Virus record (IMG/VR): IMGVR_UViG_3300043540_000009 | Location: 1 to 33,914 of that record | DNA: 33,914 nucleotides | Direction: 5' to 3' (one strand) | From: a virus | In this document: positions 1-33,914 of the stretch, one piece after another | How the letters are laid out: each line of letters opens with the position of its first letter | Position numbering within the stretch: the first letter of the stretch is position 1 | The notes under the pieces: generated by a model | Seen by the model: the letters and a program-made list of their open reading frames with translations, nothing else | Told to the model about the DNA's origin: nothing | Database searches by the model: none | Made by a program: the position numbers and the translations under genes

Positions 1-40
1 TGTGTGTATTTTATACTCTGCACACAGACTCGCAAGCGGA

Positions 41-670
41 TTAGGTCATTGAACCTGTCGCCAATTTCCTGAATGTAAGTTCCTCGGCAATACCTGGCCA
101 GTCGGTTGCGAACACGGTTACACCATATTGGAAACTACTACCACCGCTTCCGGTTCCGGTGTGAATGTCAAACAGCTTGAAGAATTCACTCCAGGAAGGA
201 GATTCTTGCCGTTCGGTGATGTCTAACTTTCCATTCAAACTTCCAGACCACCCCGGATAGCCTCTCGGTGCAGGATCGTTCATGCCACACCAATTCATAA
301 CGCCGCCGCGAGGGCAGCAGTGGCTATTACTGGCCACCTCGCTAAAGTTGCAGCGCATATTCAGCGAGGTGATTTTTGACCCACGCGGAAATTTGCGATA
401 CCATGAACCCTTGTCCCTTGCGCAGAATGCGTTATAGGTTCGCATCAAACTGTTTTGATTTTCCAGGATCCACGGGACCAATTCGGCGAATGACCTGACC
501 TTGCCTTGTTCGGCGCGGAGCCATTTTTCATGAGTAGCCTTCAGTCTCGCATATTCCCGAAGTTCCTTCTTCTCATCTCGAACCTTTTGGAGATGAAGGA
601 TGTACTTACTGATATCCTTCTCTTCGAAGAGCTTACCAGTAAAAGGGCATTTGCGGACTACGACTCTCAT
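41..670 (-). CDS. Phage protein of unknown function, 209 aa
   Basis: I do not recognise this protein. It begins with a short segment carrying one Cys (KCPFTGKLF), then a charged, probably helical stretch (about residues 18-65, rich in K, R and E), and ends in a Gly/Ser/aromatic-rich part with several Cys (NSHCCPRGGVMNWCG). There is no signal peptide or membrane segment. The ATG start overlaps the TGA of the upstream gene (ATGA at 667-670), so translation is probably coupled. It is the last complete gene on the left; the 40 bases beyond its stop show nothing I can name. Confidence 0.75.
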   Translation of the reverse strand: MRVVVRKCPFTGKLFEEKDISKYILHLQKVRDEKKELREYARLKATHEKWLRAEQGKVRSFAELVPWILENQNSLMRTYNAFCARDKGSWYRKFPRGSKITSLNMRCNFSEVASNSHCCPRGGVMNWCGMNDPAPRGYPGWSGSLNGKLDITERQESPSWSEFFKLFDIHTGTGSGGSSFQYGVTVFATDWPGIAEELTFRKLATGSMT

Positions 671-906
671 TTTAGTTTCACGTAAATTGGTTCGAACAGG
701 ATGCAGCCAAAGGAGATGCGAGTCTGGATGGTTTGTGTTTCCCCGCCAGCGTAGACCATAGTCTTAAGCTCTCCCCCTACCCCGTAAGACGGGTGTTGTT
801 GCCCGTGTATTTGGGGATTTTTGCAGATATTTATGTGCCCTGCGTCATAGGGATAGCCTGTGCCGTCCCCGTCTCCCCAATGCTTGCACTTGCCGCAGTT
901 GTTCAA
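667..906 (-). CDS. Small Cys-containing phage protein, 79 aa, TTG start
   Basis: Unknown function. The protein opens with CGKCKHW and has two further Cys (NICKNP, GCILFE), giving four Cys that could bind a metal. The start codon is TTG at 906-904, and its last two bases are shared with the TGA stop of the 26-codon ORF upstream, a typical coupled start. The next gene overlaps its stop by 4 nt. Similar small CxxCxxW proteins are common in phages but have no assigned role that I know of. Confidence 0.7.
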   Translation of the reverse strand: MNNCGKCKHWGDGDGTGYPYDAGHINICKNPQIHGQQHPSYGVGGELKTMVYAGGETQTIQTRISFGCILFEPIYVKLK

Positions 907-983
907 CCCAGTTCCTTGAGTTGTTGCTTCTTGGCTGTCAGTACAGCTTCGGCGGCAGCGATTACAGCGAGACGTTTGAACAT
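903..983 (-). CDS. 26-aa small ORF with strong RBS
   Basis: A short ORF (begins MFKRLAVIAAAEAVLTAKKQ) preceded by a good Shine-Dalgarno (AAGGAG, about 9 nt before ATG). Its TGA overlaps the TTG start of the 79-aa gene, so it is either a real microprotein or a leader that brings ribosomes to a weak TTG start. It is Ala/Lys-rich and predicted helical, with no recognisable family. Confidence 0.5.
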   Translation of the reverse strand: MFKRLAVIAAAEAVLTAKKQQLKELG

Positions 984-1011
984 TTGGGGTAACTCCTTAG
1001 TTGGTACCACT

Positions 1012-1042
1012 ATTGTACTAGAGAGCACAGGGTTCTGTGCAA
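1012..1042 (-). promoter_or_regulatory. Stem-loop and possible sigma70-like -10 box
   Basis: In the 65-nt gap upstream of the 26-aa ORF the minus strand has a perfect 6-bp hairpin (GCACAG-AACC-CTGTGC, 1025-1040) followed by TACAAT (1017-1012), a 5/6 match to a -10 box. The only -35-like sequence (TTGCAC, 1042-1037) is weak and the spacer is 19 nt. It may be a promoter or an intercistronic RNA hairpin. Confidence 0.25.
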
Positions 1043-1048
1043 CAGGTT

Positions 1049-1615
1049 TTACCAGCCGTATTTCTCTTTGTAAGACCGAACCCTCTTTTTTTCCTTCTTT
1101 AACTCTTTCTTGGTCATACCCTGCAAGCGGATCATTTCCTTTTCCAGGATTTGGTTCACGAAGTCATTGAACGTCATGTTGGCTTCGTGTGCCATTTTGA
1201 ATATTGACAAGAGTTCATCATCCGGGATATTCAGCGGAACCAAAATGCCACGATCGAATTCACGACCATGGATGATGGCGTCAAACTTCTCCAGGAAGTC
1301 TTCTTCAACCTCCAGCGTAGTGTAGCTGACATCATCCCATGCATTATCGGGATCCACACCTCGGCGCTTGGCTTCGTCCAAGTAGCCTTGGCGGTGGGCA
1401 GGATTGGTCCACTGGTAGCAGACAGGTTCGCCCGGTACTTCCAGATGCGCCTCAAGAACCTCCCCGATCGAATTCACGATCGCGCCGCCCACAGGCTTGC
1501 CGGCCGTAGTTTTGAAGTCGATGAAGAATGCATCGTCTCCGTAGCAGAGCCATTGATACTTGCCGCCGCTTTCGAAGCAGTAGTTTACGATTTCGAGTAG
1601 GTTCTTGATGTTCAT
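1049..1615 (-). CDS. Phage protein with ribbon-helix-helix-like C-terminal segment, 188 aa
   Basis: Conserved-looking phage protein of unknown role. Residues 1-125 form a mixed alpha/beta region. Residues about 128-170 (NIPDDELLSIFKMAHEANMT, then FNDFVNQILEKEM) follow the pattern of a beta strand plus two helices seen in Arc/MetJ-type ribbon-helix-helix modules and in many phage proteins. The C-terminus is a highly basic KKELKKEKKRVR tail that could bind nucleic acid. The start overlaps the stop of the upstream ATPase gene by 4 nt (ATGA), so they are probably one operon. DNA binding is inference. Confidence 0.7.
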   Translation of the reverse strand: MNIKNLLEIVNYCFESGGKYQWLCYGDDAFFIDFKTTAGKPVGGAIVNSIGEVLEAHLEVPGEPVCYQWTNPAHRQGYLDEAKRRGVDPDNAWDDVSYTTLEVEEDFLEKFDAIIHGREFDRGILVPLNIPDDELLSIFKMAHEANMTFNDFVNQILEKEMIRLQGMTKKELKKEKKRVRSYKEKYGW

Positions 1616-2691
1616 ACGTAGTCCAGGTAGTTGTAAGCCTTCGTCTTTTCCTTGGTGAACACGACAGTGAGACCACTGGAAGTGATGTAGGTGTAAGTGC
1701 CTTCTTCCGGATCGACATTCTTCAGATCGGTCGGACGCAGGGTGACTTCCACTTCTTCGTGTTCATCATCGCCGTCGTCATCCTTGGTACCAGTCTTCAC
1801 GTATTCCGTGAGCTGGATTTGCGGATGCTGGATTGGGTTCATCGGGAAGGCGTTCGGGTAGAAGTCGCCTTCGGCCAGTTCCTTGCCATTCTTGATGACC
1901 TTGATGTTGTGCGTGATGCGGTCGTTCATCTGCGGCTTCGCGTTCAGCATTTCCAGCGCCTGGTGCGGAGTCTCACCGTAACGGTTCATTTCTTCGACCA
2001 GTGCCTTCAGCATGTCGAAGTTGAACGCAGTGAACAGCAGCGACAGACGGCAGATCGTCGGAATGTGTTCCTTGGCGATCAGTACATCGTTGCAGTAGTC
2101 GGTGATGAACGCAGGATCCACGCCAGTGAAGTCGATCATGTAGAAAATGCGACCAGGACGGTTCTGCATGTGGACGTTGACGCGGCAACGGTCATTGGTC
2201 GTCAGCAGGAACAGAGTCTTGGAAGGATACACACCATCCAGCAGTGTCAACAGGTTCTGTTGTTGTTCTTCGTCGAAGACCTTCTCGAACTCGTCGAAGA
2301 TGACGATCTTCGGTTCATCGATACTTTGGATGAACTGGTTGAAGCCGTCGCCGTTGAAAGGCGTGTTGATGACGATGGTTGCGATGCCATCCTTGGCGGC
2401 CTGTTCCGAAATCATCTTGGCCAGCATTGTCTTGCCGCTGCCCTTTTCGCCGGTAAGTAGAACGCCGGTGCTATTCGGGCGAGCGTGGAAAGTGCTCAGG
2501 ATGCGTTCGGCATGCTTGTTGGCGGTGCCGTAAACCTTGCCGCTGGTATGGAAATCGGACATTTCCTTGAGGTAGAAACCGCGCATCGAGGAACCCAGGG
2601 CATAGGTGCCGACAGGCAGGTGTTCGCGCAGATCAATTGCACCTTCCGGGGTAGGCCAGAGGTATTCGCCTTCTTTGGTATAGCAGCTCAT
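1612..2691 (-). CDS. AAA+ ATPase, 359 aa
   Basis: A single AAA+ domain lies at about residues 55-240. The Walker A motif is GEKGSGKT (81-88), Walker B is KIVIFDEF (128-135) and a sensor-1-like segment is FLLTTND (about 161-167). An Asp/Glu-rich stretch and a beta-rich C-terminal part (about 270-359) follow. Such single-domain ATPases occur in many large T4-like phages, where they are usually only called ATPases. The layout resembles clamp-loader or CDC48-type folds but not T4 gp44. A GATAAATT box lies 25 nt upstream of the ATG, so it may be transcribed late. The substrate is unknown. Confidence 0.85.
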   Translation of the reverse strand: MSCYTKEGEYLWPTPEGAIDLREHLPVGTYALGSSMRGFYLKEMSDFHTSGKVYGTANKHAERILSTFHARPNSTGVLLTGEKGSGKTMLAKMISEQAAKDGIATIVINTPFNGDGFNQFIQSIDEPKIVIFDEFEKVFDEEQQQNLLTLLDGVYPSKTLFLLTTNDRCRVNVHMQNRPGRIFYMIDFTGVDPAFITDYCNDVLIAKEHIPTICRLSLLFTAFNFDMLKALVEEMNRYGETPHQALEMLNAKPQMNDRITHNIKVIKNGKELAEGDFYPNAFPMNPIQHPQIQLTEYVKTGTKDDDGDDEHEEVEVTLRPTDLKNVDPEEGTYTYITSSGLTVVFTKEKTKAYNYLDYV

Positions 2692-2716
2692 GTGTGTAGT
2701 CTTTCTTTAGTTGATT

Positions 2717-2724
2717 AATTTATC
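2717..2724 (-). promoter_or_regulatory. T4-like late promoter box (GATAAATT)
   Basis: GATAAATT on the minus strand, 25 nt upstream of the AAA+ ATPase ATG and overlapping the 3' end of the macro-domain gene. It matches the box found before the 255-aa gene at 18022 exactly, and differs at the last base from the GATAAATA boxes elsewhere in this window. Confidence 0.45.
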
Positions 2725-3208
2725 GAGTTGTAACAGTTGCGTCAGGAAGCCACAGCGTCACCGGATAGTCCATCGTCTGCTCGATGATCTCGCGGATGAT
2801 TTCCCAGTTGCCACCGCCACGTGCAGCACCGATCAGTGGAATGTGGACTTCGTTGGGTTGCATATTTGCAACATCTTCCAAGCCTTGGCTGATGTAGTCG
2901 TTCACGATCTGGAAGCATTCCTGCACCGCATCGTAGCTGACCATCCGTGTGCCCTTGCCGTACAGGTTTTGAGTCACAGCGTTCCAGATCATCAGTTGCG
3001 GGTTGATGAGCACAGGATAGGCTTGTCCCAGCTTCAGGCCGTGCTTGGTGTAAACCTGCGTGTAAGCTTCGTATGCCTGCGGGAAGTCTTGCTTCACACC
3101 CAGCGCCACGCCGGAACCCATCACACCTTGTGCATTGCAGCCATGGACGATATGTCCGGCCTTGACATGCAACAGGTTACCGATTTGCGTCTTGATCTTG
3201 ATTGCCAT
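2720..3208 (-). CDS. Macro-domain (ADP-ribose-binding) protein, 162 aa
   Basis: A stand-alone macro domain. It has the N-terminal strand and loop IVHGCNAQGVMGSGVA (about 21-36) and the second ligand loop IPLIGAARGGGNW (about 123-135), as in Poa1/Appr-1''-p phosphatase-like and TARG1/DarG-like macro domains. The family binds ADP-ribose and often removes it from protein, DNA or phosphorylated ADP-ribose. The length is normal for a single domain. The upstream 133-aa gene overlaps its start by 32 nt. In a phage, a role in reversing ADP-ribosylation or processing NAD-derived signals is plausible but is inference. Confidence 0.85.
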   Translation of the reverse strand: MAIKIKTQIGNLLHVKAGHIVHGCNAQGVMGSGVALGVKQDFPQAYEAYTQVYTKHGLKLGQAYPVLINPQLMIWNAVTQNLYGKGTRMVSYDAVQECFQIVNDYISQGLEDVANMQPNEVHIPLIGAARGGGNWEIIREIIEQTMDYPVTLWLPDATVTTR

Positions 3209-3578
3209 TGTCTTCTTTCAGTGCTGTCCTGCATTGTTGAACAACAGTTGCCAAGTAATGCAGCAAACCATTCTCGTGTACTCTTTGCTTCGCCTCTTCT
3301 ACACGAGCAGGGTCGCAAAACTCCTCCGCGTAAATGTTGGTCCAGTCGTCTAGTGCAATTATAGCTGCCTGCATAGCTTCCCGCAAGGCCAGCAATTGTA
3401 AATGTTCTTTGTCCATCTCCTCCAAGAATAGGATCTCGGGAGGACGAGCAGAAAAACGATTGGTGTCATATCGCATTTCCAGCTCGCGTAAGAAGTAATC
3501 GAAGCGCCCATACACAGTACCGGGTGCCTTTTCAGGCATCCGCTTTATGAGCTTTCGAAGACTTCTTACTTTAGACAT
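3177..3578 (-). CDS. Hypothetical phage protein, 133 aa
   Basis: Unknown. It has a basic N-terminus (SLRKLIKRMPEKAPG), a mostly helical middle and a charged C-terminus. It starts at an ATG that overlaps the TAA of the 377-codon gene (TAATG at 3576-3580). Its end overlaps the macro-domain gene start by 32 nt, the largest overlap in this part of the operon. No Cys pairs or membrane segments are seen. Confidence 0.65.
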   Translation of the reverse strand: MSKVRSLRKLIKRMPEKAPGTVYGRFDYFLRELEMRYDTNRFSARPPEILFLEEMDKEHLQLLALREAMQAAIIALDDWTNIYAEEFCDPARVEEAKQRVHENGLLHYLATVVQQCRTALKEDNGNQDQDANR

Positions 3579-4705
3579 TACTTTTCTTCGCCGGTCGGAA
3601 GGAAGAACTGTGCTGCCTGTGCATTCGCGTCGTCGTCGATTTCTTCGATGAATTCTTCATCTTCACGATCCCATTCGGCGCGCTCTGCCTTCTCGGCAGT
3701 GATGACCTTCTGGTAGGCGCCGACCAGCACTTCGTACGATTCCAATTCACTGTTCTGGCTGCCGCAACCGGTAGGCTTCATCCAGCTCTTGCGCGTCATG
3801 GCCATGAATCCGTTGATGTAGCAGCCCTTCAGGATGTCGGTAATCAGTTCGACCAACTGTTCATCCGTCTTGTCGCCGGCAGCAGCCGCGGCAATCAGAT
3901 CGTTGTGGTCGATGAGAGAAGTGGAAAGACTTTGCACGCGGAGCCACTTATTGACCAGGTTCGGGTGATCCCATTCGAAGATGCCGTCACGCATGTTCAT
4001 GCGACGCAGCGAACGCATGGCACGCTGGAGTTCGGCATTGCCGCCGGTTTCTTCCGGTTCAGGCTTGGTGATCTCGCGCAGCTTTTCCAGGTACTCGGGC
4101 ATGTCGGCTAGGATGTCCTGGAAGCCATACTTCTTGTAGTAGTAACCATCCTTGTGCGTCTTGTCGCTGACGTAGTCTTCCTGACGCCAGGTATTGATGA
4201 TGTGATCGAACACATCGCCGTGGATGATGACATGCGTGATGCGCTTGCCCAGGTCGATCTTCTCTTGGAAATCGGCCATGTACTTGGCAGCAGCCACATC
4301 ATCACCTTCTTCGGCGCGTTGCTTGGCCCAGTCCTTCAGCCATGCTGCATCCGACTTGCCATCGATGTACAGGCGACCCTCATGGTCCAGGTCGAACAAG
4401 GCGTCGATGTCGAACTTTTCCCGACTTGCAGAAGGATCATGGTAGGGATTCGGGCCTTGTTCCAGTTCCGTCAGGCGTTGTTGAATCGCCTTCAGCACAA
4501 CGGGCAAACCACTGCCGCTGCAATTTTCCACCGCGCCGTAGTCGTTGTATTCGCCATAGAAAGGCAGCAGACACGGACGGTAGTAGGTGTAGTTGTAGCA
4601 GAAGTCTTCCGGGCGCTCTTGCTTTTCCAGAATGAACACTGCGACCCGTTGACCAGCTGTGACGTGCAGTTCCGTTACCGCACAAGTACCATTCCAGCAA
4701 CCCAT
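3578..4705 (-). CDS. Conserved-type phage protein of unknown function, 375 aa
   Basis: A large soluble protein with no motif I recognise. It begins MGCWNGTCAVTELHVTAGQR, a beta-rich start with two Cys. The middle and C-terminal parts are helical and acidic (the end has a long E/D-rich stretch). I chose the ATG at 4705-4703 because GAAGGA sits about 8-9 nt upstream. A TTG two codons earlier (4711) is also open and would give 377 aa. It sits between small unknown genes in a tightly overlapping operon. Confidence 0.75.
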   Translation of the reverse strand: MGCWNGTCAVTELHVTAGQRVAVFILEKQERPEDFCYNYTYYRPCLLPFYGEYNDYGAVENCSGSGLPVVLKAIQQRLTELEQGPNPYHDPSASREKFDIDALFDLDHEGRLYIDGKSDAAWLKDWAKQRAEEGDDVAAAKYMADFQEKIDLGKRITHVIIHGDVFDHIINTWRQEDYVSDKTHKDGYYYKKYGFQDILADMPEYLEKLREITKPEPEETGGNAELQRAMRSLRRMNMRDGIFEWDHPNLVNKWLRVQSLSTSLIDHNDLIAAAAAGDKTDEQLVELITDILKGCYINGFMAMTRKSWMKPTGCGSQNSELESYEVLVGAYQKVITAEKAERAEWDREDEEFIEEIDDDANAQAAQFFLPTGEEK

Positions 4706-4707
4706 TT

Positions 4708-4878
4708 TCAATTTCCTTCGTGTTGTTTAACTACAGAATACTTCCTGGGATCGTGACTAGAATCAGTCACTTCATATCCCTGCGCCTTTAGAGCAGCACG
4801 GACCACTTCAACAGTTTCCTGCATGAAGATTTCGATCCAATGCCACTCTTGGTCCTTTTTGAACCATACTACGAACAT
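4708..4878 (-). CDS. 56-aa small phage protein
   Basis: A short ORF filling the gap between two longer genes. The ATG follows directly on the TAG of the upstream gene (4881-4879) and has a GGAAAG ribosome binding site about 9 nt ahead. The stop TGA (4710-4708) abuts the next gene start. The protein begins MFVVWFKKDQEWHWIEIF and continues as an amphipathic helix, then a polar tail (TDSSHDPRKYSVVKQHEGN). This beta-helix-type composition is typical of tiny phage proteins; the function is unknown. Confidence 0.65.
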   Translation of the reverse strand: MFVVWFKKDQEWHWIEIFMQETVEVVRAALKAQGYEVTDSSHDPRKYSVVKQHEGN

Positions 4879-5205
4879 CTACTTCTTTCCAAACTTGGCT
4901 TGCAGCCGTTCGAGTTCTTGCCGTTCGCGTTCTTCTTGTTCGGCCAGACGCTTCTTTTCCAATGCGATTCTTGTCGAGAATTCAGCGTCAGTTTCCTGGC
5001 GGTCCTTCTTGATGTTGAAGCGAGGAGAAGGATTCGGATCGTAGTCGTAATAGAAGTGGGCGTCCCAGTCCAGGCGAGCATCTGCCCCGTGTTCTTGAAT
5101 CCACTCTGCAATTCGGTTGTACAAATCGCCCAGCGTCAATTCAAGCTCATACGGAGATACATCACTCACCGATTCCGTGATTACCTTCTTCTTTTCCTTA
5201 GCCAT
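4879..5205 (-). CDS. Hypothetical protein with C-terminal coiled coil, 108 aa
   Basis: Begins MAKEKKKVITESVSDVSPYE, has a helical middle (LTLGDLYNRIAEWIQEHGAD) and ends in a charged heptad-like helix (about residues 75-108, rich in E, R and K) that should form a coiled coil. The ATG at 5205-5203 has GGAAG 8 nt upstream and overlaps the previous stop by 8 nt (ATGGCTAA), a junction type that recurs in this genome. A longer open frame upstream runs out of phase through the preceding gene and is not used. Confidence 0.65.
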   Translation of the reverse strand: MAKEKKKVITESVSDVSPYELELTLGDLYNRIAEWIQEHGADARLDWDAHFYYDYDPNPSPRFNIKKDRQETDAEFSTRIALEKKRLAEQEERERQELERLQAKFGKK

Positions 5206-5491
5206 TGCTTCTGCTTCCGATAATTGTCTTCGAGCCATCCGGTTGCCCGTCGCCGCGCTGTTGCTTGCTCCAGGAGTAGTCATCCGGCAGCTTGTCGCTC
5301 ACGCCGGGCTTACCCACGGAGTCTGGATTCTGCGACACGAATGTCACATAGGCCACATCTGTGTTCTTCCGAAGGTCTTCCATGAAGGCCAGTGCTTCGG
5401 ACATTTCATTCATTTCAAAGTGGGAATGGAATGGGAAGAATGTCTCCCCTGTGATGTCCACCCAATACACCATATAACCGCTCGTCTTCAT
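5198..5491 (-). CDS. Hypothetical protein, 97 aa
   Basis: Unknown small protein (starts MKTSGYMVYWVDITGETFFP). It looks like a small alpha/beta fold: a strand, a helix (EMNEMSEALAFMEDLRKN) and a strand (DVAYVTFVSQNPDSVG), with a Ser/Gly/Lys/Arg-rich tail. The ATG at 5491 is preceded by a weak purine stretch (GAAAGAAAAAT). A TTG 12 codons upstream (5527) is open but unlikely. Confidence 0.6.
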   Translation of the reverse strand: MKTSGYMVYWVDITGETFFPFHSHFEMNEMSEALAFMEDLRKNTDVAYVTFVSQNPDSVGKPGVSDKLPDDYSWSKQQRGDGQPDGSKTIIGSRSNG

Positions 5492-5529
5492 ATTTTTCTT
5501 TCGTATATTTAGAGCAGTATACGGCAAAT

Positions 5530-5811
5530 TTACTTGCCCATCAACCGGTTCATAACTTCCTGCTCGTCGATGAATTGCTTCGCTTCTTTCAGGAAGTGCA
5601 ATAGATGGTTCATGTCAACCTTTTCCAAGGTCACTTCGGTTGCACCTGCTCTGGTACGCTTGTGTTCGTAGTAAACGAGACGAATGGCGACATTCGAATT
5701 CTCGTCCACGCTAAGGAACAGGTTACCGTTCCCGATTGCTGCTTTTCCAGTCAACCGATCAAGTCGGCCGCCATCTTCAGCAACAGACAGGATGTCGAAC
5801 TCTCCCGACAT
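5530..5811 (-). CDS. Hypothetical protein, 93 aa
   Basis: Unknown small protein (MSGEFDILSVAEDGGRLDRL). The first two thirds are predicted beta, then a C-terminal amphipathic helix (about 66-93). The ATG has a strong GGAGG five bases upstream. That GGAGG would lie in the last codons of the neighbouring 144-codon gene if its 14-bp duplication were absent, and the ATG would then be coupled to a TAA as TAATG. Confidence 0.65.
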   Translation of the reverse strand: MSGEFDILSVAEDGGRLDRLTGKAAIGNGNLFLSVDENSNVAIRLVYYEHKRTRAGATEVTLEKVDMNHLLHFLKEAKQFIDEQEVMNRLMGK

Positions 5812-5838
5812 TATGCCTCCAGCATTTTGGTGAATTTG

Positions 5839-5871
5839 GCGCTCAGTCCCTTGCGCTCAGTCCCTTGCGCT
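5839..5871. repeat. Perfect 14-bp tandem duplication
   Basis: The unit GCGCTCAGTCCCTT occurs at 5839-5852 and again at 5853-5866, followed by five more matching bases (to 5871). It lies at the 3' end of the minus-strand 144-codon gene and changes that gene's reading frame. Confidence 0.9.
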
Positions 5872-6277
5872 TCCTTCGCGCTATTTCTTGTTTATAAGCC
5901 TTCGGTGAATATTTCATACCCTCTATCCAATATTCCTTAGGTCCGTACATTGTGTCCACTGCTGGGCCGCCAAGGCGATGTCTCTTGCCATCCTTGTACC
6001 ATTGGAAATTCCCGCGATGAATTACCGCTGGACCACCAATGCGGTGAAGCTCGCCTTCCTTGTACCACTCTTCGATACCATACGCAGGATTTCCGTATGC
6101 AGGTCCGAAGATCCGGTGCTTCTTACCCTCTTTATTCAGGTATTGGTAAGCGAAACGTCCTTGTGTGCGAGGTGGGTAATACCGCTGCCAGAACGGATGC
6201 GTGGCGCTGATGTTCACCTTCTCGAGGGTAAGGGCTTCGATGAGTTCGTCGTAGTCTTCCATGCTGTATTGTAGCAT
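5843..6277 (-). CDS. WYKDGK/HRxGGPA repeat protein, C-terminus altered by a duplication, 144 aa
   Basis: Residues about 50-125 hold four degenerate repeats of the type W(Y/I)K(D/E)GKxHRxGGPA, seen for example as WYKEGELHRIGGPA and WYKDGKRHRLGGPA. This MORN-like repeat is widespread in large phages and giant viruses and has no established role. The C-terminus ends GLSARD because of a 14-bp tandem duplication. With one copy the frame would continue GLSAKFTKMLEA and stop at a TAA overlapping the next ATG. The start may be ATG 6277 or ATG 6262; neither has a clear ribosome binding site. Confidence 0.75.
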   Translation of the reverse strand: MLQYSMEDYDELIEALTLEKVNISATHPFWQRYYPPRTQGRFAYQYLNKEGKKHRIFGPAYGNPAYGIEEWYKEGELHRIGGPAVIHRGNFQWYKDGKRHRLGGPAVDTMYGPKEYWIEGMKYSPKAYKQEIARRKRKGLSARD

Positions 6278-6285
6278 GGCAAAGA

Positions 6286-6630
6286 CTATTTGTCAAACTG
6301 GAAACATTGCTCCAGGAACCCTTCGATTCCGCCATGCAGTTTAATCATCATTGCATCCATATCCGAGAATAGAATCAGACGCTTCTTTGTGAAGAAATAG
6401 GGATATGTCATTTTCGACATACCTATTTGATGCTTTGCTTTTATTGTTATTGGTAATTCAAAACTGTAAACTGTAAATATGTTCTTCAGTACAAGAAATC
6501 CTGTGTAGGTTAATCTCAACCCTGCTGCTTGTGTAAAGAAAAGTGTATTCAGTTGGTCATTACTCAGGTCGGCCGCTTGTTCGTGGTGTTTCCTGACTTC
6601 TTCAAAGATTGCTACTTTGAGGGCGTCCAT
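6286..6630 (-). CDS. Conserved-type phage protein, 114 aa
   Basis: Unknown function. Residues 1-30 are helical, residues about 45-70 form strands (LVLKNIFTVYSFEL), and the C-terminal segment YFFTKKRLILFSDMDAMMIK-LHGG resembles a motif seen in many T4-like phage hypothetical proteins. AGGAG lies 11 nt before the ATG. Confidence 0.7.
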   Translation of the reverse strand: MDALKVAIFEEVRKHHEQAADLSNDQLNTLFFTQAAGLRLTYTGFLVLKNIFTVYSFELPITIKAKHQIGMSKMTYPYFFTKKRLILFSDMDAMMIKLHGGIEGFLEQCFQFDK

Positions 6631-6644
6631 ACACTACTTATCTC

Positions 6645-6884
6645 CTACAGTAACCAAGAATAGATTCCTATCATATTGATGGCAATGAAAAACCATATCT
6701 GCCAAGACACTACTTTGGGTGCGTCTGTTTTACGCAGAATGAATAGTGTAGCAGCATTAGACAAAAGGAATGGAATATACGCCCAGCCACTAATGGGCAA
6801 GTGCAAAGCAAGAATCAGGGATCCGGCAATAGCACCCCAAAGTGAAATCTGTTCGATGATTGTTTTCATACGATATATTAACAT
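6645..6884 (-). CDS. Small integral membrane protein, 79 aa
   Basis: It has two to three hydrophobic segments: about 13-28 (LWGAIAGSLILALHLP), 33-49 (GWAYIPFLLSNAATLFI) and 60-79 (SWQIWFFIAINMIGIYSWLL). The spacing and the C-terminal GIYSWLL recall half of a PnuC/YgjV-like membrane protein, but this is a weak resemblance and no transport role can be claimed. The start is ATG 6884, or ATG 6869 five codons later; neither has a good ribosome binding site. It is transcribed divergently from hss. Confidence 0.65.
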   Translation of the reverse strand: MLIYRMKTIIEQISLWGAIAGSLILALHLPISGWAYIPFLLSNAATLFILRKTDAPKVVSWQIWFFIAINMIGIYSWLL

Positions 6885-6922
6885 AGACTATTTGAAAGAT
6901 CAATACGAAAGAAGGATTTTGT

Positions 6923-6930
6923 GATAAATA
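6923..6930 (+). promoter_or_regulatory. T4-like late promoter box (GATAAATA) before hss
   Basis: GATAAATA on the plus strand, 18 nt upstream of the hss ATG and followed by a GGGAG ribosome binding site. It has the same octamer as the boxes before the 98-aa, GIY-YIG, holin-like and fibre genes on the other strand. It is the only plus-strand copy I noted. Confidence 0.6.
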
Positions 6931-6948
6931 GCTAAGGGAGTATTTAAT

Positions 6949-8412
6949 ATGAATTTAAATGAAATAAAAGGTCCTGATTTCGGTGGAAAGAAATTAGCAT
7001 CATTCAACGGCCGTATACTTTTATTAGGGTTCGGTGGAGTAGGTCAAACTATGCTGCCAATGATTCTACGTCACCTTGCCTTAGATCCTCTTAAAATTAC
7101 TGTGCTAGAAAAAGATAATCACCGGGAATTATTTAAAAAGAAGTATGGTAATACAGGTGTGAAATATATTATAAAAGAAGTTGTCAAAGATAATATGGAC
7201 GAGGTGTTATCAACCTATGTCGGTAACGGCGATATGATAATTAATCTATCTCTAAATATAGATGGAATTGAAATTGTAACCTGGTGCTTAGAACATGGTG
7301 TATTATATACCGACACATCAATAGAACGCTGGCCAGAAGAACCTGACGAAACTATCCCACGAATGGGAGATAGAACATTATATGTAACTCATGGTAAGAT
7401 TAGGGCTGCAACAGCACCGTGGAAGAATAATGGTGCTACAGCACTTGTAACAAATGGTGCTAATCCGGGATTAGTAAGTCAATTCACAAAAGCAGCATTA
7501 TTAGATATTGCAGATGCAATGAATTTAAACATATCCATTCCGCAGTCAAGAGAAGAGTGGGCCTTGTTAATGATGGCTACTGGTACAAAAGTAGTGCATA
7601 TAGCGGAGAGAGATACACAAGTCATAGATATACCCAAGATAAAGGGTGAGTTTGTTAATACATGGTCATGTGAGGGTTTCTGGGCCGAGGGTAGAGCACC
7701 TGCCGAGATGGGATGGGGGACACACGAAAGACCAGTCCCACAAAATGGTTTTATACATAAAGAAGGACCCGGAAATGCAGCATACCTAAAATCACCTGGT
7801 GTTGCTACCCTTGTAAAATCTTGGGTACCAAAGGGCGGTGCGTACAATGGATTTCTTGTCCAACACAGCGAATCTGTAACAATGAGTGATTATTTTACAG
7901 TCCTGGGTAAAGACGGAAACCCCATTTATCGCCCAACAGTTCACTATTCATATTGCCCTTGCGATGCAGCTATTGCTTCAGTACACGAATTTCGAGGACG
8001 AGAACTAAAAATACAAGATAAGAAAAGAATAGCAAAAACAGAGATAGTCAGTGGTATCGACGAACTTGGTGTATTACTTCTCGGGCACGGAATGAATGGA
8101 TGGTGGTATGGTTCACAAATGAGCATACAGGAAGCAAAAGCAGTTATGCCTGGAGAAGGTCCTACGACAGTTCAAGTAGCAGCAAATATGCTAGCTGGAA
8201 TAGTGTGGATGATACAGAATCCTAACAAGGGATATACAGAACCAGAAGAATTACCGTTTGAATTTATTCTAAATGTTGCGAGACCATATTTAGGAACTAT
8301 GGCAAGTGTTCAAACTAATTGGACACCCTTAGCTGACAGAACTTCACTTTTTAGAGTCGATACTGATCCTAGACATCCGTGGAGATTTGAAAATTTTCAA
8401 GTTATAAGTTAA
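6949..8412 (+). CDS. hss: Homospermidine synthase, 487 aa
   Basis: Homospermidine synthase makes sym-homospermidine from two putrescines (or putrescine plus spermidine) in an NAD-dependent reaction in the cytoplasm. The Rossmann motif is GFGGVGQ (27-33). Family blocks are clear: NLSLNIDG, LYTDTSIE, TTNGANPGLVS-like ANPGLVSQF, HIAERDTQ, NTWSCEGFWAEG with APAEMGWGTHE, HYSYCPCDAA, GIDELGVLLLGHG, WYGSQ and NWTPLADR. These include the Trp and Glu residues that line the active site in the Blastochloris viridis enzyme. The length fits (about 477 in that enzyme). The gene is on the opposite strand to nearly all others and is clearly more AT-rich, which suggests separate acquisition. The ribosome binding site is GGGAG, 8 nt before the ATG. 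Confidence 0.93.
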   Translation: MNLNEIKGPDFGGKKLASFNGRILLLGFGGVGQTMLPMILRHLALDPLKITVLEKDNHRELFKKKYGNTGVKYIIKEVVKDNMDEVLSTYVGNGDMIINLSLNIDGIEIVTWCLEHGVLYTDTSIERWPEEPDETIPRMGDRTLYVTHGKIRAATAPWKNNGATALVTNGANPGLVSQFTKAALLDIADAMNLNISIPQSREEWALLMMATGTKVVHIAERDTQVIDIPKIKGEFVNTWSCEGFWAEGRAPAEMGWGTHERPVPQNGFIHKEGPGNAAYLKSPGVATLVKSWVPKGGAYNGFLVQHSESVTMSDYFTVLGKDGNPIYRPTVHYSYCPCDAAIASVHEFRGRELKIQDKKRIAKTEIVSGIDELGVLLLGHGMNGWWYGSQMSIQEAKAVMPGEGPTTVQVAANMLAGIVWMIQNPNKGYTEPEELPFEFILNVARPYLGTMASVQTNWTPLADRTSLFRVDTDPRHPWRFENFQVIS

Positions 8413-8414
8413 TC

Positions 8415-8771
8415 ATGAAAATAAAAGAAGCAATACTAGAAAAAATGATATCTCAGTTATTGGAGTTATGTAAATCTGAGTTAGATTTAAATGAATTACC
8501 TTCGATAGAACTCATTGATGAGCCGACAGTGGGCGGTGGCACTTCTTTCGGAGAATTTAGTAATAATGAAATAAAAGTTGTTATAAGTGAAAGGCATCCG
8601 ATGGATGTTATGAGAACACTGGCCCATGAATTAGTTCATTGGAAACAACAATTAGAGGGTCTTAAATTAGATGGGTCAGATGGTAGTAATATAGAAAATC
8701 AGGCCAACGCTGTAGCAGGTGTTATCATGAGGAAATTTGCTAAACAGCACCCCGAGTGCTTTGGCCTATAA
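8415..8771 (+). CDS. Small HExxH metallopeptidase-like protein, 118 aa
   Basis: Carries the zinc-binding motif HELVHWKQ (H71, E72, H75) and a downstream Glu in NIENQANAVAG (E94), which may be the third ligand of a gluzincin-type centre. This fits the minimal SprT/IrrE-like peptidases common in T4-like phages. It begins 2 nt after the hss stop, so the two form an operon, and it converges on the next minus-strand gene with a 2-nt gap. Like hss it is AT-rich. The substrate is unknown. Confidence 0.75.
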   Translation: MKIKEAILEKMISQLLELCKSELDLNELPSIELIDEPTVGGGTSFGEFSNNEIKVVISERHPMDVMRTLAHELVHWKQQLEGLKLDGSDGSNIENQANAVAGVIMRKFAKQHPECFGL

Positions 8772-8773
8772 TA

Positions 8774-9070
8774 TTATTCATCCTTCTCGAGACATAGTTC
8801 ACCAACAGTTAATTTGTATACTTTAAATTCTGTCGTCTTGAACATCTTATTCATTCTTTCTGCCAAGTTAAATGCATGTCCAGAATTTGAGAAACTCACT
8901 TTCTTATACTTGGGTCCAGGATATGAAACTAAATGGCTAAGTGTTCGCAAGTTAATTGGCTTGCCTTGGTAGAACACAGCGTAAATAGCTTCAGCATCCA
9001 GAACCTGTTCTGCTTTGTAAGTCTTTGGATTTACATTCTCCAATATGATTGTAGGTTTAGGTCTTGCCAT
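8774..9070 (-). CDS. Conserved-type phage protein, 98 aa
   Basis: Begins MARPKPTIILENVNPKTYKA and contains YPGPKYKKVSFSNSGHAFNLAERMN, a block I associate with hypothetical proteins of large phages. The role is unknown. ATG 9070 is chosen because TTGGAG lies 9 nt upstream. A GTG at 9097 is open but lies before that ribosome binding site. A GATAAATA box is 28 nt upstream of the ATG. Confidence 0.75.
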   Translation of the reverse strand: MARPKPTIILENVNPKTYKAEQVLDAEAIYAVFYQGKPINLRTLSHLVSYPGPKYKKVSFSNSGHAFNLAERMNKMFKTTEFKVYKLTVGELCLEKDE

Positions 9071-9098
9071 TTTCAATTGCTCCAATAAAGTATACACT

Positions 9099-9106
9099 TA
9101 TTTATC
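9099..9106 (-). promoter_or_regulatory. T4-like late promoter box (GATAAATA)
   Basis: Minus-strand GATAAATA (9106 to 9099), 28 nt upstream of the 98-aa gene ATG and just downstream of a strong terminator, so it restarts transcription after the upstream operon ends. Confidence 0.6.
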
Positions 9107-9131
9107 AAAAAACAGGCTTTATTGGAGTCGT

Positions 9132-9156
9132 AAAAATAGGGGCCGAAGCCCCTATT
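9132..9156 (-). terminator. Rho-independent terminator with UUCG loop
   Basis: On the minus strand AATAGGGGC-TTCG-GCCCCTATT forms a perfect 9-bp stem with a UUCG tetraloop, followed by a run of T (9136-9132). It overlaps the TAA of the 71-aa gene and ends that operon. The opposite strand also has U-rich sequence after the stem, so it may act both ways. Confidence 0.9.
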
Positions 9157-9370
9157 AAAATGTGCCGCCGTCTAGTATTGTTGTTTTGGTGACGACTGGC
9201 GCTTCTTTGACAACCACTTGATGTGGTTTTTCTAATGCCTCCCTGAGCTGGTTTTGTAAATCACCGAATTCTTTCACAAGATTTCTTGCTTCCGCAATAG
9301 TCATTCGATATTCTATTACGTATTGATTTACGTTCTTCAGTCTTTGTTTTAGTTTGTCAATCTCGGCCAT
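9155..9370 (-). CDS. Coiled-coil small protein, 71 aa
   Basis: Starts MAEIDKLKQRLKNVNQYVIE and is helical with heptads over about residues 1-50, then a Val/Lys/Pro tail (VVVKEAPVVTKTTILDGGTF). The ATG overlaps the upstream stop as TAATG (9368-9372) and AAAGG lies about 6-8 nt ahead. An open frame reaches further upstream but runs through the neighbour. The stop lies inside the terminator stem. Confidence 0.7.
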   Translation of the reverse strand: MAEIDKLKQRLKNVNQYVIEYRMTIAEARNLVKEFGDLQNQLREALEKPHQVVVKEAPVVTKTTILDGGTF

Positions 9371-9684
9371 TAGTAGCCTTTTGCAAGCTTTCGATGCAGG
9401 AGCCACATACTGAACTCTTCAAGAATTTTCTTGTTAAATTCTCTGTCCTTTATCTCTGTGTAATTCTTTTGTTTGGTGTACACATTCTTCTTGAATGCAT
9501 TGTCACCGCGGGTGCCACCGAAAAATATCTTCCCACCCTTCTGTCCCCAGAATGTGTAATAGTATTTGTTGAAGCTACCTGCTGCCATCCATGAATTATC
9601 ATGAACGTTTTCGAAGTATCCCCAGAGTCTTCCAGACCCCGTATCCGACAATCCAGCCCATAGGATACGCAATTCTCGACTCAT
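9370..9684 (-). CDS. Conserved-type phage protein, 104 aa
   Basis: Pattern RLWGYFENV ... YYTFWGQKGGKIFFGG with a Lys-rich C-terminal helix, similar to small WGR-like beta domains found as hypothetical proteins in T4-like phages. WGR domains bind nucleic acid in PARP-type proteins, but this is only a resemblance. The start overlaps the upstream stop by 4 nt. Confidence 0.65.
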   Translation of the reverse strand: MSRELRILWAGLSDTGSGRLWGYFENVHDNSWMAAGSFNKYYYTFWGQKGGKIFFGGTRGDNAFKKNVYTKQKNYTEIKDREFNKKILEEFSMWLLHRKLAKGY

Positions 9685-10181
9685 TTTTTGTTGGCATTCT
9701 TCTCTTTACGCATGCGCGTCAGAGCCGATCTCATTTCAAATTCGGTCTTGAACGGGCCTGCGTATTCGTACGTTTGGAGCGTGTTCAGCTTTGGGCAGTA
9801 TGCTGGCATCCAGTTCTTGGGGAAGTTCAGGCAATAATATCCTGCACTGTAATAGACGTCACTTGTTGCCTTCTTGCTGAATAGTGGAAGCTTGTTGCCG
9901 GCCACTAACACTTCGTGTGGACTATCGAAGTCGACTGGATATCCGTTAATGAAATAGTCCTTCTTCAGTTCTTCTGTAGCGGGTTCTTCCACTACGTTGT
10001 CGAATACATCTTCCTTGAAGTAGTCGTTGACTTCCTTTCGGCTAAGGAAATGTTTCTTTACATCCTTAACCATCAGAATGTATTGGTTGCGGAGTTGGGA
10101 CAAAAGACCAATTCTGGTACCCTCTGTATCTCCAATGACCAGCCAACTTGTTTCGGTAATGGGTTTTAGTTTTACGCTCAT
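9681..10181 (-). CDS. Conserved-type T4-like phage protein, 166 aa
   Basis: The N-terminal 50 residues look like a small beta barrel (TSWLVIGDTEGTRIGLLSQL). The C-terminal part has DYFINGYPVDFDSPHEV, KLPLFSK, AGYYCLNF, YCPKL-TL and GPFKTEFEMRSALT, a block series I recall from hypothetical proteins of T4-like cyanophages and enterophages. The function is unknown. AAAGGA is 5-6 nt before the ATG, and it overlaps the homing endonuclease gene by 4 nt. Confidence 0.75.
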   Translation of the reverse strand: MSVKLKPITETSWLVIGDTEGTRIGLLSQLRNQYILMVKDVKKHFLSRKEVNDYFKEDVFDNVVEEPATEELKKDYFINGYPVDFDSPHEVLVAGNKLPLFSKKATSDVYYSAGYYCLNFPKNWMPAYCPKLNTLQTYEYAGPFKTEFEMRSALTRMRKEKNANKK

Positions 10182-10789
10182 TCTTTTCCTTTATTATTCT
10201 TGCAATTGTCAAAATGCCATCGTGGCATAGTTTTATTTCCACCGGATTTATCACAATGCGGACAAACGACAATCATTTGTGATTTACCTTTTTGTGCAAT
10301 ACTCATTTTATATCGTGTATTGGCGGATAATGTTTTCCCTGAAGTACCCGATGGCTTTCCTGTATGGGAGGTACTCATTTTTCTTTTTGTCTCTTCGGAA
10401 AGTTTTTTACCTGTTTGAGATAATGAGTTGTTCTTTCGATGTATTTCTGATTTAGGTTTACCACGAGCTGCCTCGGACATTTTTCTACGTGTCTCTTCTG
10501 AATGGGAGATTTTTGCACCCGAACTACCTTCTCCGCCATCTGTTTTATTCAGTAGTATCCCTGTTCCTAAATCTTTTCTACCCCACCATCTAATATATCT
10601 TCGTTCTAAAGCAAAGGCTCCTATTTCTGTTAGGTTAGTTTCCAAGAATATTATTTTTGACTTATCCTTAGGTGTCGTTGCAGTAGTTGAATGTTTACAG
10701 AAAGCTCTATATTTTCTACCTTTACCTATATAATAGGGAGTTCCATTTGATTTTCTAATATAAGCATAAACATAATAATCACTATTCAT
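10178..10789 (-). CDS. Free-standing GIY-YIG homing endonuclease, 203 aa
   Basis: A GIY-YIG nuclease domain at about 1-85 (YYVYAYIRKSNGTPYYIGKG, the conserved Arg in KYRAF, Glu in LERRYIRWWGR). Three NUMOD3-type repeats follow (SEETRRKMSEAARG, SEETKRKMSTSHTG, SANTRYKMSIAQKG). A C-terminal Cys/His finger (CPHCDKSGGNKTMPRWHFDNC) completes it. This is the usual layout of SegA-like phage homing endonucleases, which cut related phage genomes and spread by repair. It is very AT-rich compared with its neighbours, as expected for a mobile gene, and sits next to the 5' exonuclease gene. Confidence 0.92.
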   Translation of the reverse strand: MNSDYYVYAYIRKSNGTPYYIGKGRKYRAFCKHSTTATTPKDKSKIIFLETNLTEIGAFALERRYIRWWGRKDLGTGILLNKTDGGEGSSGAKISHSEETRRKMSEAARGKPKSEIHRKNNSLSQTGKKLSEETKRKMSTSHTGKPSGTSGKTLSANTRYKMSIAQKGKSQMIVVCPHCDKSGGNKTMPRWHFDNCKNNKGKE

Positions 10790-10794
10790 GCATA

Positions 10795-10802
10795 TATTTA
10801 TC
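10795..10802 (-). promoter_or_regulatory. T4-like late promoter box (GATAAATA)
   Basis: GATAAATA on the minus strand, only 5 nt from the homing endonuclease ATG. Transcription from it would start close to or inside the ORF, so it may serve downstream genes or give a leaderless transcript. T4 seg/mob genes often carry late promoters in this place. Confidence 0.45.
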
Positions 10803-10804
10803 TT

Positions 10805-11848
10805 TTAGTCAGGCGAATATTTAGCCTTCAACATTGGCATAAAAGCAGCGGAATTGTCGCCGATCTTCTTTAATGCCCAACGTCCACAATACTTCATAAA
10901 GCCCACACCAATCTCTACTGCCGGTACACTCTTTCTACCAGTTTGCTCGGCGATGATTTGGAGGCAAGCCGCCTTTACATCATCGGGAATCTTCTCCAAG
11001 TCGATCAACGTTGCATTGCGCTCGAAGTCCTCCTTCACGCGCCGCTCGGCCTGCTCGTGGTCAACCCATTTCTGAAGCATGAAGTTGTTCCATGCATAGC
11101 CCTTACCATCCCGGTTTTCGTATGCTTCACGAATACCCACTGTAGACTTAGTGCCTTTCTCGCGGACTCCGGGGTAGGCGCTGAACACGTTATCAGTCTT
11201 GTCACCGCGCACACACTTCAGGAAGAGTGCGTAGTTATACCAGTCGGGGTCTGCTTTGAAATCGGGGTCGGGCTTACCGACTTGGATTTTGGCGTCGGTC
11301 TTTAAGATGAAAGCAAGGCGCTTGCCCTTGTCGTCGAAAATTCCGTCCTTTGTGATAAGAATATCTTTCACCGGATCATAAATCTTGACGTTGCCGTACT
11401 TGAGTAATTGGAAGAAGTCCGAATCAGAGCTGATAAGGACGTGCTGGTCATCCGGGTGTGACTGGATGAATACAGCAATCATGTCATCTGCTTCGGCCTT
11501 AGGATTCCTGAGTACAGTGACATTCGTCTTTGTATCCAGGTATTGAACAAGGTCGTCGAATGCTTCGGTCAGGATTGCCTGATCTTCTCTTTCCTTCTCT
11601 GTCTTTGCAGCGTGAGCAATAGCTCTGTCTGCTTTGTAGGGAGGATAGAAGTCTTTGCGCCATGAACGGCCTTCAATATAGAAGATGCAGTGAGTACCCT
11701 TCCAGTTGGTATACTCCTTCTTCATGCTATTGAGTATCAGGTGCAAGCTCATGCCCACCATGCTGTCAATACCCAGGGCGGGATTCGTCATGTGTAGCAT
11801 ACGATGGAACAAATTGAATCCATCTGTGTGAATAAATGTGTGGCTCAT
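10805..11848 (-). CDS. 5'-3' exonuclease / FEN-type nuclease (T4 RNase H-like), 347 aa
   Basis: A PIN-like FEN-1 domain. It has FIHTDGFNLFHRM at the N-terminus (first Asp), the EADDMIAVF acidic cluster (about 118-126), SSDSDFFQLL (about 139-148) and a C-terminal region containing RGDKTDNVFSAYPG, the helix-hairpin-helix acidic motif. The family removes RNA primers and flaps during Okazaki fragment processing. T4 RNase H is 305 aa, so this one is slightly longer. There is no clear ribosome binding site before the ATG. It fits a T4-type replication set. Confidence 0.88.
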   Translation of the reverse strand: MSHTFIHTDGFNLFHRMLHMTNPALGIDSMVGMSLHLILNSMKKEYTNWKGTHCIFYIEGRSWRKDFYPPYKADRAIAHAAKTEKEREDQAILTEAFDDLVQYLDTKTNVTVLRNPKAEADDMIAVFIQSHPDDQHVLISSDSDFFQLLKYGNVKIYDPVKDILITKDGIFDDKGKRLAFILKTDAKIQVGKPDPDFKADPDWYNYALFLKCVRGDKTDNVFSAYPGVREKGTKSTVGIREAYENRDGKGYAWNNFMLQKWVDHEQAERRVKEDFERNATLIDLEKIPDDVKAACLQIIAEQTGRKSVPAVEIGVGFMKYCGRWALKKIGDNSAAFMPMLKAKYSPD

Positions 11849-11878
11849 GCGATAGTGTAACAGGTTGTGTTGATGCTG

Positions 11879-12172
11879 TCAACAAAAGTAGTCTGGCTCT
11901 TCTGGATGGTCACGTTCATAGATGTACGCAAGTCCACGTTGAATAGCGGTCGAAAGATCGTTTTCTTTGATAACCTTATGCTCTCGTGGCCAGGTTATCT
12001 GCCACGTTCCCTTAAGGTGCTTGTAATACTTCTGGTTGAACTTCAGAAGTACATCTTGGTCGGTGAGCCCAATACGATGCATTTCCATCATCGTGCATCC
12101 GTCAGCCATTGTTAAATTGGTGCGGATCTGACCGGGGCTTACCTCTTGGATTTCATAGACGTTTACGGCCAT
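11879..12172 (-). CDS. Hypothetical protein, 97 aa
   Basis: Starts MAVNVYEIQEVSPGQIRTNL with a GGGG ribosome binding site 5 nt ahead. The segments form strands, then LLKFNQKYYKHLKGTWQITW and a C-terminal helix ending DHPEEPDYFC. I do not recognise a family. It overlaps the end of the 84-aa gene by 20 nt. Confidence 0.6.
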   Translation of the reverse strand: MAVNVYEIQEVSPGQIRTNLTMADGCTMMEMHRIGLTDQDVLLKFNQKYYKHLKGTWQITWPREHKVIKENDLSTAIQRGLAYIYERDHPEEPDYFC

Positions 12173-12407
12173 GCTTGCCCCTGACTTGATCCCACTCCTT
12201 TGGATGCATACGCCAATAAACAAGGTTGGCTTTATTGGACTTCAACCCGGCTCGACGCGCAAACACGCGGGCAGAGCGGGGGTGGTCATGCATCACACAC
12301 CCTGGCGTAGGATACCACTTGAAACAGAGTTTCTCGCGGAGAGTGAATTTGTTATGTAACGTATGCTTGAAGGATGAATACGTTTTGCGATCCCAGAATA
12401 TAGACAT
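12153..12407 (-). CDS. Hypothetical basic protein, 84 aa
   Basis: A strongly basic protein (many K, R and H) starting MSIFWDRKTYSSFKHTLHNK. It has a Cys pair separated by 9 residues (LCFKWYPTPGCVMHDH) and ends GKHGRKRL. It may bind nucleic acid. The ATG is coupled to the upstream stop by TAATG (12405-12409). No known family. Confidence 0.6.
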   Translation of the reverse strand: MSIFWDRKTYSSFKHTLHNKFTLREKLCFKWYPTPGCVMHDHPRSARVFARRAGLKSNKANLVYWRMHPKEWDQVRGKHGRKRL

Positions 12408-13051
12408 TATTTGTAGATTTTCTTACCATCTGTTGCAGGCGCTACCGAACCCTCCCAGCGTTTCATCGCTTCTAGATTGGCTTCCGCGTCCGCAGTGAAA
12501 TTACCTGTGCCGTCGAACTCCTGTAATGCGACGTTCTTGGAGATTTCCATGAACCATTGGTTAACGATGTGGTCTGGTGTCGGACCAACGTATCCTGCCT
12601 TCTTGAGCTCTTCAACAAAGAACTCGTTCCAGTCGAGCTCAAAAGCGCCCTCCAGCATTTTCTCGCCGCCAAACTCCATACCAAGCACCGTAACCCAAGG
12701 TTCGCCTTTAAGAGTAGCAACCTGCTTCTCATACGCCACTTGTTCAATTTTACCTTCACGATAGTCGAGCTCCGCAGTTGCTAGCGCCTTCTGTTTTTCA
12801 TCCTTGATGAGATCAACCAACTTACGGCTATATTCAGCTTGCGTAAGTTTACCGAACTCTAGCTCTAAGTCTAACACCTTTTTGTCATAGTCGTCAGGCT
12901 TCAAATCTGGCTTCTTGATTTCAAGCAGGCGCTTTTTAAGCTCGTAGCCTTCAAGTTCGTATTCAGCTTGTGCAATATCTCTTGTGGTGCCCTTAAGGCC
13001 CCAATGTCCTGGAAATGTTCCAAATGGTAATTTAGGCATATTTATGTCCAT
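12407..13051 (-). CDS. Charged helical phage protein, 214 aa
   Basis: Mostly helical, with a Lys/Glu-rich central region holding repeated Y-E/D-LE-like units (AEYELEGYELKKRLLE, DYDKKVLDLELEFGKLTQAEY, then ATAELDYREGKIEQVAYEKQ). The C-terminal domain (about 130-214) is more globular. The function is unknown. Two starts are possible: ATG 13051 (MDIN) or ATG 13039 (MPKLPFG). The second overlaps the upstream frame's TAA by 8 nt, a junction type used elsewhere here, and would give 210 aa. Neither has a clear ribosome binding site. Confidence 0.7.
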   Translation of the reverse strand: MDINMPKLPFGTFPGHWGLKGTTRDIAQAEYELEGYELKKRLLEIKKPDLKPDDYDKKVLDLELEFGKLTQAEYSRKLVDLIKDEKQKALATAELDYREGKIEQVAYEKQVATLKGEPWVTVLGMEFGGEKMLEGAFELDWNEFFVEELKKAGYVGPTPDHIVNQWFMEISKNVALQEFDGTGNFTADAEANLEAMKRWEGSVAPATDGKKIYK

Positions 13052-13259
13052 GTGTTAATGTAAAAGCTAGGCAATCTTCTTGTGTTTCAAACACCAAAAC
13101 TACGATAGGTTTTGGTTGCCCGTTTACGGATTCGTATACAACATCTATCTCGGATCCGGGTGCAAGTTTGACAATCTCATCTCAATTTCTAGCATCAATA
13201 TTTAGCCCGGAAAATCTGGTTCGGAAAACCCGGTGCTTGAATTCTTCAGGAATATTCAT
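13032..13259 (-). pseudogene. Small gene interrupted by an in-frame UGA
   Basis: A 75-codon frame starts at an ATG that overlaps the upstream TGA (ATGA, 13256-13259) and runs to a TAA overlapping the next gene start. It is broken only by TGA at 13184-13182 (codon 26). Before it the protein reads MNIPEEFKHRVFRTRFSGLN-IDARN; after it DEIVKLAPGSEIDVVYESVN, then a VVLVFETQEDCLAFTLTHG end. Both halves look like one coherent small protein of the same type as its neighbours. A TGG (Trp) to TGA change would explain it; readthrough is the alternative. Confidence 0.7.
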
Positions 13260-13489
13260 CTCGGTACACCCTTTAGGACAGAGACTGTATCCTCCATGGC
13301 ACTTTCATGCCACCTCTTTAGCCAAGGCGTGCGGTCGCATTCCCTGATGTGTTCTAAGACCCTTCTTCTGTCCGAGGATTCAATAGCTTCGCACAGGGAG
13401 ATACCAAAGAGTTTCTTACCCTTGTACTTGATAAGAATTTTCATTCTATCGTCGGGATCTATATTCCAGCTATAGTCTTCATTCATCAT
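13256..13489 (-). CDS. Hypothetical protein, 77 aa
   Basis: Starts MMNEDYSWNIDPDDRMKILI, with a GGGG ribosome binding site 5 nt ahead and an 11-nt overlap with the preceding gene. It reads as a strand (MKILIKYKGKKLFGISL) and a basic helix (AIESSDRRRVLEHIRECDRT). The function is unknown. It is part of a cluster of very small coupled genes. Confidence 0.6.
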   Translation of the reverse strand: MMNEDYSWNIDPDDRMKILIKYKGKKLFGISLCEAIESSDRRRVLEHIRECDRTPWLKRWHESAMEDTVSVLKGVPR

Positions 13490-13718
13490 CGATACCCCAT
13501 CTCAATCTAAATGCTGTTGCAGTTTCTTCACTTGCAAAGCACCAATAAAAGTTTAGACCACCCCAATATGTTTTACCCCTGTAGTCATCGGGTAGTTTCT
13601 CTAGGTCATACATACCAAAATGTATACCCTGTGTTCCTAACCAACGTTTCTTAGATTCATGCGACGTTCTGCTACTGCTACAGCAGATAACCTTATGCAC
13701 GAATGGAAACTTCTTCAT
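13479..13718 (-). CDS. Small protein with FxxExTATAF C-terminal motif, 79 aa
   Basis: Starts MKKFPFVHKVICCSSSRTSH and ends YWCFASEETATAFRLRWG. The C-terminal strand-helix pattern (aromatic strand, E-x-x-x-A-x-A-F-x-L) is shared with the broken gene directly upstream and with the ends of the genes at 13032 and 16128. This suggests a family of small ferredoxin-like paralogues. The start is coupled by ATGA. The role is unknown. Confidence 0.6.
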   Translation of the reverse strand: MKKFPFVHKVICCSSSRTSHESKKRWLGTQGIHFGMYDLEKLPDDYRGKTYWGGLNFYWCFASEETATAFRLRWGIDDE

Positions 13719-13929
13719 AACAAAACAAGTTTGTCGGTATACTTTAATGCGAATGCTGTTGCAGCTGGTGTATCTTCTACTTCTACGAAAGTTCTGCCAT
13801 AATCATCGGAACCAAACCCTATAACTTCGGGATGCTTCTCTTTGATTATGGTTTTGGTAAGTCTGTGTATTTCCATTTCAAAGGTATTAGGATTGATGAT
13901 CCCCGGAATTTCACAGTAGACTTTTTCAT
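13715..13929 (-). pseudogene. Small gene with one-base frameshift after the start
   Basis: The ATG at 13929 overlaps the queE stop (ATGA), as expected for a coupled gene, but its frame ends after 27 codons. The adjacent frame is open from VYCEIPGIINPNTFEMEIHR through GFGSDDYGRTFVEVEDTPAA to a TGA overlapping the next ATG, and matches its downstream neighbour's C-terminal motif. One extra A in the A5 run after ATG would join the start to this frame (MKKVYCEIPG...). As sequenced, only an internal ATG (13876, 53 aa, no ribosome binding site) could start the good frame. Confidence 0.65.
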
Positions 13930-14816
13930 GCTAGAGATGCGTACAGGTGCATTTGGAGATTAAGCTTCAATCCATGCTGCATGCAATAGCATGCAGTATA
14001 TTCGTGATTTGCTTGATTTGCTGCAAGATCAAGCAAACCCGGTTCCCAGAAAGAAATGACTTCGTCCACAGTGCTACGTTCAGCCATTGTAATGTTACCC
14101 TTTTCTGCACGAAGGAGTTTAATCTTCTGCGGGAAAGAGTTATACACATTCATTGGACTACAATAAACTTCCTTATCTGGATTATTACGCTTCCATGTAA
14201 GTGCCCATTCTGGAATAGTGTTGTAAGGGCTTTCGGCGTCAGCAGACATAACGAACTTCAGGCAATCTGCTCTGTCCAAAATGGTCTTGGACGGTGCAAG
14301 GTACTTGATCGCCACACCATTCTTTTCGACACACTTCGGACTGCATACAAGTGTCACACCTTCTGGAACTACTGTGTCGGGAGTACCATTGCTTTCTACT
14401 TGCACGGCTTTGAACTTTGGAAGTTGCTCTTGCATGAATGCAGAAATGTTATCCTGCAACAGTGGTTCGCCGCCCGTCATGACAAGAACGATATTTGGGT
14501 AATACTCGAAAGGCCCCTCGGGCTGCTTTGGCATTGCCCACAGAGGAACAGGTTCACCCCTGTTGTTCCAAAATTCGCAAATAGTCTGGTACATTTTTGT
14601 GTGGATTTCTTCGAACGTTAGCCAGTCGCCATCGTCGAAGAACGTGTCACAAAAACTGCAATCCAGATTGCACTTTGTTAGTCGAATGAACAGTGCAGGC
14701 ATACCAGCATACGGACCTTCGCCTTGCAGTGTGAAAAACATGCTAGTGACAAAAAGGCTTCGCGCTGATGCATCCTTGAAATACTTCTTGCCTACAATTT
14801 CATTTGTTCCGAACAT
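13926..14816 (-). CDS. queE: 7-carboxy-7-deazaguanine synthase QueE (radical SAM), 296 aa
   Basis: QueE converts 6-carboxytetrahydropterin to 7-carboxy-7-deazaguanine, the step that builds the 7-deazaguanine core, using SAM and a [4Fe-4S] cluster. The hallmark TLQGEGPYAGMPALFIRL (29-46) is followed directly by the CxxxCxxC cluster motif CNLDCSFC (C49, C53, C56). MTGGEPLLQ (about 113-121) and SPKC segments are also present. It is longer than E. coli QueE (about 223 aa), with insertions after the cluster motif as in other phage and Gram-negative variants. With DpdA and a QueD-like gene in the same window it is best read as part of a DNA-modification route, not tRNA queuosine. Confidence 0.93.
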   Translation of the reverse strand: MFGTNEIVGKKYFKDASARSLFVTSMFFTLQGEGPYAGMPALFIRLTKCNLDCSFCDTFFDDGDWLTFEEIHTKMYQTICEFWNNRGEPVPLWAMPKQPEGPFEYYPNIVLVMTGGEPLLQDNISAFMQEQLPKFKAVQVESNGTPDTVVPEGVTLVCSPKCVEKNGVAIKYLAPSKTILDRADCLKFVMSADAESPYNTIPEWALTWKRNNPDKEVYCSPMNVYNSFPQKIKLLRAEKGNITMAERSTVDEVISFWEPGLLDLAANQANHEYTACYCMQHGLKLNLQMHLYASLA

Positions 14817-14817
14817 A

Positions 14818-15435
14818 TCAGATTATACCTTTTAGTTTATCCATGATTTTAACAGCTTGCCACAGATATGTCAATTCGTCTGCTGTAAGGCTGCCTTTCT
14901 CCTGAGCCATACTTATCATTTCTTCAAAGACAGCATCTCGCATTTTCTGTTTTGTGCTGTATCTAATACCTGCTGCAATTTCGGTACTAAGGTGTAAGGA
15001 ACTTGCAAATGCTTCAGCCGCTTCATTTACTTCAAATCCGTTGGCCCAGATAACTTCGCCGTCTTTAGTGATACGCACAATTTCTTGTTGATTATGACCA
15101 TTGATAGTTAGAATATTTGCGGGCTGCTGAACATGAAATGTAAATTGTCCAAGGCCGGAACCGGCGACAAATTGGCCGCCAGCGGCGCTGGCACCGATAT
15201 TTATTGCTCCAGCAGCGGCAACAGTTACATTACTGAAAACTGGACTAGGTGCGGCCGCTGTTAAATTGGGTCCGTATGCAATGCCGGAATTAATCGTATT
15301 AGGAATTGCAGTAGTTGCCGGAACGGTAACTGTTCCTGTAAAAGGTAAATTGCCAGGCAAGTTGAGTTTCTTAACATCGACCATCTTTGTATCTGGATCT
15401 TCTTTTACTTTCTTTTTCTTTCTCCACCACATCAT
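14818..15435 (-). CDS. Virion-type Ala/Gly/Thr-rich protein, 205 aa
   Basis: Starts MMWWRKKKKVKEDP (basic patch). A low-complexity V/T/A/G/P-rich beta stretch follows (about 30-105, like fibre or capsid-decoration sequence). The C-terminal domain contains EIVRITKDGEVIWANGFEVN and EAAEAFASSLHLSTEIAAGI, a segment recurring in hypothetical proteins of large phages. The ATG at 15435 has GGAGG 4 nt upstream and overlaps the mazG-like stop by 4 nt. A longer in-frame start at 15465 is rejected. A structural role is inference. Confidence 0.7.
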   Translation of the reverse strand: MMWWRKKKKVKEDPDTKMVDVKKLNLPGNLPFTGTVTVPATTAIPNTINSGIAYGPNLTAAAPSPVFSNVTVAAAGAINIGASAAGGQFVAGSGLGQFTFHVQQPANILTINGHNQQEIVRITKDGEVIWANGFEVNEAAEAFASSLHLSTEIAAGIRYSTKQKMRDAVFEEMISMAQEKGSLTADELTYLWQAVKIMDKLKGII

Positions 15436-15740
15436 AGAACCTCCACAGTGTATGTAGGCATCCATTGAAGCAACCTCTGCTTCTTATCAGCCTTGGCTTT
15501 CTCTAATCCTGCTAGCGTAATTGGGAACCCAGCTTCACGGCAAAGGTCGATCATCGCTAACATATCTCCGAGTTCAATTTCTAGATTCTCAATGTTATTT
15601 AGGTCCGCACCGTCTTTGCGATTGTAAATCCCGAAACGCTTAATCTTAGAGGCTGCTTGAATTACTTCTGCACACTCCTCCTGTAGTATATTTAGGCATT
15701 CTATCTGATGTTCGGTCAGTTTTGAGTTATTTTCCGTCAT
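15432..15740 (-). CDS. MazG-like nucleotide pyrophosphohydrolase, 102 aa
   Basis: All-alpha NTP-PPase fold of the MazG/HisE/dUTPase-2 group: LQEECAEVIQAASKIKRFG (about 19-37) supplies the first ExxE-type metal ligands and NIENLEIELGDMLAMIDLC (about 49-67) the second ExxxD set. Such phage enzymes hydrolyse NTP or dNTP to NMP plus pyrophosphate, or lower (p)ppGpp-type signals. The start at ATG 15740 has GGGAG 7 nt ahead. The ribosome binding site and first codons lie in the 3' end of the galE remnant. Confidence 0.8.
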   Translation of the reverse strand: MTENNSKLTEHQIECLNILQEECAEVIQAASKIKRFGIYNRKDGADLNNIENLEIELGDMLAMIDLCREAGFPITLAGLEKAKADKKQRLLQWMPTYTVEVL

Positions 15741-15978
15741 ATTTGTTCTCCCAGTTCCATGCATGAAGTATGGCTTCTCTAATGTTGTATTGTGGTTCCC
15801 ATTTCAGTAAGTATGCAGCTTTAGAAATATCTGCAATAAGGGAATCTGGGTCGCCTTCTCTGCGTGTCGACGTAATGGTAGGCATTGTGTAACCAGTTAC
15901 ATCGAAGGCATGAAGAAGGATTTCTTTTACGCTAATGCCACGTTCTGCTCCGCCGCCCAGATTGAAGATTTCGCTTCT
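15727..15978 (-). pseudogene. galE: C-terminal remnant of a UDP-glucose 4-epimerase-like (GalE/SDR) gene
   Basis: An 83-codon open frame without a start codon at its head. It reads RSEIFNLGGGAERGISVKEI, then LLHAFDVTGYTMPTITSTRR, EGDPDSLIADISKAAYLLKW and EPQYNIREAILHAWNWENKY. This is the C-terminal signature of extended SDR epimerases (GDP.. L.AD.SKA...L.W.P...I..A....W.W). The N-terminal Rossmann part (about 240 residues with GxxGxxG and YxxxK) is missing. A TAG directly precedes it in the same frame as the 50-aa gene upstream, so a deletion probably joined the two. An internal ATG could express the last 52 residues. Confidence 0.75.
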
Positions 15979-16131
15979 CTATAGCAGAGACATACGCTCT
16001 TGCATTTTCTTGAAGTCGTTATTGTTGGGTAAATCCAGTTCGAGTTTCGCCCAGCTAACATTACTAGACATGACAAGTCCTTGGCCTGCTATGAAATTGG
16101 CAGGATCACCACAGGATAGATTATTGCTCAT
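15979..16131 (-). CDS. 50-aa small ORF
   Basis: The ATG overlaps the upstream TGA (ATGA, 16128-16131). The protein begins MSNNLSCGDPANFIAGQGLV and ends in a charged helix (FKKMQERMSLL). The TAG stop is followed in the same frame by the galE remnant. It may be a real small gene or the new end formed by the deletion that removed most of galE. No known family. Confidence 0.5.
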   Translation of the reverse strand: MSNNLSCGDPANFIAGQGLVMSSNVSWAKLELDLPNNNDFKKMQERMSLL

Positions 16132-16373
16132 ATCGAATACTTTATCTTGAAAAATAGGGCATCGTCCGAATTTTCAAATCCGAAGAAAACACGCTTTCGT
16201 ATAATTCCGGCCGGTGCGTACCAGACATCTTCCACATTGCCCTGTGGTGGGTGGAGTTTTATAGAAACATTACCCGTGGAGTTTTTATCAACCCACTCAA
16301 CCATATCGTGATATCTATTATCGAGTGGATATTCGAGGACAGTCTGAAATCTATCCTCGAACACAGGTATCAC
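16128..16373 (-). CDS. Small protein with FENSDDALFFKIKYS C-terminus, 81 aa, GTG start
   Basis: I place the start at GTG 16373, which overlaps the def TGA as GTGA. A longer frame to ATG 16478 runs out of phase through 100 nt of def and is unlikely. The protein begins VIPVFEDRFQTVLEYPLDNR and ends VFFGFENSDDALFFKIKYSI. That end matches the small-paralogue motif noted at 13032-13929 (aromatic strand, E-x-x-D-A-x-x-F-K/x-L/I). The function is unknown. Confidence 0.6.
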   Translation of the reverse strand: MIPVFEDRFQTVLEYPLDNRYHDMVEWVDKNSTGNVSIKLHPPQGNVEDVWYAPAGIIRKRVFFGFENSDDALFFKIKYSI

Positions 16374-16915
16374 TTCTTCAGTGCTCGAATCTTCTTCTTT
16401 AACATGCTTTTCTTCAGCGGGCTTAGATGGTCGTAAAAAGTTACGCCATCTAAGTGATCCAATTCGTGTTGAAAACATATTGCCTCGATTCCGGATAATT
16501 TCATAATCACCTTCTCACCGTTTTCATTCAGTGCGCTAACAGTGATTTCGGTTGGCCTCTTTACATAAGCAAAGATATCCGGGAAACTTAGACACCCTTC
16601 CTGGAAACGGTCGTGATTCTTGTAGGAAAGTCTGACTGGGTTAACAAACGCTTTGCGCTTTTCACCACTGTTCGATACGTCCATCACAAATACACGCTTC
16701 TTAATTCCACATTGAATGGCAGACAATCCTACACCACCTTCTGCGTACATTGTTATGAACAGATTGTGAATTAGGGTTTTGATTTCTTGGTCAACTTCTG
16801 CCACAGGTTCCGAATACTCCATGAGAATCGGGTTTGGATAAGTGAGAATAGGAAATACCTGTGCGATATGTTCCTTAACTTCTTGGTCGGTGACTTGTTC
16901 TGTTATTTCATTCAT
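16370..16915 (-). CDS. def: Peptide deformylase, 181 aa
   Basis: Removes the formyl group from N-terminal Met of new proteins, using a metal ion. All three motifs are present: GVGLSAIQ (about 61-68), EGCLSFP (106-112) and FQHELDHLDG (148-157), giving Cys108, His150 and His154 as metal ligands with Glu151 catalytic. It has an N-terminal extension compared with E. coli PDF and a basic C-terminal tail (KKSMLKKKIRALKK). ATG 16915 gives an 8-nt overlap with the upstream stop. ATG 16945, ten codons earlier, is the alternative. Phage deformylases are known from marine and enteric phages. Confidence 0.92.
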   Translation of the reverse strand: MNEITEQVTDQEVKEHIAQVFPILTYPNPILMEYSEPVAEVDQEIKTLIHNLFITMYAEGGVGLSAIQCGIKKRVFVMDVSNSGEKRKAFVNPVRLSYKNHDRFQEGCLSFPDIFAYVKRPTEITVSALNENGEKVIMKLSGIEAICFQHELDHLDGVTFYDHLSPLKKSMLKKKIRALKK

Positions 16916-17255
16916 AGTTCGTAAGTGTTGCGCCGTTTTCTCCATCTTCGCTTACCTGAACTGAAATATTACGGCCTGGATATTTTGCTGTGATGTAGGT
17001 AATCAAATCCTCTGCAAGCATTTCGCAGCTCTTGTAGTCCACTTGCAATGTTGCGGCAGAATAAAGAGCTTCTAGTTCACGCTTGAACAAGATAAACTCT
17101 ATGTCGCGGTCATTGTGGAACACACTCACATCTACACGGAAGTGAAAGATGTGACGATGCGGACTGCGGAGGAATTCTACTCCCTCCGGTGCATCGGGAT
17201 AACGATGAATACCTTCTTTTTGGAAGGTTACAAAAATCTTTCTTTGCTTAATCAT
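16908..17255 (-). CDS. QueD/6-pyruvoyl-tetrahydropterin synthase-like T-fold protein, 115 aa
   Basis: The HRHIFHFRVDVSV segment (H33, H35, His38) and the SCEMLAEDL segment (about 70-78) resemble the Zn-binding histidines and the second-half Cys-Glu helix of QueD/PTPS T-fold enzymes. QueD makes 6-carboxytetrahydropterin, the substrate of QueE, whose gene lies about 2 kb downstream in the same direction. The family's catalytic Cys near the first His is not evident, so it could be a non-catalytic relative. The end VSEDGENGATLTNYE is common to a phage group I recall only as hypothetical. The start is coupled by TAATG. Confidence 0.5.
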   Translation of the reverse strand: MIKQRKIFVTFQKEGIHRYPDAPEGVEFLRSPHRHIFHFRVDVSVFHNDRDIEFILFKRELEALYSAATLQVDYKSCEMLAEDLITYITAKYPGRNISVQVSEDGENGATLTNYE

Positions 17256-18022
17256 TATTTCTTCTTAACTGGTTTCTTCGAAGCTTCTGCTGCCAATGGA
17301 TCCGTCTTAGCATCACCTGCGTATAAATCGGCCGCTGCGGCTGCTGTTGTTGCCACTGGCGGTGGAACTACAACATCTTCCGGTGCTTCGGGCTTTAGTT
17401 GCGATGGTGCTGTTGGGTCAAGTCCCAAATCCTGCGGATTCTTATCCACTGCAGGTGGCTGACTTTCGATGACACCTTCTGGTACTACTGGTACTGCAAC
17501 CTTCAGCTTAGTATCCGGAATAGGAATATGCAGAACTGGGTTAGGTACGGCGCCGACTGCCGGAGCAACTTCCTCCATTTGGAATTCGCTTGCTGCTGTA
17601 TAGCGGTTGCTATCCATGATCTGGTGATAATGCATGGCCCAGACACCTTCGCCGGATTGGTCGTCAATCTTCAGTGTCAGGTTTGGATTGAGTGTTGACA
17701 TGCTCATCACGTTAACGCAAGGCAATGGTACAAAGTTTCTTGATTGTAGGACACCCCGGGATAGGTCCATAATCAGTCTGCTATGCAGTTCCACCGGATA
17801 TTCGAGCGTTACCATGAATCCACGATCCAGCAATGCTGTTAACTGTGCATTCCAGTCATATTCCAAACTGAATGTATTCTTTGCAGCTAGCGAGATGTGC
17901 GGAGTCTTGTATTCGCGTGCTGTAGATTCGATAATCTTTGTATCCTGAAAATCTTCTACGAACAATGTGCGCTTAGAAAATGCAGGAGTCTGGTTTACTT
18001 CTGGTCCGATATAAAATGTCAT
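17255..18022 (-). CDS. Conserved-type phage protein with Pro/Ala-rich tail, 255 aa
   Basis: Residues 1-145 form a globular alpha/beta domain (MTFYIGPEVNQTPAFSKRTL; DRGFMVTLEYPVEL; FVPLPCVNVM; LTLKIDD with GEGVWAMHYHQI). Residues about 155-255 are low-complexity Pro/Ala/Val/Lys ending KKPVKKK, probably disordered. The function is unknown. AAAGGA lies about 10 nt before the ATG, and a GATAAATT box 27 nt before it suggests late transcription. Confidence 0.7.
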   Translation of the reverse strand: MTFYIGPEVNQTPAFSKRTLFVEDFQDTKIIESTAREYKTPHISLAAKNTFSLEYDWNAQLTALLDRGFMVTLEYPVELHSRLIMDLSRGVLQSRNFVPLPCVNVMSMSTLNPNLTLKIDDQSGEGVWAMHYHQIMDSNRYTAASEFQMEEVAPAVGAVPNPVLHIPIPDTKLKVAVPVVPEGVIESQPPAVDKNPQDLGLDPTAPSQLKPEAPEDVVVPPPVATTAAAAADLYAGDAKTDPLAAEASKKPVKKK

Positions 18023-18049
18023 ACGGTTGTTCCTTTATGTGGGATTATT

Positions 18050-18057
18050 AATTTATC
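18050..18057 (-). promoter_or_regulatory. T4-like late promoter box (GATAAATT)
   Basis: GGGATAAATTAATAATCCC on the minus strand, with the box 27 nt upstream of the 255-aa gene ATG in the only gap of this operon. It is the same octamer as the one before the AAA+ ATPase. Confidence 0.5.
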
Positions 18058-18065
18058 CCTTTTCA

Positions 18066-18380
18066 TCATCTGCCGTCGTTATAATTGATACGACGTATCA
18101 TTTGTTCACCCATCCACGGCGAACCAGACTCATGTAAGTCGGGAGAATGCTCAAGTTCGTGATTCATCTTGTGAAACTTCTTCATCGAAATCTTGCGACC
18201 ATCGACAATGGTTTCGCCCAAGTCTTTTTGGCTGAAGGGCTCGAAGTAATCACCCGGAGAACCCGAGTCCAGCATTGTTACTTCGTCGTATGCGTGTTCC
18301 AAGCTTTCAGCATCGACGATGTAGCGATTGCGAATTGTTGTAATTGTGTCCACTACGTACAGGTGTCGTTTTGTAGTCAT
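18066..18380 (-). CDS. Conserved-type phage protein, 104 aa
   Basis: Starts MTTKRHLYVVDTITTIRNRY. The first half (strand, RNRYIVDAESLEHAYDEV helix) resembles a short ferredoxin-like domain found in phage hypothetical proteins. The second half is polar (KKFHKMNHELEHSPDLHESG). The start is coupled to the upstream stop by ATGA. No assigned role. Confidence 0.65.
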   Translation of the reverse strand: MTTKRHLYVVDTITTIRNRYIVDAESLEHAYDEVTMLDSGSPGDYFEPFSQKDLGETIVDGRKISMKKFHKMNHELEHSPDLHESGSPWMGEQMIRRINYNDGR

Positions 18381-18733
18381 GATTTCAGTGCCTTAAAAAT
18401 TGCTTCCCAGCGTTCGCCAGGAGTTTGATGGTCATTCACGAGTTCCGCAATGGTTTTTGCTTCGTCGTCGGGGATCTTGAAATAGATATCTGCATAAGTG
18501 CAGTCGAAGTCACAATCCTCGTCGTGACTATACCATGGATGTCCAGCCATTTCGTCAAATACATCTTCGTAATCTTCTCTGTTGCCGCCACCATTTCTGG
18601 TATGGACAACAATGTATCCGTCCTTGAGATATACATCTCTGTAACGGCCAAAGTCGCCAGGCGATAGTTGGAGCAATCCCATTAATTGTTCGGTGTTGGG
18701 GTTAAAACCGTGGAGCATGTTGTAAAGACTCAT
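18377..18733 (-). CDS. Conserved phage protein (MSLYNMLHG family), 118 aa
   Basis: Begins MSLYNMLHGFNPNTEQLMGL and contains VHTRNGGGNREDYE, HPWYSHDEDCDFDCTYADIY and FKIP. I know this series only as a widespread hypothetical protein of large phages. It is acidic, with two Cys in CDFDC. It overlaps both neighbours by 4 nt. The function is unknown. Confidence 0.75.
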   Translation of the reverse strand: MSLYNMLHGFNPNTEQLMGLLQLSPGDFGRYRDVYLKDGYIVVHTRNGGGNREDYEDVFDEMAGHPWYSHDEDCDFDCTYADIYFKIPDDEAKTIAELVNDHQTPGERWEAIFKALKS

Positions 18734-19170
18734 TTTGAAATCCCAGCTAGTTTGTTGAGTGTGAGTTGTTGCTGTGCTAGTTGATATTCGTGTTCGATAC
18801 GAACCTTCAAGTAGTTGCGAATTGTGTCTTTGTGGCCCCAGATGAATTTTTCATATCTGCTTAATCCATTGCAAGGGCAGGTAAGGACGAAGTTGATGCC
18901 ATTAAATTCCTTGTAGGAAATTCCATCACAGTCGTAGTGGAGAACGACACCGTCGGGATTTTTCTTTAAGGAATTCTCGCAGTATTCTCTCCAGCCCATT
19001 CCCTGATCGTCATCGTCGCGTTCGTGCCATTCAGCATCCGGCGCAAAGTGTGTACGTCCACACCATCCGCATTCTACTTCGTCAGAACCACCGCCCATCT
19101 CGGACATTGCATCCAAGAACATATCTGACGGTGGTGTATCATCCTTACGATATTCTTTTTTCTTAGTCAT
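18730..19170 (-). CDS. Hypothetical protein with Cys-rich zinc-like motifs, 146 aa
   Basis: Acidic N-terminal half with CGWCGRTHF (about 35-43), then YCENSLKK, HYDCDGISY and TCPCNGLSRYEKFIW. The CxxC plus later Cys/His pairs suggest a structural zinc site. The C-terminal 35 residues are a helix (VRIEHEYQLAQQQLTLNKLA). The function is unknown. It overlaps the Acb1-like gene stop by 8 nt. Confidence 0.65.
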   Translation of the reverse strand: MTKKKEYRKDDTPPSDMFLDAMSEMGGGSDEVECGWCGRTHFAPDAEWHERDDDDQGMGWREYCENSLKKNPDGVVLHYDCDGISYKEFNGINFVLTCPCNGLSRYEKFIWGHKDTIRNYLKVRIEHEYQLAQQQLTLNKLAGISK

Positions 19171-19606
19171 CGATTGCTTCTACGGTATGGCCGGTAAAGA
19201 CAATATCGAATGGAGGCAACTCGGTTGGAAGAATTTTTCCGTTATAACCCTTACTCAGCGTGATATGCGGAATGTAGGAATCATAATCGTGAGTTGCACC
19301 ATACTTCTGCATAAACAGATTATGCAGACGTTCAGCATTAGGGCATTCCAACTCTAATACCAGAACGATAGTATCTGTACCTAGTAGCTTATACCCTTTG
19401 GGCGTCGCATTGCAAGTCGTGCCAAAGTCTTCGTGGGCAACATCCGGGCACGGCTGGTGACTATAAATTACCGTACAATGATAACTGTCGGCATCGACCG
19501 GATCTGGTATCCCATTTTCCTGGCAGAATGCATATAGTTGTGCAGCACATTCGGGATCAACAAGCAGGGAAGAATATGTCCCTTTTGCAATTTCCATTAA
19601 TTTCAT
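19163..19606 (-). CDS. acb1: Acb1-like anti-CBASS 2H phosphoesterase, 147 aa
   Basis: Two HxT motifs of the 2H phosphoesterase fold: HCTVIYS (H43, T45) and HITLS (H114, T116). In T4 Acb1 (gp57B) the catalytic residues are, as I recall, H44/T46 and H113/T115. The flanking sequence also follows the Acb1 pattern: KGTYSSLLVD near the N-terminus, SHQPCPD after the first motif, and KYGATHDYDSYIPHITLS around the second. Acb1 hydrolyses the cyclic di- and trinucleotides that activate CBASS effectors. The length fits (T4 protein about 152 aa). A generic RNA-ligase/LigT-like 2H enzyme is the alternative, but context and spacing favour Acb1. Confidence 0.85.
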   Translation of the reverse strand: MKLMEIAKGTYSSLLVDPECAAQLYAFCQENGIPDPVDADSYHCTVIYSHQPCPDVAHEDFGTTCNATPKGYKLLGTDTIVLVLELECPNAERLHNLFMQKYGATHDYDSYIPHITLSKGYNGKILPTELPPFDIVFTGHTVEAIDD

Positions 19607-19884
19607 CTGGTACCTGCGTATGTAAGGATATAAGCTAGTGCAGCGGGGCCAGATAACAGGATGGCTCGATTTGAGTAAACCAAGTATCCACCGTCTGCCC
19701 TGTAATTGCCCTTTACTGGAACAGCTCGTATCATTTTCTGATTGAGCTTCGTAATTTTACAGATTTGGAGCATGTTGTGATGTGCCATCGCAACATAATT
19801 TCCTTCTGCAAGTGGTTGGCCCAGAATATCCAAGTGGACTGGCGCTTCTTTCTTTTTCTTTACTTTAAGTTCTACTTCAGACAA
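19603..19884 (-). CDS. Conserved-type phage protein, 93 aa, TTG start
   Basis: I place the start at TTG 19884 because GGGAG lies 7 nt upstream and the frame then overlaps the DHH stop by 8 nt. A longer open frame (to 19977) runs through the DHH gene. After a Lys-rich start comes HLDILGQPLAEGNYVAMAHH, ICKITKLNQKMIRAVPV and a small-barrel pattern (GYLVYSNRAILLSGPAALAY). This resembles a KOW/SH3-like phage protein. The function is unknown. Its stop is coupled to acb1 by ATGA. Confidence 0.65.
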   Translation of the reverse strand: MSEVELKVKKKKEAPVHLDILGQPLAEGNYVAMAHHNMLQICKITKLNQKMIRAVPVKGNYRADGGYLVYSNRAILLSGPAALAYILTYAGTR

Positions 19885-20710
19885 TTTCAAACTCCCTTGC
19901 TTCTTCAAAGGAACGCTTGAAACCGCTAGCAGTAGCATGCCCTCCGCCACCAAAAGATTCTGCAATTTTTGCAACATTTATGCTGCCAGGAGTAGAGCGT
20001 AGACCAAACTCGCGGTGTGTTGGCTTGTCGTAGTAGTAAGCCGCAAAAGGCTCGTTCTTTGCAAGGAAATTACACATGTCCGAACCATACTGGTAGGGCA
20101 CGTTAGCGCAGGGCACATTATATCCTGCAATGTTCATTCTGCGAACAACAACATTGGACAATTCCTTGATGTCCTTGACCATCCTGCGTTGAATTGCCGA
20201 GCCTTCGCGGATCTGAGCATCCAGTGCCTGTTCCATTAACATATCCCAGTTCTCAAAAGTGTATTCGTAACTGAACATGTTAGCTGCAATTTCTCTTGTT
20301 CCTTCCAGCAAGAACTTCCAACGATCTCTGTCGTCAACGTGCTTGATGATGACCGGAACTTCTGAATTCGGGAAGAAATACTTCCAAGCAAGCATTGCGC
20401 CGCTTTCTGTATTTTCTGGGCTGTAGAATTTGAATAGTTTGCTGTGGCAAACACACTCCATCGCTTGGATGGCTGTTTCGTGGTGGTCGATGTGTGTGAC
20501 TCTGTTCGCTTCGGCTAGGATGGATTCCATAATTGCCGGTTGGTAGCTGAAATCTACAATGTAGACATCCTTACCCTTTACATCGGGTGGAGGATCTCTG
20601 TAGAACCCTGCATGGAATTCAACATCCTTGCCTAATGCAAGTCTTACGACCCACGCTGCTGTAAAACCGTCTGCACAATTACCGTGATAGATACATAACT
20701 TCTTTGTCAT
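19877..20710 (-). CDS. DHH-family phosphoesterase (NrnA/oligoribonuclease-like), 277 aa
   Basis: DHH domain motifs in order: YHGNCADGFTAA (8-19), DVYIVDFSY (48-56) and THIDHHETA (72-80, the DHH itself at 75-77). The DHHA1 C-terminal motif is GGGGHATASGF (about 254-264). These Mn-dependent enzymes cleave short RNAs, pApA/pGpG or related phosphodiesters. The length is a little below NrnA (about 310-340). It lies two genes upstream of acb1 in the same coupled operon, so it could degrade linear nucleotides left after Acb1 action; that link is inference. It overlaps the 74-codon gene by 4 nt. Confidence 0.9.
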   Translation of the reverse strand: MTKKLCIYHGNCADGFTAAWVVRLALGKDVEFHAGFYRDPPPDVKGKDVYIVDFSYQPAIMESILAEANRVTHIDHHETAIQAMECVCHSKLFKFYSPENTESGAMLAWKYFFPNSEVPVIIKHVDDRDRWKFLLEGTREIAANMFSYEYTFENWDMLMEQALDAQIREGSAIQRRMVKDIKELSNVVVRRMNIAGYNVPCANVPYQYGSDMCNFLAKNEPFAAYYYDKPTHREFGLRSTPGSINVAKIAESFGGGGHATASGFKRSFEEAREFEIV

Positions 20711-20931
20711 TTATTTCTTAACTTTACTTGTCTCGATTTGTGTCTAACTTTTATTCTGTTAGGGTTTCGATGAGGAACTTTTGCATACATGGGTTCCGAA
20801 TCTGAGAATACTGCATGGGCACAAATCAATCCATTCAGCATACCGTGCATATAGCCGCGTTCAAGACAGTCACGTTGGATTCCGATCAATCCCTCCAACG
20901 TATCTAGTCTCTCCTGAAGCGTCTTATTCAC
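20707..20931 (-). CDS. Small conserved-type phage protein, 74 aa, GTG start
   Basis: Starts at GTG (20931), sharing 8 nt with the end of dpdA (GTGAATAA). It contains LERGYMHGMLNGLICAHAVF, a helix I recall from small phage hypothetical proteins, and a basic C-terminus (RNPNRIKVRHKSRQVKLRNK). The function is unknown. Confidence 0.65.
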   Translation of the reverse strand: MNKTLQERLDTLEGLIGIQRDCLERGYMHGMLNGLICAHAVFSDSEPMYAKVPHRNPNRIKVRHKSRQVKLRNK

Positions 20932-22480
20932 TCTTTAGTTCGTCCTCTAGGGCAGTGAGCTTCTCGTCGTTGAAGTCAGCCATCGAATCTTCGGTAGGAG
21001 TTGTTTCCTCGAACAACGAATTGAACGTGTTCGTCTGGTCTGGTCGTCCAAAGCTAATGGAGTCTAAGAACAACTTGTTATCCTCGATCATCTTGCGTGG
21101 ATCCGGATTAGCGGGATCCAGCAATTGCTTCACGAAGTCGTTGAATATAAGGATGCTGCCTGGGACAAATGGGCTAACCTCGTTAGCTGTGGAAGTCTTA
21201 CGTTCCTTTGTCCAGTCCTTATAACTGACGTTGGTGCGTTCGTATTCGATATCGGCTAGGCGGTTAATTTCCTGCACTGCCTGGATATGATTGTACACAT
21301 TATGCGACATATAAAGTGCATATGTAAATACGTCCCAGCTTGTCTTGCTTTCCTTACCATTTCTGTTCAAATCACCCACGCCTAACGCGCAGATGTCACC
21401 AGTGGTAAGTCTTTCCATAATCGGACTTTGGAAAGGCATTGCGTAGTCAGTACCCTTAAGGTGCTTCTCGTCTACTGCCGGGTCCATGGAATACGTCAAA
21501 CGTTTCGCACTAAAGGTATTATAGTTGTAAGCCAGTCCGTATGCAACCGCAACGAATGGACTTGCAGCATCGAATGAGCAAGTGATGTTTGGATTGTCAT
21601 GCTTTCTTAGCTGACGCATGATGGAAGTCAAGTAGCATGCCCAGTCCAGGCGACCAATACCCAGAAAGTGGATCCAGTCCTTACCTTCTAGTGCGTTGTT
21701 TTCGCGCAAGTCAAGAACTCTATTCAGCAATGTTGGCATATGGCGCATGTTGATACCTGCGAACGCATATCCTTCCAGTGTACGATCTCTGGAGTAACCC
21801 ATTGCTTCCACGACATCTGCGTTGCTGTACGGAATAACTCTGTCAAACCAGGTTTTGGAATTGGTCGAGTCACTTCCAGACAGAACGTTAAGGAACTTTG
21901 TCTTTCCAGGTGTACGATTCTTCAAGAAATATTGAAGATTGATTTCTGTGATGTCTAAAGTGTCCTCGAATTTTGTCAGACCTGTTTTTTCACTGAAACC
22001 CGGTGCGGCTGCGAAAGCTGGAATATCCAGCGTCATTGACCAGTCGAATGAGTACTCGAGGTACTCCATGATGTCCTTACGGAGGGCATCTCCTTCTGGT
22101 CCTCGCACAGTTGTCCAGTCACACTTGATGACACCTTTAGCAACCTGGAATCCTCCGGAGTCGCCAATGAGGACAGTATTCTTTCTGTCCCGACCGTGAA
22201 CCATTGGTTCGGATTTAGCACACTTCTGAAGGTTTCTGTCTGCATGTCCAGCCGAATAAAGGCACCATTTGTAATAGAAATAGGAATCGTCTTTCCTGAG
22301 AAAGTTAAGCCCTTCGGCACCGAATTCGAAACCTTTAGGTAGTCTACCCTCGGGCATGTAATAATCTGGTTTGTTATGAATTCTTCCGAGAGTATCAGTG
22401 TAGAATCCGCTAAGGGCAGGGAGGTAGATAGCCCATCCGCCTTTTTCGTGTCGCTCGGTGAAGTTGACTCTGTTTGCCAT
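20924..22480 (-). CDS. dpdA: DpdA-type DNA 7-deazaguanine transglycosylase (TGT-like), 518 aa
   Basis: Member of the tRNA-guanine transglycosylase superfamily of the phage DpdA type, which swaps guanine in DNA for a 7-deazaguanine such as preQ0. The conserved TGT block VLIGDSGGFQVAKG (with the DSGGFQ substrate-binding Asp) is at about 103-116. MTLDIPAFAA, GYAFAGINMRH, HFLGIGRLDWACYLTSIMRQ and CSFDAASPF follow; the Asp of the last block is the likely nucleophile position. A C-terminal extension of roughly 150 residues is helical and acidic, unlike bacterial TGT. QueE and a QueD-like gene nearby support the role. An out-of-frame ORF overlaps its first 448 nt. Confidence 0.88.
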   Translation of the reverse strand: MANRVNFTERHEKGGWAIYLPALSGFYTDTLGRIHNKPDYYMPEGRLPKGFEFGAEGLNFLRKDDSYFYYKWCLYSAGHADRNLQKCAKSEPMVHGRDRKNTVLIGDSGGFQVAKGVIKCDWTTVRGPEGDALRKDIMEYLEYSFDWSMTLDIPAFAAAPGFSEKTGLTKFEDTLDITEINLQYFLKNRTPGKTKFLNVLSGSDSTNSKTWFDRVIPYSNADVVEAMGYSRDRTLEGYAFAGINMRHMPTLLNRVLDLRENNALEGKDWIHFLGIGRLDWACYLTSIMRQLRKHDNPNITCSFDAASPFVAVAYGLAYNYNTFSAKRLTYSMDPAVDEKHLKGTDYAMPFQSPIMERLTTGDICALGVGDLNRNGKESKTSWDVFTYALYMSHNVYNHIQAVQEINRLADIEYERTNVSYKDWTKERKTSTANEVSPFVPGSILIFNDFVKQLLDPANPDPRKMIEDNKLFLDSISFGRPDQTNTFNSLFEETTPTEDSMADFNDEKLTALEDELKSE

Positions 22481-22653
22481 GTTGATTGATTATTCTTTAG
22501 TGTGTTTAATATTTCGTTATCTATCTCGGCGGCGATAGATTGTGCCAATATAGCGCCTATTTCGGCTTTTAAGGCTTCCCATTTTCGCCGCTCAAGTTCC
22601 TTCTTAGTATACTTGAGCCTATCGATAACCTTTTGTGCATCGTCGTCTGTCAT
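22033..22653 (-). CDS. Small protein whose frame runs on through dpdA, probably lost stop
   Basis: Only about the first 60 residues look genuine: MTDDDAQKVIDRLKYTKKEL, then ERRKWEALKAEIGAILAQSI and AAEIDNEILNTLKNN, a helical protein. From the dpdA ATG (22480) on, the frame reads a Ser/Thr/Pro-rich sequence typical of out-of-phase translation. Both other frames have a TAA just before dpdA. A one-base indel near 22485-22505 would therefore restore a normal end of about 60 aa. As sequenced, the ORF is 206 codons and overlaps dpdA by 448 nt. Confidence 0.5.
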   Translation of the reverse strand: MTDDDAQKVIDRLKYTKKELERRKWEALKAEIGAILAQSIAAEIDNEILNTLKNNQSTWQTESTSPSDTKKADGLSTSLPLADSTLILSEEFITNQIITCPRVDYLKVSNSVPKGLTFSGKTIPISITNGAFIRLDMQTETFRSVLNPNQWFTVGTERILSSLATPEDSRLLKVSSSVTGQLCEDQKEMPSVRTSWSTSSTHSTGQ

Positions 22654-23049
22654 TTACCATCCGCTAGCATGGGCATCATAATTTGTGACACAGACATACA
22701 CGTTTACTTTTCCGACATTCGGGATATCTGCATCTAACATCCAACCCTTGGTGTGGATATTAATTCCGGCAACGGGTGGCTTGCATTTGTTTGGGCCATT
22801 CACACCGTCGATAACCCATGGGCTCGGGCTATCATATTGAGACAGTGGAATGGAGATGTAATAGAACGGAATGTGTGGATTTTCCAGGCTGCCTGCAAAA
22901 TCCGAAAATTCTGCCTCTGCCCTAGTACGGGCCTTGCCCGATACCCACTCTGCAATCAACGCAAACTTAGCCCTTTCGGCTTGGTTGTCCTCGAAAATCT
23001 GCGTTTTCATTTCGTAGATTTCCTCGGTAGTGTACCGTCTCTTAGTCAT
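22654..23049 (-). CDS. Hypothetical protein, 131 aa
   Basis: A helical, charged N-terminus (TTEEIYEMKTQIFEDNQAER) and a beta-rich C-terminal two thirds (HIPFYYISIPLSQYDSPSPW; GKVNVYVCVTNYDAHASGW). No family is recognised. Its ATG is coupled to the clamp gene stop by TAATG (23047-23051), and its stop directly abuts the next ATG. Confidence 0.65.
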   Translation of the reverse strand: MTKRRYTTEEIYEMKTQIFEDNQAERAKFALIAEWVSGKARTRAEAEFSDFAGSLENPHIPFYYISIPLSQYDSPSPWVIDGVNGPNKCKPPVAGINIHTKGWMLDADIPNVGKVNVYVCVTNYDAHASGW

Positions 23050-23780
23050 TACTTGCTACGTGCTGGTAGAATATATGAATACTTGCCTGTGCCGCTGTCA
23101 ATGTCAATCTTCAGTGCGCCCATGTCCGAGAAGTTCATCTTGCATTCTGCGCTATCGCCCAGCTTCAAGATAGAAATTACTTGACTTAGTGGCCATACCC
23201 ACTGATGCTTCAATGTGCCAGTTACGCCTGTTGCAAACGGAATAACAGTTCTGTCTGTTGGACCGCTGCCGATCGAGAAATTCAGTGTGTCCTTGTCTAG
23301 CGACACAATGAATGTGCTTTCGAACGAACCAAGAACGCCAGTGAAGCTACTCAAGCGGCTAATGCTCTTCTTGGTAGGTTCAATTGTCACGTTCCATGTT
23401 GCGCCCTTAAACGGCGGAACCTTGATTTGCTCGTTTACCATTGTTTCGCTCATAAAGCGATAGTTGGATGTCAAGCCTGCCTTGTCGTCAAACAAAATTT
23501 CAGTAGGTACAGTAGCACCTGCGCGAACTTCGTCTACAACAGTAACATCCGAACCTTCATGCAAGTCGATGAAGCCTTTTAGAAATGCCATACGAGAGAA
23601 ACCGACGGTTGTTTCAATGCCCTTGATAGGCTGATACAACTCGCCGAAAATAACCACAGTCTTATCTGCATCAATTGCTTCGATCTTTGCGTCATTTGCA
23701 GTGCCGACCAACTTAACCATATCTATGAAACCTAATGAATAGGTGTGTTTAATAATATCTTTGAGGCTGTCAATTAACAT
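23049..23780 (-). CDS. 45: DNA polymerase sliding clamp (T4 gp45-like), 243 aa
   Basis: Processivity clamp that encircles DNA and tethers the polymerase; in T4 it also activates late transcription. The pattern fits the trimeric gp45/PCNA fold: an N-terminal domain with KLVGTANDAKIEAIDADKTV, then VVIFGELYQ and GFSRMAFLKGFIDL; a central loop; and a C-terminal domain ending ECKMNFSDMGALKIDIDSGT-GKYSYILPARSK. The length is close to gp45 (228 aa). AAGGA lies 6 nt before the ATG, inside the end of the HNH endonuclease gene (11-nt overlap). Its place next to the polymerase supports the call. Confidence 0.82.
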   Translation of the reverse strand: MLIDSLKDIIKHTYSLGFIDMVKLVGTANDAKIEAIDADKTVVIFGELYQPIKGIETTVGFSRMAFLKGFIDLHEGSDVTVVDEVRAGATVPTEILFDDKAGLTSNYRFMSETMVNEQIKVPPFKGATWNVTIEPTKKSISRLSSFTGVLGSFESTFIVSLDKDTLNFSIGSGPTDRTVIPFATGVTGTLKHQWVWPLSQVISILKLGDSAECKMNFSDMGALKIDIDSGTGKYSYILPARSK

Positions 23781-24444
23781 TTTTATTCCTTTTTCGTTGT
23801 TTAGATTCGGCGATCTTCCTTTTATGTTCTTCGGATAGCGTGCGCCCTGTCAGTGATTTTGAGATGTTTAACCTTGTTGTTTCGGATCGTGTCGACCCAA
23901 TGTGTATTTCCCTAATTTTCTCGATTGTTTCGGGCTCAACTGCATGCCCCATCTTAGATTCACTCATCTTAGAACATGTTTCATCGGAAAGTTTTCTTCC
24001 GGATAGCTGTTGACTCTTTAATTCCCTGAGATATTCTGCCTTCTCCTTTCCATATTGGTCTTCGTAAGTTAACCCCTTACGTTTTCCAATATTTCCTAAA
24101 CCAATATTTCTGCGATGTTCGGCGGAAAGGGTCCTGCCAGACATCGCTTCGGAGTAAGCACGTCTTACCCAAGCATATTCCTTGTTTAGAAACCTGCCGT
24201 GATGCCTATTGTCCACTGTCATTATATGGAGTGCATAGACTAGCTTGTATTCATTGGGATAAATCTTCACTAATAGTTGATGAGCCACATAATGCTCCTC
24301 AGGACGGAGTATGACTAAGTTATCTTCGCTATTATCGCCACCCATACATTTCGGTATGATATGGTGTTTTTCCGAATAACCTTCTATTAGTGCCCTGCTT
24401 TTTGCACGCAAGATTAGATCATCATAATGCTTTTTATAATCCAT
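23770..24444 (-). CDS. Free-standing HNH homing endonuclease, 224 aa
   Basis: HNH nuclease core at about 24-60: KHHIIPKCMGGDNSEDNLVI then LRPEEHYVAH. DNA-binding NUMOD3-like repeats follow (SAEHRRNIGLGNIG, SDETCSKMSESKMG, RSETTRLNISKSLTG, SEEHKRKIAESKQR) and a very basic end. It lies between the polymerase and clamp genes, a frequent site for intruding endonuclease genes in T4-like phages, and probably cuts in one of those genes in related phages. The ribosome binding site of the clamp gene is within its 3' end. Confidence 0.92.
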   Translation of the reverse strand: MDYKKHYDDLILRAKSRALIEGYSEKHHIIPKCMGGDNSEDNLVILRPEEHYVAHQLLVKIYPNEYKLVYALHIMTVDNRHHGRFLNKEYAWVRRAYSEAMSGRTLSAEHRRNIGLGNIGKRKGLTYEDQYGKEKAEYLRELKSQQLSGRKLSDETCSKMSESKMGHAVEPETIEKIREIHIGSTRSETTRLNISKSLTGRTLSEEHKRKIAESKQRKRNKNVN

Positions 24445-24481
24445 AATGCAGTATACAGAGTTGTTATGTGAATGTCAAATT

Positions 24482-27442
24482 TCAAAAGGCACTCATGTCG
24501 AACAAAGATTCGAACATTTCGTTTTGCTTGCTTGCTCTGGATAAGTCCCAGTTTAATACGCCTAACAAGTTTTCTACCTTCTTATCTACAATGCCTGCCA
24601 TCATTTCACTTTCGTCGAACGGCAGTGTAAGGAACCAATCCGGCAAGTGTACTTCGTCCACAGGATATGCAATGCTGGACAGATTGTTGTTTGAAGTTTC
24701 TTTCAACTTACAAACAATGACCTTCTGTCCGTCGATGATTTTCATCGCGTGCTGATCCTTGTGAATATCCTTTAGATTGTTCCAGGCCAGACTCGCTGTA
24801 ACGTGTCCGGGTACGTGCAAATTACCAACTACGCCGCCGCCTAGCTTCTTGTGCATTGCAGCCTCTAGCTTATCACGATAGTGAGAAAGTTTGTTAACTG
24901 CTCGTGGTGTACCCATCTGCCATGGCTTCAAAGCTTCAAACTTTTCCTTGAATTCTTTGATCTTAGCAATGACTGCATTTTCACCCTTGCCGGTCAGTGT
25001 ATCCATCAGAATGTCCGACAAGAACTGTTGTACCAGTTTAGGAGTATCTGCACGCTTCAAGTCCAAGCCCATAGCCTTAACTTTACCCGGCTTACCACCT
25101 ACGTCAAGTCTGATTCCGTCCTTGTCGAACATCAATACAGCGTAACGTTTCTTAACCATCCAGATGCCCGATTCAGACACAGTTTCGCGCGAGCTTGCAA
25201 TTACTCCAGTCGATCTCTTAATAGGTACATTGAGTTTCTTGTGAAGGAACTCAGGGAAGGTTGCGGATACTGCCTTAGCAAGGGCGTTGTAGGTATCAAT
25301 AATGCTTTCCTTTGTCCACTCAACCTCACCACGTTCAATTTCTTCTCTAAGAATAGGATATGCGGAGAAGTAACACGAATCGGTATCCCCATAGACAATA
25401 GCTTTGCCATAATGGTCATATTCCCCTGTAATCATTTCATTAGTCTTGGCAGCCATGTGCTTTGTAATGGTTCTGCCCGACAAGGTAGTTGACTGACCCA
25501 AACGCTGGTCGAAGAATCGACTACCAGCGTTCAACAGAGCGCCGTATGCAGAGTTCAGGTTAATCTTTTTCACCAATTGACGCTTGTCCCAATAACCGAC
25601 GATTCGCTTAAGGTCCTTTTGGTTACGGTGAATTGCCTTTCCATCCTTGACCATCAAATTGTGCTGGTTCATGTATTGGACGACACGCTTCTTGTGTCCT
25701 TCAGCAATAATTTCCTGCAATTTTTTGGGCTTGTAGGCCTCTGCCTCTGCATACGGGTTAGCCTTGGACTCGACATCGCTAATATCGTCATTTGTCCACA
25801 AATTATCCGGCACTTTGACACCGTCAATCTTGGGATTATCCTCGATGTCAGTGTAATTGGTCATGATTCCTTGCAGAGTCTTACGTTCGCTGTACCAGCG
25901 TGTTAGTAGACTCGGAATCACACCTTCGACGTCGGTGCGGAAAATAGTACCGTTGGCACTAATGCACCATGGCTGTCCACTGTTGAAAATCAGCTCACGT
26001 AATTCAGCACCAGTTACTTCAAAGCTCTGTCCATCTTCCATATCTAGCGTCAGCTTATGTGCTGCATCGCCTTCATAGAAATAGTCCATTTCAAGAACAT
26101 TGAATCTGTCGTTCCACCAGCCTGCGAATGTGTACTTGCTACCCTTAGCTTCGTATTCTGCAATTGCCGCATTTGTATCACTTAGTCGAATTTGACCAAT
26201 GATAGTTTCTGGACTCATGTTGAATGTACGGATAACAGATGGATACAGAGACTTCATGTCGGTTGAAGCAATGTATCTGTGGAAGCCCTTTTTTGGAGTT
26301 GCTACCCAGCCACCTGCCGCTCGGGTCGCTGTATTATCCTCGCCCTTGCCGCTGTGTTTCTTGTCCGGGCATACTTGACCCTTGCTGTGTGCTTCCATCA
26401 AGACGTTCTGGTCGGTAACTGCTACCGCGCCCATTGTTGTCTGGATTAATACGCAGCTAGAATGTGCAATAGAATTGGCAAGACCGATGAAGTCGAGCTT
26501 CTTGTCTAGCTTGTCCAGCAGCATTGTATCCTGAATGTTATATTCCAGGAACTTCTTGAAGTCGTCGTTGTAGAGTTCGTCCAGCGTACCCTCATATTGA
26601 ACCTTATTTTCGCCAAGTTCAATTTCGGCAATAGCATTCAGTGCATAGCTGTGACGTTCTTCGTAGTTGTATTTCTTGTAGAGCTGCATATAGTCCACAT
26701 GCACTCGACCGATCAAGTCATACGTAGGAAGTGTCTTACCACCACGTTCAAACTCACGCACCTTAGGCTCTTGTTCCCATAGGCATAATTTTCTTGCTTC
26801 GTGGCGACCTAAGACTTTCTTGATACGATTGACTGTGTAAGGAATATCGTATGGTTCGCTGTTCCAACCGCTAAGAATGTCGGCATCCTCAATGACTTCC
26901 ATGAAGGCATTAAGCATGTCTGCTTCTTTCTCGAAAAGCACTACGTTACCAACTTCTTCCGCAATTGCTTGTGCTTCATCCCAGGAAAGAGTTTCGGGAG
27001 GCACAGCCAAACAGATAACTTCGCCTAACCATTGCAGATAGACGGAAATGGATGTGATGTAGTTATTTGCATCCGACGCTTCTGACCAGCCTGACGATTT
27101 GTCAAAGCTGGTTTCAATGTCGAAGAATGCCACGTGCATGTTTGGAGCATCTATGTTGTGATAGTTTTGCTCCAGACATCTGAAGATAGGATCGACGTCG
27201 CTTTCCCATCTCTTGGAATTAAATGCAAGTGTTTTTAGCACCTTTTGTTTTTCAACAAATGTGCGTGGCACGATTTTCTTAACCGTGTCGCCATAGATAG
27301 ACTTATGACTACCCCTAGGATCGGACAGATAGAAATGATAATCAGGCGGATATTCCTTGTAAACACGTTTTCCGTTTACACGTTCTACAATCCTGATTAC
27401 TTCGCTATCACCGCCGCGTTTGAAAAATGCGTCAATGTAAAT
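24482..27442 (-). CDS. 43: Family B DNA polymerase (T4 gp43-like), no standard start codon, about 986 aa
   Basis: Replicative polymerase with 3'-5' exonuclease. The frame has no ATG/GTG/TTG at its expected head; ATT at 27442 (AGGGG 8 nt upstream) is the first usable codon and gives 986 aa. With it, the exonuclease motif FFDIETSF has D108/E110, close to T4 D112/E114. The N-terminal text (IYIDAFFKRGGDSEVIRIVE; YHFYLSDPRGSHKSIYGD) matches the T4 N-terminal domain. Polymerase motif A is DMKSLYPS (about 395), motif B KKINLNSAYG (about 625) and motif C YGDTDS (about 684-689). The GTG at 27271 would give a 929-aa protein lacking this domain. The stop region is followed by the HNH gene. Confidence 0.9.
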   Translation of the reverse strand: MYIDAFFKRGGDSEVIRIVERVNGKRVYKEYPPDYHFYLSDPRGSHKSIYGDTVKKIVPRTFVEKQKVLKTLAFNSKRWESDVDPIFRCLEQNYHNIDAPNMHVAFFDIETSFDKSSGWSEASDANNYITSISVYLQWLGEVICLAVPPETLSWDEAQAIAEEVGNVVLFEKEADMLNAFMEVIEDADILSGWNSEPYDIPYTVNRIKKVLGRHEARKLCLWEQEPKVREFERGGKTLPTYDLIGRVHVDYMQLYKKYNYEERHSYALNAIAEIELGENKVQYEGTLDELYNDDFKKFLEYNIQDTMLLDKLDKKLDFIGLANSIAHSSCVLIQTTMGAVAVTDQNVLMEAHSKGQVCPDKKHSGKGEDNTATRAAGGWVATPKKGFHRYIASTDMKSLYPSVIRTFNMSPETIIGQIRLSDTNAAIAEYEAKGSKYTFAGWWNDRFNVLEMDYFYEGDAAHKLTLDMEDGQSFEVTGAELRELIFNSGQPWCISANGTIFRTDVEGVIPSLLTRWYSERKTLQGIMTNYTDIEDNPKIDGVKVPDNLWTNDDISDVESKANPYAEAEAYKPKKLQEIIAEGHKKRVVQYMNQHNLMVKDGKAIHRNQKDLKRIVGYWDKRQLVKKINLNSAYGALLNAGSRFFDQRLGQSTTLSGRTITKHMAAKTNEMITGEYDHYGKAIVYGDTDSCYFSAYPILREEIERGEVEWTKESIIDTYNALAKAVSATFPEFLHKKLNVPIKRSTGVIASSRETVSESGIWMVKKRYAVLMFDKDGIRLDVGGKPGKVKAMGLDLKRADTPKLVQQFLSDILMDTLTGKGENAVIAKIKEFKEKFEALKPWQMGTPRAVNKLSHYRDKLEAAMHKKLGGGVVGNLHVPGHVTASLAWNNLKDIHKDQHAMKIIDGQKVIVCKLKETSNNNLSSIAYPVDEVHLPDWFLTLPFDESEMMAGIVDKKVENLLGVLNWDLSRASKQNEMFESLFDMSAF

Positions 27443-27445
27443 TTT

Positions 27446-27643
27446 CTATTCCCCTAGATGCTGGACATTTTCTGCCCGGAAGGTATTTTGTTGGTTTACT
27501 GTGAAGGTGACTTGATCGCCTTCTTTGAAGAGGGTCTCAGACTTGAAGGCATGCTCATCAGTTCCACATGCCAACACTCCGAATTGTAATTCTGTGCTAT
27601 AACCTAGCACAATTCCAATTTTGGGAGTGCGCCCCGATATCAC
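27446..27643 (-). CDS. Cold-shock-domain-like OB-fold protein, 65 aa, GTG start
   Basis: The start is at GTG 27643, sharing GTGA with the dsbA-like stop. Sequence KIGIVLGYSTELQFGVLACG, then a LFKEGDQVTFTVNQQNTFRA-ENVQHL ending follows the five-strand pattern of cold-shock proteins (G-x-V ... GFG ... L-x-EGD-x-V-x-F-x-V ... A-x-NV). The RNP aromatic residues are only partly kept, so RNA or ssDNA binding is likely but not certain. It ends 3 nt before the polymerase frame opens. Confidence 0.5.
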   Translation of the reverse strand: MISGRTPKIGIVLGYSTELQFGVLACGTDEHAFKSETLFKEGDQVTFTVNQQNTFRAENVQHLGE

Positions 27644-27891
27644 CCCAACCCCGCGGCCTTGTAAAGGTCTTCGAGTTCGTCCCAATCTTCCCGTGCATCA
27701 TTCATGGTACCCTTATGGCATACCTTGATTAGCTTATTGAGTTGTGCTGGTTTTACTTCGAGTTCTGAAGCGATAGCTTTTACAGTATCGTTCAGACCCT
27801 CTTTCAAGTCCTCGCATTCTTGGAGGACTTGTGCCCCGTCTTTGACAAGTTGCTTCAGACGAGCAACGTTTTCGGGTGTTAATTTCGCCAT
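27640..27891 (-). CDS. dsbA: DsbA-like dsDNA-binding protein, 83 aa
   Basis: Resembles T4 DsbA, an 89-aa dsDNA-binding protein that binds near late promoters and assists late transcription. The matching part is the C-terminal helix pair LNDTVKAIASELEVKPAQLN-KLIKVCHKG followed by an acidic stretch (DAREDWDELEDLYKAAGL). It is all-helical, small and charged. A strong AGGAGT ribosome binding site lies 4 nt before the ATG, and a sigma70-like promoter 44 nt upstream. It heads the replication operon. Confidence 0.65.
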   Translation of the reverse strand: MAKLTPENVARLKQLVKDGAQVLQECEDLKEGLNDTVKAIASELEVKPAQLNKLIKVCHKGTMNDAREDWDELEDLYKAAGLG

Positions 27892-27934
27892 TATGACTCC
27901 TGTGACTTTTGTTGCATTACTTACCTATTTTGTA

Positions 27935-27963
27935 AGTCTACTGCATTTCGTCGTGAAAGTCAA
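27935..27963 (-). promoter_or_regulatory. Sigma70-type promoter before the replication operon
   Basis: Minus strand TTGACT (27963-27958), a 17-nt spacer, then TAGACT (27940-27935): 5/6 and 4/6 matches to -35 and -10 with ideal spacing. It lies in the 75-nt gap between iscU and dsbA and would let the host polymerase transcribe dsbA, the CSD gene, polymerase, HNH and clamp early in infection. Confidence 0.5.
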
Positions 27964-27966
27964 ATA

Positions 27967-28365
27967 TTATTCTTTGCAGGCGCAGCGGGCAGCTTCTTTG
28001 CCCTTATAATCTTCAATTGCGGCCTTTACTGCATCTTCGGCAAGAATTGAACAATGTATCTTAACCGGAGGTAACGCAAGCTCTTCTGCAATTTGAGTAT
28101 TCTTAATGCTTCCGGCTTCGTCAAGCGTCTTACCTTTGACCCATTCCGTAACAAGAGAACTGCTGGCAATCGCCGATCCGCAGCCGTATGTCTTAAATTT
28201 CGCATCTGTGATAATACCTTCAACGACTTTAATTTGAAGTTTCATTACATCGCCACAGGCTGGTGCGCCGACCATGCCTGTACCTACGTCATTGTCGTTC
28301 TTATCTAGTGAACCCACATTGCGTGGATTTTCGTAGTGATCGATAACTTTTTCGCTGTATGCCAT
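27967..28365 (-). CDS. iscU: Fe-S cluster scaffold protein IscU, 132 aa
   Basis: Nearly the full proteobacterial IscU sequence is recognisable: MAYSEKVIDHYENPRNVGS, GMVGAPACGDVMKLQIKV, FKTYGCGSAIASSSLVTEW, AEELALPPVKIHCSILAEDA. The cluster ligands are C37, D39, C62 and C105 with H104, and the HscA-binding LPPVK (98-102) is intact. One residue is missing around 48-50 compared with E. coli, and the tail carries two extra Cys (AARCACKE). IscU receives sulfur from IscS and iron, and passes [2Fe-2S] or [4Fe-4S] clusters to target proteins. It sits between phage genes, coupled by TAATG to the upstream gene. This is strikingly bacterial in sequence and unusual for a phage. Confidence 0.96.
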   Translation of the reverse strand: MAYSEKVIDHYENPRNVGSLDKNDNDVGTGMVGAPACGDVMKLQIKVVEGIITDAKFKTYGCGSAIASSSLVTEWVKGKTLDEAGSIKNTQIAEELALPPVKIHCSILAEDAVKAAIEDYKGKEAARCACKE

Positions 28366-28949
28366 TATTTGAATCCGTATGCGTTATTTCCGGTAACATT
28401 TTCTTGGCTACCCTTATACATATGCGGGTCATAACCGTGGATTGGAGATAACAAACCGCGTTTTTGGTTTAGGTCGCCTTCTGCCCTGTCATCAACAAAG
28501 TGAAACATTTGGTCAGGCATGACACGTTCAAACCATTCTGCAATTAGGGGGCGAACATCTCTGCCCGGATCTGTTTCTTCTAAAATTCTAATCTCGTCAT
28601 TGAGTGCATCATCCATGATACAATCTTCAATGTAGATCATTGCCACTGCCGCAGGAATTGGGCGTGACATTAGTTCCTTTACTGCACCAAAATCATCGTT
28701 GGTGATAGGAACTCTGTGTACTGCTTCTGCTACTGCGTGAAACTGACCGATAGCTTTCTTCAGGTCATAATAATCATCGCGTAGGCGTGACTTCAAGAAC
28801 TCTCTGCCCTGCAAAGATGTTCTTGGGTCCATAATCTTGTCAACATAGGAATCCATGCGTTTTTGCAACGCATCGATATGTTGGGCCTGGCGAGGAGAGA
28901 TACTCCTATCCGATGTTCCTTTTGGTAAAAGTATCTCTACTACGCGCAT
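28365..28949 (-). CDS. Conserved-type phage protein, 194 aa
   Basis: Starts MRVVEILLPKGTSDRSISPR and contains DALQKRMDSYVDKIMDP, REFLKSRLRDDYYDLKKAI, then a helical middle and a GLLSPIHGYDPHMYKGS tail. I recall this as a hypothetical protein of large phages without known role. It is soluble. Its stop is coupled to the iscU start by TAATG. Confidence 0.7.
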   Translation of the reverse strand: MRVVEILLPKGTSDRSISPRQAQHIDALQKRMDSYVDKIMDPRTSLQGREFLKSRLRDDYYDLKKAIGQFHAVAEAVHRVPITNDDFGAVKELMSRPIPAAVAMIYIEDCIMDDALNDEIRILEETDPGRDVRPLIAEWFERVMPDQMFHFVDDRAEGDLNQKRGLLSPIHGYDPHMYKGSQENVTGNNAYGFK

Positions 28950-28950
28950 C

Positions 28951-29325
28951 TTAAATGTCGAACTGCTTCTTTACAGATTCTGGAACTAGATCAACGTCAT
29001 ATTCCTGTGCTGTCTTAATCAACAGCGGAAGGAAGAAAACTGTGCCTGGCACGATAAGCAAGAATGCAAATCCTGTCGACTTCATGAGTTCCTGAGCCTG
29101 CTTATTTGCGGCAAGTACGTCCTTTGGTGAAGCTTCGCCCTTGGCGGCAGCTTGATAGGTTTTCCACATAGCTTGGCTATTTGCGGCTTCTTCCTTGAAA
29201 ACTGCTTGCAGCTTTGTAAGGGCGGACTTCACATCCGATTCCGACTTCGGAACCATAGCGAAAAAGTCTGTAGCCAACTTGGTCCAGGCTTGTGGTAGTT
29301 TTGTAAAATCTTCGAACTTAAACAT
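28951..29325 (-). CDS. LETM1-like small membrane protein, 124 aa
   Basis: Helical N-terminal part (about 1-80, with KLQAVFKEEAANSQAMWKTY). One hydrophobic segment follows (about 84-105, GFAFLLIVPGTVFFLPLLIK), and the protein ends AQEYDVDLVPESVKKQFDI. The segment PG..FFLP...K followed by a short D/N-L-P-E-S-x-K end resembles the LETM1-like proteins annotated in several large phages. The function is unknown. The ribosome binding site is strong (AAGGAGATAAT before ATG). Confidence 0.6.
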   Translation of the reverse strand: MFKFEDFTKLPQAWTKLATDFFAMVPKSESDVKSALTKLQAVFKEEAANSQAMWKTYQAAAKGEASPKDVLAANKQAQELMKSTGFAFLLIVPGTVFFLPLLIKTAQEYDVDLVPESVKKQFDI

Positions 29326-29391
29326 ATTATCTCCTTTTGAGTCTTTCGACCTCTAGTTAAATGACTACCTCACCGTGAGCATAGTCAAATC

Positions 29392-29399
29392 TATTTATG
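29392..29399 (-). promoter_or_regulatory. Possible late promoter box (CATAAATA)
   Basis: One mismatch to the GATAAATA box, 66 nt upstream of the 124-aa gene in an 88-nt gap. An exact GATAAATA (29477-29470) also lies within the end of the nucleotidyltransferase gene just upstream. A short GCTGC-GGT-GCAGC hairpin precedes the gap box on the minus strand. Confidence 0.3.
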
Positions 29400-29413
29400 C
29401 TGCACCGCAGCAA

Positions 29414-29962
29414 TTACTTTAATTTCAGAACGCTTTTGACATCTCTGAATATTTGTTTCTTCGTATAGCTATTTATCGTATTTGGCAGTCCTGCGCAGAA
29501 AGATGATTCCTCGTCGAAGTATGCATGCTTTCTAAGTTTGGCACTGCTCAGGCCAGACACGCCTCTGGATTTAGGATTACGAGCACCAGCCGATACGATA
29601 CGGAATTTTTCAATTCCCCATTCTTCAGCATAAGGCATCATCCTGTCTGTAAATTCTTGTAATCTGTCCCCACCCACCACAAATGTGATATCTGTGTAGT
29701 CTAGGCCGCGAACCAAGTACTCAAGGGCCTGGAAGGGCGTTTTTATTGCCTCGTCTTCGCAAAAATTTGCACCCGGGAACGCCATCTTAGCCACGTTTAG
29801 CTTGTAGGCCCAAGTAAGTGGATCCGTTATGGAATTTTGGGTGTGGGAAAGGAAGATCATATGGTCAGCATTTCCAGCCAAACTCATGACCTTCCTGATT
29901 AGCTTCTCGTGCCCCTTTGTGGGCGGATTCATTCTACCGAATGAGAATACAATTTTGCTCAT
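29414..29962 (-). CDS. HIGH-superfamily nucleotidyltransferase (cytidylyltransferase/NMNAT-like), 182 aa
   Basis: The N-terminal FSFGRMNPPTKGHEKLI (about 6-22) holds the TxGH variant of the HIGH motif. VVGGDRLQEF is the middle nucleotide-binding strand, and GLSSAKLRKHA (about 136-146) corresponds to the ISSTxxR motif. The family transfers NMP to a small molecule (NMN, phosphopantetheine, glycerol phosphate). The substrate cannot be told from sequence, but relatives in T4-like cyanophages are called cytitidyltransferase or NMNAT-like. There is no clear ribosome binding site other than a GGTATC-type purine-poor leader. Confidence 0.82.
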   Translation of the reverse strand: MSKIVFSFGRMNPPTKGHEKLIRKVMSLAGNADHMIFLSHTQNSITDPLTWAYKLNVAKMAFPGANFCEDEAIKTPFQALEYLVRGLDYTDITFVVGGDRLQEFTDRMMPYAEEWGIEKFRIVSAGARNPKSRGVSGLSSAKLRKHAYFDEESSFCAGLPNTINSYTKKQIFRDVKSVLKLK

Positions 29963-29992
29963 ACTGCATAGTAGCAGAATAGCTAAAAGGTA

Positions 29993-30277
29993 TCAAGCGT
30001 CTTTGTCTGCTTTCGCTGCTGCTGCTACTGCTTTTGCTTGTTCGGTTCTTGCACCGTCTCTGGTATCCAAGAACTTATTCAAACCTACTGTGCCCGTACC
30101 ATATGCAAGATAAGCCATGAAATAATCAATGCTCATTCCGCCCAACAAAACCAATTTCCACATGAACACTGTTGCAGCGATAGCTACCAACATTGCGATT
30201 ACTCGCGACGATGAATATCTTCCTGTTGCATTGTCCTGCAGGGATTCTTTGAAAACTCTACCTAGTGTATCGAACAT
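29993..30277 (-). CDS. Two-helix membrane protein, holin-like, 94 aa
   Basis: N-terminal cytoplasmic segment (FKESLQDNATGRYSSSR), two hydrophobic helices (about 25-46, VIAMLVAIAATVFMWKLVLL; about 50-66, IDYFMAYLAYGTGTVGL) and a charged Ala/Lys tail (EQAKAVAAAAKADKDA). Small two-helix proteins with this TGRxSSSR start are often annotated as putative holins in myophages. It has its own late promoter box and GGAGA ribosome binding site, which fits a late lysis role, but no endolysin gene is adjacent. Confidence 0.5.
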   Translation of the reverse strand: MFDTLGRVFKESLQDNATGRYSSSRVIAMLVAIAATVFMWKLVLLGGMSIDYFMAYLAYGTGTVGLNKFLDTRDGARTEQAKAVAAAAKADKDA

Positions 30278-30298
30278 AAAATGTCTCCAATTATACGA

Positions 30299-30306
30299 TA
30301 TTTATC
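30299..30306 (-). promoter_or_regulatory. T4-like late promoter box (GATAAATA)
   Basis: GATAAATA on the minus strand, 21 nt upstream of the holin-like gene and directly after the fibre gene terminator. It lies in the inverted sequence CGATAAATATCG. Confidence 0.6.
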
Positions 30307-30317
30307 GGAAAACCCGT

Positions 30318-30341
30318 AAAAAAGCCCCGTCGAAACGAGGC
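30318..30341 (-). terminator. Rho-independent terminator with UUCG loop after the fibre gene
   Basis: Minus strand GCCTCGT-TTCG-ACGGGGC (7-bp stem, one G-U pair, UUCG loop) followed by six T. It lies 22 nt beyond the stop of the 1033-aa gene. The A/T flanks on both sides mean it could work in either direction. Confidence 0.88.
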
Positions 30342-30363
30342 TTTTTGTTAAGCTTGAAAGCTA

Positions 30364-33300
30364 TTAGGCTGTCTTGTATGTTACTACTACGACTGCCGAA
30401 GCACCTGCGCTGTTTGCCGAACCTGCAACAGTAGCAACCAACTGAACGGATGTTACGTCCGCGTCCATTGTTTCTGCTAGGTATAGACCAACAGTTTGTG
30501 GGTCGTTTTCTGCCGCTGTCATGTAACGGTTTGCTGTAGCGCCATCACCGATAACCAATGTTGCTGCTGCGTCAACCGAAGTAACGTTGACCTTAACAGA
30601 AAGAACAGTTGCACCTGCTGGAAGGATAGCACCGATGTTTGTTGTACCGTTAGCCGACAAATCAACTGTAGCCTGACGAGCAATTACGTCACCAGCAACG
30701 ATCGAGTTGGTGATCGCATTGTCAACATATTGCTTGTTAGGAACATCGTTAGCTTGCAAGTTAGTTGCATAATTAGCTGCGGAAGGACCAACGATAGAAA
30801 GCTTTGCAGATGTACCGTTGTTGATATCAAAGTTGACACCTTGGTTTACACCAGAGCCATTGGATACCAATGTCAATACAACGTCACCAGTTAGTTGCAA
30901 GCCTTGACCAGCTTCGGAGCTAACTGCACCAGTACCGCCTGTAGGACCAACAACAACCTGACCAGTTCCGTTAGGAAGAAGTGTAATGTCGCTGTTTGTC
31001 TGTGTTGCAGTAATAGTTGCGTTGGAACCGTCAACTGTTAGAGGAGCAGCACCACCAATTGTTAGTGTTGTACCTGTGAACGAAAGGTTTGCGCTTTGTG
31101 TTACTGGGCTTGTGCCGTTACCAAGAAGAACTTGTGTAGAAGCAAAAGTATTTGCACCAGTACCACCGTTAACAACTGGTAGAATACCAGTTACGCCTGC
31201 TGTCAAGTCAACTTGACCCCAGACTGGGTTAGTACCGTTCGAAAGCATAACTTGACCGGCTGTACCGATTGTCAACTTAGCCAACGAAGTTGTTGTGTTA
31301 GCGTATAGAGTGTCACCAACTGCATAGCTGGACTGACCAGTACCACCCTTGTCTGCAGAAACTAGACCAAGTGCAACGTTACCGGAAGTTACAACAAATT
31401 CAGTTGCTGCGAACGATGCAACACCCTTCTGGGACTGCGATGCGTCTGCTGCTGTAACTGTTACTGTCTGATCAGAAACGCTTGTGTTGATACCTTGTAC
31501 GGAATCGCCAGCGACAAGCAATATTTGACCAAGTGCGATAGAGCTTGTACCTGTGTCTGCATTTAGACCAAGCGATGGGTTAACAAGCATTGCGTTGGTA
31601 ACGCTTGCTGCATTGATCTTCAAACCTGCCGAAGTCTGTGCAAGAGCACCAGCTGGATCAAGCATCAAATACAATGTTGCTGCTGTATTGGTCGAACGTG
31701 TTGTACCGTCTTGTGTAAGGATAAGTGCGCCGTTTACTGTGTCATACAAATCAATACCAATTTCACCAGTTGGGACGGAAGCAATACCAGCACCAAGCAT
31801 CGCGCTAATTGTGTTACCAGTAATGTCGATACCAACGCCACCAACATAAGAGCCAGCACCAGAAAACTGTTGCCAAACGATATTCGATGTACCTAGTACG
31901 ATGTTGGAAGTAACTTGTACCCAGCCTGTGTCGCCTTGTGTAGTACCTTGCTGAACGAATACAGCGGCCGAATCAAGTTCTGGACCGGAGTTAGCATCGG
32001 ACGAACGAGCCCATGCACCAGCAGATGTAACGTAAATACCGTTTTCTGTTTGGTTGGTCTGATTCTTAACAAGGATACGCGATGCGTTTGTTAGAATGCC
32101 GTCAATTGTTTGTTCACCGGATAGTGTGACGTTGGCAGTAGTTGCGTTAAGAACCGCTGTCTTCCATGTCAAACCAGTTACGGCGTTATCAACATAGTTC
32201 TTTGTTGCAGCGTCTGTTGGAGCAACAGGTTCTGCAAGGTTAGAAACGTTGAAACCGCCAGCGTCCAAGTTTGCGGACATTGCGTTTGTACCGTCAAGCT
32301 TCAAGTAACGCGAGTCAACTAGGGAAGAAATGTCAGAAACAACAACCGGTGTATTACCAATTACGCGGCCGAAACCGTCTAGTGTTACCTTAACGAAGTT
32401 GCCGGAGTTAGCCTGAGTGATCGCAGCCAAGTCGACGTTTGTGTCCGAAGAAATACCGTCGCCGTTAGAAACAACGATGTTACCCGATGTACCAGTGATC
32501 GAACGTGTTGTCCATGTGGATGTACCAGTGCGAACTGCATAACCAGTTGTTGTAAGACCTTCAACGGCTGCTAGGTCGTCTGCAAGTGCAAACGTAGGAT
32601 TACCTGTTGTACCATCAGCGTTAGAAATTGTCAAACCAGCTGTTGGCTGAACTAGCGAAACGGACGAATATGTGTCAGCACCAGTCTGAACCATAATGCC
32701 AGTTGTTGTCTTAGCTGCAAGAGCGTCTAGACCGGCGGCCCAAGCTTGAACTCCGGAAGCGGAACCGATCGAACGGTTAACCCACTTGGAAGTAGCAAAG
32801 TCATACTGTAGAAGTTGATTGTCAGCAGGTGCTGTCAATGTAACGTCATTGAGTTCCGACAATTGGTCGTGAGCAACGGCGTAGTTAGCAATCTGTTGAA
32901 TTGCATTTGTTACGCTTGTTGGTGTTGTTAGGAAAGCCGAACCGCTAAATGCGCCGCTGTTAAATGTACCATCTGTGTTGATAGATGGGCCCAACGAAGC
33001 TTCAATGTTGTCAACTTCTGTCTGTAGACCGGATTCAGCACCAGCTGTTGCGACTGCAACCCATGCTGTACCGTCCCAGTATTCAACGACACGAACTGCA
33101 TTGTCTGTGTTGACACGGATCATACCATCGGCGCCAAGGCCTGTACGAGCTGCGGTGTCACCAGCAGGAATTACAACGGCTGCTGTGCCCGAAATTTGTG
33201 GAACTGAATCAGCAGAAAGCTGAACAATATCAGTTCCGCCGATAGTTACCTTACCGTTGGTAGCTGTCAATACGACATTACCAGTTGTAAGTGTTACGTT

Positions 33301-33465
33301 ACCTGCCGACGATGTTACGCCTGCTGCTTGAACAGGTGCGTCAGTTGTACCATTCAAAGCCTTGAAGCTGAAAGTACCAGTACTGTTCAACAGTCTTGGA
33401 CCAGCCTTGCCGAATTGTACGTCTGTACCTACGCCCGTTAAGCCGAAATTCTTTACATTTGCCAT
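30364..33465 (-). CDS. Tail-fibre-like virion protein, 1033 aa
   Basis: Long Ser/Thr/Gly/Ala/Val-rich, beta-repeat protein with several phage-fibre signatures: LKLDGTNAMSANLDAGGFNV-SNL and AEPVAPTDAATKNYVDNAV (about 390-430), the DKGGTGQSSYAVGDTLYANT and VNGGTGANTF repeats that recur in fibres (about 695-770), and VPNKQYVDNAI near 940. The N-terminus (MANVKNFGLTGVGTDVQFGK) probably attaches to the virion. The final 90 residues form a separate beta domain. It is a candidate receptor-binding or whisker-type fibre. The gene has a strong AGGAGA ribosome binding site, its own late promoter box and a terminator, so it is expressed as a late monocistron. Confidence 0.85.
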   Translation of the reverse strand: MANVKNFGLTGVGTDVQFGKAGPRLLNSTGTFSFKALNGTTDAPVQAAGVTSSAGNVTLTTGNVVLTATNGKVTIGGTDIVQLSADSVPQISGTAAVVIPAGDTAARTGLGADGMIRVNTDNAVRVVEYWDGTAWVAVATAGAESGLQTEVDNIEASLGPSINTDGTFNSGAFSGSAFLTTPTSVTNAIQQIANYAVAHDQLSELNDVTLTAPADNQLLQYDFATSKWVNRSIGSASGVQAWAAGLDALAAKTTTGIMVQTGADTYSSVSLVQPTAGLTISNADGTTGNPTFALADDLAAVEGLTTTGYAVRTGTSTWTTRSITGTSGNIVVSNGDGISSDTNVDLAAITQANSGNFVKVTLDGFGRVIGNTPVVVSDISSLVDSRYLKLDGTNAMSANLDAGGFNVSNLAEPVAPTDAATKNYVDNAVTGLTWKTAVLNATTANVTLSGEQTIDGILTNASRILVKNQTNQTENGIYVTSAGAWARSSDANSGPELDSAAVFVQQGTTQGDTGWVQVTSNIVLGTSNIVWQQFSGAGSYVGGVGIDITGNTISAMLGAGIASVPTGEIGIDLYDTVNGALILTQDGTTRSTNTAATLYLMLDPAGALAQTSAGLKINAASVTNAMLVNPSLGLNADTGTSSIALGQILLVAGDSVQGINTSVSDQTVTVTAADASQSQKGVASFAATEFVVTSGNVALGLVSADKGGTGQSSYAVGDTLYANTTTSLAKLTIGTAGQVMLSNGTNPVWGQVDLTAGVTGILPVVNGGTGANTFASTQVLLGNGTSPVTQSANLSFTGTTLTIGGAAPLTVDGSNATITATQTNSDITLLPNGTGQVVVGPTGGTGAVSSEAGQGLQLTGDVVLTLVSNGSGVNQGVNFDINNGTSAKLSIVGPSAANYATNLQANDVPNKQYVDNAITNSIVAGDVIARQATVDLSANGTTNIGAILPAGATVLSVKVNVTSVDAAATLVIGDGATANRYMTAAENDPQTVGLYLAETMDADVTSVQLVATVAGSANSAGASAVVVVTYKTA

Positions 33466-33513
33466 TTTTATCTCCTGAGAATATTTTTAAGGCCTTCAAT
33501 GGCCGTTACGATG

Positions 33514-33521
33514 TATTTATC
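33514..33521 (-). promoter_or_regulatory. T4-like late promoter box (GATAAATA) before the fibre gene
   Basis: GATAAATA on the minus strand, 48 nt upstream of the fibre ATG. The leader also contains GGCC-ATTGAA-GGCC, a short hairpin, before the AGGAGA ribosome binding site. Confidence 0.6.
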
Positions 33522-33535
33522 CGTTGGTTGGTAAT

Positions 33536-33914
33536 TTACACGTATGATACAATGATTTTAGCATTGCCGATGGAAGAGCCATTTAGGGCGAACGCGCCTG
33601 TCACTGTGACGTCTCCTTGAAGTGTATCTGTACCGAAAAGTATGTCTGTGCTTGTAGTGTATGTTCCGGCTATCGTGAGATCGATAAGGCCAGGGATCAT
33701 CAAACCGGCAGGAACCGGTGGAGGATTGGCTGGATTATTTACCTGATATCCAATAGAAAGTGTTGATGCGAAGTCAAACGGAGTTATAACTTCGACTGTA
33801 ATTAATGTAATTCTTCTGCCTGTGCTAATTTCACCAATTGTGATAGATGCAGGGCTGAGTTGTGTAAGATTGTATTCTAATGACTTGGCATCAGTTGTGG
33901 AACTATCTTGGTTA
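33536..33914 (-). CDS. 3' end of a beta-rich virion-type protein (truncated at window edge)
   Basis: An open frame enters from the right edge and ends at TAA 33538-33536; 125 residues are visible. The visible sequence (for example SLEYNLTQLSPASITIGEIS, PGLIDLTIAGTYTTSTDILF, GAFALNGSSIGNAKIIVSYV) is Thr/Ile/Ser/Gly-rich and predicted beta. It ends in the same kind of ...VVVTYKTA/IIVSYV strand as the fibre protein next to it. It is probably another fibre or baseplate-associated protein. The 70 nt between it and the fibre gene hold the promoter box. Confidence 0.7.
   Translation of the reverse strand, partial: NQDSSTTDAKSLEYNLTQLSPASITIGEISTGRRITLITVEVITPFDFASTLSIGYQVNNPANPPPVPAGLMIPGLIDLTIAGTYTTSTDILFGTDTLQGDVTVTGAFALNGSSIGNAKIIVSYV

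Follow-up and report, generated by a model that had tools for sequence, protein, structure and literature searches.

The 33.9-kb virus fragment analysed here (hereafter the window, meaning this whole stretch) belongs to a relative of large (jumbo) phages and carries a DNA polymerase gene that raises a simple question: at which codon does its translation begin? On the minus strand, a TAG at 27448-27446 lies in the polymerase frame and is followed by AAA, ATT (27442-27440) and TAC, while the first in-frame ATG, GTG or TTG is the GTG at 27271, 57 codons past the ATT. The stop-to-stop frame covers 27445..24482 (987 aa), and the junction reads CATCT-AGGGG(27455-27451)-AATAGAAA-ATT(27442-27440)-TAC-ATT-GAC. 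An earlier reading made from the sequence alone had described this opening of the frame after the TAG without a canonical codon before the GTG, and its coordinates proved right when the sequence was re-read. The AGGGG that it placed 8 nt before the ATT is present, and counting from the ATT gave D108 and E110 for the exonuclease residues that it expected at 108/110. It left two alternatives, initiation at AUU or an indel or sequencing error that removed an ATGA start; the comparative evidence below upheld the former and contradicted the latter.

The Pfam domains DNA_pol_B_exo1 (PF03104) and DNA_pol_B (PF00136) assign the window polymerase to family B. Its N-terminal, exonuclease and polymerase domains, together with the catalytic exonuclease Asp/Glu, identify it as a T4-type (gp43) member. 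The closest match to its DNA in the annotated phage collection came from PA5oct-type Pseudomonas phages, with part of the gene aligning at ~64% nucleotide identity. In the N-terminal profile, residue 17 onward aligns with T4 gp43 from residue 15, and residue 22 onward with RB69 from residue 23; therefore, with ATT as the start, the N-terminus is as long as that of T4. A model of the N-terminal part, built from alignment A2, was mostly confident (mean pLDDT 78), contained strands at residues 4-7, 16-22, 25-31, 37-40, 46-48 and 53-57, and matched RB69 gp43 over ~390 columns with a TM-score of ~0.75 on the query. The structure from the full-length alignment A1 had a mean pLDDT of 46 and was too poor for use. 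The features of the locus, and those of a release-factor gene described at the end, are collected in Table 1.

Table 1. Coordinates of the polymerase start region and of related features (window positions unless a locus is named)
Feature	Position	Strand	Basis
DNA polymerase, T4 gp43 type, 986 aa from AUU	24482..27442	-	Pfam PF00136 E 7e-27, PF03104 E 1.7e-21; RB69 gp43 by sequence and fold
GTG, first canonical in-frame start, 57 codons downstream of ATT, rejected as main start	27269..27271	-
ATT (AUU) start codon of DNA polymerase	27440..27442	-	aligns with relatives' ATG/GTG/TTG/ATC start column; onset of coding constraint
Spacer AATAGAAA between Shine-Dalgarno and ATT, holding in-frame TAG 27448-27446	27443..27450	-	also in L002
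Shine-Dalgarno AGGGG, 8 nt upstream of ATT	27451..27455	-	sequence; duplex scan -6.4 kcal/mol; same in L002
Putative 65-aa ORF, same frame as polymerase, GTG start overlapping dsbA stop, ending in TAG	27446..27643	-
dsbA-like gene, usual upstream neighbour of polymerase	27640..27891	-	PF11126 Phage_DsbA E 1.7e-5, marginal
Release-factor gene with UGA	L160 ~16560-15880, TGA 16440-16438	-
Release-factor gene with UGA, further loci	L207, L175 (-); L330-L409

We compared this junction across relatives, as the sequence-only reading had proposed. Three scans of viral contigs with polymerase queries from the window's family returned largely the same ~70 contigs each, and a search of genome contigs from bacteria and archaea yielded no relative. 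The junction could be read in 68 loci, counting the window; at the aligned start column, 54 of them carry ATG, GTG or TTG and 14 carry ATT or ATC. ATT was found in the window, L002, L023, L031, L032, L035, L037, L053, L057, L058, L061 and L064, and ATC in L010 and L070; L032 and L035 hardly differ from each other, and the L053 and L061 junctions contain ATC-ATT, of which either codon could be the start. A canonical in-frame start upstream is absent from all 14. Every one has a Shine-Dalgarno sequence (SD) of -6.4 kcal/mol or better, and each of the other AUU/AUC relatives carries a purine tract equivalent to the AGGGG of the window. SD strength showed no significant overall difference between AUU/AUC and NTG genes, whereas the position of the SD relative to the upstream stop did differ. 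By comparison across loci, these genes thus combine two marks of an AUU/AUC/AUA start, namely no available canonical codon and a strong, well-placed SD.

Substitution patterns located the same boundary. The pN/pS of the AUU/AUC genes was 0.16 both in codons 2-8 and in codons 13-57 (0.20 and 0.16 in the AUG/GUG genes), compared with 1.03 in the 15 codons upstream of the AUU/AUC starts, indicating that coding constraint begins at the start column. A marine sister family used 65 ATG, 13 TTG and 2 GTG starts and no AUU or AUC (0/80), against 12/58 in the focal family (Fisher 1.5e-5), and the cultured relatives checked have ATG polymerase starts. With 14 of 68 loci set against none of 80 in this control family, AUU/AUC starts are not due to chance. 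On sequence evidence, a start at AUU in the window polymerase is thus strongly supported: the AGGGG would direct translation from this codon, and the initiator tRNA would presumably place fMet there.

We also searched the four large relatives G001-G004 and the window for other genes of this kind, tightening the scan after a loose version gave mostly leader-region noise; 461 gene instances were able to reveal a missing canonical start. Besides the polymerase, only two convincing AUU/AUC/AUA-type starts were seen in the four large relatives among these testable instances. One is an AUC in L156 (~19702, minus strand) preceded by an SD-like GAGGT, and the other an AUA in L173 (~13330, plus strand) preceded by an SD-like AGGAGG; in each case three relatives have AUG.

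The error and recoding ALTERNATIVES, that is, the indel and amber-readthrough readings, were rejected on comparative evidence. A sequencing or assembly indel that broke an overlapping ATG start draws its appeal from the single base by which the junction differs from an ATG. L002, a contig 92% identical from another metagenome, nevertheless keeps the same AGGGGAATAGAAAATT / AGGGGAATAGAAAATTTACATTGAC behind a different upstream sequence, and in 12 further contigs ATT or ATC stands at the same column while spacers and upstream sequences vary. The junction therefore cannot be put down to an indel in the window, and we regard this reading as practically negligible. Readthrough of the amber codon at 27448, fusing the 65-aa upstream ORF to the polymerase, would be in keeping with their shared frame and with the tRNA with a CUA anticodon encoded by three large relatives. 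However, TAG is a true stop in all three testable window genes and in nearly all testable genes of the four large relatives, L002 keeps the junction without the 65-aa ORF, and L031, L064 and others have neither a TAG at this place nor an upstream start, which makes readthrough very unlikely. Initiation at GTG 27271, the first canonical in-frame start codon, would give a main product lacking the first 57 residues and thus all six modelled strands of the N-terminal domain. Residues 2-57 are constrained as in the AUG relatives, the lost residues form strands in the A2 model, itself mostly confident and similar in fold to RB69 gp43, and the next canonical start in the other AUU/AUC relatives lies anywhere from codon 17 to codon 175. 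We consider such a product extremely improbable. As a separate observation on tRNAs, G001, G002 and G003 (L147-L186, L200-L219) each carry at least 30 tRNA genes, one of them CUA (amber-suppressor-type), and TAG is still a normal stop in these genomes.

The usual arrangement among relatives is a polymerase gene placed immediately after the dsbA-like gene. In all 45 dsbA-adjacent NTG loci, the start falls at -1 to +3 nt relative to the dsbA stop (UUAAUG, UAAGUG and similar), whereas all six dsbA-adjacent AUU/AUC loci start 10-20 nt from it with their own SD. Start codon and architecture were associated over the 67 rows bearing both traits (Fisher p 3e-7), and the independent phylogenetic contrasts agreed in direction (8/8, sign test p 0.008), the rule being tested on the same data in which it was noticed. 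In three NTG loci (L006, L027 and L030), a homing-endonuclease-like gene is inserted upstream, and the polymerase start overlaps or abuts that gene. The rule holds less cleanly in the window, L032/L035 and L031, where the stop of some upstream ORF also lies near the AUU and the polymerase may be coupled to that ORF. In the window, dsbA is 197 nt from the AUU, and the TAG of the putative 65-aa ORF ends 3 nt before it; this ORF has no homolog in the loci compared and no Pfam family, and among the loci studied it was seen only in the window. Within the focal family, a polymerase separated from dsbA and furnished with its own SD starts with AUU or AUC in nearly every case. In the marine sister family and in jumbo phages in culture, stand-alone SDs go with AUG or UUG, so detachment alone does not require AUU. 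The sequences themselves show where the start lies, that it recurs and that it goes with a detached ribosome-binding site.

Other genes around the polymerase were also recorded. An IscU/NifU-like iron-sulphur scaffold gene (window 27967-28365, minus strand; PF01592 E 2.5e-53) lies just upstream of the dsbA-like gene, and a NUMOD3/HNH homing-endonuclease-like gene (window 23770-24444, minus strand) directly downstream of the polymerase. Genes resembling the latter stand upstream of the polymerase in L006, L027, L030 and L031.

A tree of polymerase residues 10-680 accounts for the AUU/AUC state with 12 changes, and well-supported branches force at least 8 of these. Within the 58 rows of the focal family, 10 changes are needed, and placing all AUU/AUC rows in one clade was rejected by the AU test (p-AU ~1e-44). 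As judged from the sequences, AUU/AUC starts occur at scattered points of the polymerase tree and appear to have been gained or spread repeatedly. Some of these changes could reflect recombination at the gene boundary: the tree was built from codons after the junction, so recombination could have spread some junctions and led to an overcount of independent origins.

How might such a start act? Since the polymerase start overlaps the dsbA stop in most relatives, polymerase synthesis there probably relies on ribosomes coming straight from the end of dsbA, and the overlap would tie the one to the other. In several lineages, including the window, the polymerase is detached from dsbA and served by its own SD. 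IF3 discriminates against AUU, AUC and AUA (PMC4611024), a set that includes the polymerase AUU/AUC starts and the L156 AUC and L173 AUA starts. An AUU or AUC is for this reason most likely an inefficient stand-alone start, which would be sensitive to IF3 or ribosome state, and its pairing with a good SD would cap polymerase synthesis after the loss of coupling. We therefore favour, as the probable reading, that the AUU with its own SD is a low-yield, IF3-discriminated start that limits polymerase synthesis once coupling is lost; that the yield is low, that it responds to IF3 and that a low set-point is selected are what we infer here. That polymerase output is kept low in the focal family would be the simplest account. 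A scan of 18 related records, fragments among them, detected no phage-encoded IF3 (PF00707), so any discrimination would fall to the IF3 of the host. A search for an initiator-like tRNA reading AUU in four relatives (ARAGORN, by anticodon and partial sequence) returned only ordinary-looking Met and Ile tRNAs.

The AUU could also be the start and yet be neutral: a substitution that regulates nothing, is tolerated and is kept functional by a strong SD. Start codons do change often in the focal family, GTG and TTG among them, and cultured relatives pair AUG with stand-alone SDs. Set against this are the recurrence of AUU/AUC and its tie to gene architecture, the contrast between 14 of 68 polymerase loci and two other AUU/AUC/AUA starts in 461 testable instances of four relatives, the complete absence of such starts from 80 sister-family genes with detached SDs, and the loss of most yield at published AUU/AUA starts (PMC13009471). 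Neutrality is therefore unlikely in our judgement, though still worth weighing. A bolder form of the low-yield reading is tentative, and we lean against it: AUU/AUC would act as an evolved translational valve, taking the place of overlap coupling time and again in setting polymerase dosage in a jumbo-phage family, and polymerase synthesis would respond to host IF3 and ribosome state during infection.

AUU starts and translational control of a polymerase are each already known. In E. coli, AUU starts have been reported only in infC (IF3) and pcnB (PMC9410913), and the window polymerase resembles these two in its codon. Unlike infC, the product is a phage replicative polymerase rather than IF3, and the codon is labile across relatives. 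A direct autoregulatory loop as in infC is not expected, because the product is a polymerase; this fact and the lack of an IF3 gene in the 18 related records place the gene outside infC-type autoregulation. In Staphylococcus aureus, cvfC1 (AUU) and ccpN (AUA) likewise join a non-canonical start to a strong SD. AUU/AUA starts with extended SDs in this species gave ~10% of the AUG yield, one gene reaching as much as 30% in rich medium (PMC13009471). The codon of cvfC1 and ccpN is conserved, whereas that of the phage polymerase alternates with AUG, GUG and UUG according to coupling to the upstream gene. By analogy with these published AUU/AUA starts with strong SDs, infC-like regulation of the polymerase is plausible. 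T4/RB69 gp43 belongs to the same family and is also a replicative polymerase with limited translation, being autogenously repressed in T4 (PMC3014915). In T4, the protein attaches to an RNA operator hairpin located ~40 nt ahead of the gp43 start, whereas the limiter proposed for the window polymerase is the start codon itself. We found no AUU or AUC start on a phage replicative polymerase, or on any phage replication gene, in the open-access literature, subscription papers lying largely outside this search.

AUU starts are very rare in bacteria, and here an essential replication gene appears to have shifted between normal and IF3-discriminated starts many times. The shifts accompany the loss of upstream coupling and would thus provide natural replicates of a trade-off between start codon and coupling. 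Gene callers limited to ATG, GTG and TTG would truncate or mis-start the polymerase in about one-fifth of the focal family.

Two further candidates for recoding were noted. A phage class-I release factor with PCRF and RF-1 domains contains a conserved in-frame UGA in all 80 viral loci examined, at the same place and with conserved same-frame sequence on both sides. In 78 loci, the UGA was counted mechanically, and in L401 and L402, it was identified from the printed translation with a small alignment offset. With the UGA read as Trp, the domain matches were E 1.7e-21 for PCRF, which spans the UGA, and 1.7e-16 for RF-1. Judging from this conservation, the gene is a candidate for UGA readthrough control without a prfB-type frameshift. 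The polymerase genes of L061 (~4984-5025) and L067 (~2925-2965), which are mutually divergent, share a +1 frame offset ~11 codons after the polymerase start (AAT AAA AAR GGT C/GGY GAR, the slash marking the offset). This offset is a candidate programmed +1 frameshift; both contigs contain further frame breaks, so errors are possible.
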